This document shows, piece by piece, positions 1-64,000 of a stretch of 64,000 bases of DNA (positions are counted from its first letter, which is position 1; the number at the start of each line of letters is the position of its first letter). Both the position numbers and the translations under genes were made by a program. This DNA is from Desulfolutivibrio sulfoxidireducens. Its GTDB lineage: Bacteria > Desulfobacterota > Desulfovibrionia > Desulfovibrionales > Desulfovibrionaceae. Under the pieces are notes generated by a model. That model saw only the letters and a list, made by a program, of their open reading frames with translations, ran no database searches and was not told the origin of the DNA. The DNA lies in the NCBI RefSeq assembly GCF_013376475.1, contig NZ_CP045508.1, forward strand, positions 2,105,501 to 2,169,500, written 5' to 3'.

Positions 1-641
1 CAGTCGCCGCCCCAGATCTTCAGATCGAAATCGGCCAGTTCCCGGAAGGCCAGCCGCCGGTTGGGATAGCCCGCGCCGACAAAGGACAGGTCGGAACCGT
101 ACAGGCGGCGCTGGGCCAAAGAAAGGTCCAGGGGCCGGTGGATGTCCGGATCGGCGGCCATGGGCAGGTACACGGCGTTTTCCACCCCGGCCGCGGCCAG
201 GCGCGACAAAAACGGCTCCTTCTGGATGACCGCGAAAAAATCGTAATGCGGGGCGAAGGCCTGCCAATAGGTGAATATCTGGTGATCCTCCACGAACCAC
301 ATGGCCGTGGCCACCCCGTCGCGGCGCAGGCGTTTGAGGGCCTGGCGGCTTAAGGGGGCCTGGGCCATGGCCAGGACCAGATCCGGTTCGAAGGTCTCCA
401 CCTTGGCCAGGATGGCCTGGGACACGGTCTGCAAAAAGGCGTGCTCCAGGTAGTCCAGGCGGTCGGCGGTCACCCGCAGTTTTTTTAACGCCGAAAAGGC
501 CCCGTAAAAATCCGGGGCCTCGAACACGTCCACCAGATGGCCGAGTTCGGCCAGGGCCTTGGCGCAATATCGCCCCACAGGCAATGACCCTCCATACATG
601 GGCAAGACCACCAGGATGCGCACGAGGGGGCGGGGGGGCAT
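1..641 (-). CDS. CgeB-like glycosyltransferase, 3' part cut by window edge
   Basis: About 213 codons are visible, and the C-terminal part lies beyond the left edge. The N-terminus (RILVVLPMYGGSLPVGRYCAKALAELGH) reads as the first Rossmann beta-alpha unit of a GT-B glycosyltransferase. Later stretches (AMWFVEDHQIFTYW, LSFVGAGYPNRR) resemble the CgeB/DUF3880 family, which often modifies surface glycans or flagellin. The ATG at 641 was chosen because a GGAG motif lies 9 bases upstream; an in-frame ATG at 650 sits too close to it. The gene follows a GT9 glycosyltransferase on the same strand with a 24-base gap, so both probably act on one glycan. The exact sugar and acceptor are unknown. Confidence 0.7.
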   Translation of the reverse strand, partial: MPPRPLVRILVVLPMYGGSLPVGRYCAKALAELGHLVDVFEAPDFYGAFSALKKLRVTADRLDYLEHAFLQTVSQAILAKVETFEPDLVLAMAQAPLSRQALKRLRRDGVATAMWFVEDHQIFTYWQAFAPHYDFFAVIQKEPFLSRLAAAGVENAVYLPMAADPDIHRPLDLSLAQRRLYGSDLSFVGAGYPNRRLAFRELADFDLKIWGGD

Positions 642-665
642 GGCGTCCATCTCCAAAAAAGGGGG

Positions 666-1949
666 TTAAAGCGTCTCGACGAACCCGCGTCCGGCCAGGG
701 GTCCGCGATCGAGCATCCAGTCCGGTTCCTGATAGTACCTGGCCCCAAGGCCCGGGTCCGCCCCCAGGCCGTGGCCGACGCCAAGGTGTTCGGCCACGAA
801 GGCCCGAAACGCCCGACGGGCCGGGGCCGTCTGGTCCTCGCCGGCAAAGGGTTCGCACACCGCCCCCAGGGCGTCCGTGCCGGTATGATACCCCACGAGT
901 CCGGGCGGCGGCGCGGTCTTGGCCGAGCCGGCCACAAGCCTGGCCAGACGCGCATCGGCAAAGGGATCGCGGCAGACCAGGCCGTGTTCGCAGGCGGCCG
1001 TCTCCAGGCAGGGGGCGCAGGGGGTCAGGGCCTGCCACACGGTATGCCCGTGGCCGTAGGGACCGGTCTCGTGACACCAGGCCGAGGACAAAAAAAAGGC
1101 CGTCACCGGCGTGCCCAGGTGGGCGGCCAGATGCATGGCCCCGGTATCCGGGGTGAAAAGCTCGTCCAAAGCCGCGATCTCCCGGAAAAGCCCCCCCATG
1201 TCCGTCTTTCCGGACAGATCGAGGACATGTTCGGCCACGGCCGGCCGAAGCAGGCGGCACAGAGCCCTGGCCGCCGGGGCCTGATCCGCCGTGCCCAGAA
1301 GGACGATGCGTTTCGCGGCGACACGGGAAAAGGCCGCCGTGAGAAGCGGGGCCAGCACCTGCGGCGGCAGGGAGCGTCTGGCCTCGCGTCCGGCCAGGAC
1401 CACCCCGATCCCTCCCCCCTTGGGTGTGGCCCGGGGATTGACCGTATCCGGTGGCGCCATGCGCCCGGCAAAGGCGGCCCAGAAGTCCATGAGGTTGAGG
1501 CCCGTCTCCCGCCGCGTGGCCATGAACCGAAAGGCCAGGGCGGGCCAGGGGTCCTTGACGGGCTGCCCGTGCGTGAGCAGGTGACCGCGCACGATGTCCG
1601 GATCGAACAGGGTCGAGACGGCCCGGGCCAGGCCCGAGTGGTTGAGCACATAGACCCGGTCGAACCGAAGGGCGGAAAGTTCGGCGAAGGTCGCGCGGTT
1701 GCCCAGGACCCTGGCCAGGGCCGAGGGATCGTCCGCGCCGGCGGCGTTCCCGGGTCCATGGGCGGCTAGGCCGTGGGCGATCACCCCGGGATAGGCCAAT
1801 CCGGCCAGGGGCAAAAGGGAGGCGTCCACGAGCAGGTGGAGTTCCGGGGCCGCCGAGGACATATCCCGGGCGGCCAGGGAGGCCAGCAGGCGCCTGGTCT
1901 GGAGGAGGTCCCCGAAGCGGGCCAGTTGCACGACAAGCACGCGTTTCAT
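666..1949 (-). CDS. Glycosyltransferase family 9 (heptosyltransferase-like)
   Basis: This 427-residue protein begins MKRVLVVQLARFGDLLQ, the classic N-terminus of ADP-heptose:LPS heptosyltransferases (GT9). The nucleotide-sugar site is seen near residue 290 as FTPDTGAMHLAAHLGTP, the D(T/S)GxxHxAAxLG signature. A tail of roughly 100 residues after the GT9 core includes several cysteines (CAPCLETAACEHGLVC), a pattern common in Desulfovibrio GT9 proteins. Start ATG 1949 matches the family; the longer frame to 1988 adds residues without conservation. It probably acts in LPS core or surface glycan assembly with the downstream CgeB-like gene. Acceptor specificity cannot be read from sequence. Confidence 0.8.
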   Translation of the reverse strand: MKRVLVVQLARFGDLLQTRRLLASLAARDMSSAAPELHLLVDASLLPLAGLAYPGVIAHGLAAHGPGNAAGADDPSALARVLGNRATFAELSALRFDRVYVLNHSGLARAVSTLFDPDIVRGHLLTHGQPVKDPWPALAFRFMATRRETGLNLMDFWAAFAGRMAPPDTVNPRATPKGGGIGVVLAGREARRSLPPQVLAPLLTAAFSRVAAKRIVLLGTADQAPAARALCRLLRPAVAEHVLDLSGKTDMGGLFREIAALDELFTPDTGAMHLAAHLGTPVTAFFLSSAWCHETGPYGHGHTVWQALTPCAPCLETAACEHGLVCRDPFADARLARLVAGSAKTAPPPGLVGYHTGTDALGAVCEPFAGEDQTAPARRAFRAFVAEHLGVGHGLGADPGLGARYYQEPDWMLDRGPLAGRGFVETL

Positions 1950-2045
1950 GGCAAGGCGGCCGTGGGCCGTAATTTTCCTATCCGGCAATTTTCACGAAAG
2001 AAAGCTGTTTTCCCCACCGCCGATCATCTGGTATGGAATCGACCC

Positions 2046-2738
2046 ATGCGCTACTACCCTATTTTCGTCAATCTCGCCCGAAAAAAATGTCTGGTGGTGG
2101 GCGCGGGCCAGGTGGGCCGGCGCAAGATCGCCACCCTGGCCTCCTGCGGGGCCGAGGAGATCCTGGTCCTGGACCTCTCCCCCCTTGGCCCGGAAAGCGC
2201 CGCCATCCTGGAGCATCCCAGCGTTCGCTTCGAGCAAAGGCCCTTTGCGCCGGCCGACCTGGATGGCCGTTTCCTGGTCATCGCCTCCACCAGCGACGAG
2301 GACACCAACTGGCGCATAAGCCGTCTGTGCGAAGAGCGCGGCATCCCCTGCAACATCGTGGACCAGCCGGAGAAATGCAGCTTCATCGTCCCGGCTCTTT
2401 TCACCCGGGGCGATTTGACCCTGGCCGTATCCACGGGCGGCAGCTCCCCGGCCCTGGCCCGCAAGATCCGCCACGACCTGGGGGAATACTTCGGCGCCCA
2501 ATACGGAGCCTTTCTGACGCTCATGGGCGGGCTGCGGCCCCTGGTCATCGGCCTTGGCCAGGGTTCGGACCACAACTCCGACCTGTTCAAGCGCATCGTG
2601 GAGTCCCCGCTTCTCGAGGCCATAAAAACCCGGGACGCGGCCACGGCCCTGTCCATCCTGCGATCCATCCTTCCCGAATCGCTGCACGGCGAGCTTGACG
2701 AACTCGTGACGGGGGTGATGCGCGATGACGCTCGGTAG
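2046..2738 (+). CDS. Precorrin-2 dehydrogenase / siroheme synthase N-terminal protein
   Basis: This 230-residue protein matches the Met8/CysG-B family, which oxidises precorrin-2 to sirohydrochlorin with NAD and in some members inserts iron. The N-terminus RYYPIFVNLARKKCLVVGAGQVGRRK holds the GxGxVxxRK NAD-binding loop. A second landmark is FTRGDLTLAVSTGGSSPALARKIR, the conserved dimerisation and active-site region. The long frame opens at 1773, but only the part from ATG 2046 is family-like. It is the first gene of an operon with ccsA-like and hemA genes, and its end overlaps the next start by 14 bases. Siroheme is needed for dissimilatory sulfite reductase, which fits a sulfate reducer. Ferrochelatase activity is uncertain. 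Confidence 0.88.
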   Translation: MRYYPIFVNLARKKCLVVGAGQVGRRKIATLASCGAEEILVLDLSPLGPESAAILEHPSVRFEQRPFAPADLDGRFLVIASTSDEDTNWRISRLCEERGIPCNIVDQPEKCSFIVPALFTRGDLTLAVSTGGSSPALARKIRHDLGEYFGAQYGAFLTLMGGLRPLVIGLGQGSDHNSDLFKRIVESPLLEAIKTRDAATALSILRSILPESLHGELDELVTGVMRDDAR

Positions 2739-3549
2739 CATCCTGTTCTTCTCGGTGCTGGGCCTGTATCTGGCCGGCACGGCGCTGTACCTGTCCGGGG
2801 CCATGTGGCGCATGGACGGACTTCGCCGGGCCGGCAACATGGCCGCGATTTTTGGGTTCGTCCTGCATACGGCCTGCCTGGGGCTGTCCCTGCGCGAGGA
2901 GGCCGGCGGCATGCTCCTGCGCAGCGAGTTCTATTTCAGCCTGCTGGCCTGGAGCCTGCTTCTCATCTTCTTTTTTTTGTGGTGGCGGCTGCGCATGGAC
3001 TTTCTGGGCCTTCTGACCTCGCCGCTGGCCCTGATCCTTTTTTTGTCCTCCCAGGCCGTGGGCGGGGCGCGTCCCCTGCCGGAGACCCTGTCGGGGCTTT
3101 TTTTCGGACTGCACATCGGGTCGCTTTTTCTGGCCATAAGCCTTCTGGCCATGGCCTGCGCCACGGGCACGGGCTATCTGTACCTGGAGCGCAAGATCAA
3201 GACCAAGGAGAAGCTTACCGGCTTCGCCAGGGCGATGCCGTCGCTGTCGACCTTTGACCGGGCCAACCAGTGGGCCGTGACCGGAGGGTTCCCCCTGTAC
3301 ACCCTCGGGCTGGTTTCCGGGTTTTTGTGGGCGAAACTGACCTGGCACAGCATCTTTTCCTGGGACCCGAAAGAGGTGGTGGCCATCTTCATCTGGCTTT
3401 TGTTCGCCTTTTTGTTCCACCAGCGCCTGTTCATGGGCTGGCGCGGCAGAAAGACCGCCTGGCTGGCCATCTGGGTCTTTTCCTTAAGCATCGTGTCCAT
3501 GCTGGTGATCAACTTTTTCATGCCCACACACCACAGCTTCGCGTCGTAA
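2725..3549 (+). CDS. CcsA/HemX-like cytochrome c assembly membrane protein
   Basis: This 274-residue integral membrane protein has about eight hydrophobic segments. Near residue 215 it carries HSIFSWDPKEVVAIFIWLLF, which corresponds to the WGxxWxWDPKE haem-handling region of the CcsA/CcmF/HemX family, here in a shortened form. Conserved periplasmic-side histidines (TWHSIFSWD, PTHHSFAS) are consistent with haem ligation. It lies between the siroheme dehydrogenase and hemA, an order typical for Desulfovibrio. The role may be haem export for cytochrome c maturation or regulation of HemA (HemX); sequence alone does not decide. The start overlaps the upstream gene by 14 bases, suggesting translational coupling. 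Confidence 0.82.
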   Translation: MTLGSILFFSVLGLYLAGTALYLSGAMWRMDGLRRAGNMAAIFGFVLHTACLGLSLREEAGGMLLRSEFYFSLLAWSLLLIFFFLWWRLRMDFLGLLTSPLALILFLSSQAVGGARPLPETLSGLFFGLHIGSLFLAISLLAMACATGTGYLYLERKIKTKEKLTGFARAMPSLSTFDRANQWAVTGGFPLYTLGLVSGFLWAKLTWHSIFSWDPKEVVAIFIWLLFAFLFHQRLFMGWRGRKTAWLAIWVFSLSIVSMLVINFFMPTHHSFAS

Positions 3550-3553
3550 GCCC

Positions 3554-4939
3554 ATGCAAGACAACATCCATCTGTTCGGATTAAACCACAAGACGGCGGA
3601 CGTGGAGGTGCGCGAGGCCTTCGCCCTGGCCGACGGCGGCATCCTCGAACGAGCCCTGTTGTCCCGGGACGGCCCCATCCGCGAGGCCCTGGTCCTGTCC
3701 ACCTGCAACCGGGTGGAGATCCTGGTGTCCGGCGCGCCCGGGACCGACCCCGGCCCCATGGTGCTGTCGCGCTGGGCCGGCCACTGTAACCGGGACGGGG
3801 CCCGGCTTGCCCCGCACATCTATGCCCACTCCGGGCGGGACGCCGTGGAACACGTCTTCCGGGTGGCCTCGGGCCTGGATTCCATGGTCCTGGGCGAGCC
3901 CCAGATACTGGGGCAGATGAAGGACGCCTACCGCCGGGCCGTGGAGAGCGGGTCCACGGGCGTGATCCTCAACCGGCTTTTGCACAAGGCCTTCTCCACG
4001 GCCAAAAAGGTGCGCACGGCCACGGGCATCGGGGCCAGCGCCGTATCCATCAGCTATGCGGCCGTGGAACTGGCCAAACGCATCTTCGGGGAGACCGCCG
4101 GGAAAAAGGCCATGCTCATCGGCGCGGGCGAGATGGCCGAGCTGGCCGCCACCCATCTTCTGACCGCGGGCATCTCGCACCTTTTCGTGGCCAACCGGAC
4201 CCTCTCCCGGGCACAGGAACTGGCCGAACGTTTCAAGGGCACGGCCATCCCCTTCGAGGACCTGGCCGGCCGCCTGGTCGAGGCCGACATCGTCATCAGT
4301 TCCACCGGCGCGCCCCAGGCCATCATCCGGGCCAAGGACATACGGGACGTGCTGAAAAAAAGACGTCAGCGGCCCATGTTTTTCATCGACATCGCCGTAC
4401 CCCGGGACATCGATCCCGACGTCAACAGCCTCGACAACGTCTATCTCTACGACATCGACGACCTGCGCGAGGTGGTGGAGGAAAACCTGGCCCAGCGCAA
4501 GGAGGAGGCCACCCGGGCCGGGGAGATCGTCAGGGAGCAGGTGGAAAGTTTCTCCCACTGGCTGAAGGCCCTTGACCTCAGCCCCACGATCGTGGATGTT
4601 TTGCGTCATGGGGAGGACATCGCCCACCGGGAACTGTGCAAGACCATCCGGCGCCTCGGTCCGGACGTCACGCCGGAGACCGCGAAGGCCCTGGAGCGCC
4701 TGGCCGTGTCCATCAGCCACAAGATCCTCCACGAACCCATTGTCTTTCTCAAACGCCGCTCCAGGGAAAACGCGGGCGAACGGTTCATCGACCTGATCCG
4801 CAGAATCTTCGACCTGGACCGCGAGGTCATTCCCGAAGACGCCCACAGTCGCGACGAAGCCCCGGCGGAGTGCGACCACGAGGAAACCATATCCAACAAA
4901 GCGAGTGCGCCATGCGTTCCTACCTCATCGAGGAACTGA
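3554..4939 (+). CDS. hemA: Glutamyl-tRNA reductase
   Basis: This 461-residue protein catalyses NADPH-dependent reduction of glutamyl-tRNA to glutamate-1-semialdehyde, the first committed step of C5-pathway tetrapyrrole synthesis. The N-terminus IHLFGLNHKTADVEVRE and the motif LVLSTCNRVEI, with the catalytic cysteine, are diagnostic. The NADPH domain shows MLIGAGEMAELAATHL near residue 180, and the C-terminal dimerisation helix follows. Length is normal for bacterial HemA with a short acidic, His-rich tail. It follows the CcsA-like gene by 4 bases. Its last 28 bases overlap the next small gene, so translation is probably coupled. Confidence 0.96.
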   Translation: MQDNIHLFGLNHKTADVEVREAFALADGGILERALLSRDGPIREALVLSTCNRVEILVSGAPGTDPGPMVLSRWAGHCNRDGARLAPHIYAHSGRDAVEHVFRVASGLDSMVLGEPQILGQMKDAYRRAVESGSTGVILNRLLHKAFSTAKKVRTATGIGASAVSISYAAVELAKRIFGETAGKKAMLIGAGEMAELAATHLLTAGISHLFVANRTLSRAQELAERFKGTAIPFEDLAGRLVEADIVISSTGAPQAIIRAKDIRDVLKKRRQRPMFFIDIAVPRDIDPDVNSLDNVYLYDIDDLREVVEENLAQRKEEATRAGEIVREQVESFSHWLKALDLSPTIVDVLRHGEDIAHRELCKTIRRLGPDVTPETAKALERLAVSISHKILHEPIVFLKRRSRENAGERFIDLIRRIFDLDREVIPEDAHSRDEAPAECDHEETISNKASAPCVPTSSRN

Positions 4940-5247
4940 CCGAGGGCGATATGGAGCGTATCAAGGCCCGGTTGGCCGAGAAAGGCTTCAAAGGCTCCCT
5001 TGATGACATCTATTTCATTCCCTTCCCCCAGGAGATGCTCAACGACGAACAGACCGAACATCTGCCCGAATGCGGCCCCTACGTGCTCGTGTTGGAAACG
5101 GGCTCGGACTTTCTCAAGATGGAGCTCCTTATCCGGGGCAAGGGCAGGCTGCGCTGCTCCTGCATCAGCTACTGCACCCCCGAGCAGCGCAACCAGATGA
5201 TCGATTTTCTGGACAGCTTCGTCCACGAACTGGATATTCCGGTTTGA
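4912..5247 (+). CDS. Conserved small protein of unknown function
   Basis: This 111-residue acidic protein begins MRSYLIEELTEGDMERIKARL at ATG 4912, inside the end of hemA. It contains a cysteine pair in RLRCSCISYC and ends in an amphipathic helix (MIDFLDSFVHELDIPV). No known domain is recognised. Position in the hemA operon and strongly coding-like composition make it a real gene. A role linked to tetrapyrrole synthesis or downstream tRNA modification is possible but unsupported. The same frame is open upstream to 4636, but that part is out of frame with hemA and looks like shadow sequence. Confidence 0.75.
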   Translation: MRSYLIEELTEGDMERIKARLAEKGFKGSLDDIYFIPFPQEMLNDEQTEHLPECGPYVLVLETGSDFLKMELLIRGKGRLRCSCISYCTPEQRNQMIDFLDSFVHELDIPV

Positions 5248-5299
5248 GCCGTCCGGCCGGCCCAGGGGGGCTTTGCCCGGCCGGCCCGGGTTGACCGCC

Positions 5300-7054
5300 A
5301 TGCCCACGGCGTATCCCGCGCAACTCGGTGACCTTTCCCCGGCCCAGGCCCGGTTGGGCCTGGACGTTGCGGCCTTCACCCGGGAGGTGGCCCCGGACCT
5401 CGGCGGCGCCGCCATCCTGGTCGGGGTGTCGGGCGGTCCGGACTCCACGGCCCTTGTGCTTCTCCTGCGCTGCCTGTCGCGGCGCCTGGGGATCACCCTG
5501 GCGGCGGCCCACCTGGACCACGGCCTGCGCCCGGAATCGGCGGACGAGGCCAGGGCGGCGCGGGACCTCTGCCGCGCCCTGGGCATCGCCTGCCATACGG
5601 AACGGGCCGACCTGCCCAGGCCGGGTTCCAAGGGCCTGGAGGCGGCGGCCAGGGAGGCCAGGTACGCCTTTTTCGAGAGGGTCCGGACGCGAACCGGGGC
5701 CGACTTCCTCGCTGTGGGGCACACCCTGAACGACCTGGCCGAGGACATCGTGTTGCGCCTGCTGCGCGGCTGCGGCTGGCCGGCCCTGGGGGGCATGCCG
5801 GCCTTCGATGCCCGAAGGCATCTTCTGCGGCCGCTTCTTTTGACCCCCCGGACGCGGCTGCTGAAATTTCTGGCCGAACTCGGGGTTCGCCCGGCCGAGG
5901 ACCGGACCAACGCCGATCCCGCCTTTCGACGCAACCGCGTCCGACATCGGGTCCTGCCGCTTTTTCTGGAGGAAAATCCAGGTTTTCTGGAGGCAACGGC
6001 CAGGCTGTGGAGGCAGGCGGTCATCGACCGGGACTATTTCACATCCGATCCGGTCCTGGAAAACAGCCCCAAACGTACCCCCGAGGGCGACATCCTGATC
6101 CCCAAGGAGGTTCTTTCCGGCCTGCACCCGGCCCGGCGTATCCGGCTCTTCAAGTCGGTCCTGGACGGCATGGGGCCCGGAGAGTCCCTGACCCCCACGC
6201 TTTTCGGTCTTGAGCGGGCCTTTGTGTCCCGGCGCGGCGGGACCCGGCTCCAGTTCCCAGGCGGCAAGACCGCCCGGATTTTTGCCTCGGGCGTGCGCTT
6301 TCAACACACTGGCGCATTGACAGTGGTTGGCTGTGGAGATACACATGGAGATTGTGAAATTTTCAACAAGGAGGCTTCGCCCGTGAATATCCTGACCTTC
6401 GGCCCCAACGGCAGCGGCAAGGGAACCCAGGGTTCCCTGGTGAAAAAGAAATACAATCTGGCCCACATCGAGTCCGGCGCGATCTTCCGCGAGCATATCG
6501 GCGGAGGCACCGAACTGGGCATGAAGGCCAAGGCCTATATCGACAAGGGTGAACTGGTCCCCGACGACATCACCATTCCCATGATTTTATCCACGCTGAA
6601 GGAAAAGGGCAAGGACGGCTGGCTGCTCGACGGCTTTCCGCGCAACATCGTCCAGGCCCAGAAGCTGTGGGAGGCCCTGCAGGCCGCCGGCATGAAGATC
6701 GACTACGTCATCGAGATCCTTCTGCCCCGCCAGATCGCCAAGAACCGCATCATGGGCCGCCGCCTGTGCGCCAATGACCCCAACCACCCCAATAACATCT
6801 TCATCGACGCCATCAAGCCCAACGGCGACGTCTGCCGGGTGTGTGGCGGGGCGCTCAAGTCCCGTTCCGACGACCAGGACGAGGAGGCCATCAACAAGCG
6901 CCACGACATCTACTACGACACCACCACCGGCACCCTGGCCGCCGCCTATTTCTACAAGAACCTGGCCGCCAAGGGCGCGACCAAATACATCGAACTCAAC
7001 GGCGAAGGCAGCATCGATTCCATCAAGGAAACCCTTCTGGCGCAGCTTGCCTAG
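5300..7054 (+). CDS. tilS: tRNA(Ile)-lysidine synthase whose frame runs on into adenylate kinase
   Basis: Residues 1 to about 335 form TilS, which converts C34 of tRNA-Ile(CAU) to lysidine. The N-terminal PP-loop VGVSGGPDSTALVLLLR and the following AAHLDHGLRPES are characteristic. The TilS part has no stop codon: the frame passes through about 25 codons of AT-rich, non-conserved sequence (6302-6382) into adenylate kinase, giving a potential 584-residue fusion. An SD and GTG at 6383 provide an independent start for the kinase. The start ATG 5300 is preferred over TTG 5273. Either a natural read-through fusion, a recently lost tilS stop, or a sequence error could explain this. The TilS identity is secure; the true 3' end is not. 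Confidence 0.8.
   Translation: MPTAYPAQLGDLSPAQARLGLDVAAFTREVAPDLGGAAILVGVSGGPDSTALVLLLRCLSRRLGITLAAAHLDHGLRPESADEARAARDLCRALGIACHTERADLPRPGSKGLEAAAREARYAFFERVRTRTGADFLAVGHTLNDLAEDIVLRLLRGCGWPALGGMPAFDARRHLLRPLLLTPRTRLLKFLAELGVRPAEDRTNADPAFRRNRVRHRVLPLFLEENPGFLEATARLWRQAVIDRDYFTSDPVLENSPKRTPEGDILIPKEVLSGLHPARRIRLFKSVLDGMGPGESLTPTLFGLERAFVSRRGGTRLQFPGGKTARIFASGVRFQHTGALTVVGCGDTHGDCEIFNKEASPVNILTFGPNGSGKGTQGSLVKKKYNLAHIESGAIFREHIGGGTELGMKAKAYIDKGELVPDDITIPMILSTLKEKGKDGWLLDGFPRNIVQAQKLWEALQAAGMKIDYVIEILLPRQIAKNRIMGRRLCANDPNHPNNIFIDAIKPNGDVCRVCGGALKSRSDDQDEEAINKRHDIYYDTTTGTLAAAYFYKNLAAKGATKYIELNGEGSIDSIKETLLAQLA
6317..6345 (+). promoter_or_regulatory. Candidate sigma-70 promoter for adk
   Basis: A perfect TTGACA at 6317-6322 is followed after 17 bases by TACACA at 6340-6345. 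It lies in locally AT-rich sequence about 40 bases before the adk Shine-Dalgarno. The -10 element matches the consensus only partly. Confidence 0.5.
6383..7054 (+). CDS. adk: Adenylate kinase (own GTG start inside the tilS frame)
   Basis: This 223-residue enzyme interconverts ATP, AMP and ADP. It begins VNILTFGPNGSGKGTQGSL, with the Walker A loop GPNGSGKGT replacing the commoner GAPGAGKGT. The AMP-binding and LID motifs (GWLLDGFPRN, GRRLC, VCRVCGG) are present; the LID has cysteines that could bind zinc. An AAGGAGG Shine-Dalgarno ends 8 bases before GTG 6383, and a candidate promoter lies at 6317-6345, so independent expression is likely. It shares frame with the upstream tilS. A strong terminator follows at 7081. 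The family shows a long insertion typical of Desulfovibrio adk. Confidence 0.9.
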   Translation: MNILTFGPNGSGKGTQGSLVKKKYNLAHIESGAIFREHIGGGTELGMKAKAYIDKGELVPDDITIPMILSTLKEKGKDGWLLDGFPRNIVQAQKLWEALQAAGMKIDYVIEILLPRQIAKNRIMGRRLCANDPNHPNNIFIDAIKPNGDVCRVCGGALKSRSDDQDEEAINKRHDIYYDTTTGTLAAAYFYKNLAAKGATKYIELNGEGSIDSIKETLLAQLA

Positions 7055-7080
7055 TTTGCACGATATTCAGCCTTCCAAAG

Positions 7081-7112
7081 GACCCCGGGCCGCCCCCGGG
7101 GTCTTTTTTTTT
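7081..7112 (+). terminator. Intrinsic terminator after adk
   Basis: GACCCCGGG and CCCGGGGTC form a 9-bp stem, followed by nine T residues. It ends the hem-tilS-adk operon. Confidence 0.92.
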
Positions 7113-7162
7113 GTCCGTCCAGCGGCCTTGTCTTTTCGACGGTGTTCGGCTAGGTGCCCCCC

Positions 7163-8020
7163 ATGTCGCAGCACACCTTGCGTATCGGCCGCATCGCCTA
7201 CCTGAACGTCTGGCCGCTTTTCACCCTGCTGGCCCCTCACCTTGAAAACGACCCGCGCGTCACCTGCGTCTCGGGGCACCCCTCCGAACTCAACGCCGCC
7301 CTGCGCCGGGGGGACATCGACGTGGCCCCGGCCTCGGCCTTCGCCTACCTGCGCGATCCGGACGGGTTCCGGCTCCTGCCGGACCTAAGCATCGCCGCCG
7401 CCGTGGCCCCCATCCAGAGCGTGCTGCTGGTCAGCCCGGTCCCCGTGGACGGGTTGGCGGACTATCTGCGGCGAACCGGAGACACCGTGCTCCTGTCCCG
7501 GGCCTCGGCCAGTTCCAACGCCCTGCTCCGGGTTTTATGGCGCCATCACTGGAAGCTGCCCGAGCCCCGCTTCGAGATGATCGCCCCCGGAACGGGCCTG
7601 GCCACGGACCGGCCCTTCGTGGAGATCGGGGACACGGCCCTGGCCCACTACCTCCGCCCCCCCGAGGGCCGGCAGGTCATCGACCTGGGGCAGGCCTGGT
7701 TCGATTTCACCGGGATGCCCTTCGTGTTCGCCACCTGGATCGTCCGGGACGGCCTGGACGAGGCCCGGGCGACGACCCTTGGCGGCCTGTGGCGCGAGCT
7801 TGCGCGCATAAAAGGGGAACTGCCCAGACTGCTCGAGGGGCTGGTCGACTCCGGCGGACGTCCGCCGTGGATAGCGGCCGGGGATCTGGCGGCCTACCTG
7901 CGCGGGGTAAGCTACGATCTGGGACCGGTGGGGCAGGCCTCGCTGCTGCTTTTCGGCCACCATTGCCGGGAGCTTGGCCTCATCCCGGCCGTACCGGGAC
8001 TTCGCTGGCAGGAGGTGTGA
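7163..8020 (+). CDS. mqnA: Chorismate dehydratase of the futalosine pathway
   Basis: This 285-residue protein starts LRIGRIAYLNVWPLFTLL, the hallmark of MqnA, a periplasmic-binding-protein fold enzyme that dehydrates chorismate to 3-enolpyruvylbenzoate for menaquinone. Family landmarks include GHPSELNAALRRGDIDVAPASAFAY and the late ID-LGQAWFDFTGMPFVFATW stretch. Start ATG 7163 is preferred to the GTG at 7154; no strong SD is visible. It stands alone between the adk terminator and a convergent phospholipid gene. Menaquinone is the respiratory quinone of these sulfate reducers. The other mqn genes are not in the window. Confidence 0.9.
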   Translation: MSQHTLRIGRIAYLNVWPLFTLLAPHLENDPRVTCVSGHPSELNAALRRGDIDVAPASAFAYLRDPDGFRLLPDLSIAAAVAPIQSVLLVSPVPVDGLADYLRRTGDTVLLSRASASSNALLRVLWRHHWKLPEPRFEMIAPGTGLATDRPFVEIGDTALAHYLRPPEGRQVIDLGQAWFDFTGMPFVFATWIVRDGLDEARATTLGGLWRELARIKGELPRLLEGLVDSGGRPPWIAAGDLAAYLRGVSYDLGPVGQASLLLFGHHCRELGLIPAVPGLRWQEV

Positions 8021-8096
8021 GCCGGCGCTGAAAACGCGGGCCGGGCCAACATCGGGACGGAGGGTTTGCGGCCCGCGTCCGCCCACGCCACCGGGC

Positions 8097-8705
8097 CTAT
8101 TGTCTGTGATGGTTGGAGTTTCCGTTTTTCCCGTCGTTTGGAAACAGGCCAAACCATTCAAGAATGTAAAACACCCCGGACACCACGCTCAAAACCGCCA
8201 CGACAGCCACCAGGCCGTTCGTCACCAGGGGCAACGTCATCGTCTCCTGGTCCGCGAAAAAGGCCCGCCCCCCGAGCACGGCCAGAATGAGCAGCATCTG
8301 GGCCATGGTGTTGATCTTGCTTATCAGGATGGGATGGATGCGTTCCTTGATCTCCACCCCGGAGAACGACAGGACCGCAAGCCCGCCCACGATGATCACG
8401 TCCCGACTGACCACCACCACGGCCAGCCACCCGGGAATCCAGCCCTTGATGGCCAGACAGATGAACGAGGTGACCAGAAGCGTCTTGTCCGCCAGGGGGT
8501 CGAGCATGGCCCCAAGCCGGGAGCGTTGGTGCAGGATGCGGGCGATGGTCCCGTCCAGGGCGTCGGTGAGGCCGGCCGCGCCGAAGGTCAAGAGGGCCGA
8601 ATACAGACGCTCCTGCATGAACAAAACGACAAACACCGGGGTCAAAAGCACCCTGAAGATGGTCAGCAGATTGGGGATGGTCCAGTTTCGGTCACTCAGG
8701 CGCAT
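8097..8705 (-). CDS. CDP-alcohol phosphatidyltransferase (PgsA-like, copy 1)
   Basis: This 202-residue membrane protein contains the CDP-alcohol phosphotransferase signature near residue 45: DALDGTIAR...GAMLDPLADK, with all the expected aspartates. It probably transfers a phosphatidyl group from CDP-diacylglycerol to an alcohol such as glycerol-3-phosphate. Five to six hydrophobic helices follow. A second family member at 24181-24732 is closer to canonical PgsA, so this paralogue may have another acceptor. ATG 8705 has a weak GAGAG motif upstream; the frame is open to 8747. It is convergent with mqnA. Confidence 0.82.
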   Translation of the reverse strand: MRLSDRNWTIPNLLTIFRVLLTPVFVVLFMQERLYSALLTFGAAGLTDALDGTIARILHQRSRLGAMLDPLADKTLLVTSFICLAIKGWIPGWLAVVVVSRDVIIVGGLAVLSFSGVEIKERIHPILISKINTMAQMLLILAVLGGRAFFADQETMTLPLVTNGLVAVVAVLSVVSGVFYILEWFGLFPNDGKNGNSNHHRQ

Positions 8706-8804
8706 GCGTGAACTCTCTTGGAGGATTGTTCCGACTCTTAGCCGCATGCCTGGAAAGAGGCAAGACCTTTCACTTTTTCCCTGTTTCTGGCAGCGCGCTT
8801 GACC

Positions 8805-10043
8805 CTATCCCGCCAGCGCCCCCTTCCGGGCGGCTTCGCCAAGGGCCTCGGCCAGGGTCCTGGCCACCTCCAGGCGGCGTACGCCGTCCGCCAACACGGC
8901 CTCGTCCTCCTTGTTGGATACAAACCCCACGGCCACGAAGACCACCGGCACGGTCACGCGGGACAGAAGGGACACCGCCGCCGATCCGATCCCGCCCCGG
9001 CCGGGAAAGGGCCCGCTTCCCATCTTTTCATGCAAAAGCGCCGCATAGTCTTGGCTTCGCGCCCGCAGGCGGCCCGATACGCCGGCCCGCACCAGCCCCT
9101 GTTCGATTCCGGACTCTCCGGCCAGGGGAAAGCCCGCCCCCCCCCTGGATGACCGGTTCTCGAAGGCCGCCGTGGCCCGGGCCGCGTCCCTGGCCCGCGA
9201 GTCTCCCCCGTCCCGCCCGTTCTTGGCCGCGGGGGTGAAGAAATACAGTCCCGAGACCCCGGCATCGTCCACCCGGGGCGCATGCAGGGAGACAAACAGG
9301 TCCGCGCCGTACAGATCGGCGCAGGCCGCCCGGGCCGCCTCGGACAGGGGAATGTCCGACAGTCGCGTGAGAAAGACGGCCACCTCCGGGCCTTGGGCCT
9401 GGATTCGTCTGGCCGTCTCCAGGGCCAGTTCCAGGGCCACGTCCTTTTCCCGAAGCCCCGAGGCCCCGATCCCGCCCATTTCCGGTCCGCCATGCCCGGC
9501 GTCAAGGACCAGCCGAAACGGTCTTTCGCCCCGAGGCCCCCACCCCTTTCCGGAAACGAAGGCCGCACGCTCGGCCTCGGCCAGCTTTTCCAGTTTGGAC
9601 ACGGCCCGCCTGCCGCCCTTTTCGCCCGGACCTGCGTGGCCATGGGCAGGATGCTCCGGCAAGGGGTTTTGGGCCAGGATGTCCGCCAGCATGCGGGTGT
9701 GGGTGTCGGCCGGGTTGATGCGCAGGGCCATGCGAAAGGCCGCAAGCGCCTCGGCCGGTCGATCGGAACGGGCATAGGCCCGGCCAAGGAGGATCAGGGC
9801 CCGTTCGTTCCTGGGATCGGCGGCGATGATCCGCGACAACTGGGCCACGGCCTCGGTGATCTTCCCCGCGTTCAGGAGGTCCTGGGAGGCGACCAGGGGG
9901 TCCTCGGCGGCCAGGACCAGGGACAGGGGGGAAAAAACGCAAGCGGCCCCCATGGCGGCCAGGCAGGCCAGGGCCCGTCGACGGCCCATGCCGGAAGAAC
10001 GCGGCATCCCTCTGCCCTGGTCGGGTTTTGCCCTCTCAGTCAT
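8805..10043 (-). CDS. N-acetylmuramoyl-L-alanine amidase family protein with TPR region
   Basis: This 412-residue exported protein has a signal peptide (ALACLAAMGAACVFSPLSLVLAAE), one or two TPR units (about residues 55-120) and a C-terminal Amidase_3 domain. The domain keeps the zinc-ligand motifs LVLDAGHGG, GLREKDVALEL and SLHAPR. The last family motif, normally VE(L/I)GFxSN with a catalytic glutamate, reads VAVGFVSN here, so Glu is replaced by Ala (codon GCC). Amidase_3 enzymes cleave the amide between MurNAc and the stem peptide, but this protein may be catalytically weak or a binding protein. ATG 10043 has an AAAGGAGA SD. Confidence 0.82.
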   Translation of the reverse strand: MTERAKPDQGRGMPRSSGMGRRRALACLAAMGAACVFSPLSLVLAAEDPLVASQDLLNAGKITEAVAQLSRIIAADPRNERALILLGRAYARSDRPAEALAAFRMALRINPADTHTRMLADILAQNPLPEHPAHGHAGPGEKGGRRAVSKLEKLAEAERAAFVSGKGWGPRGERPFRLVLDAGHGGPEMGGIGASGLREKDVALELALETARRIQAQGPEVAVFLTRLSDIPLSEAARAACADLYGADLFVSLHAPRVDDAGVSGLYFFTPAAKNGRDGGDSRARDAARATAAFENRSSRGGAGFPLAGESGIEQGLVRAGVSGRLRARSQDYAALLHEKMGSGPFPGRGGIGSAAVSLLSRVTVPVVFVAVGFVSNKEDEAVLADGVRRLEVARTLAEALGEAARKGALAG

Positions 10044-10151
10044 TGGGTCTCCTTTCTGTTCCCCGTAGCGGGCATGGAGGCGCATGCGCCGCGACCAGGG
10101 TCTCGATCCCGCCTTGCCCTCCTCCCCGGCGCGGCCACGAACAGTTCCGCC

Positions 10152-11087
10152 TCATCCAGAGGTCTCGGTCCAGGAGGAAAGCCGCCCGCGGACAAGCGCG
10201 GCCATGCCTTCATGGTCGTTTGGGTCAAACCAGGCCACGTCGTGTTCCTTGCGAAACCAGGTCCCCTGGCGTTTGGCGTAGGCCCGGGTATTTTTGAGCC
10301 ACAGGGCTTTCGCCGTCTCCATGTCCGTCTCCCCGGCCAGATAGCCCATGATCTCCGCGCAGCCGATGCCGCTTAAGGCCCTGGCCCCGCCGGGATAGCG
10401 CCTGGCCGCCCTGGCCACCTCCCAAACGGCCCCCATGTCGACCATGGCCTCGATGCGCCGGGCCAGGCGCGCCGGGAGATCCGCCACCGGCACGCTCAGT
10501 CCGATTTTTACCGGGGCATAGGCCGGCCGCTGGCCATCGCCCATCCGATGCCAGTCGCTTAAGGTCCGGCCCGTGGCCGCGTGGACCTCCAGGGCCCTGG
10601 TCACTCTCTGCCGGTCAGCCGGGGCGATGCGGGAGGCGCTCAGTGGATCGACGGCGGCCAGCCTGGCGTGCATGGCCTGGGCGCCGTACCGGGACCAGTC
10701 CTCGCCGACCGCCCGGCGTACCTCGGCCGGGACATCCGGAATGGGCGCCAGGCCCTCAAGGACGGCCCGCAGATACAACCCCGTCCCCCCCACCAGGATG
10801 GGCACGAGGCCCTTTTTCCGGACCCGGGCCACGCAGGCGTCGACCAGCCGGGCGAAGCTCCCGGCGCTTTTCTGGGAGGTCGCGGGCAAAAAACCGTACA
10901 GCAGGTGCGGGCAGCGCGCCCGTTCGACGGGTGTGGGCTGGGCGGTGACGATGGGCAGATCCCGGTAGATCTGCCGGGAATCGAAATTGATCACCGCCCC
11001 GCGAAAGGCCTCGGCCAGCCGGATGCCCGCCTCGGTCTTGCCCGTGCCGGTGGCCCCCAGAAGGCAGACGACGGGGATGGCGGACAC
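10152..11087 (-). CDS. miaA: tRNA dimethylallyltransferase
   Basis: This 311-residue enzyme prenylates A37 of tRNAs reading UNN codons. The N-terminus VVCLLGATGTGKTEAGIRLAE carries the P-loop, and FDSRQIYRDLPIVTAQPT is the conserved substrate region. VGGTGLYLRAVLEGL and the later RQ-TWFRKE segment are also typical. The chosen start is GTG 11087, with an AAGGGG motif upstream and a 10-base gap to coaD; the open frame to 11183 is not family-like. It is the last gene of the rsmD-coaD-miaA run. Confidence 0.93.
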   Translation of the reverse strand: MSAIPVVCLLGATGTGKTEAGIRLAEAFRGAVINFDSRQIYRDLPIVTAQPTPVERARCPHLLYGFLPATSQKSAGSFARLVDACVARVRKKGLVPILVGGTGLYLRAVLEGLAPIPDVPAEVRRAVGEDWSRYGAQAMHARLAAVDPLSASRIAPADRQRVTRALEVHAATGRTLSDWHRMGDGQRPAYAPVKIGLSVPVADLPARLARRIEAMVDMGAVWEVARAARRYPGGARALSGIGCAEIMGYLAGETDMETAKALWLKNTRAYAKRQGTWFRKEHDVAWFDPNDHEGMAALVRGRLSSWTETSG

Positions 11088-11097
11088 GCGGAACCCC

Positions 11098-11622
11098 TTA
11101 TTCGCCTTCCACCGGTCCCCGGGGCAGGGGCACGCCGTAGCGCTCGCACAGACGCTCCAGGACCAGGCGGGGCACCAATCCACGGATGTCCCCGCCCAGG
11201 CGGACCGCCTCCTTGATGATGGTCGAGGAAATGTACAGCCAGCGGTAGTCGGTCATGATGAACACGGTCTCGATGTGGCGCTTGAGCCGCCGGTTCATGA
11301 GGGCCAACTGGAATTCGTATTCGAAGTCGGACACGGCCCGCAGTCCGCGCACGATGACGTCGGCCCGGCGCTTCTCCACATAGTTCACCAACAGGCCGTC
11401 GAAACCCTCGACCATGACCTGGGGTTCGTCGCCGAACACCTCCTCGGCGATGGCCACTCGTTCATCCCGGGAAAAAAGCGGTGTTTTCCCGGAATCCGCG
11501 GCCACGGCCACTATGATCGTGCCAAAGATCTTGAGCGCCCGACGCACCAGGGAGACATGCCCGTTGGTCAGGGGATCGAAGGTTCCGGGGTAGATGGCCA
11601 CGCATCCGTTCGGGTTTGCCAT
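11098..11622 (-). CDS. coaD: Phosphopantetheine adenylyltransferase
   Basis: This 174-residue enzyme makes dephospho-CoA from phosphopantetheine and ATP, the penultimate step of CoA synthesis. The nucleotidyltransferase signature AIYPGTFDPLTNGHVSLV, with the TxGH-type loop, is at the N-terminus. VRGLRAVSDFEYEFQLA and YISSTIIKE are family-defining. Its first 55 bases overlap the end of rsmD, a common arrangement. Length and motifs are normal. Confidence 0.96.
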   Translation of the reverse strand: MANPNGCVAIYPGTFDPLTNGHVSLVRRALKIFGTIIVAVAADSGKTPLFSRDERVAIAEEVFGDEPQVMVEGFDGLLVNYVEKRRADVIVRGLRAVSDFEYEFQLALMNRRLKRHIETVFIMTDYRWLYISSTIIKEAVRLGGDIRGLVPRLVLERLCERYGVPLPRGPVEGE

Positions 11623-12170
11623 ATCACTATCCTGGTTTGGCCGAAAAGACGGCTCGTTACACAGGCAAGGCCGGGGAGGACCAGCTCCCGGTCCACGTCG
11701 AGTCCGGCCTCGACCTCGGCCACCACCAGCCCGCCCGGGGCCAGCCTCCCGCAGGCCAAAAGCTTCCGCAGGGCCGGCGGCAACAGGTTTTGCCCATAGG
11801 GCGGATCGGCGAACACCACGTCGAAGGGCCGCCCGCCCTTTTTCGACACAAACTGGAGCACGTCGGCCACAAACACCCTGGCCCGGTCCGGCGCAACGTC
11901 GAGTCTGGACAGGTTTTCCCGCAACAGGGCCGCCAGCCGGGGATTTTTTTCCACGAAGGTCACCTCGGCCGCGCCCCGGCTCAGGGTCTCGAAGCCCACG
12001 CTTCCCGTGCCGGCGAAGAGGTCCAGGACCCGGCAGCTCGGCCAGTCCACGCCAAGAGACCCCAGAATGGAGAACAGGGACTCGCGCACCCGGCCCGTGG
12101 CCGGACGGCAGCCCTTGGCCTCGGCCGTCTTGAGCTCCCGGCCCTTGAATGTCCCGCCTGTCAGCCGCAT
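11568..12170 (-). CDS. rsmD: 16S rRNA (guanine966-N2)-methyltransferase
   Basis: This 200-residue SAM-dependent methyltransferase starts MRLTGGTFKGRELKT, typical of RsmD. The SAM-binding motif VLDLFAGTGSVGFETLSRGA and the catalytic DPPY (FADPPYGQNLLPP) are intact. ATG 12170 has GGAGA five bases upstream. Its 3' end overlaps coaD, which suggests coupled translation. It is probably the first gene of rsmD-coaD-miaA. Confidence 0.93.
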   Translation of the reverse strand: MRLTGGTFKGRELKTAEAKGCRPATGRVRESLFSILGSLGVDWPSCRVLDLFAGTGSVGFETLSRGAAEVTFVEKNPRLAALLRENLSRLDVAPDRARVFVADVLQFVSKKGGRPFDVVFADPPYGQNLLPPALRKLLACGRLAPGGLVVAEVEAGLDVDRELVLPGLACVTSRLFGQTRIVIWQTRTDAWPSTPEPSIP

Positions 12171-12234
12171 CACGTCTCCGTCCGGCCTCCCGCCGCCCGC
12201 CCGCCGGGGCCTTGCGGCCGAGGGAGGAAGGTTC

Positions 12235-13305
12235 TCATCGGGTCGCGGGGCCCCGAGACCCCGTGAGCAGACCATAAACCGCCGGGGCGAAACGCGCCAG
12301 CAGGACACCCAGGCCGAGCGCCACGGCCACGGTGAGAAATCCCGTCAGAAAATAATAGACAACGCCGGTGACGGTCCCGCTTGGCACAAAGACGTAGCGC
12401 GAGAAATAGATGATCCAGGACAGGGTGGGCTCGTGCAGCAGATACAGGAAAAAGGCATACACCGACAGGCGCAACAGGGCGCGGTTGTCCCGCAGGACCG
12501 GATAGTCCGAAAGCCGCCAGAGAAGAAGGATTCCCAGGGCCTGGCCGGCGTTTCGGACATATCCCGCGATCACGGGATCGAAATGGGTCAGTTCGGCCCA
12601 GGTCCCGAACACCAGAGCGGCCGGATAGAGCACGCAGAACAGCACGGGATGACCGCGCATCTGGCCAAGGGGGACCCTGGTCACGGCCAGAACGCACCCC
12701 AGTTGGAAAAACACCACCCCGCGAAGATCCAGCAACCCCACGCAGCCATTCGGAATGAGATTCCACAGGAGGAAAAGCGCCACGAGGCCCACCACCGGCA
12801 GTTCCCTGGCCAATACCAAAAAAAACGGGGCAAACACGAACAAGATGAACAGGTCCCGCAAAAACCACAACGTGTAGTTGGCCGGAAAGCCGTGCCACCC
12901 GATCAACAGCTCCACGAAGCCCCGCCGATGGACCATGTTGAAATCGCCGATATAGGGAATCTTGCGAAAGACAAGGATGATGACGATGCACACGAGATTG
13001 AAGAAAAGAAACGGGAACAGGATGCCTCGCGCTTTCTTGCCCACCATGCGCGCATACGCCGCGGACGAGGGCATAAACGTCGTAAAAAGCAGATACCCCG
13101 AGATGGCGAAAAACAGGGGAACGGACACCTGGAGCAGATTGTGCCCCAACAGGGCGGTCACCGCCCGCAGGGCCAACGGCGGCTCGGGCAGATAGGCCAG
13201 GATGCCCTTTTCGGCATGGATCATGACCACGGCGACGGCAAGCAGGAGCTTGAGGACGTCAAACCGTCTGGCGATGAGCGGATCGATGCGGGCACGGGTG
13301 GACAT
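12235..13305 (-). CDS. Acyltransferase 3 family membrane protein
   Basis: This 356-residue protein has about ten transmembrane segments. The start region ARIDPLIARRFDVLKLLLAVAVVMIHAEKG contains the conserved membrane-embedded His of the acyltransferase 3 family (OafA/WecH/NodX type). The segment VPLFFAISGYLLF is the usual FFxxSGF/Y motif. Such enzymes acylate surface sugars or small molecules. No partner glycan gene is adjacent, so the substrate is unknown. It is 28 bases from the EF-G gene and may be transcribed after it. Confidence 0.85.
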   Translation of the reverse strand: MSTRARIDPLIARRFDVLKLLLAVAVVMIHAEKGILAYLPEPPLALRAVTALLGHNLLQVSVPLFFAISGYLLFTTFMPSSAAYARMVGKKARGILFPFLFFNLVCIVIILVFRKIPYIGDFNMVHRRGFVELLIGWHGFPANYTLWFLRDLFILFVFAPFFLVLARELPVVGLVALFLLWNLIPNGCVGLLDLRGVVFFQLGCVLAVTRVPLGQMRGHPVLFCVLYPAALVFGTWAELTHFDPVIAGYVRNAGQALGILLLWRLSDYPVLRDNRALLRLSVYAFFLYLLHEPTLSWIIYFSRYVFVPSGTVTGVVYYFLTGFLTVAVALGLGVLLARFAPAVYGLLTGSRGPATR

Positions 13306-13332
13306 GTCACGAATGCCGGGTAAAAGGATGTG

Positions 13333-15384
13333 TTATTGCAGCACGTCAAACTTGGAGAATTTCATGACCATGCCCGCCCGTCCCTGGGTTGCGGAACGCA
13401 ACTGGGTCGAGAAGCCGAAAAGCCGCCGCAGGGGGGCCAGGGCCTGAACGATCTTTTGCCCGGCCCGGTCGAACATGTTTTCGATCTTGGCCCCGCTTGA
13501 TCCCAAAAGCCCGGCCACATCCCCGACAAACTGGTCGGGAACCGTGATCTCCAAAAACATGATGGGTTCGAGGAGCTTCGGCGAGGCCTGGGCCAGGGCG
13601 TTTTTCAGGGCCTGATGCGCGGCCATGCGGTAGCCCACGGCCGAGGACTTGCCCTCCATGATTTTAAGCCCCGTCACCCGCACCCGCACGTCCACGACCG
13701 GATAACCGCGTAGCGTCCCGGACTGCAGGCCGTCCGCCAGGCCCTCGGCCAGGGCATCGAGCCAGGCGACTGGGTAACCGGCGCGGTCGATGGCAAAGCC
13801 GATGTCCCGCCCGGACTCGCGCGGCAAGGGGGAAACCCGCACGGCCACATGGCCGTAGTGCTCCTTCTCGGCCAGTTCGCGCAAAAATTCCGCCTCGCCC
13901 ACCCCCTCGGCCGCGACCGTCTCCTGATAGACCACCTGGGGCTTGCCCGCGCGCGGCGACAGGCCGTATTCGCGGCGCACGCGCTCAAGGACCACCTCCA
14001 GGTGCAACTCGCCCATGCCCGAAAGAATGATCTGATCGGTTTCCTCGTCGTGTTCCAGGGTCAGGGTCGGGTCCTCCTGGAGCAGCTTGCCCAGAACCTC
14101 CTTGAGCCGGTCCGACTCCTCCACGTTGCGCGGTTCCAGGGCCAGGGAGATGACCGGTTTGTAAGCGGCGATCGTTTCGAGCAGGATGGGCGCCCCGGCA
14201 TGGCACAGGGTGTCGCCGGTCCTGGCGTGGCGCATGCCCGACGCCAGGGCGATGTCCCCGGCCGAAACCACGTCGATCTTCTCCCGGTGTGAGGCATGCA
14301 TGGAAAAAAGCCGGGCCGCGCGTTCGTTCTCGTTTCTGGTGACGTTTCTCACCTCTTCCCCGGCCGCAAGCCGCCCTGAATAGACCCGCAAAAACACGTG
14401 CCGCCGCCCGGTCTCCATGCTCACCTTGAACACCAGGGCGGCCAGGGGGGCGTCCGGCGAGGGCGGAAAGGTCTTGGCCTCTCCCGTGGCCGGATCAACG
14501 CCTCTCGCCCCGCCCCGGTCCTCGGGGCTGGGCAGGAAATCGCACACGGCGTCCAAAAGGGGCTGGACCCCGATGTTTTTGAGCGCCGACCCGCACAAAA
14601 CAGGCACCAGGGAACGTTCCAGGGTGGCCGTGCGGATGGCCGCGCGCAGGCGGTCCAGGGCGATCTCCTGGCCACCCAGATAGTCTTCCACCAGGGCCTC
14701 GTCGCGCTCGCAGATGGCCTCCACCATGGCCTCCCGCCACGGTCCGGCCATGTCCGCCTCGGCCTCGGACAAAGGCAGCCTGGCGTAGTGCTCGCCCTGG
14801 GTGGTCTGGTCGAAGACCAGTTTCTCCATGGTCAAAAGGTCGATGACCCCGGAAAAGTCCTGGCCCGCGCCCACGGGGATCTGCAGGGCGACCACCGGGG
14901 CCTTGAGGATGGTGCGCATGGCCGAGAACGCCGCCTGGAAGTCGGCCCCCAGCCGGTCCATCTTGTTGACGAAGGCCAGCTTGGGCACACTGTGGAGTTC
15001 CGATTGCCGCCACACGGTCTCGGACTGGGGTTCCACCCCGGCCACGGCGCAAAACACGCCCACGGCCCCGTCCAAAACCCGCAGGCAGCGTTCCACCTCG
15101 ATGGTGAAATCCACATGGCCCGGGGTGTCGATGATGTTGACCCGGTGCCCGCGCCAGGGACAGGTGGTGCAGGCCGAGGCGATGGTGATGCCGCGTTCCT
15201 GCTCTTCGGGCATGAAGTCCATGGTGGCCGTGCCCTCATGCACCTCGCCCATGCGATGGATTTTCCCGGAATAATACAGGATGCGTTCCGTCAAGGTGGT
15301 CTTTCCGGCATCGATATGGGCGATGATGCCGATATTTCGGATAACGGCCAGACCACCTTTCTTTGGTCCTTTCTTGGAACTCAT
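13333..15384 (-). CDS. Elongation factor G paralogue
   Basis: This 683-residue GTPase carries all EF-G landmarks: IRNIGIIAHIDAGKTTLTER (G1), EEQERGITI (switch I), DTPGHVDF (G3) and NKMD (G4), followed by domains II to V. It begins at ATG 15384 with a GGGGAGGGGG SD; the upstream extension to 15474 is not conserved. It lies outside the usual str operon context (no rpsL, rpsG or tuf nearby), so it is probably a second EF-G whose role could be translocation or ribosome recycling. A four-base ATGA overlap joins it to the upstream unknown gene. Confidence 0.9.
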   Translation of the reverse strand: MSSKKGPKKGGLAVIRNIGIIAHIDAGKTTLTERILYYSGKIHRMGEVHEGTATMDFMPEEQERGITIASACTTCPWRGHRVNIIDTPGHVDFTIEVERCLRVLDGAVGVFCAVAGVEPQSETVWRQSELHSVPKLAFVNKMDRLGADFQAAFSAMRTILKAPVVALQIPVGAGQDFSGVIDLLTMEKLVFDQTTQGEHYARLPLSEAEADMAGPWREAMVEAICERDEALVEDYLGGQEIALDRLRAAIRTATLERSLVPVLCGSALKNIGVQPLLDAVCDFLPSPEDRGGARGVDPATGEAKTFPPSPDAPLAALVFKVSMETGRRHVFLRVYSGRLAAGEEVRNVTRNENERAARLFSMHASHREKIDVVSAGDIALASGMRHARTGDTLCHAGAPILLETIAAYKPVISLALEPRNVEESDRLKEVLGKLLQEDPTLTLEHDEETDQIILSGMGELHLEVVLERVRREYGLSPRAGKPQVVYQETVAAEGVGEAEFLRELAEKEHYGHVAVRVSPLPRESGRDIGFAIDRAGYPVAWLDALAEGLADGLQSGTLRGYPVVDVRVRVTGLKIMEGKSSAVGYRMAAHQALKNALAQASPKLLEPIMFLEITVPDQFVGDVAGLLGSSGAKIENMFDRAGQKIVQALAPLRRLFGFSTQLRSATQGRAGMVMKFSKFDVLQ

Positions 15385-16304
15385 GGGCAACCCCCTCCCC
15401 GGCCCGGGCACACCGGACCGAACGCCAAGCGCGTCTCCAGAAAATCCGCCACCGCAAGCCCCGTGCAGACCCAAAAAAACTCCATCCCCGGTCCGAGCGC
15501 CAAGGGCGGTCCGAACGGCGCGTCAAGGGCAGCCTGGATCTTGCCCGTGGGCACGAAGACCGCCTCGTACCCGCTTGTCAGGAAATCGTCAAAATCCCCT
15601 TCCCGGACCACAAATCCGCCCGGAAGCCCGGAGGTTTTCCCCCAGACCTCCACCCCGCCCCCGGGATGGGCAAAGGCCAAGGCCGGCAGGTCGAAGCCGC
15701 GCACCGAGGATCGCCAGACACCGAGGGTCCCGGCCGGGTTGCAGCCACGTCCGAGCACACCCCCGGGAAGCCGTCCGGCCGGGCCGAAATCCACGACCGC
15801 GCCGCCAGGGGTGGTCCGGGCCGTTTCCATGAAAAAACGGGACGCCTGTCCGGCCGTGAAGGCAAAGGCCGTTTCCACCCCGGCCAGTTCCAGCGCGGCC
15901 AAAAGGGGCGGCGGCCACGGCGTGTCGGCATCCACCCGGACCACGGCCAGGGTCCCCACCCGGGCGCGCACGGCGGGCATGCAGGCGGCCACAAGCCGCA
16001 CGGGCGAGGCGAACTCGCGCCCCAGGGCCACGACGGCCCAGGGACGGGGGTGGCACAAGGACCTGGCCACAACGTCCGGGGCATACAGATCACACCGTTG
16101 ACGCCTGACCGGCGCGCCGGGATCATGGACGGCGAACAGCCTGGCCAGGGACTGTTTGATCAGGGCCCGTTCGAAGGGGGAAAGGGCATCGTGGGCGGCG
16201 GCAAAGGCGTCCTCGTCCACCCGGAACTCCTCGGACCAGTCCGGCCACGGCGGACCATCCCGGAAGGGATCGGCTGAAGACGGGACGCGGGCGGTATGGG
16301 TCAT
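15381..16304 (-). CDS. Conserved protein of unknown function, faintly histidinol-dehydrogenase-like
   Basis: This 307-residue soluble protein is translationally coupled to the EF-G gene by an ATGA overlap. ATG 16304 has an AAGGATGG motif upstream. The central part, ending PPLLAALELAGVETAFAF-TAGQA, resembles the HisD layout in which a product-site helix is followed by GGAQAIAALA, but the glycines and zinc-ligand residues of HisD are not evident. No signal peptide or membrane segment is seen. I do not assign a function. Strong composition and operon position support it as a real gene. Confidence 0.65.
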   Translation of the reverse strand: MTHTARVPSSADPFRDGPPWPDWSEEFRVDEDAFAAAHDALSPFERALIKQSLARLFAVHDPGAPVRRQRCDLYAPDVVARSLCHPRPWAVVALGREFASPVRLVAACMPAVRARVGTLAVVRVDADTPWPPPLLAALELAGVETAFAFTAGQASRFFMETARTTPGGAVVDFGPAGRLPGGVLGRGCNPAGTLGVWRSSVRGFDLPALAFAHPGGGVEVWGKTSGLPGGFVVREGDFDDFLTSGYEAVFVPTGKIQAALDAPFGPPLALGPGMEFFWVCTGLAVADFLETRLAFGPVCPGRGGGCP

Positions 16305-16323
16305 GGGTCCATCCTTGACGCGT

Positions 16324-16352
16324 AAAAAAGGCGGCCCCGAAGGGGGCCGCCC
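16324..16352 (-). terminator. Intrinsic terminator after bamD
   Basis: Read on the minus strand, GGCGGCCCC pairs with GGGGCCGCC around a short CTTC loop, followed by six T residues. It lies about 105 bases downstream of the bamD stop. Confidence 0.88.
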
Positions 16353-16458
16353 GTTTCCAGCGAGATGTTCGACCGTCTTGCCGGCATTGAACCGAGGGCG
16401 GCCGGCGCGTCCCGAACCACGGCCCCGGCACGCGATGGGAACCGGATTCACGACGACG

Positions 16459-17193
16459 TTAGAGCCAGCTCCTGAACCACAGCTTCCAGCTTCCCTCGAT
16501 CTGGATACGTTCCTCTTCGCTCAAAGTCTTCTGGTATTCCAGGTAGGCGAGCTGGGCGCGTAGATTCGCGTATTCCTGCACTTCCGGAAGCTCCTTGAAA
16601 TTGTCCAGGACATACATGTACCTCTTCCAGGCCGCGCCGTACTGATCGGTGCGCCAGTAGAAGTCAGCCACAAAAAGTTCGTGTTCGGCCAGCCGCTTGC
16701 GGCATTTGAGGATATAATCGGCGCCTTCCTTGCCGTATTCCGTGTCCGGAAAGTTGGCCACCAGGACATGGAAGGTCTCCAGGGCCTCGTACATGGTGTC
16801 TTGTGGCTTATCGATGGATTCGGAACGTTTGTAGTTGGAAACACCCAACTGATAGAGCACGTACGGGATCTCCTCGTGCCTGGGATGCATGGTCTCGAAT
16901 TCCTCGTACGCCGCGGCGGCCTCGGCGTAATCCTCATCGAGAAAGTGGGCGTCGCCCAGGGCGATGGTCCCGGCCGGGGTATAGGGGCTGAAGGGATAGC
17001 GGTCCTTGAGCTTGGAAAAATACTCGACGGCTTCGTAGTACTTCTTCGCGGCCATGGCCTCGCGCCCGGCCTCATAGAGTTCCTGGGCGGTATCCTCGGG
17101 GGGAGGCAGGAAATAGTAATCGATGATTCCGCAGCCCGTGAGCATGGACCAAAGCACGGACACAAAAAACAGTCGAATCAGGCGTCTCTTCAT
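16459..17193 (-). CDS. bamD: Outer membrane assembly lipoprotein BamD
   Basis: This 244-residue lipoprotein has a short signal peptide ending in the lipobox LTGC at about residue 20. It contains TPR-like helices starting at QELYEAGREAMAAKKYYEAVEYFSKLKDRYPFSPY, the signature of BamD/ComL. It works in the BAM complex that folds outer-membrane beta-barrels. ATG 17193 gives the correct lipobox spacing; the frame is open much further upstream but without conservation. It is transcribed alone. Confidence 0.9.
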   Translation of the reverse strand: MKRRLIRLFFVSVLWSMLTGCGIIDYYFLPPPEDTAQELYEAGREAMAAKKYYEAVEYFSKLKDRYPFSPYTPAGTIALGDAHFLDEDYAEAAAAYEEFETMHPRHEEIPYVLYQLGVSNYKRSESIDKPQDTMYEALETFHVLVANFPDTEYGKEGADYILKCRKRLAEHELFVADFYWRTDQYGAAWKRYMYVLDNFKELPEVQEYANLRAQLAYLEYQKTLSEEERIQIEGSWKLWFRSWL

Positions 17194-17450
17194 TTCATAT
17201 TCCGGGAAAACGGTTTGCCGTCTGCGCGGCGAAGGGTCGAAAGGGTTCGAGGGTCCGATTATCCGCCACATGGCGGACGGCCCTATCCAGGCCAGACGCA
17301 TGCCGAATGGCGCGCGGCACGCAGGGGCGGTATATAGCAAACCGGCATGCCGGGCACAACGGAAAAAAACGGGCGGGAAATTCGGATGTGGAGTCGGGGC
17401 GGGGGGACAGGATTTTTCGGACGGGATGCGCCGCTCCCGGACAGAAAAGG

Positions 17451-17482
17451 GAAAAAGCCGCCCCGCGTGTCTCAAGGCGGCC
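17451..17482 (-). terminator. Probable terminator after trxA-trxB
   Basis: On the minus strand GCCGCC pairs with GGCGGC over a 13-14-base loop and is followed by TTTTTCCC. The stem is short and the loop long, so confidence is moderate. Confidence 0.5.
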
Positions 17483-17571
17483 CCCCCATTCCGGAGGCGG
17501 GGCCATGGCCGCTGTGGCCGGAAAGGCGTCCAACCGGGTCGTCCAACGCAAAAAATCGCGACCCAGGGATC

Positions 17572-18498
17572 TCACGATGCGGCCAGGGACTCCAGATAGG
17601 CATGGGCGGCATGGGCGGCGGCCGCCCCGTCACCGACGGCCGTGGCCACCTGCCGGCAGTCCTTGGACCGGATGTCCCCGGCGGCGAAAAGGCCGGGGAT
17701 ATTCGTGCGCATCCGGTCGTCGGTGATGACGAACCCGGCCTGATCCCGGGCCAGGCCCTCGGGATAGAAATCGCCCTGGGGCTCGAAGCCGACGAAAACA
17801 AAAACCCCGTCCACGGCCAGGGTCTGTATCTCGCCGGTCTTTTTGTTCTCGACGACGATCCCGGTGACCTTGTCGGTCCCCTGTATTTCCTTGACCACGC
17901 GTGAGCGCAGGATGGAAATGACCGGATTGACCTCGCATCGGTCCTGAAAGCACTTCTGAGCCCGAAATTCGTCGCGACGGTGGATCAGGTGGAGTTTCTT
18001 GACGATACGGCTTAAATACAGGGATTCCTCCAGGGCCGAGTTGCCCCCGCCGATGACCGCCACCACCTGATCCCGGAAGAAATTTCCGTCGCACAAGGCG
18101 CAGTAGGACACGCCCTTGCCCAAAAGCTCCTTCTCGCCGGGGATGCCCACCCGCCTGTAACGGGCTCCGGTGCACAACACGACCGCGCCGGCCTCTATCC
18201 ATTCCCCGCCGGCCTTGAGGCGGTGCCCGCCCGGAACCTGCTCCATGGCCGTGACCTCGTCGGCGATTGTGACGTGGGGATATTTGTCCACGTGGGCGGC
18301 CATGGCGTCCGCCAGCCGCCATCCCTCGATGCCGTCGGGGAATCCGGGATAGTTTTCGATCAGGTGGGTCATAAGCATCTGGCCGCCGGGGGACAGCTTC
18401 TCCACCACGGCCACGGTCGCCTGGGACCGCAAAAGATAAAGGGCGGCCGTCATTCCGGCGGGACCGCCCCCGATGACCACGGCATCAAAACGTTTCAT
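17572..18498 (-). CDS. trxB: Thioredoxin-disulfide reductase
   Basis: This 308-residue FAD enzyme reduces thioredoxin with NADPH. FAD motif AVVIGGGPAGMTAALYLLR opens the protein, the redox-active disulfide is CALC (in SYCALCDGNFF, residue about 134), and the NADPH motif VAVIGGGNSALEESLYL follows. AAGDIRSKDCRQVATAVGDG is the second FAD contact. The CALC sequence, rather than CATC, is a mild variant. It starts 3 bases after the trxA stop, forming a two-gene operon. Confidence 0.95.
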   Translation of the reverse strand: MKRFDAVVIGGGPAGMTAALYLLRSQATVAVVEKLSPGGQMLMTHLIENYPGFPDGIEGWRLADAMAAHVDKYPHVTIADEVTAMEQVPGGHRLKAGGEWIEAGAVVLCTGARYRRVGIPGEKELLGKGVSYCALCDGNFFRDQVVAVIGGGNSALEESLYLSRIVKKLHLIHRRDEFRAQKCFQDRCEVNPVISILRSRVVKEIQGTDKVTGIVVENKKTGEIQTLAVDGVFVFVGFEPQGDFYPEGLARDQAGFVITDDRMRTNIPGLFAAGDIRSKDCRQVATAVGDGAAAAHAAHAYLESLAAS

Positions 18499-18501
18499 GA
18501 A

Positions 18502-18822
18502 TCACAGCGCCTTCTGGGTGAGCATTTCCTTGATGCTGCTTTTGGATACGGCTCCGGTGATCTGTTCCACGACCTCGCCGCCCTTGAACAGGATCAGGGT
18601 GGGAATGGCCCGGATGCCGAATTTGCTCGGCGTGCTGGGGTTCTCGTCGACATTCATCTTGGCCACCTTGACCTGTCCGGCGTACTCGTTGGTGAGTTCG
18701 TCGATGACCGGCCCCATGGCCCGGCACGGCCCACACCAGGGGGCCCAGAAATCGACCAGAACCGGCAAATCGCATTGCAGGACCTCAACCTCGAAGGCGG
18801 CGTCACTCAGTTGGATAGCCAT
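18502..18822 (-). CDS. trxA: Thioredoxin
   Basis: This 106-residue protein has the active site FWAPWCGPCRAMGPVIDEL and the cis-proline loop FGIRAIPTLILFK. It donates electrons to reductases and thiol enzymes and is recycled by the adjacent trxB. ATG 18822 has an AAAGGAGA SD. A promoter with an embedded palindrome lies 80 to 110 bases upstream. Confidence 0.96.
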   Translation of the reverse strand: MAIQLSDAAFEVEVLQCDLPVLVDFWAPWCGPCRAMGPVIDELTNEYAGQVKVAKMNVDENPSTPSKFGIRAIPTLILFKGGEVVEQITGAVSKSSIKEMLTQKAL

Positions 18823-18900
18823 GCGCGTCTCTCCTTTTTTCCGGGGCCGCACTGTCCAAAACGGCCCTGGCTGTCTTTTTTTATTGGAAATAACACGATT

Positions 18901-18929
18901 ATTTTACGTTTAAAAGACGTAAAGCGCAA
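18901..18929 (-). promoter_or_regulatory. trxAB promoter with operator palindrome
   Basis: On the minus strand TTGCGC (18929-18924), a 17-base spacer and TAAAAT (18906-18901) form a good sigma-70 promoter. Its spacer and -10 edge hold a perfect inverted repeat, TTTACGT-N7-ACGTAAA at 18903-18923, which could be bound by a dimeric regulator. The regulator is unknown. Confidence 0.6.
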
Positions 18930-18990
18930 GAGTCCCCACCGACGATATTTCCTGCCCAGTCTGAAAGCCTAGGTGCGACATCCTGGCCTG

Positions 18991-20094
18991 TCAACCCGGC
19001 GGGTCCTTCACCCGGCTTTCTCGTAAAGGCAACACGCGATAATCCCAAGGTATTTTTTTTCCTCTGGGGATCGCATCCAGACCCAGGTCATGGCCAAGCC
19101 CGGCCCTGGCCAGCTTCAGGCCCATATGGGCGATCATGGTCCCGTTGTCCGAGCAAAGCGCCAGCGGCGGCAACACAAGGGCCAGCCCCATGCGTTCGGC
19201 CAGGGCGGCGGCCATGTCCCGGATGCGGGAATTGGCGGCCACGCCGCCGGCCACGATGAGCGACGAAAACGGGCCAAAGGCCTGGATGGCCCGAAACAGC
19301 TTGATGCGCAGGGTATCGGCCACGGCCCAGTTGAGCGAGGCGCAGGCCAGACGGGTGCCGGGACTGGCCAGGGCGGGATCGAAGTCCTCGCCCGGTCCGG
19401 GCATGCGCGCCAGGCGCAGGCCGGGATTGCCGCGCACATGTTCGGCCACGGCGGTCTTGAGGCCGCTGAAGCTGAAATCGAGCCCCGGATCGGCGAGATG
19501 GGGCCTCGGAAAGAGCCTGTGGTCGGGTTCGACGCCCCGCCCCAACGCGTCAATGTACCGGCCGCCGGGATACGGCAGATTGAGCATCTTGGCCGTTTTG
19601 TCAAAGGCCTCGCCCGCCGCGTCGTCCAGGGTGCGGCCCAAAAGGGTGAAATCGAAATCCGAGGTCATGCGCCATATCTGGGTGTGCCCGCCGGACACCA
19701 GAAGCCCCAGGGCCGGATAGGGGATGGTCCGGCCGATCCCGGCGGCCAGAAGGTGGGCGTGCAGATGGTTGACCCCGACAAGCGGCGCCCCGGTGGCCAG
19801 ACACAGGCCCTTGGCCAGGCCCAGGCCAACCAGGAGGCTGCCCAGAAGCCCCGGACCACGGGCCACGGCCACGGCGTCCAGGTCCCTCGGGGCACGACCG
19901 GCCTGGGAAAAAAGGGCCTCGCACAGGGGGCCGATCAGGCGCAAGTGCTCCCTGGAGGCCAACTCCGGAACCACCCCGCCGAAGAGGGAATGCACCTCCT
20001 CCTGCAGGGCGGTTTTTTCCAGAAGCGGCCCGTCGTCCGAGACCAGGGCCAGGCTGGTCTCGTCGCAGGACGTTTCAATTCCTAGGACGAGCAT
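18991..20094 (-). CDS. tsaD: tRNA N6-adenosine threonylcarbamoyltransferase
   Basis: This 367-residue ASKHA-fold enzyme transfers the threonylcarbamoyl group to A37 of ANN-reading tRNAs. It starts [18 protein letters not shown]. The iron-binding HxxxH motif is seen as NHLHAHLLA, and [10 protein letters not shown] and [13 protein letters not shown] are also diagnostic. ATG 20094 lies inside the end of fbp by 13 bases, implying coupling. The reading frame is open far upstream, but that part is shadow of fbp. Confidence 0.95.
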
Positions 20095-21101
20095 CCGCGA
20101 TGTCTGGCAAAAATCTCGGTCACCGTGCGCACGTCGTTTTTGCTGCCGATGAAAAGCGGCACGCGCTGGTGCAACTCCTGGGGTTCGATGTCCAGGATGT
20201 CCCTTTCGCCGTCGCTGGACGCCCCGCCCGCCTGGCGGCAGACAAAGGCCAGGGGCGAGGCCTCGCACAAAAGCCGCAGCTTCCCGACGGGTTTTTTGGG
20301 GTCGCGCCGATCGGCGGGGTACAGGAAGATGCCCCCATAAAGGAGATTTCGATGGAAATCGGCCACCAGTGAGCCGATGTAACGCAGGGAATAGGGCTTG
20401 CCCCGGGTGTTGTCCGACCCCTTGAAGTAGGATACGGCCTCCCGGGTGGCCTCGTCCCAATACATCCAATAGGCCTCGTTGACCGAATAGATCCTGCCGG
20501 TTTCCGGGATCCGGATGTTCGGGTGGGAAAGCAGAAACTCCCCCACGCTGGGATCCATGGTGAATCCGTGCACCCCGGCGCCCGTGGTGTAGACCATCAT
20601 GGTCGAGGTGCCGTACAGGAAATAGCCTGCGGCCACCTGTTCGGCGCCTTTCTGGAGCAGATCGCTCAGGCGTTCGCCGTTGCCGGATTCCTTGGCCCGA
20701 TAGATGGAGAAGATGGTGCCCACGTTGACGTTGGCATCGATGTTGGACGAGCCGTCCAGGGGATCGAAAATGAGAAAATACTCCCCCTTGGGGAACGAGT
20801 CCGGAATCAGGATGAGGTCGGCGTTCTCCTCGGAGGCGATGGCGCACAACACCCCGGCCCGCTCCATGCGGTGAATGAGCACCTTGTTGGCGTATTCGTC
20901 GAGCTTTTGCACCTGCTCGCCCTGAACATTGACTTCCCCGGTGAAACCCAGAACGTCCACCAACCCGGCCTTTCGCACCTCCCGGGAAATGATCTTGGCC
21001 GCCAGGATGAGCTCGTTGAGCAGGCGGGTGAACCGCCCGGTGGCCATGGGGGACTCCTTCTGGTGCAGAAGCAGATGCTCGGTGACGGTGACTTGGGGCA
21101 C
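20082..21101 (-). CDS. fbp: Fructose-1,6-bisphosphatase class I
   Basis: This 339-residue enzyme hydrolyses fructose-1,6-bisphosphate in gluconeogenesis. The metal and substrate motif [20 protein letters not shown] is intact, as is ANVNVG and the C-terminal GGIFLYPAD region. The start is GTG 21101 with a GGAGG motif 5 bases upstream; the resulting N-terminus [13 protein letters not shown] matches other class I enzymes. The tsaD gene overlaps its 3' end. Gluconeogenesis is expected in an organism growing on C2-C3 organic acids or autotrophically with acetate. Confidence 0.95.
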
Positions 21102-21182
21102 GTGGTCCTCCGATCGCGGCATCGCGCCGCGCGCTTCACGCCGGACGCCCCCGGCGGATGGGTGTTGACGGCGGTCCCGATC

Positions 21183-22094
21183 CTACGACGCCGGCGCGCT
21201 CTCGGGAACCGGCGGGGGCAGGGGTTCCCCCGGACCCTGGGGAACGCCCTGCCCACCTTCCACGCCCTGCCCCTCGCCAGGCACGGCGCCGGCCGGGGGG
21301 GCCGGCTCGGTGGCGGGCTTCGGTTCCATGGCCGCGGGCATTTCGGTCAGGTAAAGCAGCCGCAACTGCCCGAGATACCGGGCTTGCCAGACATAGCGCT
21401 TCCCGGCGATATCCCTCTCCCCCTGAACCTCGCTTTTGAGGATCTCCGTCCACCCGGCGGACACCAGACTCTCGGCCGTCTCGGGCTGGTCTGCGGACCA
21501 CAGGACCGCGTCGGGCTGGAGAATGAACAGTTCGTTTGGCGAGGGGGACGCCTCCACGATGGTCCGCGGTTCGAACCAGGACACGATGATTCCGGCGTAT
21601 TCGTTGTTTTCAAAGAAGGGCGCGGCCACATAGACCAGGGCTCCCAGGTCGTCAACGGTCGAATTGACCGCAATCTTGCGCTTGGACAGGCGGTCCTCCA
21701 GTTCCAAAAGCGGGGCGAAGTCGAGCGTGCGCAGGGCCACGGCCGGTTCCTGCAGGCGCACCGCGCCGTCCTTGCCGACCACGGCCATTCCCGACAACCA
21801 GGGGAAATCGGCCAGAAACTGGGTGCACCATTCCGGCTCGGGAGGGTTGTCCTGGGTGTAGTACACCCGGGTGAAGGTCTCCAGGCGCTGGTCGACGGGA
21901 CTGAAAAGCTTGGCCAGCTTCTGCAGCCCCTTGTCCGTGATGCCCTCGTCGGTGAGGTCGATGGTGGGGTCGACGTCAAGGTACTCCTTGTAGACCTTCT
22001 TGGTGTCCTTCCAGGTGCTGCGGATGGTGGAGCACCCGGACAACAAAACAAGGGCCATGACCGCCACCGCGAGAGAGGGTGTAAAGCGTTTCAA
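21183..22094 (-). CDS. Lipoprotein of unknown function
   Basis: This 303-residue protein carries a lipoprotein signal peptide, LKRFTPSLAVAVMALVLLSGC. TTG 22094 is preferred because AAAGGA lies 7 bases upstream and gives an ideal signal peptide; ATG 22124 has no SD. The middle (about residues 70-230) looks like a PAS/Cache-type sensory fold (FPWLSGMAVVGKDGAVRLQ, GIIVSWFEP), though no motif proves it. The tail is rich in Pro, Gly and Glu. A likely promoter is at 22165-22194. Function is unknown. Confidence 0.7.
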   Translation of the reverse strand: MKRFTPSLAVAVMALVLLSGCSTIRSTWKDTKKVYKEYLDVDPTIDLTDEGITDKGLQKLAKLFSPVDQRLETFTRVYYTQDNPPEPEWCTQFLADFPWLSGMAVVGKDGAVRLQEPAVALRTLDFAPLLELEDRLSKRKIAVNSTVDDLGALVYVAAPFFENNEYAGIIVSWFEPRTIVEASPSPNELFILQPDAVLWSADQPETAESLVSAGWTEILKSEVQGERDIAGKRYVWQARYLGQLRLLYLTEMPAAMEPKPATEPAPPAGAVPGEGQGVEGGQGVPQGPGEPLPPPVPESAPAS

Positions 22095-22420
22095 CGTATT
22101 GTCCTTTTGCGGGAGTTTGGGCATGCGCCGCGTCCCGGATGCCGGGCGAACGGACACAGTGAGGGGTATAATCCGAAGTGGGCGTCTCTTTCAATCAAAA
22201 CCGCAAGGCGGACCGGGAAGGACCGGGCGGCAACCAAATATTAAATCCTAAAGAAGAAAGGAGGTCAACGCCCTTAAAAAAGCCGCACCGGACGGACCCG
22301 GACAGGCGCGCAACCAACCCGCCACCGGAATCGGGGCGCCTCCGCCGCGTCTCTCGTATCCTGGTCAGGAAAAGGACCCGGGGCCGCCGGAAGGACGCGC
22401 CCCCTTGAGGCCGGAAGACG
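22095..22420. other. 326-base gap: lipoprotein promoter region
   Basis: On the minus strand TTGAAA (22194-22189), an 18-base spacer and TATACC (22170-22165) make a candidate promoter for the lipoprotein gene. The stretch 22235-22260 is A-rich. No supported ORF, RNA or clear terminator is seen in the rest. Confidence 0.5.
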
Positions 22421-23428
22421 TCAGGGCCCTACACGGGCCTCCAAACGACCGGCCAGGGCGTCAAGCAGGCCGATGAGCTTGGCCTTGCCCTTGGCCTTGG
22501 GAGGCGCGGGCGCGGCTTCCCGCGGCACGGCCACAGGGACGACCGGGGCGGCCCCGCGTGCGGACAATTCGGCGATCCTGGCCGCGATCTCGTCGCGCTC
22601 GGGGCCGGACGGCAGTTTGGCGGCCAGTTCGGCATAGATGTCCACAGCGCCCTGGATGTCGCCCTGGGCGGCCAGAAGCGAGGCCATGGTCCTGGTTCGG
22701 ATGCCCATGTCCGCAAGCTGGGCGGTCCTGGCCGCCTTGGCCTCCCCGCCCCCTGGCTCGGGGGACGCCGCAAGCGTTTCCTCTCCCTGCCCCTCCCAAA
22801 GGCCGGCCAATTGCCGCACCTCGTCGGCCCCGCGCAGGGGCATGGCCCCTGAGGCCGGGCAGGTCTTGTTTTCGACGGAAAAATCCGCCTCCGGAACGGC
22901 CGTTTCGGCCTGGACCTCGGGCATTTCGGCCTGGACCTCGGGCATTTCGGCCTGGACCTCGGGCATTTCAGCCGCGACGGCCGCCAGCGCCGGGGCGGGC
23001 TTCTCCGAAGCGGGGGCCAGTCCGGCGCCGGCCAGGACCTCCAGGCCCTTTTCCAGGACCTCGGCGAAGGTCAGGCCCGGATCGCGGAAATATTGGGCCA
23101 GAAAGGCCAGGGCCAACACCGGATCGCGGGAGGCGAAGGCGGCGTGCCTGGACCACAACCTCCACACGGACGGATACCGGATCAGGCTCTCCCGCACGCC
23201 CGAAAAGACCCTGACGGCCTCCTCTTCCTTGTCCTGGCGGCTCAACAGCTCCACGAGCAGGAATGTGGCCTCCAGGTGATCCGGATGAAACCCGATGCCG
23301 ACCTCCAGGGTGCGGACCGCCTCGTCAAGGCGTCCGGTCCCGGCCAATTCCCGGGCCAGGGGAAAAAAGACCTTGGAGTTGGGCTCGATGGCCAGCACTT
23401 CGCGGTAGAGATCAATTTTTTCGATCAT
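22421..23428 (-). CDS. TPR protein with internal heptapeptide repeats
   Basis: This 335-residue protein begins MIEKIDLYREVLAIEPNSKVFFPLARELAGTGRLDEAV and contains two or three TPR-like helix pairs before residue 120. A proline/glutamate-rich linker follows, with three exact AEMPEVQ units encoded by a 21-bp tandem repeat. A second TPR-like region (ASLLAAQGDIQGAVDIYAELA) and a Lys/Ala-rich tail end the protein. ATG 23428 is chosen for its GGAGGGG motif. The 5' end overlaps ftsB by 17 bases. It is probably a scaffold; partners are unknown. Confidence 0.72.
   Translation of the reverse strand: MIEKIDLYREVLAIEPNSKVFFPLARELAGTGRLDEAVRTLEVGIGFHPDHLEATFLLVELLSRQDKEEEAVRVFSGVRESLIRYPSVWRLWSRHAAFASRDPVLALAFLAQYFRDPGLTFAEVLEKGLEVLAGAGLAPASEKPAPALAAVAAEMPEVQAEMPEVQAEMPEVQAETAVPEADFSVENKTCPASGAMPLRGADEVRQLAGLWEGQGEETLAASPEPGGGEAKAARTAQLADMGIRTRTMASLLAAQGDIQGAVDIYAELAAKLPSGPERDEIAARIAELSARGAAPVVPVAVPREAAPAPPKAKGKAKLIGLLDALAGRLEARVGP
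22908..22970 (-). repeat. Three exact 21-bp tandem repeats
   Basis: Units at 22908-22928, 22929-22949 and 22950-22970 are identical and keep the reading frame of the TPR protein, encoding AEMPEVQ three times. Copy number may vary between strains by slippage. Confidence 0.95.
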
Positions 23429-23738
23429 CGGGCGATGGCCCCTCCTTGCCTCCCGGGACATCCTTGGGAAACTGGTAGAGGATCTCGTTCTCCTTGAGAT
23501 AGTTCATTCGCGCCCTGGCCATTTTTTCCGTGAAGGCCCGGTCGGTCTTGAGCCAGCGAATCTCCTGGCTCAAATCCAGCGATCTCTCATCGAGGGCCTG
23601 GCGCGTTTTGACGAGATGGGCGTGACGGGATTTCAGGTCCAGATAGGCGAAAATTCCGTTTTCGCTCCACACCAGATTGTAGAGCAAAAAGAGATTAAAT
23701 GTGACGAGCGCCGAGAGGAGTATTCTTCGCCAGAGCAT
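23412..23738 (-). CDS. ftsB: FtsB/DivIC-type septum formation initiator
   Basis: This 108-residue protein has one N-terminal membrane helix (ILLSALVTFNLFLLYNLVW) and a coiled coil (LKSRHAHLVKTRQALDERSLDLSQEI), followed by RMNYLKENEILYQFP, the family's ARENYGMxxPGE-like end. FtsB acts with FtsL and FtsQ to activate septal peptidoglycan synthesis. It starts in a TGATG overlap with the upstream gene and overlaps the TPR gene downstream, so the three are probably co-translated. Confidence 0.8.
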   Translation of the reverse strand: MLWRRILLSALVTFNLFLLYNLVWSENGIFAYLDLKSRHAHLVKTRQALDERSLDLSQEIRWLKTDRAFTEKMARARMNYLKENEILYQFPKDVPGGKEGPSPDDRKN

Positions 23739-24016
23739 CAGTGCACGATGTATTTCCTGATTCGTTCGAGTTCCACGAGCGCAAGCGGAGTCTTGAGCTC
23801 ACGCAGGAAATTTTCCGTGGCCGTTTCGATGCGTACGACATCTCCCTCGTCAATGTCGATGCGGTCCATCCGGGCCAGAAAGCTCTTGAGGATGGTAAAC
23901 TCCTTGATAAGCACATGTCCAAGCCGCAGACGCTCCAAATCGGGTTCAAGTTCCAAAATGGTCTGCAGGCAATTGGAGATGCGGGCAGACAGGTTCTGCG
24001 ACTGTTGGCCTTCCAT
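23738..24016 (-). CDS. Small helical protein upstream of ftsB, unknown
   Basis: This 92-residue alpha-helical protein reads MEGQQSQNLSARISNCLQTI from ATG 24016. An ATG at 24091 would add 25 basic residues with little coding character, so the shorter form is preferred, though neither start has a clear SD. The stop overlaps the ftsB start as TGATG. No domain is recognised. Context suggests a cell-division link, but this is inference only. Confidence 0.6.
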   Translation of the reverse strand: MEGQQSQNLSARISNCLQTILELEPDLERLRLGHVLIKEFTILKSFLARMDRIDIDEGDVVRIETATENFLRELKTPLALVELERIRKYIVH

Positions 24017-24180
24017 GGACGCGCCACATCGTTTTCTCAGACCGGTGACGGCGTTGCGCCGTGCCAGACACGATTTTTTTCTTTTTATCATACCTTGTCG
24101 GCTCGGGGAAGGCAATGCGTTTTTCCTCGGCGCACCACCGGTTCCCGGCAAAAAGCCGCGCGGCGGTCGCGTGGCCCGGG

Positions 24181-24732
24181 TCAGCGATCACCCTTGACCA
24201 TCACCCCATGGAAATTGAAAAAATAGTTTACACCCGAGCCCACAGTCAAGACAAGGGCCACATACAAAAGCACCATCCCAAAGGGGGCCGGATCCAGGCC
24301 GTACCAGGAATAGTGCAGGATGAGCGGACACAGGGCCACGGCCTGCAGCACGGTCTTGAGCTTGCCGAAGGCGTCGGCGGCGATGATCACCCCCATGTCC
24401 GCGGCCACGGCCCGAAGCCCCGTGACCGCGATCTCCCGGCAGATGATGACCACGGCCACCCAGGCCGGGATGAAGCCCTGGCCGGCCAGCATGACGAGCA
24501 CCGAGGCCACCAGGAGCTTGTCGGCCAGGGGATCGAGAAACTTGCCCATGGTGGTGACCAGATTGAAACGCCGGGCGATGTACCCGTCGAAAATATCCGT
24601 GATCGCGGCCACGATGAAAAGGAGCATGGCCGCCAGGCACATGAGCCGGCCAGGGAAGGAAAGCATGACCACCAGGACCGGAACCACGGCGACCCGGGCC
24701 AGGGTCAGGTTGTTGGCCGCGTTAAAAAGCAT
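24181..24732 (-). CDS. pgsA: CDP-diacylglycerol-glycerol-3-phosphate phosphatidyltransferase
   Basis: This 183-residue membrane protein starts FNAANNLTLARVAVVPVLV, typical of PgsA, and has the complete signature TDIFDGYIARRFNLVTTMGKFLDPLADK. It makes phosphatidylglycerol phosphate. Length matches canonical PgsA, making it the better candidate of the two family members in the window. It sits between pcm/mrp and the ftsB cluster on the minus strand. Confidence 0.92.
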   Translation of the reverse strand: MLFNAANNLTLARVAVVPVLVVMLSFPGRLMCLAAMLLFIVAAITDIFDGYIARRFNLVTTMGKFLDPLADKLLVASVLVMLAGQGFIPAWVAVVIICREIAVTGLRAVAADMGVIIAADAFGKLKTVLQAVALCPLILHYSWYGLDPAPFGMVLLYVALVLTVGSGVNYFFNFHGVMVKGDR

Positions 24733-24814
24733 TGTCGCATCCCGCTTGCGGTGAGTTTGTCCGTTTCGCGTCCGCGTGACGCACCGGCCGGCGCATGGCG
24801 TGAAAATCGGCGCA

Positions 24815-24903
24815 CGTTCCGGAGGGGGGGCGCCCCTGCCTCCGGAACGGCCATTTTCGCATCCCCGGCGTTTCCGAAACAGACCGCCGTTTCATCGGAA
24901 ACG
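24815..24903. repeat. Two adjacent inverted repeats downstream of mrp
   Basis: CGTTCCGGAGG at 24815-24825 pairs with CCTCCGGAACG at 24839-24849 (11 bp). CGTTTCCGA at 24869-24877 pairs with TCGGAAACG at 24895-24903 (9 bp). Neither has a long T tract, but they sit just after the mrp stop and may end its transcript or stabilise it. Confidence 0.6.
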
Positions 24904-24920
24904 CATCGGGGAACGGCCTG

Positions 24921-25832
24921 TCAGGGACGCATGCTGACGTAGGCCTCCAGGCCAGACTGGGCGGCCTCGGCCACAGCGTCGGCCAGGGCCAGAAACGCCC
25001 GCTTCACCGGAGTGTCCTCGTCGAGCATGACCACAGGCTTGCCGATGTCTCCGGCCAGCACCGTGACCGGATCAAGGGGCACGGCCCCCAAAAAGGAAAG
25101 CCCATATTTCTCCGCTAAAAGCCGTCCGCCGCCCTTTTTGAACAGTTCGATTTCCTTGTGGCAATGGGGGCAGATCAGCCCGCTCATGTTTTCCACCACG
25201 CCAAGGATATTGGCCTGGGCATATTGCAGGAAATTCACGGCCTTGCGTACGTCGGCCAGGGAAACCTCCTGGGGGGTGGTGACCACCAGGCACAGGGCGT
25301 CGGGAATGGTCTTGAGCACGGTCATATGCTCGTCGCCTGTTCCCGGCGGCGAATCGATGACCAGAAAATCGAGTTCCCCCCAATCCACGTCGGAGATGAA
25401 CTGGCGGATGGCCGAGGTCTTCATGGGACCGCGCCACAGCACGGCCTGGTCGGGATCGGTCAAAAGCGACTGCATGGAGACCACGAAAAGGGTGTCGCTG
25501 AATTTCTTGGGCTTGATCACCGGGCCCTGCTCCACCTCCAGGGTTCCGGTCAGACCCAGCATGCGCGGCACGCTCGGACCGTGGATGTCCACATCCAGAA
25601 TCCCCACCCGGAATCCGCGCATGGACAGGGCGCAGGCCATGTTCACGGCCACCGAGCTCTTGCCCACGCCGCCCTTGCCGCTCATGACGAATATCTTGTA
25701 GCGGATCTTCTCCAGCGTGGAGGTGATGAGCACATCACGCAGCGACTCCGCAACCTCCGCGCCACCGCAGGTGCCGCCCGCCCCCCCCGAGGAGGAACAC
25801 GACGCGCACGACGATTCTTTTTCTTCGGACAT
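24921..25832 (-). CDS. Mrp/ApbC-type P-loop ATPase, Fe-S cluster carrier
   Basis: This 303-residue protein has a Cys-rich N-terminus (CASCSSSGGAGGTCGG) and then the deviant Walker A VMSGKGGVGKSSVAVNMA. DVDIHGPSVPRMLG, VIDSPPGTGDEH and the CPHC motif in GLICPHCHKEIELF mark the Mrp/NBP35 family, in which the CxxC pair binds a bridging [4Fe-4S] cluster. It probably delivers clusters to apoproteins, abundant in sulfate reducers. ATG 25832 has GGAG upstream. The N-terminal cysteines may hold an additional cluster, as in NBP35. Confidence 0.9.
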   Translation of the reverse strand: MSEEKESSCASCSSSGGAGGTCGGAEVAESLRDVLITSTLEKIRYKIFVMSGKGGVGKSSVAVNMACALSMRGFRVGILDVDIHGPSVPRMLGLTGTLEVEQGPVIKPKKFSDTLFVVSMQSLLTDPDQAVLWRGPMKTSAIRQFISDVDWGELDFLVIDSPPGTGDEHMTVLKTIPDALCLVVTTPQEVSLADVRKAVNFLQYAQANILGVVENMSGLICPHCHKEIELFKKGGGRLLAEKYGLSFLGAVPLDPVTVLAGDIGKPVVMLDEDTPVKRAFLALADAVAEAAQSGLEAYVSMRP

Positions 25833-25876
25833 AAAACGCTCCGCTTGTTGGTTTGGCAACCGCCACGCCGGGCGGC

Positions 25877-26542
25877 CTACCAGCCGTGCCTGCCGACCAG
25901 ATCCACGAACATCACCCCGCCCATGTCCCTGGTGGTCACCCGGCCGTTTTGTTTTTCCAGGAGCATCAATGTCTGGCCACGCTTGGAGGGGCCCACGGGA
26001 ATGGCCATTTTCCCCGGATCGGCCAGTTGCTCCACCAGGGGATCGGGAATGACCGGCCCGGCCGCGGTGACCAGGATGCGATCAAAGGGGGCCTCTTCGG
26101 GCCAACCCAGAGTGCCGTCGTCGAGTTTGAACCGGACCTGGGTATAACGCAAATCGGCCAGGCGCCGTTGCGCCGTCTCCAAAAGCGGCTTGATCCGCTC
26201 CACCGTGTACACCCGCGCGCCCATCTCCGCCAGGACGGCGGCCTGATACCCCGATCCGGTGCCGATCTCCAGGACCTTCATGTCCGGGGCCACGTCTAAA
26301 AGCCAGGTCATCCAGGCCACCACATAGGGCTGGGAGATGGTCTGCCCGTGCCCCAGAGGCAGGGGATGGTCCTCATACGCCTGGGGAATAAGGGCCTCTT
26401 CGACGAAGAGATGCCGCGGCACGGCCCGCATGGCCCGCAAGACCGACGTCTCGTGAATTCCCCGGGCCTCGATCTGCTCGCGGACCATGCGATCCCTGTT
26501 TCGCCGCAAATCGATGCGCAACGTCCGCCTCCCCGTGTCCAT
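25877..26542 (-). CDS. pcm: Protein-L-isoaspartate O-methyltransferase
   Basis: This 221-residue enzyme methylates isoaspartyl residues for protein repair. The substrate-binding [12 protein letters not shown] and SAM motif [19 protein letters not shown] are conserved, and [18 protein letters not shown] follows. Length is normal. It lies 44 bases upstream of mrp on the same strand and may be co-transcribed. Confidence 0.94.
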
Positions 26543-26774
26543 GCTTCGGACCCGAACCGGAATGATCCGATTTTTGCTGGTGCAAACCAGAATTCCCCGG
26601 GCAAGTCAACACGGCCCTTCCCCGGGCCTTGCCCGATGTCCCCGGGAGATCGCGGCCCATCGGCCCGGCCGGCCCCCGATTTGGCCCCATGCTCCCGCCC
26701 ACTCCGTCCCGGGGAAACCTTGACAGAACCGCGCCCCCGGTGAGATGAGATACGAGAAATGAAAGGAGACCGCC

Positions 26775-27224
26775 ATGTTGACCGTCCGGGACATCATGAC
26801 CGACAAGCTCATCGCCCTGCGCGACTCCGACAACCTGTACACCGCCCGACAGATCATGGACATGGCCCGAATCCGGCACATTCCCATCGTGGACGAGGAC
26901 GGGGTCTTCATCGGACTTGTGACCCACCGGGACATGCTCTCGGCCGCCGTGTCCAAGCTGGCGGAAATCGATGACGAAACCCAGGACGAGATATACTCCG
27001 GCATCCCCATCAAGGAAGTCATGCGCCAGGACGTCCGGCACACCACTCCCGACGCGCCGCTTCGCGACGCCGCCCAGATGCTTTTGACCCATAAATACGG
27101 GTGCCTGCCCGTGGTCGAAAACAAAAAACTGTCGGGCATCCTCACCGAATCCGACTTCATCCGGCTCTCGATCATTCTTATGGACGCCGTGGACAATTCC
27201 GGCGTGGAGGCGTCCATCGACTGA
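26775..27224 (+). CDS. Two-CBS-domain protein
   Basis: This 149-residue protein consists of two CBS domains: TVRDIMTDKLIALRDSDNLYTARQIMDMARIRHIPIVDEDG and VMRQDVRHTTPDAPLRDAAQMLLTHKYGCLPVVENKK. Such stand-alone modules bind adenosyl ligands and sense energy state. An AAAGGAGA SD precedes ATG 26775. A TTGACA lies at 26720, but no good -10 is evident at normal spacing. Partner unknown. Confidence 0.9.
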   Translation: MLTVRDIMTDKLIALRDSDNLYTARQIMDMARIRHIPIVDEDGVFIGLVTHRDMLSAAVSKLAEIDDETQDEIYSGIPIKEVMRQDVRHTTPDAPLRDAAQMLLTHKYGCLPVVENKKLSGILTESDFIRLSIILMDAVDNSGVEASID

Positions 27225-27308
27225 TCCGCTTTGCCCCGAACACGATGCCGCGTGGCCCCTCGCGCACTTTCCGGCAGGAGTGAAGACCCGATCGGGCGGA
27301 AATTTTTA

Positions 27309-27337
27309 TTGACTTCCTGTTTGTGAAATTTTACGCT
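27309..27337 (+). promoter_or_regulatory. Candidate promoter for cytochrome c3
   Basis: TTGACT at 27309-27314, a 17-base spacer and TACGCT at 27332-27337 lie in AT-rich sequence about 130 bases before the cytochrome gene. The -10 match is partial. Confidence 0.4.
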
Positions 27338-27469
27338 TTCTTATTCATTGTGCCGCGTAAAGGGCCGTGCGCCCGACTCGACACGGCTCGTTGACTCTTC
27401 GGCTAAAGGTCGCTTTTTTTTTCGCATTACGGATTTCCCGGAGCCCCCGGAGCCCAAGGAGGAGATTGG

Positions 27470-27937
27470 ATGCGCTCGAAGGTAATGTATCTGGCACTAC
27501 TCGGCATGGCCCTTTCCCTGGCCCTCGCGCCGATGGCGTTTTCCGAAAACGCCACATTCAGCGATCTCATCGAGGCCAAATCCACCATCTGTTATCCGCT
27601 GGAGTTCACCTTCAAGCGGCCCTCCGCCGTCCTGACCACCAAACTGCCCGCCGTGTCCTTCTCCCACGGCCAGCATGCCAATCTGGCGTGCGCCGACTGT
27701 CATCACATGTGGGACGGCAAGGGTCCCGTCGACTCCTGCACCACCGCCGGCTGTCACGAGGTTCTCGACTCGCGCCAGGACGACATGTCCTACTTCAAGG
27801 CCTTTCACAACAAGGACGCCGCCTACAGTTGCCTGGGCTGCCACATGAAAATGAACCAGGAACGCAAGGAACACGGCAAGGACACCCTGAAGTTGTCCCC
27901 CTGCTCCAACAACATCTGTCACGTGGCCCAGAAGTAA
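27470..27937 (+). CDS. Tetrahaem cytochrome c3, periplasmic
   Basis: This 155-residue protein has a signal peptide (YLALLGMALSLALAPMAFS) and four haem-c motifs in the order CADCH, CTTAGCH, CLGCH and CSNNICH, i.e. the CxxCH/CxxxxCH pattern of type I class III cytochromes. FSHGQH and FHNKD supply axial histidines. The protein carries electrons between periplasmic hydrogenases or formate dehydrogenases and membrane complexes. The mature N-terminus is about 40 residues longer than in the classical protein before the FSHGQH segment and contains a lone cysteine (STICYP). AAGGAGG SD precedes ATG 27470, and a terminator follows. Confidence 0.92.
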   Translation: MRSKVMYLALLGMALSLALAPMAFSENATFSDLIEAKSTICYPLEFTFKRPSAVLTTKLPAVSFSHGQHANLACADCHHMWDGKGPVDSCTTAGCHEVLDSRQDDMSYFKAFHNKDAAYSCLGCHMKMNQERKEHGKDTLKLSPCSNNICHVAQK

Positions 27938-27959
27938 TCCGGCCACGTCACTTGGCGCC

Positions 27960-27991
27960 CAAGCCCCCGTCCTCGGATGGGGGCTTTTTTT
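27960..27991 (+). terminator. Intrinsic terminator after cytochrome c3
   Basis: AGCCCCCGTCC pairs with GGATGGGGGCT (one wobble) around a two-base loop with seven T residues. The strong terminator fits an abundant, singly transcribed mRNA. Confidence 0.9.
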
Positions 27992-28130
27992 CGTGCCTCT
28001 CCCGCCGTTGTCATCCCACACCCCGCATCCCATCCCGGAATGGTTGCAAAGAACGGTATCTCACCGTACATTTCAAGACATGATCCTTCGAGGCCTCCCT
28101 GTTTTCACACCCCCACACACGAGGTGACCC

Positions 28131-28520
28131 ATGTCCGATGCCTTTCGCACCCACGGCGCTTTCAGTTGGAACGAACTGATGACCACCGATCCTGAAAAGG
28201 CCAAGGTTTTCTATTCCGCCCTGTTGGGCTGGACCCTGGAGGAAGCGCCCATGGGACACACGGCCTATGCCCTGGTCAAGGTGGGCGAGAACCCAGTGGG
28301 AGGAATCATGGGCATTCCGCCCCAGGCCCCGGCGGGGATGCCCCCCAACTGGGGCATCTATGTGACTGTGGACAATGTGGACGAATCGGCCGAGAAAGCC
28401 GCCGCGCTCGGAGGACATGTGTGCGTCCCTCCCACGGACATCCAGGGCGTGGGCCGTTTCTGCGTGATTTCCGACCCGCAGGGCGCGGTCCTGTCCCTGA
28501 TCACCTACTTCCCCAAATAG
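28131..28520 (+). CDS. VOC/glyoxalase-fold protein
   Basis: This 129-residue protein starts FRTHGAFSWNELMTTDPEKAKVFYSALLGW, a clear VOC module. A matching second beta-alpha-beta unit is WGIYVTVDNVDESAEKAAALGG, and the end reads FCVISDPQGAVLSLITYF. Metal ligands expected of true glyoxalase I are not all apparent. Enzymatic role unknown. ACGAGGTGACCC upstream gives a weak SD. Confidence 0.85.
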   Translation: MSDAFRTHGAFSWNELMTTDPEKAKVFYSALLGWTLEEAPMGHTAYALVKVGENPVGGIMGIPPQAPAGMPPNWGIYVTVDNVDESAEKAAALGGHVCVPPTDIQGVGRFCVISDPQGAVLSLITYFPK

Positions 28521-28568
28521 CCGTCGCCAGACACCCACCGAAACGACGACTCGCGGCACGCCAAAACC

Positions 28569-28595
28569 GGGGCGGCCGGCCACAACGGCCGCCCC
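28569..28595. repeat. Nine-bp inverted repeat after the VOC gene
   Basis: GGGGCGGCC (28569-28577) pairs with GGCCGCCCC (28587-28595). The downstream sequence is pyrimidine-rich rather than a T run. It could act as a weak terminator. Confidence 0.5.
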
Positions 28596-28672
28596 GCATC
28601 CTTCTTTGGTCCCTCGCGCATCCTTTGGTCCCTCGCGCATCCTTCTTTGGCCCCTCGCGCATCCCTCTTTCG
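28594..28672. repeat. Imperfect direct repeats, about 20-bp units
   Basis: Four units of the type CCCTCGCGCATCC(TTC)TTTGG follow one another with small indels. They are noncoding and lie between two convergent genes. Confidence 0.8.
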
Positions 28673-28771
28673 CCTCCCTCCCCCTGACGCAAACACTCAA
28701 CGCCTGGAACCCTCGGCACACGGAGGCAACCAGGCCATCCGGCCAGGACTTCGGGCCATGCGCATCGATTT

Positions 28772-28869
28772 CGCCGTCGGCCCTGCCCGGCCGCTTTGCG
28801 GCCGGGCAGGGCCGACGGCGTGTCGGGGGGCCTGAGGCCCCTGCCGGGGGTATGGGGGCAGAGCCCCCA
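28772..28869. repeat. Triple-hairpin palindromic element
   Basis: Three perfect inverted repeats with three-base loops are arranged head to tail: a 23-bp stem (28772-28794 with 28798-28820, loop TTT), a 6-bp stem (28827-28841, loop TGA) and a 7-bp stem (28853-28869, loop AGA). The element lies between the convergent VOC and nikO genes. It resembles dispersed intergenic palindromes of REP/BIME type. Confidence 0.85.
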
Positions 28870-28887
28870 ATCCTCCCCCACTTTTCC

Positions 28888-29622
28888 TCAAGGGCGATGC
28901 CGGTGTGGCAGGTCGCCCAGACGATGGCTGTGGACGTGGGTATGGAAGGTGCGATCATCCTCGCGGACCATGCGGCCGTCCTTGATGGTGTAAAAGCTTG
29001 TGGCGGTCTGGTCCAGGAAGTCCCAATCGTGGGAGATGACGACCAGGGTCGTGTCCAGGCCGTTGAGGATGTCGATGATCCGGGAGCGGGTCTCGGGGTC
29101 CAGGCCGTTGGTGGGCTCGTCCAGAAGGAGGGCCTGAGGGCGCATAGCCATGACCCCGGCCAGGGAGACGAGTTTTTTCTCGCCGCCGGACAGGCGATGG
29201 GTAAGCCGGTCCTCGAAGCCGTACAAACCGAGGGCGGCCATGGTTTCCTGGGCCCGGGTCCGGGCCTCGTCCGGGGTCAGGCCGAGATTGAGGGGACCGA
29301 AGGCCACGTCGTCGAGGACGGTGGGGTTGAAGAGCTGGTCGTCGGCGTTTTGCAGCAAAAGGCCGATGGCCCGGCGCACGGCCTGGAAATCCTTTTCGCA
29401 GCGGCACGGTGAGCCGCGAAACAGCACCTCGCCCGAGTCGGGACTCAAAAGGCCCATGATCACATGCAACAGCGTGGTTTTTCCACTGCCGTTTGGGCCG
29501 AAAAGACCGGCGCGATCCTTATCGCGAAGGCAAAAGTCGAGGTTGTCGAGCACGTCCCGTTGCCCGGGATAGGTGAAGCACGCCCGGCGCAGTTCCAGAA
29601 GCGGCGTCTGGGATTCGTCCAT
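28888..29622 (-). CDS. nikO: Nickel/cobalt ECF transporter ATPase
   Basis: This 244-residue ABC ATPase carries Walker A FGPNGSGKTTLLHV, the Q-loop, signature RLSGGEKKLVSLAGVMA and Walker B ALLLDEPTNGLDPET. It energises metal uptake through the ECF complex encoded upstream. The C-terminal tail HTHVHSHRLGDLPHRHRP is histidine-rich and could bind nickel in the cytoplasm. It is the last gene of a five-gene operon; a palindromic element follows its stop. CbiO and NikO cannot be separated by this sequence alone; the neighbours favour nickel. Confidence 0.88.
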   Translation of the reverse strand: MDESQTPLLELRRACFTYPGQRDVLDNLDFCLRDKDRAGLFGPNGSGKTTLLHVIMGLLSPDSGEVLFRGSPCRCEKDFQAVRRAIGLLLQNADDQLFNPTVLDDVAFGPLNLGLTPDEARTRAQETMAALGLYGFEDRLTHRLSGGEKKLVSLAGVMAMRPQALLLDEPTNGLDPETRSRIIDILNGLDTTLVVISHDWDFLDQTATSFYTIKDGRMVREDDRTFHTHVHSHRLGDLPHRHRP

Positions 29623-29650
29623 ACGGCTCTCCAGCGCGATCGGCCAGGTT

Positions 29651-30412
29651 TCAGACGGCCGGATAGAAGAGTTCGAGAAAGGCCATGACCGCCACGACCA
29701 CCAGCATGGCCGCCAGGAAAAGCCTGTCCCGAGGGGCGGCGGCGAACTGGCGCAGGGTATAGAACGAACCGTGGAACCCGCGCAGGATCATGGCTTCGTA
29801 GACCCGTCTGGAGCGGTCGTATCCCCGCACCAGCACCATGCCCAGGAGATTGGCCACGGTGCGGTAGGTGTGCAGGCCGGTTGTGGGCCGAAAGCCCCGC
29901 AGTTTGGCGGCCACGCGCAGCCGGTCGTATTCGTCGGCCAGGACATGGATGTAGCGGTAGGTGAAGAGAAAAAGAAAGGTCAATTTGGGTGGAACCCCAA
30001 GACGTCCGACGGCCTGGCCGAAGACGGGCGCGTCCATGGTGGCGGCCAGGGCCAGAAACACGCAGACCACGGCGTTGGATTTGAGGGTGACCAAAAGGGC
30101 CAGACGCAGGCCCTCCCGGGTTGCCGCCAGGGACCAGACGGAAAACACCGGGGTTCCAGGAAGGGAAAACGGCAGGACCAACCATAAGAAAAAGATGAAG
30201 AAATTGACGGCCAGAAGCCTGTGCACGACGGCCCCGGCATTGAGACGGGCCATGGCCAAAAGGATCAGGCCAAGGCCGAGGCCGAAAAGGGGGGCGGCCA
30301 TGCTCCGACACAGGGCCACGGCCACGGTGAAAAAAAAGACCATGGCCACGCGATACCTGGGGTCAAGGCGGTGGATGGGCGAATCGCCCCGGGCGAACGG
30401 CTCGTCGAGCAT
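29651..30412 (-). CDS. nikQ: Nickel/cobalt ECF transporter T component
   Basis: This 253-residue membrane protein is the energy-coupling T component. The N-terminus PIHRLDPRYRVAMVFFFTVAVALC is typical of CbiQ/NikQ, and the two coupling-helix motifs are seen in the cytoplasmic region as AKLRGF and AMILRGF (A-R-G type). Five to six membrane helices are predicted. It starts 8 bases after the nikL stop. Confidence 0.88.
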   Translation of the reverse strand: MLDEPFARGDSPIHRLDPRYRVAMVFFFTVAVALCRSMAAPLFGLGLGLILLAMARLNAGAVVHRLLAVNFFIFFLWLVLPFSLPGTPVFSVWSLAATREGLRLALLVTLKSNAVVCVFLALAATMDAPVFGQAVGRLGVPPKLTFLFLFTYRYIHVLADEYDRLRVAAKLRGFRPTTGLHTYRTVANLLGMVLVRGYDRSRRVYEAMILRGFHGSFYTLRQFAAAPRDRLFLAAMLVVVAVMAFLELFYPAV

Positions 30413-30420
30413 CGGGCGCG

Positions 30421-31149
30421 CTATCCCTTGCGGCTTTTGGAATAGGCGGCAATACCCACCAGACCGAAGATCCAGCCGATGCCGCCCAGAATTTCGGTCA
30501 TGGACGGGGCGGGGTCCTGGGCCTCGGCGAGCATGCTCTTTATGGGCGCGAGCTTGGCATCGAGCATGGAGTCCATGGCCGCGAGCAGTCTGGGATCAGG
30601 GCCGATGGGAACTGGCGGCGAAGGGAAGGCGGCCGCCGCGGGGGAGCCCGGTTTGGCCGTATTTTCGGAAACGGCGGCCGGGGGGGGCGTCCCATCGGGA
30701 ACGACGGCCTGATCCGGGGTTACGCCGCCGGGCGGGGTCGCATCGGAACCCGGCCCGGCCGGGGCCGGCGCGGATTGGGGAACCGGGGCGTTGACGTATT
30801 CATCGGCCTTGATGGTGGTCTGGTTGGCGTGCCCTTCCCCGGCCTGAAGGGTGATGCGCAGATCCGCCTTCCTGGCCCGGGCCTCGGGAGGGATGGCGAA
30901 GGCGAAGTTGCCCGCGTCGTCGGTGGTGCCGGAGAGAAATTTTTCCCCCGTGGCCGCGTCGAAGACCTCGATGATCCCGGCCCGGACCTTGCTCGACTTG
31001 CTGAACCAGGACTCGGTGACGATCCTGCCGCCATCCACATAGGCAAAGAGGTTCACCCGATGGGCCAGGGCCGCCGAGGCCGGCAGACAGGCCAGGGCCA
31101 GGACCAGAAAGGCGAATCGCCACCGCCACGTCATCGCCATACGTCTCAT
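30421..31149 (-). CDS. nikL: NikL-like auxiliary component of the nickel ECF transporter
   Basis: This 242-residue protein has a signal peptide (AFLVLALACLPASAALAHRVN), a carboxypeptidase-regulatory-like beta domain (about residues 22-115), a Pro/Ala-rich linker and a C-terminal membrane helix (GGIGWIFGLVGIAAY). The mature N-terminal AHRVN histidine is typical of this family. ATG 31149 has GGGAGGGGGC immediately upstream. It belongs to NikKMLQO-type systems, in which these small extracytoplasmic components assist NikM. Confidence 0.82.
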   Translation of the reverse strand: MRRMAMTWRWRFAFLVLALACLPASAALAHRVNLFAYVDGGRIVTESWFSKSSKVRAGIIEVFDAATGEKFLSGTTDDAGNFAFAIPPEARARKADLRITLQAGEGHANQTTIKADEYVNAPVPQSAPAPAGPGSDATPPGGVTPDQAVVPDGTPPPAAVSENTAKPGSPAAAAFPSPPVPIGPDPRLLAAMDSMLDAKLAPIKSMLAEAQDPAPSMTEILGGIGWIFGLVGIAAYSKSRKG

Positions 31150-31239
31150 GCCCCCTCCCAAGACCGCCGGAAAAAGGCGGCCACGCGTTTTCGTCCGGAC
31201 CACAGCCGGCGGAAGTCGCCGGCAACCGGTTCCCGCCCT

Positions 31240-31848
31240 TCATCCGGCGACGTCATTCCGGAGAAGTTCCGGCCTGATCTTGGCCAGATAGGCAACCACC
31301 ATGGCCGTGATCAGCCCTTCGGCGGCCATGATGGGCAGGTGCACGGCCACCAGGATCCTGGCCGCGGCAAAAAAACCCTCGTCGGAAAATTCCAGGGCCA
31401 CGGCGGTCAGAAGCGCCGAAAAGAGCACGGAACAGAAACCGCACAAAAAGGCCCCAACGGCCCGACGTTTCCCATCGGACCGAAGCAGCGGCCGGAAAAG
31501 ATACGAGCAGGCCACAGCCGGATAGGCCATGTCGCAGGTGTTGACCCCCAGGACTGCCAGCCCGCCGTACTGAAAAAGCACCGCCTGAAGCAGAAGGCCG
31601 GTCAGGATGGCCGGGAAGGCCGCCCAACCGAGCACCGCGCCCAGAAGGCCGTTCATGATCAGATGGACGCTTGACGGTCCGATGGGGATATGGATGAGCG
31701 AGGCCACGAAAAAAGCGGCGGACAGGATGGCCACGGTCATCAGCCGGTCGTAGTCCAGGCGGCGCAGCCCGACGAACGTGCCCACCGCCGCCAGGGCCGC
31801 CCCGACCCCGAGCACCGGCGCGGACAACACCCCTTCCGATATGTGCAT
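31240..31848 (-). CDS. nikM: Nickel/cobalt ECF substrate-binding membrane protein
   Basis: This 202-residue integral membrane protein begins MHISEGVLSAPVLGVGAAL. The Met1-His2 N-terminus is the known metal ligand site of CbiM/NikM, and HIPIGPSSVHLIMNGLLGAVLG holds the other conserved histidines. This fixes the start at ATG 31848 (SD GGGGAGGC); the longer frame to 32073 would destroy the metal site. It is the S component that selects the metal. Confidence 0.92.
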   Translation of the reverse strand: MHISEGVLSAPVLGVGAALAAVGTFVGLRRLDYDRLMTVAILSAAFFVASLIHIPIGPSSVHLIMNGLLGAVLGWAAFPAILTGLLLQAVLFQYGGLAVLGVNTCDMAYPAVACSYLFRPLLRSDGKRRAVGAFLCGFCSVLFSALLTAVALEFSDEGFFAAARILVAVHLPIMAAEGLITAMVVAYLAKIRPELLRNDVAG

Positions 31849-31909
31849 CACGCCTCCCCGAAAGGACTCCCGGCCGCCCGCGACAGGCGACGGCCGGGGA
31901 TGAAACGTC

Positions 31910-32689
31910 CTACTTCTTTCCCTTGACCGGATCAACGAACGAGGTCCACAGCACCGCGCCAAGCTCCACGTCCTTGTCCTGGCCGTCGTGGGCCAGCTTC
32001 TCGGGAGCGGTATTGAGCGCCGCGAATCCCCACCAGCCGGCAAAGGGGGCCACGAAGGTGAACACGCCCGCATCGTCGGTCATGACCACCTGGGTGACCA
32101 TATAGTCGTTCGGGGCCTTGTACTTGCCGTCCTTGTTGTAGAACTCGACCTCGACCGGGCACCCGGCGGCGGGCTTGCCGTCGAGCAGTACCTTGCCCTG
32201 GAAGACGTTGCCCGCATAATTGCCGAAGGGCCGGGTCAGGGGCACGATCTCGGTCTTGAGTCCCAAAGGCTTGTCCCACCCCTCCTCCTCGCCAAAGGCC
32301 GGAACGACCACCTTGGTGAAGTGCTGGATGAAGCAGTCCTCGGCCGGTTCCCAGTAGGGTTCGGGAACAACGTAGAAGGAATATACGCCGGGTTTTTTCA
32401 GGGCCTGGGAGGCCTGCCAGGCCTTATGGCCCATGACCTTGGTCTCCTTGAGCCCGGCCTTGAGGTCGGTTGTGGCCTCGCCGTCGGACATGCCGAATTC
32501 CTTGGGCATGACCATGTCCATGCCGTTTCCCTCCATGGGATGGGCAAAGGCCACGGTCAGGGTGATATTTTCCTTCCCCTTGTCCAGGACGGTGTCGGCC
32601 GAGGGGATGACCATGCCGAAATGGGCCTGGGCAGCCTGGGCGAACACGAAAACCAGGGCTGCGCACCACAGCAAGGTTTTGCGAATCAT
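31910..32689 (-). CDS. nikK: NikK-like periplasmic nickel-transport protein (DUF4198)
   Basis: This 259-residue protein has a cleavable signal peptide (LWCAALVFVFAQAAQAHF) and a DUF4198 domain. The mature protein starts at or near HFGMVIPSADTVLDK, with an N-terminal histidine suited to metal binding. FAHPMEGNGMDM and the WGFAALN motif are typical. It is the first gene of the nik operon, and ATG 32689 has an AAGGAGAGAAAG SD. It probably captures Ni2+ for NikM. Confidence 0.85.
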   Translation of the reverse strand: MIRKTLLWCAALVFVFAQAAQAHFGMVIPSADTVLDKGKENITLTVAFAHPMEGNGMDMVMPKEFGMSDGEATTDLKAGLKETKVMGHKAWQASQALKKPGVYSFYVVPEPYWEPAEDCFIQHFTKVVVPAFGEEEGWDKPLGLKTEIVPLTRPFGNYAGNVFQGKVLLDGKPAAGCPVEVEFYNKDGKYKAPNDYMVTQVVMTDDAGVFTFVAPFAGWWGFAALNTAPEKLAHDGQDKDVELGAVLWTSFVDPVKGKK

Positions 32690-33021
32690 CTTTCTCTCCT
32701 TCGTACGTCATGGTTCGAGGACCGGCGGGTCCCGGTGACCCCCATGGCCGCCGCCGCACGTCCCGTAGCGCGTCCCGCCCCGTCACGTACGCGGCGAAAC
32801 ACCCTGCTTTCCACCAAATAATTCCCAATCCATGGTCTAAAAATACACATTTTCAAGAATTCATGTTAAAGTATGTTACGAAATAAAGAATCCGTATTCG
32901 TTTCAATCCCTATCTTTCAGCCAGGATATTGTCAACAGTCCCCACTCTTCGCGCCTCGTGCCCGGGACCATTCGATCTAGCTGCTGACAGCCGCACAAAC
33001 GGGCCCCTGTCCGCCCCCCTC

Positions 33022-33047
33022 AAAAAAAGGCCTCCCGAAGGAGGCCC
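33022..33047 (-). terminator. Second (distal) copy of the secD terminator
   Basis: On the minus strand GGCCTCC-TTC-GGGAGGCC forms a stem followed by seven T residues. This is a near copy of 33115-33142, duplicated together with about 15 bases of flank (ATCGAACGGCG). Confidence 0.88.
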
Positions 33048-33114
33048 GATCATCGAACGGCGCAAGGACCTGATGGGACGCAAACCGCCAGGCCTCCGTG
33101 TCCCTCCTCAGCCC

Positions 33115-33142
33115 AAAAAAAGGGCCTCCCGAAGGAGGCCCG
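33115..33142 (-). terminator. First terminator after secD
   Basis: On the minus strand GGGCCTCC-TTC-GGGAGGCCC is followed by seven T residues, 20 bases after the secD stop. The operon therefore ends at secD. Confidence 0.92.
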
Positions 33143-33162
33143 AGCATCGAACGGCGTGAGGA

Positions 33163-34764
33163 TCAGATGCTGATGGCCGTGCCCGGGGGGCGACGGCGCA
33201 GCCAGATGTCGAAGATGGTCCGGGTAACGAAGATGGCCGTGAACATGGAGGCCACGATGCCCAGAATGAGCGTCACGGCGAATCCGCGCACGGGTCCGGT
33301 GCCGAACTCGTAGAGCACCACGGCGGCGATGATGGTGGTCACGTTGGCGTCAAAGATGGTCAGGGTGGCCCGGGAATAGCCCTCGTCCAGGGCCATCCGC
33401 GGGGTCAGCCCCCGGCGCAGTTCCTCGCGGATGCGCTCGAAGATGATCACGTTGGCGTCGACAGCCATGCCCAACGTCAGGATGATGCCCGCGATGCCCG
33501 GCATGGTCAGGGTGGCCCCAAATCCGGCCAACCCGGCCATGATGAGCATGATGTTGAAGACCAGGGCCACGTCGGCCACCAAGCCGCCGAACCCGTAATA
33601 GACGATCATGAACACGACGATGACCGCGCCGCCGATCAGCGCGGCCATGACGCCCTTCTCGATGGACTCCTGGCCCAGGGACGGGCCCACGGCCCGCTGT
33701 TCCAGGATGTTCACCGGCGCGGGCAGGGAGCCGGCCCGAAGCACGATGGCCAGATCCCGGGCCTCCTCGGTGGAGAACCGGCCGGTGATGCTGGCCCGGC
33801 CGCCGCCGATCTTTTCCTGGATGACCGGCGCGGAATAGACCTTGCCGTCGAGCACGATGGCCATGCGCTTTTTGACGTTGTCGGAGGTAATGCGCTCGAA
33901 AAGCTTGGCCCCGCGCGGGGTAAAGGTCAGAGATACGTAGGCTTGGTTGTTGGAGTCGAAGTTGGCCCGGGCATCGGAGATATACTCGCCGGTCATGACC
34001 GAGTCGGATTTGAGCACGATGGGCCGGTCGAGATAGGTCCCGTCGGGATTGCGGTTGCGCATGGTGGAGAGTTCGCGACCCGGAGGCACGATGCCCTTGG
34101 CGGCCTTTTCCGGATCGGTTTCGTCATCCACGATCTTGAATTCCAGATGCGCCGTGCGGCCGATGATTTTGATGGCCCGCTCGGGGTCCTGCAGCCCCGG
34201 AAGCTGGACCTGGATGCGGCCGTCGGCCTGGCGGCGGATGTCCGGCTCGGCCACGCCGAATTCGTCAATGCGGTTGCGGATGGTCTTGACGGCCTGGTCG
34301 ATGGTCAATTTTTGCAGATAGTCATGGTATTGCGGTGTAAATTCGAGCTTATACAGAAGCTTGTCGCCCTCCACTCCCTCCGTGGAGACGACGGTAAGGA
34401 TAGAAAACTGTTTTTTGAGCATCTCGTCCAGGGCCTGGCGCTGATCCAGCTTGGCCAGCACGAAATCCAGATGCCTGCCGTCGGTCAGGCCCGGCCGCAG
34501 CACGGCGATGCCGTCCTCGCGGGCCTGGTCCCGAATGTCCCGGCCGGTGAGGGCCAGGGAGTTCTGGATGGCCTTGTCCACATCCACATCGAGGGTCAGG
34601 TGGATGCCGCCCTTGAGATCCAGTCCGAGGCTTATCTCGTCGTCGGGCAGAAACTTGCCCAGGGCCGATTCCTTGACTCCCGGAATCGACGGCAGCATGT
34701 ACAACAGGCCGAAAAAAACGACCACCGCGATGAGCGCCACGCGCCAACGCAAGGTTCCGGTCAT
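33163..34764 (-). CDS. secD: Protein translocase subunit SecD
   Basis: This 533-residue inner-membrane protein uses the proton gradient to help complete Sec export. It begins with one membrane helix and the motif LGLDLKGGIHLTLDVD (D1 motif LGLDLRGG). The large periplasmic P1 region and five C-terminal helices (from ILEQRAVGPSLGQESIEKG, then GMAVDANVIIFERIREELRRG) are complete. Two terminators follow directly. The usual secF partner is absent downstream, which is unusual for this family. Confidence 0.95.
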   Translation of the reverse strand: MTGTLRWRVALIAVVVFFGLLYMLPSIPGVKESALGKFLPDDEISLGLDLKGGIHLTLDVDVDKAIQNSLALTGRDIRDQAREDGIAVLRPGLTDGRHLDFVLAKLDQRQALDEMLKKQFSILTVVSTEGVEGDKLLYKLEFTPQYHDYLQKLTIDQAVKTIRNRIDEFGVAEPDIRRQADGRIQVQLPGLQDPERAIKIIGRTAHLEFKIVDDETDPEKAAKGIVPPGRELSTMRNRNPDGTYLDRPIVLKSDSVMTGEYISDARANFDSNNQAYVSLTFTPRGAKLFERITSDNVKKRMAIVLDGKVYSAPVIQEKIGGGRASITGRFSTEEARDLAIVLRAGSLPAPVNILEQRAVGPSLGQESIEKGVMAALIGGAVIVVFMIVYYGFGGLVADVALVFNIMLIMAGLAGFGATLTMPGIAGIILTLGMAVDANVIIFERIREELRRGLTPRMALDEGYSRATLTIFDANVTTIIAAVVLYEFGTGPVRGFAVTLILGIVASMFTAIFVTRTIFDIWLRRRPPGTAISI

Positions 34765-34891
34765 GGGTGCCCCACTCCTTCACGCCGCGGGCGCGGCACA
34801 AGGCAGCACGCGGACGGCGGGAAAAAGGGAAAGGCCGGTCCCTTCCGGGAACCGCCCTTCCCCATCGCGGCCGTCGCGCGATGCGGCTTTT

Positions 34892-35260
34892 CTATTCGGT
34901 TTCCTTGGCCTTGTCCTTGCCCTTGGACTCGATCTTCGGGCCACCATCGGCAAGACCGGAGACAAAGGCGCGGTTGACCTTGAGTTCCGCTCCGCCACCC
35001 ACGTCGATGGTCAGGACATCGCCGTTGGCGGCCATGATGCGGCCGTAAATGCCGCCACTGGTGATGATCGAATCGCCTTTTTTCAGGTTGGCCAAAAGCT
35101 CCTTGTGCTGCTTGGCCTTTTTCTGCTGGGGACGGATGAGCAGAAAATAGAAGATGGCGAACATGAGGATCAGGGGCAAAAAGGCGCCGATGGGATTGCT
35201 GGCGGACTGATCGCCGCCCGGGGCCGCGCCCATGGCGAAGGCCACGCTGTCAAAAAACAT
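34892..35260 (-). CDS. yajC: Sec translocon accessory protein YajC
   Basis: This 122-residue protein has an N-terminal membrane helix (IGAFLPLILMFAIFYFLLIRPQQKK) with the RPQ(Q)K signature and a cytoplasmic domain containing LLANLKKGDSIITSGGIYGRI. It associates with SecDF. Start ATG 35260 has a GGAGGAAGT SD. It precedes secD by 127 bases, the standard order. Confidence 0.94.
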   Translation of the reverse strand: MFFDSVAFAMGAAPGGDQSASNPIGAFLPLILMFAIFYFLLIRPQQKKAKQHKELLANLKKGDSIITSGGIYGRIMAANGDVLTIDVGGGAELKVNRAFVSGLADGGPKIESKGKDKAKETE

Positions 35261-35483
35261 ACTTCCTCCGGTCCTGGTTGCATTTCCCGGGAGCCCCGAA
35301 ATCGCGGCCCACGGGAAATCGGTTGCCAACGCGGGGAGTGCCCGACGAGGTCGGCCCGCGCGTTACGTGTGCAGTCGAAACACGGCCATTGAACATATTT
35401 TCGCGGCAAAGCCAAGCCCGGCCTTCCCCTGGCGGGACGAAACCCGGGGAAAAATCATGGCCAGGCGGCCCAAAGGCCGCTTT

Positions 35484-37242
<1,759 letters not shown>

Positions 37243-37250
<8 letters not shown>

Positions 37251-38964
37251 CTCCCCTCCCAAGTAAGGCATTAAGCTCGGCAAAGAGCCGTCTTTCTTCT
37301 TCCACGTTTCCCACGGCCCTGGCCCGGCGCATGGCCTCCGTCAGTTCTTTTTTGGCCGTCTCGCGCCGCACCGAGTGTAAAAAACCGGAAATCTCCTCGA
37401 AATGCTCCCGGCGCTGTTCCTCCGGCTGGTCCCCGGACTCCCTGGCCGTTGCCACAAAGGCCAATTCCTCGGGTTCAAGGACCAGCCTGGGATCGTCGGC
37501 GCCAAGGACCTTGAGCTTGGCCCACAGGCCGCGGGCGCTCGACCCGGACAAAAAATCGGCCGCGCCGGCCGCGTCCAGGGCGGGCGCGTATTCGGGACAA
37601 CGGGCCGCGAAGGACAAAATCCACTGCTCGCGTTGACCAAGCGTAAATGCCGGACGGTCCTTTTCCCGGGCCGCCGGAACGGCCGCCCGCCGACGGCCCG
37701 CCGTGTCGGCCAGGGCGCTTCGCAGTTCGAGTTCGGAAAGGCCCAGGGCCGCGGCCACCCGGGGGGCAAAGCCCGCGCGCAGGTTGGCGTCGCCCACCTT
37801 GCCCAAAAACCCCTCGGCCCAGGCCACCTGCTCTTTTCGGGCCATGGCCGACACGGCCTTGAAGCAGTAGCGCAGGCCGTCCTCGGCCTCGGCCAGGCAG
37901 GCCTCGAAGGCCTTCTTTCCCCGGGTCTGGAGCAGGCTGTCCACGTCCTCGCCCTCGGGCAAAAGGGTCACCCGGCACCCGGCGCCGGTGGCCAGAAGCA
38001 TCTCCGCGGAACGCAGGGCGGCCTTGCGGCCCGCGCCGTCGCCGTCGAAAATCAGGTCCACCGAGGAGCAAAACCCCAAAAGCCGCTTGACCTGCTCCGG
38101 GGTGAGCGCCGTGCCCAGAACGCCCACAGCCTCGGCGTAGCCGAACTGGTGCAGGGTGATCACGTCCACGTAGCCCTCGGTGAGCATGGCCCGGCGGCTT
38201 TTGGCCATGGCCTGACGGGCGTCGCACAGGGCGTAGAGGTGGTCCCCCTTGCGGTAGATGGGCGAGTCGGCGCTGTTTAAATATTTGGGATCCCCCTCGC
38301 CCATGATCCGGCCGCCAAAGGCCACCACAGTCCCGGCCACGTCGCGGATGGGAAAAGTGAGCCGGTCGCGGAACCTGTCCCAGGTCCGGCCGTCGTCCCG
38401 CCGGGACAAAAGCCCGGCCTGGGCGGCCTGGGTCGGTGAAAACCCCCTGGTCTTCAAATGGTTTTCCAGCCCCTGCCACTGGGGCGGGCTGTAGCCCAGG
38501 CCGAACTTCCCGGCCACCTCCGGCGCGATGCCGCGTTTGTCCAGATAGTCCCTGGCGGCCTGGCCCTGGGGTGACCGCAGGGTGCGGCGGAAAAACTCGT
38601 CGGCCAGGGCGTGCATCTCCAGGCAGGCCTGGCGCAGCCGTTTTTTTTCCCCGGCCCGGGGATCGATCCGGCCAGGGGCAAGGCTCACCCCCACCTCGGC
38701 GGCCAGCCGTTCCAGCCCTTCGCGAAACTCCAGCCCGTTTATCCGGCAATAAAAATCAATGACGTCCCCCGAGGCCTGGCAGCCGAAACAATGGAAATAT
38801 CCCCGCTCCGGATGGACGTTGAACGAACCCTTGGTCTCCTGGTGGAAGGGACACACCCCGACCAGCCGCCCGCCCACGGACCGCAGGTCCACATACCGCC
38901 GGACGATGTCGACGATGTCCGCCCGGGCCTTGACCGCCGCCACTCCCGAGGAATCGAACTTCAT
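37243..38964 (-). CDS. dnaG: DNA primase
   Basis: This 573-residue protein makes RNA primers for replication. The N-terminal CHC2 zinc finger is seen as [15 protein letters not shown] with YFHCFGC. The TOPRIM domain shows [15 protein letters not shown] and [12 protein letters not shown]. The C-terminal DnaB-binding region is about 150 residues. Start ATG 38964 is preferred to 38979 on spacing to GCAGGGCGG. It overlaps rpoD. Confidence 0.96.
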
Positions 38965-39155
38965 GCCGCCCTGCCCCATGCCGCTGTCCGCGCGCCTCGG
39001 CGGGACGGCCGGACCGCCCCCGGCATTTCACGAAGCCGTTGGTAAAAAAACGGAAAAGCGTGTCCACTCCCGACAGGCCGACGTGGTACGGGAGTGTTGG
39101 GACCGCGCCTTCCGGCCGCTGGAGACATCCTCCACGGGAAACGCGCACAAACGCC

Positions 39156-41525
39156 TCACCCCAGTTCCACCATGGTCATGCCGTCGCCGCCCCGGTCGGC
39201 CGGGGCCAGACGAAACGAGGCCACCTGGGGCGCCGTGCGCAAAAAATCGTGCACCTCGCGCCGCAACGCCCCCGTGCCCTTGCCGTGGACGATCTCCAAC
39301 TGGGTGCGGCCCTTGAGCACGCTGTCATCGAGAAACGCCGCCAACTCGGCCACGGCCTCGTCGGCCCGACGGCCCCGCAGGTCCAGGACGAAGGCGGACA
39401 CGACCGCGGATTGGCCGCCCTGATCCGAGGCGCTTTTCACGGACCATCCCCCGCCGGCTTTTTTGGCCTCCCGTCCCGAGGCCTCGGCCACCTCCCTGGC
39501 GTCCACCCACAGGCACACCCCGCCCAGGTCGACCTTGACCATTCGCCGCTTGGGGTCTTTGTCCAAAACCCGACCGGATTTGTTCCAGCCCGGCAAATGC
39601 ACGAGGTCGCCCGGTTTGAGGCCGTCGAAATCCGGGGAGGACGGTTTGGCGGAGTCACCTGGGGAGGGTTGAGAAACAGCCGCATTTTCCTCAATAAGTC
39701 TTTTTCCGGCCTCGGCAAGGGCCTTCTGGGCCTGTTTGCGGCCCAGGCGCCCCTCCTGGTAGCTGCGGGCGATCTCCCGGGAGGTCTCCCGGACCTCGTC
39801 CAGCAGGGCCGCCAGCCGTTTTTCGTAGCGTTCCCGGATTGCGACGGTTTTTTTCTTTTCCTGAATCTGAAGCTCGGCCAGTTCGTCGAGCTCCTCCTGC
39901 TTGCGCAGGGCCAGGACGTTTAAGCGGTCCAGGATCGAGCTGGAATCCGCGCCCTCCATGAGCAGATATTTGTGGGCCTTCACAAGGAGGTCCTCGGGCA
40001 GGCCGTGCTCCCGGGCCACGTCCAGGGCCACCGAGGCCCCCACCTGATCGTAGGCCAGCCCGTACAGGGGCTTTTTCCCGGCCGGGTCAAAAAGCATGCA
40101 GGCCGCCCGCACCCCGGGCTTGCTGAGTCCATAGGCCTTAAGGGCCGGGAAATGGGTGGCCGCGGCCAGCCAGGCGTTTTTCTCCAAAAGCCCGTCCACC
40201 ACGGCCTGGGCCAACGCCGCGCCCTGGGCCGGATCGGTCCCGGCCCCGAACTCGTCGAGAAGGACCAGGGTATCCTGGTCCACCTGGGGCCAGGCCCGGC
40301 TCAGGTGCCGAATCTGGGCGGTAAACGTGCTTAAATGATCCTCCAGGCTTTGCTCGTCGCCCAGAAACACGAACACCTTGCGCCAATGGGGCAGCCCGCA
40401 TCCCGGGGCGGCGGGCACGGCCAGGCCGGAGAAGGCCATAAGCGCCAGAAGCCCCAGGGTCTTCAGGCACACGGTCTTGCCCCCGGCGTTGGCCCCGCTG
40501 ATGATCAGGGCCCGCTGGCTGGGTTCGAGGATGATGTCCTGGGGGACCACCCGGGACGGATCGGAGGCCGCCAGAAGCAGCAGGGGATGGCGCGCGCCGG
40601 GCAGGCGCACGGGCTCGTCCGGACCCACGTCCGGAATGGTCCCGGCCATGGCCTCGGCCAGGGCCGCGCAGGCCAAAAGCACGTCCAGATCCACCAGAAG
40701 GCGGGAGAAGGCCGCAAGGCCGTCTTGTTCCTGACGGCACAGCCCGGAGAGAAAGGCCAGCACCCGGGCCTCGGCCTCGCGTTCCTCCTTTTTGAGCTCC
40801 TGAAGGCGGTTATTGACCTCGACCAAAAAAAACGGCTCGAAATAGCAGGTCTCGCCGGTCTGGGAATAGTCGTGAATGATGCCCGGGATGCGGCCCTTGA
40901 AGTTGGACTTGAGCGGCAACACGTACCGATCGGAGGAAATGGTGATGAAATCGTCCTGGAGATAGGAGGCCAGCCCCTGTCCCTGGACATAGTCCCTGAC
41001 CTGCCGGGTGCAGGTGCGATGGACGGCCCGGATCTCGGCCCGGGCGGAAAAAAGTTCGGGAGAGCTTTCGTCGCGAAGCCCGCCATCGGGAGACAGGCAC
41101 CGGGCCAGGGCGGCCATGGTCTTGTGCGGCGCCGGGGCGGACTCGGCCATCTCGCGCAACAGGGGCCGGACTCCACCCGGGGAGCCCGGCGACGGCGCGG
41201 CGGGCGCCAAAACGCGGCGGGCCTCGTCGGCCTGGGTCAGGACCGCCTGAAGGGCGAACAGCGCGTCCAGGTCCAGGGGCACGGATTCGTTGCCAAGGGC
41301 CGGAAACAGACCGGCCAGATCGGGAAATTCCGCCAGCCGGAAGTGCGCGTCCCGGCGCAGTTCCAGGCACTCGGCCAAAAGCCGCTGGCGACGGAAGAGC
41401 ATGTCCGGATCGGACAGGGGGGAAAGTGCGGCGCAGGCGAGACGGCCCGGAATGGAAACCGCCAAATCCGCCAAAGAGCCAAGGACCTTGTGAAACTCCA
41501 GAAGCTGGAGGGAGCGTGTATCCAT
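39156..41525 (-). CDS. mutS2: MutS2 ATPase with C-terminal Smr domain
   Basis: This 789-residue protein has the MutS core and ATPase: Walker A ISGANAGGKTVCLKTLGL, then the signature DEQSLEDHLSTF and Walker B LVLLDEFGAGTDP. A coiled coil (about residues 530-600) and a C-terminal Smr nuclease-type domain (VLDLRGRRADEAVAELAAFL, IVHGKGTGALR) follow. MutS2 is linked to suppression of recombination and to rescue of collided ribosomes; it lacks the mismatch-recognition domain. It lies between yqeY and dnaG. Confidence 0.94.
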   Translation of the reverse strand: MDTRSLQLLEFHKVLGSLADLAVSIPGRLACAALSPLSDPDMLFRRQRLLAECLELRRDAHFRLAEFPDLAGLFPALGNESVPLDLDALFALQAVLTQADEARRVLAPAAPSPGSPGGVRPLLREMAESAPAPHKTMAALARCLSPDGGLRDESSPELFSARAEIRAVHRTCTRQVRDYVQGQGLASYLQDDFITISSDRYVLPLKSNFKGRIPGIIHDYSQTGETCYFEPFFLVEVNNRLQELKKEEREAEARVLAFLSGLCRQEQDGLAAFSRLLVDLDVLLACAALAEAMAGTIPDVGPDEPVRLPGARHPLLLLAASDPSRVVPQDIILEPSQRALIISGANAGGKTVCLKTLGLLALMAFSGLAVPAAPGCGLPHWRKVFVFLGDEQSLEDHLSTFTAQIRHLSRAWPQVDQDTLVLLDEFGAGTDPAQGAALAQAVVDGLLEKNAWLAAATHFPALKAYGLSKPGVRAACMLFDPAGKKPLYGLAYDQVGASVALDVAREHGLPEDLLVKAHKYLLMEGADSSSILDRLNVLALRKQEELDELAELQIQEKKKTVAIRERYEKRLAALLDEVRETSREIARSYQEGRLGRKQAQKALAEAGKRLIEENAAVSQPSPGDSAKPSSPDFDGLKPGDLVHLPGWNKSGRVLDKDPKRRMVKVDLGGVCLWVDAREVAEASGREAKKAGGGWSVKSASDQGGQSAVVSAFVLDLRGRRADEAVAELAAFLDDSVLKGRTQLEIVHGKGTGALRREVHDFLRTAPQVASFRLAPADRGGDGMTMVELG

Positions 41526-41547
41526 GCGGCGCGAAAAAGGCGACGGG

Positions 41548-41994
41548 CTAACTGGACAGGCGGGAACGCGTCAGATCGCTGACCTTCTTCCCGTCGGCCC
41601 GGCCCTTGTGCTTTGCCAGGATGGCCGAAACAACCCGTCCCATGTCCTTGACGCTGTGAGCCCCAACTTCGGCAATGGCCTGGTCGACCTCGCGGACAAG
41701 TTCCTCCTCGGTCAGGGGAGCGGGCAGATATTCAAGGAGAACCTCGAGTTCCCGCTCTTCCCTGTTCCGAAGATCGTCTCGGCCGGCTCGGCCGAACTGT
41801 TCGATGGACTCGCGACGCTGCTTGGCCTGCCTGGTCAACACATCGACCAACTCGTCGTCGGTGAGCGGACGCAAAAGCTCCACCTGCCGATTCTTGGCCG
41901 CAGTCTTGAGCATGCGCAAGACGGACAGGCGCACCTCATCCCTGGCCTTGTAGGCGGCGAGGTAGTCTTTTTCGATGCGGTCCGTAAGGTTCAT
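41548..41994 (-). CDS. GatB/YqeY family protein
   Basis: This 148-residue helical protein begins LTDRIEKDYLAAYKARDEVRLSVLRML and ends VSDLTRSRL, typical of YqeY, a homologue of the tRNA-binding tail of GatB. The function may involve tRNA-dependent amidation or tRNA binding. The ATG overlaps the rpsU stop as TAATG. rpsU-yqeY is a common pair. Confidence 0.93.
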   Translation of the reverse strand: MNLTDRIEKDYLAAYKARDEVRLSVLRMLKTAAKNRQVELLRPLTDDELVDVLTRQAKQRRESIEQFGRAGRDDLRNREERELEVLLEYLPAPLTEEELVREVDQAIAEVGAHSVKDMGRVVSAILAKHKGRADGKKVSDLTRSRLSS

Positions 41995-42194
41995 TACATC
42001 ATGTTGATTTTGCGCATCTTCTTAAGCAGACGCTTTCTGGCGGCAGCTTTTTTCTTCTTGCGCATGACACTGGGCTTCTCAAAATGCTGGCGTTTTTTCA
42101 ATTCGGACAACACGCCAGCCTTTTCAACCTGCTTCTTGAAACGTCGCAACGCGATATCAAAGTTGTCGGAATCATCTAGGTAGACACCCGGCAC
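41994..42194 (-). CDS. rpsU: Ribosomal protein bS21
   Basis: This 66-residue basic protein reads [21 protein letters not shown] and ends [21 protein letters not shown], typical of bS21. The chosen start is GTG 42194 with a GAGGGGGG SD 9 bases upstream; GTG 42203 would be too close to it. It leads the rpsU-yqeY-mutS2-dnaG-rpoD cluster. Confidence 0.93.
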
Positions 42195-42316
42195 AGGACT
42201 CACCCCCCTCTTGCCTGGACTGCCGTGCCCGTCCCGGGCAGGCGGAAAAGGAGACATCTATTCCCCACTGGGACAAAAGGCAAGCCCTTTTCCCCCATCC
42301 CGGGAAACGGACAACG

Positions 42317-42350
42317 AAAAGGACCCGTCCGGCATGCGCCACACGGGTCC
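42317..42350 (-). terminator. Intrinsic terminator after hup and small membrane gene
   Basis: GGACCCGT pairs with ACGGGTCC (minus strand), followed by TTTTCG. It separates hup from the rpsU cluster. Confidence 0.75.
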
Positions 42351-42378
42351 GAAAGATGGCCTGATCAGCACGGCGGGT

Positions 42379-42567
42379 TCAATGCTGGCGCCCGGCCGCG
42401 TGGCAGGAGGATTCCTTGATGGCCGTAAGGACGCAGTACCCCACGCCGGAACCGATGATGAGGAGGACCAGATACAACACGCTGAAAAAAATGAAGTGAT
42501 CCGGCATCCACCACGGCAGATCCTGCGGCAGGGGACTCTGGACCGTCTCTCCGTGAATCATCCACAT
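42379..42567 (-). CDS. Small single-span membrane protein
   Basis: This 62-residue protein has one strong membrane helix (FIFFSVLYLVLLIIGSGVGYCVLTA) and a short His-containing tail. A GGGGAG motif 9 bases before ATG 42567 and position just after hup support it. It resembles small subunits found in respiratory complexes, but no family is recognised. Function unknown. Confidence 0.65.
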   Translation of the reverse strand: MWMIHGETVQSPLPQDLPWWMPDHFIFFSVLYLVLLIIGSGVGYCVLTAIKESSCHAAGRQH

Positions 42568-42584
42568 GGCTTTGGCTCCCCGCG

Positions 42585-42857
42585 TTATTTTATGACTTCT
42601 TTGAGCAGCTTGCCGGGACGGAACTTGACCACCTTGCTGGCCGGAATCGTGATCTCGGCGCCGGTGCGCGGATTGCGGCCGGTGCGGGCCTTGCGCTCAT
42701 CCACGGCGAAGGTGCCGAACCCGGTCAGGGTCAGCTTGCCGTCGGCGACCAGGGTGGCTTCCACGGACTCCAGAAACGCATTGAGTGCGCGTTCGGCGTC
42801 AGCCTTGGTCATTTTGGTCTTTTCCGCGATTTTTACCACTAAATCAGCCTTGGTCAT
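42585..42857 (-). CDS. hup: HU-type DNA-binding protein
   Basis: This 90-residue protein reads MTKADLVVKIAEKTKMTKADAERALNAFLESVE and contains the DNA-binding arm LTGFGTFAVDERKARTGRNPRTG. It bends DNA and compacts the nucleoid. ATG 42857 follows a GGAGGAGAGG SD; upstream frame residues are shadow. Confidence 0.94.
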   Translation of the reverse strand: MTKADLVVKIAEKTKMTKADAERALNAFLESVEATLVADGKLTLTGFGTFAVDERKARTGRNPRTGAEITIPASKVVKFRPGKLLKEVIK

Positions 42858-43056
42858 CGGTCCTCTCCTCCTCTTTTGGTATCGCCGGGATCGCCGTCGA
42901 CGACTCGCTCGACGCACCCCTCTCTCCCAAACTCCTGAAATCCTTCGCTTTCATATCCGCCATTTCGACGCCTGCCATATGGAAGATCATCCGTGCCCCA
43001 AAAAACCACGCTCAATCGGCGCGAAATGATGCGGAAATCATGGCCTGACCCCATCG

Positions 43057-43068
43057 CATTCGCGAATG
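43057..43068. promoter_or_regulatory. Perfect 12-bp palindrome
   Basis: CATTCGCGAATG lies about 200 bases upstream of hup and 30 bases past the rsmA stop. It may be an operator; no partner is known. Confidence 0.3.
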
Positions 43069-43099
43069 GGTTGAGATGAACTCCATTTTCACCCCAAAG

Positions 43100-43930
43100 T
43101 CAAGAGGCCCCAGGCTTTTTCAAGCTTTTCGCAAGAATCCGAAAAAAATCCGGAGAAAGGTCCTCCGCCCGACATTCCGGTGAATATCCATGCCGTTCAA
43201 AGAGATGTCCCATATCTTCGGACCATTGGCCACGAAGCGTCCGCCGCATCTGCTTACGCCGGTTGCTGAAGCAGTGCTTGATGGCCCAGGCCAGTTGCCC
43301 GGGATCGTCCACGTCAGGCATCCGGGCCAGGGGGGTCAGCCGGACCACGGCGGAGTCCACCTTGGGCCGGGGCCGAAAGACGTTCGGGCCGACCTTGAAG
43401 AGATACTCCACCTGGACGTAGTTCCCCAGAAAGGCCGTCAGCGCCCCGTATTCCTTGGTTCCAGGACTGGCGGCCATGCGCCTTGCCACCTCGTGCTGGA
43501 CCATGAACACCGCGAAGGCAAACCCACGCAGGCCGGCGCACATATCCCACACCAGGGGCGAGGCCACGTTGTAGGGCAGGTTCCCGACGATCTTCAGCCG
43601 GGCCAGTCCGGCCAGACGGCCCCAGTCCAGACGCAGGGCGTCCTGCGCGACAACGGCCACGCCCGGGTGGTCTCGCGGCAGGGCCAGGGCCAGGGCCAGA
43701 TCCTTTTCCACGGCCAGGAAGCGCCCGGGGCCGGCCTTCACGATCCATTCCGACAGCGCCCCCCGCCCGGGTCCGATCTCAAGGATGGTATCGTCCGGCC
43801 CAATCCGAAGCGCGGCCACGATCTTGCGGGCGATGTTCGGATCGACCAGAAAGTTCTGGCCCAGGCTGCGCTTGGGAGAGGCCGGGAGTTCTCGCGGGCT
43901 TCGGACGAAGATGTCGTCGGTTGCGGCCAT
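43100..43930 (-). CDS. rsmA: 16S rRNA dimethyladenosine transferase
   Basis: This 276-residue enzyme dimethylates A1518 and A1519 of 16S rRNA. The N-terminus KRSLGQNFLVDPNIARKIV, SAM motif ILEIGPGRGALSEWI and NLPYN (IVGNLPYNVASPLVW) are diagnostic. ATG 43930 has GGAGG at 10 bases. It starts 1 base after the upstream glycosyltransferase stop. Confidence 0.95.
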   Translation of the reverse strand: MAATDDIFVRSPRELPASPKRSLGQNFLVDPNIARKIVAALRIGPDDTILEIGPGRGALSEWIVKAGPGRFLAVEKDLALALALPRDHPGVAVVAQDALRLDWGRLAGLARLKIVGNLPYNVASPLVWDMCAGLRGFAFAVFMVQHEVARRMAASPGTKEYGALTAFLGNYVQVEYLFKVGPNVFRPRPKVDSAVVRLTPLARMPDVDDPGQLAWAIKHCFSNRRKQMRRTLRGQWSEDMGHLFERHGYSPECRAEDLSPDFFRILAKSLKKPGAS

Positions 43931-43931
43931 G

Positions 43932-45647
43932 TCACCGCGCCTCCCGGTCCGAACCGGATGCGCCGGCCTGGTCAACCCGCTCCAGCAGGTCCTGCTTAAG
44001 GGCCCACAAAATGCGGAACATGGCCAGCTCCCTGTTCATATCGGGATCGAGCCCGGCCATTTTCACGACCAGTTCCGCCACCGAAACGGGTTTCCTGGCC
44101 AGAACGAGCAGTTCCCTGACTATTTCCGGCTCGATCAGACCATCAAGCCCCTCATAGATGATCGGAAAATCCCGCCCCCGGTAGACCGCCGCCCCGGCTC
44201 GGCTGGCCGTCACCAGGGCCTCCGGGGCCAGGGAGGTCGACGGGTGGCCGCCAAAAACCCGGCCGTAGGGAATGTGCAGGGGATGGGACAGGCCGCGCAG
44301 GGCTTCCCGGTCCGGGATCGGCTCGCGCCAAAGCCCTTCCCACAAGGCCATATACCGCTTTACCACGCCGGCCCAGGTGAAATGCCGCTCCACCCGCCCG
44401 CGCCCGGCCCGGCCCATGGCCCGCCGCAGTCCCGGATCGTCGGCCAGGACGCCCAGGAACCGGGCCAGGGCGGGCACGTCCACCACGCACTGCTGGGCCC
44501 GGGCCAGGTGGGAATGGTTGTCGAAGCACAAGGGGGTCAGGGCATCCAGGACCGGGGTGTCCCCGGGACCCGTGGTGGGCACGAGAAAACCCGTCTCGCC
44601 GTGGACCACCAGGTCCCGGTAGCCGTCGAAATCCGAGGCCACCACGGGCAGCCCGCAGGCCATGGCCTCCAGGATGGACAGGCCGAAGGTCTCCTGAAGG
44701 TTGTCCACGGGCGACACGAAGACGTCGGCGGCCCTGAGGATGCTCCGTTTTTTGTCCTCGCCCGGGCGGGGAAAAAGCCGGAAGGCCAGGCCGACCCCGG
44801 CGGCGAAACGGGTCAGGGCCTGGATCGCGGCCTGGGAGCCTTCCTCGGTCCATCCGGCCATGACCAGACAGGGCGGCGGGCTGGCCGGATCGGGTCGCCT
44901 GTCCGCCGAAAGGCGCCCAAAGGCCCGCAGAACCGGAAGGGGATCGAGCTTCGAGCTGTGGGAGATGCGCCCGAAGATCAAAAAGACCGTGGACGCGGCC
45001 GGGATGTCCAGTTCGGCGCGGGCCGCCAGGCGTTCGTGGTCCGTGGCCGGAGCGAAGGCCGAGACGTCGATCCCAAGGGGCACACGTTCCACCCGGGGGC
45101 ATCCTGGAGGCGGCGCCGCCGGCGATCCGTTTGGAGCGTATCCCTCCCGCAGATAGGCGTAGAACTCCCGCACCGCCGCCACAGCCGCCGTGGAGGTGGC
45201 CACCACCATGTCCCTCGGCGTGGTCCCGGGCCACAGATGCATCAAGAATCCCTGGCTGAACCTGGAATAGCTGAGGGAGTGGGTGACCGAGGTGATGGGA
45301 AAGACCTCCCGGGACAGCAGGTTGCGCAGCCGGGCCAGATGAGCCGGGAAGGTGATGCACTCCGAGAGGTGGAAGGCGAAGTAGGCGTTGCGGCGCAGGC
45401 CGCCCGGCAGGTCCAGCCGCGTCAAAAATTTGAGTTTTCCCCGATCCCGCAGATCCGGCCGCATATTCCCGATGGTCTTGGCCAGGTCGTCGCGTTGGCG
45501 CGGCGCGGCCAGGTAGAAATGGTAGGCGTCAAAGGGATCGGCGGCCAGGAGGGCCGTGAGGAAACCGGCGTTGGCCGTCATGCGGCCAAGCATGTCCCCG
45601 CGTTCCAGGAACGGGTCAAGGGTTCCCCATAGGCGAGGTTCGGGCAT
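43932..45647 (-). CDS. Large GT4-type glycosyltransferase
   Basis: This 571-residue protein has a GT-B fold with the GT4 donor-site motif ETFGLSILEAMACGLPVVASDFDGY near residue 330, containing the EX7E pattern. An extended C-terminal region of about 130 residues carries no recognised domain. ATG 45647 is the likely start; no clear SD is seen, and the frame is open to 45782. It lies divergent from the diguanylate cyclase. The sugar and acceptor are unknown. Confidence 0.78.
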   Translation of the reverse strand: MPEPRLWGTLDPFLERGDMLGRMTANAGFLTALLAADPFDAYHFYLAAPRQRDDLAKTIGNMRPDLRDRGKLKFLTRLDLPGGLRRNAYFAFHLSECITFPAHLARLRNLLSREVFPITSVTHSLSYSRFSQGFLMHLWPGTTPRDMVVATSTAAVAAVREFYAYLREGYAPNGSPAAPPPGCPRVERVPLGIDVSAFAPATDHERLAARAELDIPAASTVFLIFGRISHSSKLDPLPVLRAFGRLSADRRPDPASPPPCLVMAGWTEEGSQAAIQALTRFAAGVGLAFRLFPRPGEDKKRSILRAADVFVSPVDNLQETFGLSILEAMACGLPVVASDFDGYRDLVVHGETGFLVPTTGPGDTPVLDALTPLCFDNHSHLARAQQCVVDVPALARFLGVLADDPGLRRAMGRAGRGRVERHFTWAGVVKRYMALWEGLWREPIPDREALRGLSHPLHIPYGRVFGGHPSTSLAPEALVTASRAGAAVYRGRDFPIIYEGLDGLIEPEIVRELLVLARKPVSVAELVVKMAGLDPDMNRELAMFRILWALKQDLLERVDQAGASGSDREAR

Positions 45648-45820
45648 GGGCGAGACAAGCCACGAAACCGTAGCGGTGTCAACCTGTTTGCCGCGCCCCG
45701 GGGGACCTGCCGCCCACCGGCGGCATGGGCCGGGACCGGACGATACGGCGTCCACGGCCATTGGCCTTGAAATTGCAAACAAGGACCTGAAATCTCAGCC
45801 ACTCCGCCATGGAGGATTGT

Positions 45821-47311
45821 ATGAAGCGTGGAATCAGGCCGGAATTGGTCTGGGGCATAGGACTTTCCGAGGAGCTTGAGGGGGAAATCCTTTCCGCTCT
45901 GGGGTCGGGGTATCACCTGCGCAACTGGCCCGAGGACGCCCTTCCCAAGGAACGCGACATCGCCCGCTGCAATCCGCTGGTGATCTGGATCACCCGCAAG
46001 GCCTGGACGTCCATCCCCGACGATGTGCGGCGCAGGCTTCGGGAGTGGGACATTCCCCAGCGCGTGCTGGTCCTTGAGGACGGCAAGTCCGTCTCGGACT
46101 TCGAGGACGTGGTGGAGAACGGGTTTTTGTCGGCGGTGTCCCTGCCCTTGACCACCAAGAAGATCCGCGACGTGATCTTTCGGGCCAAGGAGGTCAAAAG
46201 CCTCTACGACGACATCTTCCGCATGACCCGGGAGATCATGCTGGAGCGGGAACTGCTGGCCCGAAAGACCGACCTCATCCTTTTTCTGAACCAGGTCCTG
46301 ACCCGGGCCTCGGAATCCCTGGACCCCTCGGTGATCCTCACCCAGGCCAGGGAGGATCTGGGGCTTTTGCTGCCCATCAAGGCGCTCATGGCCGCCTTTT
46401 GGCAGGCCGACGAGCATGGCGTGCTCGAAGGCGAGTTTTTCCTGGAGCCGGACATGGAAGCCGGCTCGGAGGAAATCTGGACCGGATATCTGCTGGACAA
46501 CGTGCAGCGCCTGACCCAACGCCCGGTTTCCGGCTACCAGATCGCCTATCTCGGCCCGCCCGACGCCGGGGACGTCCCCCCCGATTATGCCCTGGACCCC
46601 GCCGCGGTCCTGCTTTTACCGCTCAAGACCGCCGGGCACGTCTTCGGCTGCCTGGCCATCTCCCGGGGGCTTGGCCATCCCATGGGCAAGGACGAGGTCC
46701 AGGCCCTGTATGCCGCCGTCAATCATCTCTCCCTGGCCCTGCGCAACGCCGCGCTGTTCAGCGAGATCAAGACCAAGGCCGACCACGACGGGCTCACCCG
46801 CATCCACAACCGTCGGGCCTTTGACGAACGCCTGGTGGAGGAACTCAAAAGGCACCAGCGCTATACCGGCAACCTGAGCCTGCTCATGCTCGACCTGGAT
46901 CATTTCAAGCAGATCAACGACAGCCACGGGCACCAGGCCGGCGACCTGGTCCTGCGCGAGATCGGCCGCGTCCTGCAGGACGCCCTGCGCAGCACGGATT
47001 TCGGGGCCAGATACGGCGGCGAGGAATTCGTGGTCGTGCTGCCCCAGACCACCGAGGAACAGGCCTGGGTGCTGGCCGAGCGCCTGCGCCGGGCCATCGC
47101 CGGGCTGCAATTCGAATTCGAGGGCCGGGAGTTCCAGGTGACCACCTCCATCGGCGTGGCCACGCTCAAGCCCGGAGCGCTCAACAAGCGCATGGATCTG
47201 TTGCGCCAGGCGGATCAGGCCCTGTACCAGGCCAAGTCCAGCGGCCGGAACATGGTGTGCCTGTCCTCGGGGGGGATCACCCAGCCGAAAGCCGCGGCCC
47301 AGGCGTCCTGA
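45821..47311 (+). CDS. Diguanylate cyclase with receiver-like and GAF-like N-terminus
   Basis: This 496-residue protein ends in a GGDEF domain with active-site GGEEF and the product-inhibition site RSTD exactly five residues upstream, so it should make cyclic di-GMP and be feedback inhibited. Residues 1-115 form a receiver-like alpha/beta domain without an obvious phosphoacceptor motif. A coiled coil near 125-150 and a GAF-like domain (about 155-310) follow. ATG 45821 with GGAGG five bases upstream is better than ATG 45809. Confidence 0.88.
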   Translation: MKRGIRPELVWGIGLSEELEGEILSALGSGYHLRNWPEDALPKERDIARCNPLVIWITRKAWTSIPDDVRRRLREWDIPQRVLVLEDGKSVSDFEDVVENGFLSAVSLPLTTKKIRDVIFRAKEVKSLYDDIFRMTREIMLERELLARKTDLILFLNQVLTRASESLDPSVILTQAREDLGLLLPIKALMAAFWQADEHGVLEGEFFLEPDMEAGSEEIWTGYLLDNVQRLTQRPVSGYQIAYLGPPDAGDVPPDYALDPAAVLLLPLKTAGHVFGCLAISRGLGHPMGKDEVQALYAAVNHLSLALRNAALFSEIKTKADHDGLTRIHNRRAFDERLVEELKRHQRYTGNLSLLMLDLDHFKQINDSHGHQAGDLVLREIGRVLQDALRSTDFGARYGGEEFVVVLPQTTEEQAWVLAERLRRAIAGLQFEFEGREFQVTTSIGVATLKPGALNKRMDLLRQADQALYQAKSSGRNMVCLSSGGITQPKAAAQAS

Positions 47312-47363
47312 CGCCGGCCTCGGTCTCCTGAAAAGGCCCGGGAAGGCCCCCCGCGTCGGACGC

Positions 47364-47389
47364 GGGAAAAACGCCTGGGAAAAACGCCT
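47364..47389. repeat. Two 13-bp direct repeats before the tRNA promoter
   Basis: GGGAAAAACGCCT occurs twice in tandem immediately upstream of the -35 of tRNA-Arg. It may act as an upstream element. Confidence 0.8.
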
Positions 47390-47417
47390 TGACAGCCGCC
47401 CTGCCCGTCAATTAGAA
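47389..47417 (+). promoter_or_regulatory. Promoter of tRNA-Arg
   Basis: TTGACA at 47389-47394, a 17-base spacer and TTAGAA at 47412-47417 lie 11 bases before the tRNA 5' end. Confidence 0.72.
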
Positions 47418-47428
47418 AACAATGTTTC

Positions 47429-47505
<77 letters not shown>

Positions 47506-47516
47506 TAACAAAATCA

Positions 47517-47551
47517 GGGGCTTGGAAGCGATTCCAGGCCCCTTCTTTTTT
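47517..47551 (+). terminator. Terminator after tRNA-Arg
   Basis: GGGGCTTGGAA pairs with TTCCAGGCCCC (one wobble) around a GCGA tetraloop, followed by a T-rich tract. Confidence 0.9.
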
Positions 47552-47794
47552 GTGCTGAGATGGTTATCACCTGACAGGTAGGCCACGAAAAAGGAAATGG
47601 CCATGCCGTCCCTGATGCGGAATCGGGGAGATGCGAAGCGTCCCGGGCATTGAACCGGAAGCACGCCATGACAACGGGAACGAAGGTGGCGGGAAGACAG
47701 CTTCGCTTAATCGATTCAACCTCGACAGCGAGCCCCGTGAACCCGCGTTTCTTCGAACGCGACAAGCGCCGCGCCACGCAAGGAAAATCGCCTC

Positions 47795-48346
47795 GTGGAT
47801 TCCCGACTTTTGACGTTGTGCCGCATCCTGCGCATCGATCCGAATGCGCTCGAAACCGTCTTCAGGCAGGATGACTGGGCGTTTTGCATCCTCATCGGCA
47901 CGTTTCTGGAGGCGGTGGGCTTCTGGCGTCTCGAACTCCTGGCGCACGGCGCGGGGGCGACCGACAAGGCGAAGACGCTGTACAACAAGGCCTTGCGAAA
48001 AAACAAACTGCCCATCGCCGCGGACATGTATCGCGCGCTCCAGGACAGCGGACACATCTCCCCGGCCGCGGGCGATTTCCTGCTCGCGTTCTGCAGGCTC
48101 CGCAACACCCTGGCGCACAAGGTCCAGTGGATGGATTTCTCCTTCGCGGCAGGCGATCATCCGGCCGAACTCGAACCGCTCAGGCAATCCATCGTCACCT
48201 ATCTGCCTCCCCAGGAAGCGGAAGGCGCGCCGCTACGCCAGGCCGTGGAACGGGCCGTGGTTTACGCCGTGTCCGAAGAGATCATGTACGGCGAGGCGGA
48301 ATCGGCCACGGGTTCACAGGGCGCCGGCGCGGGCATCGCAACGTGA
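47795..48346 (+). CDS. HEPN-like protein of unknown function next to tRNA-Arg
   Basis: This 183-residue alpha-helical protein starts at GTG 47795 with AAGGA about 10 bases upstream. It contains FCRLRNTLAHKVQW, where RNTLAH fits the Rx4H motif of HEPN ribonuclease-type folds, and EAVGFWRLELL before it. MtlR-like proteins have a similar layout. No antitoxin partner is adjacent: 47552-47794 holds no ORF I can support. Its position after a tRNA and lack of operon suggest an accessory gene. Function is not assigned. Confidence 0.6.
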   Translation: MDSRLLTLCRILRIDPNALETVFRQDDWAFCILIGTFLEAVGFWRLELLAHGAGATDKAKTLYNKALRKNKLPIAADMYRALQDSGHISPAAGDFLLAFCRLRNTLAHKVQWMDFSFAAGDHPAELEPLRQSIVTYLPPQEAEGAPLRQAVERAVVYAVSEEIMYGEAESATGSQGAGAGIAT

Positions 48347-48428
48347 GGTCGGATTGCCACGGCCATTGCGGCCACAGGACAGGGGGCCGCAACCCTCCTG
48401 CCGGTGCGGCCGATGTCCGCCGTCCGGT

Positions 48429-50156
48429 TCACTCGTCGACCCACAGGGCCTTGGCATGGGCAAACGGCATGACCGGGGTGGCGAACCGTTTGTCGCAACG
48501 CACGTCCACCAGATATGGCCGCCCCGAGGCCAGGGCCTTCCCGAACGCGGGCTCCAACTCGTCAGGCATCGTGACCGTGGCCGCCTCAAGTCCCAATGAT
48601 CGCGCCAGCCCGGCCCAGTCCCGGCCCGGAATCTCGGTCAATGCGGCCGGTCCCGGCCCCTGCCTGCTGGAACGCAGCCAGACGTTGCCCAGGGCCTGGT
48701 TGTTGATCACCACGAACACCACCGCCAAACCGTAGCGCGCGGCGGTATGCATCTCCATGCCGTGCATGAGCATGCAGCCGTCCCCGGTGACCACGGCCAA
48801 TGGCAGGTCCGGACGGGCGGCCTTGATGCCGCAGGCGGCCGGAATGGCCCAGCCCATGGGCCCGATGTTCGTGGCCGAAAAATAGGTTCGTGGGGCGTAG
48901 GCCTCCCAGTAGTGGCCGCAGAAGGCCCGATGCGCCCCGGAGTCCACCACCAGAGCCCCGTGGCGCGGCATGGCCCGGCGCAACGCCGCCACCACCCGGG
49001 CGGGATGCAGCGGCGTTTCGCCGCAGGTTATGGTTTCCGGGTCATACCAGCGGGGGCCGAGGGCGCGGATACGATCCAGCCATTGCCTGCGGCCGGAGAC
49101 CGTGCCCGCGAGCGACACCACGCGGCCCGCGTCGGCAAGCAGCAGGTAGCGCAGGATCTCGCCGCAATCGCCGGTCAGGTGCGCCTCGGACGGCCAGGTC
49201 CGGCCGATGACCATGGGATCGATGTCGGCGTGAATGAGCGCCCGGCGCGGCAGCATCTTGCTGTCCCAAAAAAGCGTATCCCGCTGGGACAGTCCCGAGC
49301 CCAGGACCAGAAGCACCTCGACCTCGCCGGACGTCAGGCCTTCTATGGCGTGGCGATGCCCGGCGTATCCGAAAACCCCGAGCGACAAGGGATGGTCTTC
49401 CGGAAAAACGCCCTTGGCCCGAAGCGTGGTCGCCACCGGGATTGCATACGCCTCGGCGAAACGGATCAGATCGTCCGAGCAGCCGGATTTCTCCACCCCC
49501 GCCCCGGCCAGGATGGCGATCCGTTCAGGGGCCTTTTCCAGCTCCTTGGGCGACAAGATGCCCAGGGCGCGCTCCAGGGCCTCGGGATCGAGCACCCGGG
49601 GGCGGTATACGGCGGGGTCGAGTTCGATCCACGGCGGAGAGATGTTTCCGCGTTGGATGTCCGTGGGCAGGCTCAAATGCACGGGGCCTTGCGCGCCCGA
49701 GAGCATGGCCGTCAGCGCCGAGCGCAGATGATGCCCCGCCAGATGGATGTTTTCCACGGCAAGCGACTTGCGAACCGCCGGACCGAGCATGGCCAGGTCG
49801 TTCAGTGTCGCCGGAGAGGAATCCTGGAAACCGCCTCGCCCCTCCCAGTTGGTGGGCACCTGTCCGGAAATGAGCAGGACCGGAGAGTTGTCCGTCGATG
49901 CGGCCACCATCCCGGTCAGGGTGTTGGTGACGCCCGGTCCGCCGATGCACAGGCAGACGCCGAAACGGCCCGAGGCCCGGGCATACCCATCGGCCATGCA
50001 GGCCGCCCCCCCTTCATGGGCCGCGACAATCGGGACGAGGCCGGGCGTTCCGGCCAAATCCTCAAGAAAAGGATCGATGAGCCCTCCCGGAACAAGGAAC
50101 GCATGGGAGAGCCCCTCCCGCACCAGAGCGTCCAGGTAGTATGCTGTCGTCATCAT
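48429..50156 (-). CDS. Thiamine-diphosphate-dependent enzyme, acetolactate-synthase-like
   Basis: This 575-residue protein has the three-domain ThDP layout. The catalytic glutamate is seen in AAHEGGAACMADGYARASG, and the ThDP/Mg motif is GDGCMLMHGMEMHTAARYGLAVVFVVINN. The middle domain is DHS-like Rossmann. Substrate could be a 2-oxo acid; similarity to acetolactate synthase does not prove that activity, and no small regulatory subunit is near. ATG 50156 has GGAGGAGGG upstream and overlaps the end of the CMD gene. It is the last gene of a three-gene operon. Confidence 0.85.
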   Translation of the reverse strand: MMTTAYYLDALVREGLSHAFLVPGGLIDPFLEDLAGTPGLVPIVAAHEGGAACMADGYARASGRFGVCLCIGGPGVTNTLTGMVAASTDNSPVLLISGQVPTNWEGRGGFQDSSPATLNDLAMLGPAVRKSLAVENIHLAGHHLRSALTAMLSGAQGPVHLSLPTDIQRGNISPPWIELDPAVYRPRVLDPEALERALGILSPKELEKAPERIAILAGAGVEKSGCSDDLIRFAEAYAIPVATTLRAKGVFPEDHPLSLGVFGYAGHRHAIEGLTSGEVEVLLVLGSGLSQRDTLFWDSKMLPRRALIHADIDPMVIGRTWPSEAHLTGDCGEILRYLLLADAGRVVSLAGTVSGRRQWLDRIRALGPRWYDPETITCGETPLHPARVVAALRRAMPRHGALVVDSGAHRAFCGHYWEAYAPRTYFSATNIGPMGWAIPAACGIKAARPDLPLAVVTGDGCMLMHGMEMHTAARYGLAVVFVVINNQALGNVWLRSSRQGPGPAALTEIPGRDWAGLARSLGLEAATVTMPDELEPAFGKALASGRPYLVDVRCDKRFATPVMPFAHAKALWVDE

Positions 50157-50743
50157 GTGCCGCGCCCTCCTCCCGGGTCCTTCTCTCCACGACCGGAGGC
50201 GAACGGCAAGCTGGCACCCTCGGGCAATGAAATCTCGAACGCGGAGATCACGCCTGCGATCATGGCATAGAAACCGCACAACACCACGAGTTCCACCACG
50301 CCCTTGACGCCGTAGGCCTTTTCGATCGCGTCCTGGGTCTGTTTCAGGATGGAGCGCCGGCCCAGGGCGCAACGCGCCGCCTCCAGAACACCCGAAAGCG
50401 CCGGATCAAGGCCCCCCGGCTCGCGGCCCTCCCGAAGGTCCTCGATGACATCGTCCGGGATGCCGGCCTGTCGCGCATGTTGTGCGTGTTTCACCCAGAT
50501 GTAGGCCGCGCCCATGCTCCGCGCGCAGGCCAAAATCGCCAGTTCGCGGGCCTGGGGAGGCAGATCTGTCCCCTCGAAGCGCAGATAGCCGCCCAATGCG
50601 GACACCCGTTCGAGCAGGTCCGGATGGACGAGCAGGGTCTGGTACATGCCGTCGATGCGCCCTCTCTCGGCCACAAGCCGGTCATAGAGCCGACGGGCGT
50701 CGGGAGGAAGCTCCCCGTGCTTGGGCAGCGGAAGCCTGGCCAT
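50153..50743 (-). CDS. Carboxymuconolactone decarboxylase (CMD) family protein
   Basis: This 196-residue helical protein contains RELAILACARSMGAAYIWVKHAQHARQAG, the CMD/AhpD core with a W-x-x-H motif but no CxxC redox pair, so a peroxidase role of AhpD type is unlikely. GAGGAGGAACTGTC precedes ATG 50743. It lies between the cyclase-family gene and the ThDP enzyme with overlapping ends. It may act on the same unknown metabolite. Confidence 0.88.
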   Translation of the reverse strand: MARLPLPKHGELPPDARRLYDRLVAERGRIDGMYQTLLVHPDLLERVSALGGYLRFEGTDLPPQARELAILACARSMGAAYIWVKHAQHARQAGIPDDVIEDLREGREPGGLDPALSGVLEAARCALGRRSILKQTQDAIEKAYGVKGVVELVVLCGFYAMIAGVISAFEISLPEGASLPFASGRGEKDPGGGRGT

Positions 50744-50800
50744 GACAGTTCCTCCTCATGCTCCACGGTTACGGGACAATGTCGGAATTCCCGATACCCC

Positions 50801-51640
50801 TCAGGGCAGGATGGCGAACACCCGGGCCGGGAACCCGGAGCCGTCTTTCGGCTTGGGAAAGGCGGCCACGACCAGAGCCCCGGCCTCCGGCACCGCGTCC
50901 AGGTGCGCCAACAGCTCGATCTGGTAGTGGTCCCGCCCCAGGATGTACGTTTCCAGGGAATAGTCATCCCGGGACGTGGCCATGCCGGGGTCCGTATCCG
51001 TCGTCTCATGGCCTGACGCGGTGATCTTGCGCTCCTCATAGAGATACCGCAACACCTCAAGGCTCCAGCCGGGAGAGTGCGCGATGCCGCGTGCGTCCCT
51101 GTTCCGCATGGCCTCCATGTCCGGCCAGCGCCTGGACCAGTCGGTCCGCATGGCCACGAACGCCCCCTCGGGGATCGGCCCATGCCGCCGTTCCCAATCC
51201 CGGACGTCGTCCATGGTGACGGTGTAGTCGGGATTGTCCGCCACCGCCTCGTGCACGTCGATGACGACCAGGGGAAGGATCATCTCCTTGACGTCGATCC
51301 GATCCACCGTGCGCAGGCCCTTCACGAAATGCGCCGGCGGGTCGACATGGGTTCCCCATTGCCCCACATGCGTGAAGGTCTGGGCATAAAACCCGGCGCC
51401 CAGGGTCCCCACGCCCGGCTCATACCAGTAGACCGTCTCCCGCTTCTCGTCGGGAAACCCTTTCCAATGCGGAATCCCGGGGGCGAAGGCATGGGTGAGG
51501 TCAACGAATGTCTTTTGCTTTATGACCTCCCACGCGTCCTTAAGCGAAAGCCCGTCCCCGGCCAGACACCAGGAGGCCGGGGCCAGAACCAGCCAGGCCA
51601 CAAGGGGGATCATCCCCGTGAGCGCGGATCGCGTTTTCAT
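50801..51640 (-). CDS. Exported cyclase-family (kynurenine-formamidase-like) hydrolase
   Basis: This 279-residue protein has a signal peptide (GMIPLVAWLVLAPASWCLAG) and the metal site HVGQWGTHVDPPAHF, matching HxGTHxDxPxH of the cyclase family. ITASGHETTDTDPG is a second landmark. ATG 51640 follows GGAGGACC. Periplasmic location is predicted, while the CMD and ThDP products have no signal peptide. The natural substrate is unknown. Confidence 0.85.
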   Translation of the reverse strand: MKTRSALTGMIPLVAWLVLAPASWCLAGDGLSLKDAWEVIKQKTFVDLTHAFAPGIPHWKGFPDEKRETVYWYEPGVGTLGAGFYAQTFTHVGQWGTHVDPPAHFVKGLRTVDRIDVKEMILPLVVIDVHEAVADNPDYTVTMDDVRDWERRHGPIPEGAFVAMRTDWSRRWPDMEAMRNRDARGIAHSPGWSLEVLRYLYEERKITASGHETTDTDPGMATSRDDYSLETYILGRDHYQIELLAHLDAVPEAGALVVAAFPKPKDGSGFPARVFAILP

Positions 51641-51838
51641 GGTCCTCCGCATGGCGGTTGCCGCGGCCATGCTCGCGGTTCGCTTTCCCTGCCCATACCC
51701 CGCCCCGGCCGGAAATCCCGAATTTTGGAAATAACAACAGCCCGCCGCGCAAGGGCTTTTTCTGAAAAACCCACAACCGCCCGGCACGGGGCCTGGACGC
51801 CCTCCAGGCCCGTTTGCTTGCCGGGCTCTCCCGACCCG

Positions 51839-52333
51839 CTACGGCAAAAGGCACAGCTCCCGCACCCGGTCCGCCACCCTGGGCAGAACCGCCGTGACCT
51901 CGGGGGTCAGCCTGTCGTCGATCTCGTCCGGGATGCACCCGGTCTGGACCACCAGGATGCGCACGTCCATGCCCGTGGTCTCCTTGAGGTCCTTTAAGAG
52001 GTTCACCGACGGGAATTGATGCAGGGAAAAATCCTTGACCTTTTTCGGGCTGACCATGTCCACGTCGATCTCCCAGAACTCCCCGGCGTTGCGACTCGGC
52101 TCGGTGACCGCGTCCACCACGATGATGCGCGCCGGCTTGGGGTCCATCAGCAGCATGTCGAGAAGCACCTCCCGGATGGAGGTGCCGATGTCCAACAGCC
52201 CCACCTCGTCCGGCAATCCGCCCTGCTCCTCCAAAAGACGCACCACGGCCGGTCCCAGGCCGTCGTCGCCTTTGAGGATGTTGCCGCATCCGAAAACCAT
52301 CACCCGTTTGTGAAACATAAGCGACCAGTCCAC
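51839..52333 (-). CDS. [NiFe]-hydrogenase maturation endopeptidase
   Basis: This 164-residue protease of the HycI/HoxW family reads RVMVFGCGNILKGDDGLGPAVV, with the nickel-sensing Asp in GDDG and the later VVDAV. It removes the C-terminal peptide of the hydrogenase large subunit after nickel insertion. GTG 52333 is chosen for its AAGGAA SD; ATG 52318 is the alternative. It lies downstream of mvhA, separated by a terminator at 52360. Its target is very probably MvhA, which has a 26-residue tail after the ATH cleavage site. Confidence 0.88.
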   Translation of the reverse strand: MDWSLMFHKRVMVFGCGNILKGDDGLGPAVVRLLEEQGGLPDEVGLLDIGTSIREVLLDMLLMDPKPARIIVVDAVTEPSRNAGEFWEIDVDMVSPKKVKDFSLHQFPSVNLLKDLKETTGMDVRILVVQTGCIPDEIDDRLTPEVTAVLPRVADRVRELCLLP

Positions 52334-52359
52334 GTCGTTTCCTTCCTGCTTTTGGAGTG

Positions 52360-52393
52360 AAAAAAGGCCGTCGCGCCGGGCGACGGCCTTTTT
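52360..52393 (-). terminator. Terminator between mvhA and the maturation protease
   Basis: GGCCGTCG pairs with CGACGGCC, flanked by A and T tracts on both sides, so it could work in both directions. It would reduce protease expression relative to the hydrogenase. Confidence 0.85.
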
Positions 52394-52424
52394 GTAAGGC
52401 ATGCGAATCCGCTTGTCGAATCCG

Positions 52425-53891
52425 CTAGTAATTGCGCAAGGTGTCCAGGAGCTTCCCCTGGCTGTCGTAGATGCGGCCTTCCAGAGCGACACCGCCGTCC
52501 AGGCGGTGGGTGGCGCAGCTCATTCACGGGTCATACGCGCGTATGGTCATCTCAATGGTATTGAGCACCCCCTGGTCGTATTTGCCGTCCTTGATCAGGG
52601 CCTTGGCGGCCTGCTTGACGCCCAGGTTCATGCCCGCGTTGTTGTGGCCGGTGGCCACGATGAGGTTGGCCATGGTCACCAGGCCGTTGTCATCGGTCTT
52701 GTAGTGGTGGATCAGCGTGCCGCGCGGGGCTTCGAGACAGCCCACGCCCTCGCCGGCCCGGGGCTCGATCTTCTGATGCCGCACCTCGCGGCTGGTGATT
52801 TCGGGGTCGTTGAGGAGCTCCTCGGCCCGCTCGCAGCACTGGATGAGCTCGATCAGGCGCGCGTAGTTGTACAAAAGCGTCTGGTGGGCCGGACGGCCGA
52901 AGGCGGACCGGAATATCTCAAGTTCCTTCTGGGCCAGGGGCGTGGCCATGTGATCGCACACGTTGATGCGGGCCAGACAGTTGACCCGGTACACGCCCAC
53001 AGGATCGGTCTCGTCCAGGACCATCTTCCCGACCTTTTTCATGTACGGGAACTTGAGATAGGTCCAGGGCTCCACGTGCTCGGCGATGTAGTCCTGATAT
53101 TCATTGTACTTGAACTGCTCGTAGTTGCCGTCCCTGTCCATCATGCGCAGTTCGCCGTCATGGAACTCCAGGGCTCCGTCGCTCGGGCGCACGGTACCCA
53201 GGTACCCGGACGGGAACACGCCCACGGTGTTGATCACGTCCAGGTATTTGGGGAAGACGTTCTCCTTGGCGAACTGGAGCGAAAAGACGCTGAAGTCCAG
53301 GGCCTCCTTGACCACGGCCAGCAGTTCCTTGCGCTCCTCCTCGAGCATGGGCCGGGAATAGCCGCCGGGCACCGCCGCGATGGGGTGGATGACCTTTCCG
53401 GCGAACTTCTCCAGGGCCATCTGGACCTTGTAGCGCATGTGCACGACCTGCTTGGCCAGATCCGGGGCGGCCCCGACCACGCCGACCACGTTTCTGACCG
53501 AATAGTCGGCGTCAGGCCCCAAAACGAAGTCCGGGGCGGCCAGGAAGTAGAAGTGCAGGATCTTGTCCGGGATAAAGGCCAGCATGTGGCACAATTCCCG
53601 CAGTTTGCGTCCGGCCGGGGGCGGGGTCACGCCCAGGCAGCCGTCGGCGGCCTTGCACGAGGCCAGATGGTGGTTCCAGGGACAGATGCCGCAGATGCGG
53701 TTGACGATGTCCCGGACCTCCTCCACGGGCCTGCCCACGACGAATTTCTCGAAGCCGCGCAGGGTCATGATGGCCATGCGCGCGTCGGCCACGTTGCCGG
53801 AATCGTCGAGCATGATCTCGAACCCGGCGTGGCCCTCGATGCGCGTCACGGGCGCGACGCGGATCGTTTTGGCGATGTTTGGCGAAGCCAT
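52425..53891 (-). CDS. mvhA: Selenocysteine-containing hydrogenase large subunit (MvhA/VhuA-like)
   Basis: This 488-residue protein of the F420-non-reducing hydrogenase group has the N-terminal nickel motif RICGICPWNHH. Near the C-terminus, RAYDP is followed by TGA (52526-52524, codon 456) and then MSCATHRLDGG, so the standard DPCxxCxxH motif reads DP-Sec-MSCATH. The frame continues 32 further codons to TAG 52427. A SECIS-like hairpin lies 15 bases past the TGA. The tail after ATH is 26 residues, as expected for protease processing. ATG 53891 has AGGAGAACC upstream. It forms the active site with MvhG and passes electrons through MvhD to HdrA. Confidence 0.93.
52490..52508 (-). promoter_or_regulatory. 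SECIS-like hairpin in mvhA
   Basis: CACCGCC-TGGAC-GGCGGTG forms a 7-bp stem with a five-base loop, starting 15 bases after the TGA. It is in-frame coding sequence, as usual for bacterial SECIS elements. Confidence 0.65.
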
Positions 53892-54025
53892 GCGGTTCTC
53901 CTGAAGATGGTTCATCCGAAAAAAGACGCCTGGGCGTTTTTCCGGAAGATGTTCACGGGTGTTGCCGTATCCTTGATCGGCCCGGAAATCGCGTTGCGAC
54001 CAGGTTCCCGGGCCGTGTCATCCGC

Positions 54026-54961
54026 CTAGCCGAGCTTTCGCAGCACGCTGTGCGCGCCGTTGAACCGGCACAGAAAGCCCCGCCGGTCGATCATCTTGCG
54101 CGGGTCGTAGCCCACGGTGGACAGCGCGCCCACATAGTCGATGATGGGCAAGGCCCCGTCCTTGACCGGACCGTAGCAGCCCCGACAGGGCACCCGGGTG
54201 GCGATGCACCGGGGGGCCGTTCCGGTCATGCCCGAGCAGCCGGCCCGGGTGACCGGCCCCAGACACATGAAGCCCTGCTCCAGAAGGCAGCGCATCTCAT
54301 CCACGGGCTTGTCCGGATCGAATTCCGGGGCCTCCAGGATGCGTTTGAGGTCCCCGGCGCTTTTCTTGCTTTGGCGGATGGTCGGACAGGTGTCGCACAC
54401 CGACCGCTCGGGCAGCTTCAGCTCGGTCTTGCCGTCCAGAAGGGCCAGGACGGCGGCCGTGATCCAGTCAGGATGCGGCGGGCAGCCGGGCAGCTTGATG
54501 TCCACCTTGACGTGCTCGTCCAGGGCCGTGACCGTCTCGAAGGCCTCGGGGATGTGGTAGGTCTTGAAGTCGGGATCGGGACCGGGATCGGTGGTCGGCG
54601 ACTCCCGATACATGAAGTCCTTGATTTCCTTGAGCGAATACATGTTGCCCAGGGCCGGGATGCCGCCGTCCGTGGCGCAGGTGCCCAGCGCGATCAGGAT
54701 CTGGCAGCGCTCGCGCATCTTCTCGAGCACCTCCAGGTGCTCGGAGTTGCGCACCCCACCGGACACGATGCCCACCACGGCCTCGGGGATGTCCAGTTTG
54801 GAGTTTTCGCCGGTCTGGCCGTAGTATTTCTTGTCGATCAAAACCGGGATGTGCACGAACTCAAGCTGCGGCAACAGGTCCACCAGGACGTCGCCGATGT
54901 TTAAGATCGCGATTTCGCATCCCGAACACGAGTTGAGCCATTCTTCAGCTATCTTGACCAT
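54026..54961 (-). CDS. mvhG: Hydrogenase small subunit (MvhG-like)
   Basis: This 311-residue protein starts VKIAEEWLNSCSGCEIAILN, the proximal-cluster CxxC of [NiFe] small subunits. Further cysteines in LGTCATDGG, LPGCPP, CDTCP, CLGPVTRAGCSG and VPCRGCYGP provide the remaining Fe-S ligands (three clusters expected). No Tat signal is present, so the enzyme is cytoplasmic. It lies 15 bases after mvhD and 134 bases before mvhA. Confidence 0.93.
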   Translation of the reverse strand: MVKIAEEWLNSCSGCEIAILNIGDVLVDLLPQLEFVHIPVLIDKKYYGQTGENSKLDIPEAVVGIVSGGVRNSEHLEVLEKMRERCQILIALGTCATDGGIPALGNMYSLKEIKDFMYRESPTTDPGPDPDFKTYHIPEAFETVTALDEHVKVDIKLPGCPPHPDWITAAVLALLDGKTELKLPERSVCDTCPTIRQSKKSAGDLKRILEAPEFDPDKPVDEMRCLLEQGFMCLGPVTRAGCSGMTGTAPRCIATRVPCRGCYGPVKDGALPIIDYVGALSTVGYDPRKMIDRRGFLCRFNGAHSVLRKLG

Positions 54962-54976
54962 GGGTTCCTCCCGGAC

Positions 54977-55408
54977 TCAGGCGCACGCGGCGGCCTTCTT
55001 TTTGAGGGGGTTTGGTCCGAGAGACCGGATCTTCGCGGTGAAGGCGGTCACCACCTCGGCGAACCGGGGCGCTTCGGCCGACGAGACCCACTCGATGGCG
55101 AAACGCTCGGGGTTGATCCCCAGGTCCTCCAGAACGACCTTGGCGCCTTCGGCCCTAGCCAACGCTTTGTTATTACCGTCCAGGTAATGGCATTCACCGA
55201 GGTGTCAGCCCATGACCATGACGCCGTCCGCGCCTTTGCGCAGGGCGTCCACGATCAGGTTGGGATGCACCATCCCGGAACACATGACCCGGATGGCGCG
55301 CATGTTGGGGGGATACTGCAGACGGGAGACCCCGGCCAGGTCGCCCCCCGCGTAGGCGCACCAGTTGCACAGAAAGCCGATGATCACCGGCTCGAAGCTC
55401 TCAGCCAT
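54977..55408 (-). CDS. mvhD: Selenocysteine-containing MvhD-like electron-transfer subunit
   Basis: This 143-residue protein links hydrogenase to HdrA through a [2Fe-2S] cluster. It begins ESFEPVIIGFLCNWCAYAGGDLAG, with the conserved CNWC, then VMCSGMVHP. After VMVMG comes TGA (55207-55205, codon 68), followed by HLGECHYLDGN. In relatives this position is Cys in GGCHPGDCHY, so Sec replaces it. The frame then continues to a normal end. A standard gene caller would give two fragments of 86 and 61 residues. ATG 55408 has AAAGGAGAGG upstream. Confidence 0.93.
55172..55188 (-). promoter_or_regulatory. SECIS-like hairpin in mvhD
   Basis: ATTACC-TGGAC-GGTAAT lies 16 bases after the TGA. The loop TGGAC is identical to that in mvhA although the stems differ. 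Confidence 0.65.
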
Positions 55409-55556
55409 GGTTGCCTCTCCTTTTTCCGCATGCGGCGGGTCGTTCGCGGGACTCGCCCGCCTCACGCCGCATGACGCTGGTATTTTTTCGTGGGCAGCGA
55501 CCCCGGCGTGTCCGAGGCCGCTGTCGTTTCATATTCCATACGCTTTGTGGGACTGC

Positions 55557-58500
55557 CTAGGCGCAGGTCAGGATGGTCTCCACCTGGGCCTTAAGCTGCT
55601 CCATGGTGAAACCGCCCACATTGACCCCCTGCTTGGGACAGGTGGCCATGCAGATGCCGCAGCCCTTGCACAGGGCCTTGTCCGTCTGGATGCGCTTGTG
55701 CTCGCGGCCGTTTTCCGAATAGACCACAAGGGAGATGGCGTTGTACGGGCAGGTGTCCACGCACAGGGCGCACCCGTCGCACTTGTCGGTGACCATGCTC
55801 TTTATGGAATCAAGCGGCATGACCGACTTGGCCAGGATCACCCCGGCCCGGCTCACGGCCGCCTGGGCCTGGGCCACGGCCTCGTCCACGGGCTTGGGAT
55901 AGTGGCACAACCCGGCCAGAAACAGGCCGTCCACGGACATGTCCACGGGCCGCAGCTTGGGATGGGCCTCGGTCAAAAAGCCGTCCGCGCCCACCGAACA
56001 CTTGTAGAGGTCAACCAACTCCCGGGTCTGGTTGGGCACGATGGCCGAGGCCAGGACCAGGTAGTCGGCCTTGATCTTCAGGGACCGATGCAGGATGTGG
56101 TCGTCGCCGACGACGTAGAGGGCGTCCCCTTCCTTGATCACCTTGGGCTTTTTGTCCGTCTCGTAGCGCACGAAGATCACGCCCAGGCGGCGGGCCTCGG
56201 TGTACAGGTCCTCGCGCAGCCCGTAGGTGCGGATGTCGCGGTTGAAGATGAACACGTTCATGTCCGGATTGAGCTTTTTCAGCTCGATGGCCGACTCCAC
56301 GGAATGGGTGCAGCACACCCGGCTGCAGTAGGGACGCTCGGGCTCGCGCGACCCCACGCACTGGATGAACACCACGCTCTCGGCCGCCTTGGCCGCCTGA
56401 GGGTCGGCGTCGAGAAGCGCGTCGAATTCCAGGTGGGTCTTGACCCGGTCGTCCTGGCCGTAGAGATATTCCGTGGGCTTGTACTCGGCGCCGCCCGTGG
56501 CCACCACGGCCACGCCGTAGTTGACGGCCAGGGTCTCGCCCGCCACGTCGATCTCGCTGACGAAGTTGCCCACCGAACCCACGGCGCTTTTGAGCGTGGC
56601 GTTTTTAAGGACCTTGATCCGTGGATGGCTCTCCACCCTGGCCGCCATGGCCGCCACTCTGGGCCGGATATCCTCGCCCTTCCAGGTCTTGTTAAGTCGA
56701 AGCGCGTTGCCGCCCAGGACATCGCCCTTCTCAAGGAGCACCGTCTCGTAGCCCATGTCCGCGATGCCAAGGGCCGCGGTCATGCCCGACAGGCCGCCGC
56801 CGATGACCAGGGCCTTCTGGACCACGTTGACCGAGAGGTATTCCAGGGGGGAAAGCAACCCGGCCTTGGCCACGGCGATGCGCACCTGGTCCTTGGCCTT
56901 TTCCGTGGCCTTGTCCGGCTCGTTGCCGTGCACCCAACTGTTCTGGTTGCGGATGTTGGCCATCTCCACCAGGTATTCGTTGATGCCGGCCTCGCGCAGG
57001 GTGTCCTTGAACAGGGGTTCGTGGGTCCTGGGGGTACAGGCGGCGATGACGATGCGGTTTAAGGCGTGTTCCTTGATCTTCCCGGCGATGAGCACCTGGG
57101 TGTCGGAGGAGCAGGTAAAGAGGTTGTTTTCCACAAAGACCACATGCGGCAAGGTCTTGGCGTATTCCACCACCTCGTCGACCCTGATCACCCCGGCGAT
57201 GTTGATGCCGCAGGAACACACGAAAACGCCCACACGCGGGGCGTCGGCGGAGACGTCCTTCTCGGGCGGATAGGTCTTTTCCTTGGTCAGGGTGCCCCGG
57301 CTCTCGGCCAGGGCGACGGCCGCGCAGGCCGCCGCCGAGGAGGCCTCGGTCACGGACTGAGGGATGTCCTTGGGCGACTGGAAGCAGCCGGCCACGTAGA
57401 TGCCGTCACGGCTGGAGGAGACCGGCGCGAAGCTGTCGCACTTGGCGAAACGGTACTTGTCGAGCCGTATGTCCGCGGTCTCGGCCAGGGCCTTGGCGTC
57501 GGCCGGGGCCTCGAGGCCGATGGACAGGACCACCATGTCGTAGAACTCGTCGTGTTCGAGACCCGATTCGTCAACGTAGCGCAGCTTCACACCCTTGCCG
57601 TCGGGACCCGGGGTGAAGGTATGAGGCCGGGCGCGCACGAAGGAGATGCCCTTTTTCCCTGCGTCGACGTAGTATTTCTCGAAATCCTTTCCGTGGGAGC
57701 GGATATCCATGTAGAAGACGGTCTGTCGCACGTCCCCGGTGGTGTGTTCCTTGGTCACCATGGCCTGCTTGATGGCGTACATGCAACACACGCTGGAACA
57801 AAATCCGTTGTCGCACTTGTTTATGCCGCGCGACCCGACACACTGCAGCCAGGCGATCCTCTTGGGCTCGGTGTGATCCGAGGGCCGCACCAGATGGCCC
57901 ATGCACGGACCCGAGGCGGACAGAAGCCGCTCGTATTCGAGGCTTGTGACCACGTCCTTGATCTGGGCGTAGTTGTAGATATCGAAGGCGGTGGGATCGA
58001 AGGGCTTGAATCCCGGGGCCAGAATGACCGACCCGACCTTGACCTCGACGATCCGCTCGGTGTCCGCGAAGTTTATCGCACCGGTGGGACAGTACTTTTC
58101 GCAGGCCCGGCATTTGCCCTTGGTCAGATAGATACAGTTCTCGGCGTCAATGGCGTATTTCAGAGGCACGGCCTGGCCGTACAGGATGTAGGCGGCCTTG
58201 CGCTTGTCCAGTCCCTCGTTGAATTCGTTCTCGACCTTTTTGGGACACTTTTCGGCGCACAGGCCGCAGGCGATACACTTGTCCATGTCGATGTAACGCG
58301 GATGCCGTTTCACCTTGACGGTGAAATCGCCCTGCGCGCCCTCGACAGCCACCACCTCGGACAGGGTCATCAACTCGATGTTCAAGTGCCGACCGCACTC
58401 GACCAGCTTGGGTGAGATGATTCACATGGCGCAGTCATTGGTGGGAAACGTCTTGTCGAGCTGGGCCATGACCCCGCCGATGCCCGACTTCTTTTCGACC

Positions 58501-58601
58501 AGGTAAACGTAGTAGCCGGAATCGGCCAGGTCGAGCGCGGTCTGCATGCCTGCGATGCCGCCGCCCACGACCATGACCGAACCGAGTTTTTGTACCGTCA
58601 T
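55557..58601 (-). CDS. hdrA: Selenocysteine-containing long HdrA (duplicated flavin modules)
   Basis: This 1014-residue protein is a heterodisulfide reductase subunit A. It opens [21 protein letters not shown] (FAD) and [12 protein letters not shown], then TGA (58424-58422, codon 60), then [12 protein letters not shown]. Relatives have Cys or Sec here. [4Fe-4S] motifs follow: [12 protein letters not shown] and CRACEKYCP, with a second FAD/NAD region ([19 protein letters not shown] near 450; [21 protein letters not shown]) and C-terminal [12 protein letters not shown] and [12 protein letters not shown]. This length, about 350 residues over ordinary HdrA, suggests fusion of two HdrA-like halves. 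It probably accepts MvhADG electrons and bifurcates them. ATG 58601 has AAAGGGGG upstream. Confidence 0.92.
58383..58401 (-). promoter_or_regulatory. SECIS-like hairpin in hdrA
   Basis: CGAGTGC-GGTCG-GCACTTG forms a 7-bp stem (one wobble) 20 bases after the TGA. The loop begins GGTC, as in the E. coli fdhF element. Confidence 0.6.
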
Positions 58602-58787
58602 CAAAAATCCCCCTTTCGCTTTGGGTTGATCCGCCCCCGTATGCGGCGGACCGGTTCCGAACCACCCGGACGAGGCAGTGACCATCTCTGCGTCCCAGGT
58701 CTCCGTGCCATCATCGACTCCGAAAAAAACCGTCCCATCATTTTTTCCAATCACCCCAATCAACCAAAATTATACATTGTTTTTAGG

Positions 58788-58816
58788 AAGATAGAAAAAA
58801 ATAGCTACCGGGTCAA
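58788..58816 (-). promoter_or_regulatory. Candidate promoter of the hdrA-mvhDGA operon
   Basis: On the minus strand TTGACC (58816-58811), a 17-base spacer and TATCTT (58793-58788) give a good sigma-70 match. An alternative -10, TATAAT, lies about 15 bases further downstream. Confidence 0.6.
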
Positions 58817-58987
58817 TGGGGATTTTCGATCGCGGACAGTGGAATGCATCCGATTTCGTACTGGAACTCTTTAAAAATGAGGAGTATGTTTTCGTGTTAA
58901 GCCTGTGAAAATACGGGGCGCTCCCCCGCAAAAAAAGCGGCGCATGGAACCGGTATCAGAAAAAGAAATACACCCTCGTCCGACACG

Positions 58988-59023
58988 TAAAAAGGCCGCC
59001 TGGGTCTACGACCCGGGCGGCCA
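58988..59023 (-). terminator. Intrinsic terminator after the 59087-59428 gene
   Basis: GGCCGCC(C)GGGTC and GACCC(A)GGCGGCC form a long stem with a three-base loop (minus strand) followed by TTTTTACG. Confidence 0.88.
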
Positions 59024-59086
59024 CACCATGTCCTTGTGGTCGGCGGACGCGCCGCCAGTTCCGGAAGGGTTTTGGCCCGCTCCGGC

Positions 59087-59428
59087 TCACTCGGCCTTGG
59101 CGCGCGAAAAGGCCGCGCGCACGTTGCCCATGTCCATAAGCGCCGTGATCCCCCGGCCCACTTCCTTGGGATCGAAGTCCTCACGGGTGCGCTCGGCCAC
59201 GCACAAGGCCCAGGATCCCCCCGGCTCCCGGCCCAGGAACAGGGAACGCCGAATGGCCGAGGTCTCCTCGGTCAAAAGCCCGGAGCGAAAAAAAAGCTCG
59301 GCGAGTCCGGCATCCTCGGCCCGCCACAGGTAGCGGATGGCCCCGGGGTCGCCGGGCAGTTCACCGAAGGTTTTCGACTTCCAGAGACACATGTCGAAAA
59401 GATCTTTGAGCGTCTTGTCGCAGTCCAT
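59087..59428 (-). CDS. Small conserved protein of unknown function
   Basis: This 113-residue protein begins MDCDKTLKDLFDMCLWKSKTF at ATG 59428, preceded by GGAGACGGC. No domain is recognised. It has its own terminator and lies between the hdr operon and the ferredoxin gene, which is divergent. The mix of acidic and hydrophobic residues and coding composition indicate a real gene. Confidence 0.7.
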   Translation of the reverse strand: MDCDKTLKDLFDMCLWKSKTFGELPGDPGAIRYLWRAEDAGLAELFFRSGLLTEETSAIRRSLFLGREPGGSWALCVAERTREDFDPKEVGRGITALMDMGNVRAAFSRAKAE

Positions 59429-59722
59429 TGCCGTCTCCATTGCAGCATGGGTTTGCCCCCTTGTGCGACGCACCCGGGGGACGATCCGCCCGTAAGGCTA
59501 ATCCCTTGCGCCGGGTTCGGCAAGGGGGCGAACCGGCTGGCGCGGGATTGTCGCACGCTGGCCAAGGGACATTCCGATCCGCCGACCGCCGGGGGACCGC
59601 CCGAAAATCCGCATGAACCGAGCGAATTCATTTTCCATTGCCAAACGCGGCGCGGGCGGGCTATCGAACTCACGGCGGGAGAAAATCGCTGTCGCCGATT
59701 CACCCAAAAGGGGGGAATACCC

Positions 59723-60022
59723 GTGCTTATCATAAACGAGAGCGCCTTTCCGAAAAAAGAGCCCAAGGCGGCCATTCGCAAGGAGATTTGCGACGGATGC
59801 GCCATCTGTGTGGACGTGTGCCCCAGGTCCTGTCTGACGGTGGTGGTCAATCAGAAACGTCCCAACGCCCGGATCGTCACGCTTCGCGCGGAACTGTGCA
59901 GCGGGTGCGGGGCCTGCCAGGGCACCTGCCCCAAGGAGGCCATCTTCATCCCTGGACTGTCCACCGCCGACCTGCGCGGCTACATGCACCAAGCCCTGGA
60001 ACTCGCCGGAGTCCGTCCGTGA
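59723..60022 (+). CDS. 2x[4Fe-4S] ferredoxin
   Basis: This 99-residue protein has two cluster motifs, CDGCAICVDVCP and CSGCGACQGTCP. The start is GTG 59723 with AGGGGGG 8 bases upstream; the open frame to 59036 upstream is shadow. Its stop overlaps the next gene as GTGA, so the two are co-translated. It may carry electrons for the nearby Hdr/Mvh system or serve cluster assembly; context does not decide. Confidence 0.88.
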   Translation: MLIINESAFPKKEPKAAIRKEICDGCAICVDVCPRSCLTVVVNQKRPNARIVTLRAELCSGCGACQGTCPKEAIFIPGLSTADLRGYMHQALELAGVRP

Positions 60023-60444
60023 ACGCGTCCGACCGGCTGGCCGAGGAGTTGCAGGCCACCTGCGACGCCGACGCCGTACATCATTTCGGGGAGGCCGTGG
60101 TGGCCCGGTGGAAGGCTCCGCGGCACATGGGCGTCATGTTCGCGCCCTCGACCACGGTCCAGGTGGGCGGGGCCTGCGGCGACAGCATCACCATCTTTTT
60201 GCGCATCGAGGGCGAGCACATCATTGAAGCGTCTTTTTCCGCCGACGGCTGCGGATCGAGCGTGGTCTGCACCGACGCGGCCATGGAGCTTGTCCGGGGC
60301 ATGACCCTGGATACGGCCGCGACCCTTGATGCCGCGACAATCCTGGAACGGCTCGGCGGCCTGCCCAAGGACAAGGAAAAAAGCGCCCGCGTCGCGGCCC
60401 GGGCCGTACGCCAGGCCGTGGAGGACTTCCGGAAACGCGCCTAA
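60019..60444 (+). CDS. NifU/IscU-like protein lacking the third cluster cysteine
   Basis: This 141-residue protein has an IscU fold: VGGACGDSITIFLRIEG holds the first Cys and DGCGSSVVCTDAAMELVRG the second. The third ligand of IscU, in the LPxxKxHC helix, is missing: GLPKDKEKSARVAARAV has KSA where HC is expected. It may bind a labile cluster differently or not at all. GTG 60019 overlaps the ferredoxin stop. Confidence 0.85.
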   Translation: MNASDRLAEELQATCDADAVHHFGEAVVARWKAPRHMGVMFAPSTTVQVGGACGDSITIFLRIEGEHIIEASFSADGCGSSVVCTDAAMELVRGMTLDTAATLDAATILERLGGLPKDKEKSARVAARAVRQAVEDFRKRA

Positions 60445-60450
60445 GGATGA

Positions 60451-61623
60451 TCACATAGACCGGGCCGGCCCCCCGACGGACTTCTCCTCTTTCACCGGCG
60501 ACCGGTACGGCTCCACGGGAAGCGTCACCGTCACCGAGGTTCCCTGGCCGGACTGGCTCTCCACCTGGACATCCCCTCCCAGGGTGGTCATGATGCCCCG
60601 GCAGATGGGCAGTCCCAGACCAGACCCCTTGCCCACCTCCTTGGTGGAGAAAAAGGGATCGAAGATGTGGGGCAGACTGGCCGGGGAAATGCCCCCCCCC
60701 GTATCGGACACCACGAAAACCACCGCGTCCCCCTCGCGCCGTCCGGTGATCCGCAACTCCCCACCCCGGTCCTCCATGGCGTCCAGGGCGTTGTCCACAA
60801 GGTGGGAAAAAACCTGTTCCAGATGGGCCGGCGGCACGAACAGCTCCGGAATGTCCCGGGCGAAATCCGAGGTCAACCGCACCGAAAGCCCTTTGGCCCG
60901 GGCCTTTGCGGCCTTGAGGGCGGCCGCCGCCAGCCTGTCCGGACGAATCCTCTGGGGGCGGGGATCAATGCGTCCGCCAAGGCTCAAAAGCTTGGCGGTG
61001 ATGCTCCGGCAGCGCCGCCCCTGGGTCTGGATGCGGGCGATGGACCCGCGAAGCTCCCGGACGAGTTCCTTGTCCGGGATGTCCGCGTCGGCAAGCAGGT
61101 CATCCATCCACCCGGCCTCGTGAAACATGATGTTCACGGGATTGTTGATCTCGTGGGCCACGCCCTCGGCCAACCCGCCCACGGCGGCCAGCTTGCCCGT
61201 CTCGATCATGCGCAGCCCGGCCAGTTTCTCGGCCCGCCGACCCGTAGCCTGGCGGATGGCCGCAACCAGGACCTCCACGTCAACGGGCTTGAGCAGATAA
61301 TCCACGGCCCCAAGCTTCATGCCCGCCACGGCCGTGCCCACCTCGGCCGCCCCGGTGAGCATGATGGCCTCCACGTGCGGCAACTCGGCCTTGAGTTCGC
61401 GCAAAATGTCCAATCCGCTTTTGCCAGGCAAATTGACGTCCAAAACCGCCACATCCACCTCGGCGGCGGCCGGCGCCAAGGGGTCCGACCGGCCTCTCAG
61501 GACGCGCAGGGCCTGCTCCGCGTCGTGGGCCACCACCACGGACAGGCCCCTGGCGGCCAGGCGTTCGGCCAGCAGGGCCGCGAATTCGACCTCGTCGTCA
61601 ACCAAAAGCACCCGGTCCGGCAT
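60451..61623 (-). CDS. Receiver-histidine kinase hybrid
   Basis: This 390-residue protein has an N-terminal receiver (VLLVDDEVEFAALL, DVAVLDVNLPGKSG, LKPVD), then HisKA with AEGVAHEINNPVNIMFHEA (phospho-His) and a HATPase_c domain (DNALDAMEDRGG, SDTGGGISP, GSGLGLPICRGI). It lacks a transmembrane sensor, so it receives phosphate from another kinase or a cytoplasmic signal. ATG 61623 has GGGAGGC upstream. It ends the kinase cluster, convergent with the NifU-like gene. Confidence 0.92.
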   Translation of the reverse strand: MPDRVLLVDDEVEFAALLAERLAARGLSVVVAHDAEQALRVLRGRSDPLAPAAAEVDVAVLDVNLPGKSGLDILRELKAELPHVEAIMLTGAAEVGTAVAGMKLGAVDYLLKPVDVEVLVAAIRQATGRRAEKLAGLRMIETGKLAAVGGLAEGVAHEINNPVNIMFHEAGWMDDLLADADIPDKELVRELRGSIARIQTQGRRCRSITAKLLSLGGRIDPRPQRIRPDRLAAAALKAAKARAKGLSVRLTSDFARDIPELFVPPAHLEQVFSHLVDNALDAMEDRGGELRITGRREGDAVVFVVSDTGGGISPASLPHIFDPFFSTKEVGKGSGLGLPICRGIMTTLGGDVQVESQSGQGTSVTVTLPVEPYRSPVKEEKSVGGPARSM

Positions 61624-61753
61624 ATGCGAAAGCCTCCCACGTCCCGGCCCGGGGCGCATGCCCCGCCACGTTTTCACGTCGCCGCGCAGCGGCGGTCAGC
61701 GCCCCGGGCCGGGCTCCCGAAATCGCGGACCATTCCGGGAACTCGGCCGGGAA

Positions 61754-62206
61754 CTATTTTCCGTCCTCGTCCATGATCTTCTGGGCCTCGTCGAATTCCC
61801 CGGCCTGGGCAAAGGTGGCCGCCACCATGGCGTCCTCGATCTTTTCCCGATAGGCCTTTTTCACCGTGCTCAACAGCTCGTCGATGTCGATGGGCTTTTT
61901 GTGATAGTGGAACGCCCCGAGCTTTCTGGCCTCTTCCTCGTCAAGGTCGGTGCCGTGGCCGGTAAGGATGATCACCTGGACATTGGGATGGGTCTTGCGG
62001 ACCTTGCGCAGGACGTCCATGCCGTCGATGCCGGGCATGCGCAGATCCAGGACCATGACGTCGGGGGCTTCGGTCTTTACGGCCTCCAGGGCCTGTTCGC
62101 CGTTGAACACCACCTTGGAGGGCACATCGCGCATTTTCATGCGCTCGGCCAGGGTGTTGACGAAGTTTTCCTCGTCGTCCACCAAAAGCAGCTTGATCTT
62201 TTTCAT
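61754..62206 (-). CDS. Stand-alone receiver protein
   Basis: This 150-residue protein consists of a receiver domain: LLLVDDEENFVNTL, DVMVLDLRMPGIDG (phospho-Asp), ILTGHG and YHKKPID. A helical tail of about 25 residues (AMVAATFAQAGEFDEAQKIM) follows. No DNA-binding output is present. Confidence 0.92.
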   Translation of the reverse strand: MKKIKLLLVDDEENFVNTLAERMKMRDVPSKVVFNGEQALEAVKTEAPDVMVLDLRMPGIDGMDVLRKVRKTHPNVQVIILTGHGTDLDEEEARKLGAFHYHKKPIDIDELLSTVKKAYREKIEDAMVAATFAQAGEFDEAQKIMDEDGK

Positions 62207-62374
62207 CGAGATCTCCTTGTCGTGTTTCGGCCCCTCCTGGAGGGGAAGTATCGGGTCCGGCGCCGCACGGCCAAACCGGACCGTTTCGTTTTTTTCATGA
62301 CGCCGCCCTTCCGGCGACCACCGCCCTATCGAGACGCCGGCGCGGTCTTCACCGTTCCGGACGAACCCTTCGTC

Positions 62375-63085
62375 TCACCGCGATCCGGCCTCCGCGGACG
62401 GACAGGGAGAAAAGACCAGCCCAACCCCGTCCTTTCGAACTTCGAGGCGAGGGCTCCCCGCCTTCTCGTCAAAAGCCCCCCCGGGAGGCAGGGCAATGGC
62501 CGGAGAACCCGCGCCGCCCTCGGGAAGAAAAAAATCCACCACAGGATCGTTGCCGCGAAATCCGACCCAAACGCGCACCGTGCACCCGGACAGGGCGCCG
62601 ACAAAGGCCCGGGCCACACCGTAAAGGCTCATGAGGGCCGTCATGGGGGGACAGTCGGCCATGACCGGTCCGGCCGTTTCGGGAGTTTCCAGGACGAACT
62701 CGATACGCCGTTTGCGGGCGATGCGCCGAATAAGAGAAAACAAAAGCCCGGACAAGCGGGTCATGTCCGATCGGCCGCCTTGGTCGTCCGTGACATGGGC
62801 CAGCCGGTTGAGCCCCTCGCTTAAGCCCGTCCCCCGCTCCACCTGCTCGTTGATGGCCCCAATCAGGGTCCTGAACTTGTCATGGTACTGAAATCCCTTG
62901 CGAAAGCCCAAGGATTTCATGGTTTCCCGGCGACTTAGGTCCAGAAAATCACCCATGAGGCCCGCGGACTGCTGGATGATAGCCAGGACGTTTTGCATCT
63001 CGTGGGTGATGGAGGCGGTCACCTCCCCCATGAAGACAGCCTCGCGCATGACCCCACCCCCTTGTCCCCCGGACGCGTCGCTCAC
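62375..63085 (-). CDS. Histidine-kinase-like protein without recognisable ATPase motifs
   Basis: This 236-residue protein has a HisKA-like helix, VTASITHEMQNVLAIIQQSAG, with the phosphoacceptor His in THEMQN. The usual N, G1 and G2 boxes of HATPase_c are not visible in the C-terminal half. It may be a phosphotransfer protein rather than a kinase. GTG 63085 overlaps the previous stop as GTGA; ATG 63049 is an alternative start. Confidence 0.75.
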   Translation of the reverse strand: MSDASGGQGGGVMREAVFMGEVTASITHEMQNVLAIIQQSAGLMGDFLDLSRRETMKSLGFRKGFQYHDKFRTLIGAINEQVERGTGLSEGLNRLAHVTDDQGGRSDMTRLSGLLFSLIRRIARKRRIEFVLETPETAGPVMADCPPMTALMSLYGVARAFVGALSGCTVRVWVGFRGNDPVVDFFLPEGGAGSPAIALPPGGAFDEKAGSPRLEVRKDGVGLVFSPCPSAEAGSR

Positions 63086-63459
63086 CTCTTGGCCCCCACG
63101 GCCTCGGCCATCTTTTCGATGAGCACGTCGATATCCAGGGGCTTTATCATGTAGTCGAAGGCCCCAAGCTTCATGCCCTCGATGCCGTTTTTGGTGGTGC
63201 CGTGCCCGGTCAAAAGGATCACCTTGACGTTGGGGTACCCGGCCTTTATGCCGCGCAGGACGTCAAACCCCTTCATGCCTGGCAGCATCACGTCCAAAAC
63301 CACCACATGGGGGGGGGATTCGGTCACGGCCCGCAAGGCGCCTTCGCCGTCGAAAACCACCCGGGAGGAGATGCCCCGAAGCGAAAGGCGCTCCGAAAGG
63401 GTGGTCACGAACTCGTGCTCGTCGTCCACCAAAAGCACGTTCCAATCTTTTTTTTCCAT
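63082..63459 (-). CDS. Stand-alone receiver protein
   Basis: This 125-residue receiver domain reads NVLLVDDEHEFVTTL, HVVVLDVMLPGMKG (phospho-Asp), LLTGHG and MIKPLD. It starts in a TGATG overlap with the kinase upstream and ends in a GTGA overlap with the next gene, so the three are co-translated. Confidence 0.93.
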   Translation of the reverse strand: MEKKDWNVLLVDDEHEFVTTLSERLSLRGISSRVVFDGEGALRAVTESPPHVVVLDVMLPGMKGFDVLRGIKAGYPNVKVILLTGHGTTKNGIEGMKLGAFDYMIKPLDIDVLIEKMAEAVGAKR

Positions 63460-64000
63460 CAGCTTGCCGCTTCCTTCCTGGCCGATTTCGGCAGATACAC
63501 AGTGAAAAGGGTTCCCTCGCCGAGCTTGCTCGATACCGCGACATCGCCGCCAAGCTTTTTGACGATGCCGTAGGTGATGGACAATCCAAGACCGGTCCCC
63601 GTTCCCTTTTTTGTGGTGAAGAAGGGTTCGAAGACGTGTTGCAGGGTATCCTGGGACATGCCGCAGCCGTTGTCCAGAAAGCTGATGGCCAGACACCCCT
63701 TTCCGTCGTCGAAGGTCTTGAGTTCGATCCTCCCGCCGTCTGGAACGGCGGCCAGGGCATTGTTCAAGATGTTCAAAAAGACCTGCTGCAGTTGTCCCCG
63801 GTCGGAATGGATGCGTGGCAGGGACTCGTCCATCTCCCGCTCGATGACCACGCCCCGGTGCGAAGCCTCCTGATCGAGAAAGCTCAAGGTCTCGGAGAGC
63901 ACCTCGTTGATGTCCAATTCCTCGAAGCTCACGTCCATGCGCCTGGCGAATCCCAGCATGCGGTGGGTGATGTCCCGGCAGCGGCGGATGCTTTTGAGGA
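63459..64000 (-). CDS. Sensor histidine kinase, 5' part beyond window
   Basis: About 180 C-terminal codons are visible. DITHRMLGFARRMD is the end of a HisKA domain, and HATPase_c boxes follow: NILNNALAAVPDGG (N box), FLDNGCGMS (G1), FEPFFTTKKGTGTGLGLSITYGIV (G2). The frame continues upstream past 64000, so the sensor region is unknown. It probably phosphorylates the adjacent receivers. Confidence 0.9.
   Translation of the reverse strand, partial: LKSIRRCRDITHRMLGFARRMDVSFEELDINEVLSETLSFLDQEASHRGVVIEREMDESLPRIHSDRGQLQQVFLNILNNALAAVPDGGRIELKTFDDGKGCLAISFLDNGCGMSQDTLQHVFEPFFTTKKGTGTGLGLSITYGIVKKLGGDVAVSSKLGEGTLFTVYLPKSARKEAAS

Follow-up and report, generated by a model that had tools for sequence, protein, structure and literature searches.

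The window analysed here, a 64,000-nucleotide stretch of the Desulfolutivibrio sulfoxidireducens genome, carries on its minus strand the operon hdrA-mvhD-mvhG-mvhA followed by a gene for a HycI-type hydrogenase maturation protease, and three of these genes (hdrA, mvhD and mvhA) contain an in-frame TGA that we read as selenocysteine (Sec, U). The first gene, hdrA (55557..58601, minus strand), would encode 1014 residues, with the TGA at 58424-58422 corresponding to residue 60 in the context NDCAMUIISPKL. Next lies mvhD, of the FlpD family (54977..55408, minus strand; 143 residues; PF02662, 3.3e-53), whose TGA at 55207-55205 corresponds to residue 68 in the context VMGUHLGECHY. The small-subunit gene mvhG (54026..54961, minus strand; PF01058, 9.2e-30) also matches VhuG (NF045875, 1.2e-58) at a score below the curated cut-off, and the HycI-family protease gene (51839..52333, minus strand; PF01750, 9.5e-16) lies directly 3' of mvhA. 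The Sec codons of hdrA and mvhD are two beyond that of mvhA and were absent from the initial annotation.

The mvhA gene (52425..53891, minus strand) has 488 codons and encodes the large subunit of an Mvh/Vhu-type (F420-non-reducing) [NiFe] hydrogenase. Its frame begins with an ATG at 53891, with AGGAG just 5' of it, and contains a single in-frame TGA at codon 456 of 488 (52524..52526, minus strand). In its context, DP-TGA-MSCATHR (DPUMSCATH), this codon takes the place of the first Cys in DPCxxCxxH, the C-terminal nickel-ligand motif; the initial annotation had located it exactly there, at 52526-52524 and residue 456. Downstream of the TGA the frame stays open for 32 codons to a TAG at 52427-52425, leaving a tail of 26 residues if the protein is cleaved after His462; both lengths had been proposed previously and are borne out by the reading frame. 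The locus thus combines a UxxCxxH motif, a 26-residue tail and an adjoining HycI gene.

Several comparisons place MvhA within the Mvh/Vhu type. Its best NCBIfam family is VhuA (NF041785, 1.1e-141), with a score of 472 bits that does not reach the curated cut-off of 800 bits set for this archaeal equivalog model; we read this shortfall as divergence within the Mvh/Vhu type. The C-terminal part of the protein matches VhuU (NF041786, 6.4e-11), and there is also a match to the Pfam family NiFeSe_Hases. With a VhuA/MvhA-family large subunit and MvhG, MvhD and HdrA as partners, the enzyme belongs among the Mvh/Vhu hydrogenases (group 3c). The closest solved PDB chains are of the VhuA/MvhA type (E about 4e-126), whereas HysA/HysB, the [NiFeSe] hydrogenase of Desulfovibrio and Desulfomicrobium, is far from MvhA in sequence (E about 1e-36). 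In HysA/HysB, too, nickel is bound by a Sec at this position of the motif; this hydrogenase is periplasmic and has a dedicated maturation protease.

To assess the conservation of the TGA, we surveyed 199 genomes of the order. An in-frame TGA was present in each match that covered the codon at 57% identity or more, and in none of the class of 42-47% identity. Reading the codons themselves, we found TGA at the exact position in the window gene and in 34 orthologues (57-97% identical), and TGC or TGT in homologues from Aminicenantes, Planctomycetota, Chloroflexi, Actinomycetota and methanogens. The gene thus shows the pattern expected of a bacterial selenoprotein, an in-frame TGA that aligns with the Cys of homologues and is kept as TGA in relatives. 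In a maximum-likelihood tree of 69 sequences, the 35 TGA forms (window included) fell on one side of a single branch, with support of 98/98 and recovery in 98% of bootstrap trees. This topology is consistent with a single switch between TGA and Cys, in either direction.

A predicted SECIS hairpin lies 3' of the mvhA TGA (52490..52508, minus strand), with a 7-bp stem (CACCGCC/GGCGGTG) and a 5-nt loop (TGGAC). Published criteria for bacterial SECIS elements ask for a stem of 4-16 bp, a loop of 3-9 nt, a spacing of 16-37 nt, a minimum free energy of -7.5 or lower and a G in the first two loop positions (PMC13188914). The hairpin starts 15 nt past the TGA and falls within these bounds, with 7 bp, the loop UGGAC at 22 nt past the TGA and -13.4 kcal/mol in a 38-nt stretch; stretches longer than 38 nt had a different minimum-energy fold, and the preferred N1-N2 loop pair is absent. 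A search of the hairpin against Rfam returned no SECIS match, only sub-threshold matches to a terminator-like hairpin. Each of the three Sec TGAs of the operon is followed by a hairpin with a G in the first two loop positions. The mvhD hairpin (approximately 55188-55172) has the same TGGAC loop as that of mvhA and a local energy of -6.8 kcal/mol, slightly weaker than the threshold, or -9.0 with a longer stretch; the hdrA hairpin (approximately 58402-58382) has the loop GGTCG.

Covariation in the mvhA stem was weak, as the stem is almost unvarying across the Sec forms: 94.3% of cells were paired, with one compensatory change in 35 sequences, a level reached by 31 of 500 shuffles. We therefore used codon-level constraint as a stronger test of the hairpin. 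Three codons did not vary at all among Sec forms: Arg at +7 (CGC in 34/34), Leu at +8 (CTG in 35/35) and Gly at +10 (GGC in 35/35). Of the 151 columns in which a residue with synonymous codons is invariant, only 4 had zero codon entropy, and these three columns were among the four. The residues of the hairpin stretch were not invariant in Cys forms.

The genome that holds the window (4.16 Mb, a single contig, 99.96% complete) was also searched for the selenocysteine decoding genes, the absence of which had been named beforehand as an outcome that would overturn the reading. Targeted searches found all of them: selA, selB, tRNA-Sec (selC, anticodon TCA) and selD, the last itself with an in-frame TGA. 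The same genome contained no second MvhA match at E <= 1e-80, and so has no obvious Cys backup copy. A congener (L142; G036:C30:42-1505) has an additional MvhA-like match with 45% identity and no internal stop, which is possibly a Cys backup.

Two other explanations of the mvhA TGA were considered. Read with the standard code, the gene would yield a 455-residue product from the ATG at 53891 that lacks the last two metal ligands, as might be expected of a degraded hydrogenase gene whose TGA is either a genuine stop or the result of a sequencing error. Against this, TGA recurs at the same codon in every close orthologue across independent genomes and the downstream frame is kept, silent sites past the TGA are frozen, and the genome has the machinery for Sec decoding; we consider a degraded gene to have almost no chance of being correct. 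Chance or sequencing error as the origin of the codon is excluded by the recurrence of TGA at this codon in independent genomes, together with TGC or TGT outside the Sec clade.

TGA is misread at low rates in some bacteria, and readthrough could here insert a standard amino acid such as Cys or Trp, without selenium, an option that gains from DNA alone being the basis for telling readthrough from Sec. The presence of a full Sec system together with a SECIS-like hairpin speaks against it, however, as does the fact that in three genes of one operon the TGA stands exactly for a conserved Cys. Moreover, a second TGA in mvhD (54979-54977), 76 codons past the Sec TGA, is an ordinary terminator, so this organism does not generally read TGA as sense. 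Selenium-free readthrough is thus very improbable. The initial proposal that the TGA specifies selenocysteine is supported by the sel genes, by the TGA of every close orthologue and by the frozen SECIS hairpin, and from this evidence we conclude that, at the nickel-binding site of MvhA, the internal TGA almost certainly specifies selenocysteine.

In the working model that follows from this reading, SelB would bring Sec-tRNA-Sec to the ribosome through the SECIS hairpin just 3' of the TGA, and Sec456 would serve as a terminal nickel ligand in an [NiFeSe] large subunit of the MvhA/VhuA type. The adjacent HycI-type protease would be expected to remove the 26-residue tail. As the hairpin runs from codon 462 to the first base of codon 468, we infer from the [NiFe] maturation scheme that cleavage would remove all hairpin-encoded residues except His462; with most of the hairpin encoding a tail destined to be cut, the RNA signal would be of little cost to the mature enzyme. 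MvhAG would oxidise H2 and MvhD would pass the electrons to HdrA, the putative flavin-based electron-bifurcating partner, a route proposed by analogy with the established Mvh/Hdr complexes.

Much of this arrangement has precedent. A 2026 review lists MvhA, MvhD and HdrA among the selenoprotein families, and an hdrA-frhD-frhG-frhA selenoprotein operon was described in Deltaproteobacteria and archaea (methanogens) in 2006 (PMC1794560); the window operon has the identical four genes, order and three selenoproteins. In Syntrophobacter this operon adjoins a GlpC selenoprotein gene, whereas the ORF lists contain none immediately upstream of the operon here. In the sulfate reducer Desulfobacterium autotrophicum HRM2, a cytoplasmic Sec-MvhA is clustered with Sec-HdrA (MvhA2DG-HdrA1; PMC2702500, 2009), a likeness to the window operon that we know from the description, although the HRM2 cluster is also linked to periplasmic HysAB. 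Methanococcus VhuA/VhuU (NF041785/NF041786) likewise has a UxxC motif in which Sec takes the place of the first Cys, but there the Sec part is a separate small subunit, whereas the window MvhA is one polypeptide. Archaeal SECIS elements are found mostly in the 3' UTR (2026 review). It is therefore well supported that the mvhA TGA is real but essentially ordinary, the triple-selenoprotein operon having been described since 2006, a precedent absent from the initial annotation. What novelty remains concerns how widely such genes are distributed and how their partners are exchanged.

The TGAs of mvhA, mvhD and hdrA were found together in most Sec relatives with enough flanking sequence. One locus (L082) had a Sec MvhD with a Cys MvhA, and another (L077) had a Cys HdrA with Sec MvhD and Sec MvhA; these mixed states indicate that the three sites are able to switch separately. 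MvhD and HdrA were undetected near Sec-MvhA in L136 (G186) and L133 (G183). In L136, Sec-MvhA adjoins ORFs of which one resembles, by eye, a molybdopterin oxidoreductase and another an iron-sulfur protein, a hint that its electron partner differs. A Thermoanaerobaculia MAG (L116, an Acidobacteriota bin) had TGA in both mvhA and mvhD (positions 8351 and 5569), which may reflect a binning error or a sulfate-reducing acidobacterium.

Sec hydrogenases of the MvhA kind have been called exclusive to sulfate reducers and methanogens (2026 review). We put forward only tentatively, as a rather doubtful possibility, that Sec-MvhA extends beyond these groups, that some Sec-MvhAG have partners other than MvhD/HdrA and that selenium use is broader than reviews state. 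For the organism itself, mvhA, mvhD and hdrA should be annotated as full-length selenoproteins and not as truncated genes, and our reading predicts that selenium would be needed for its H2-dependent Hdr electron transfer.
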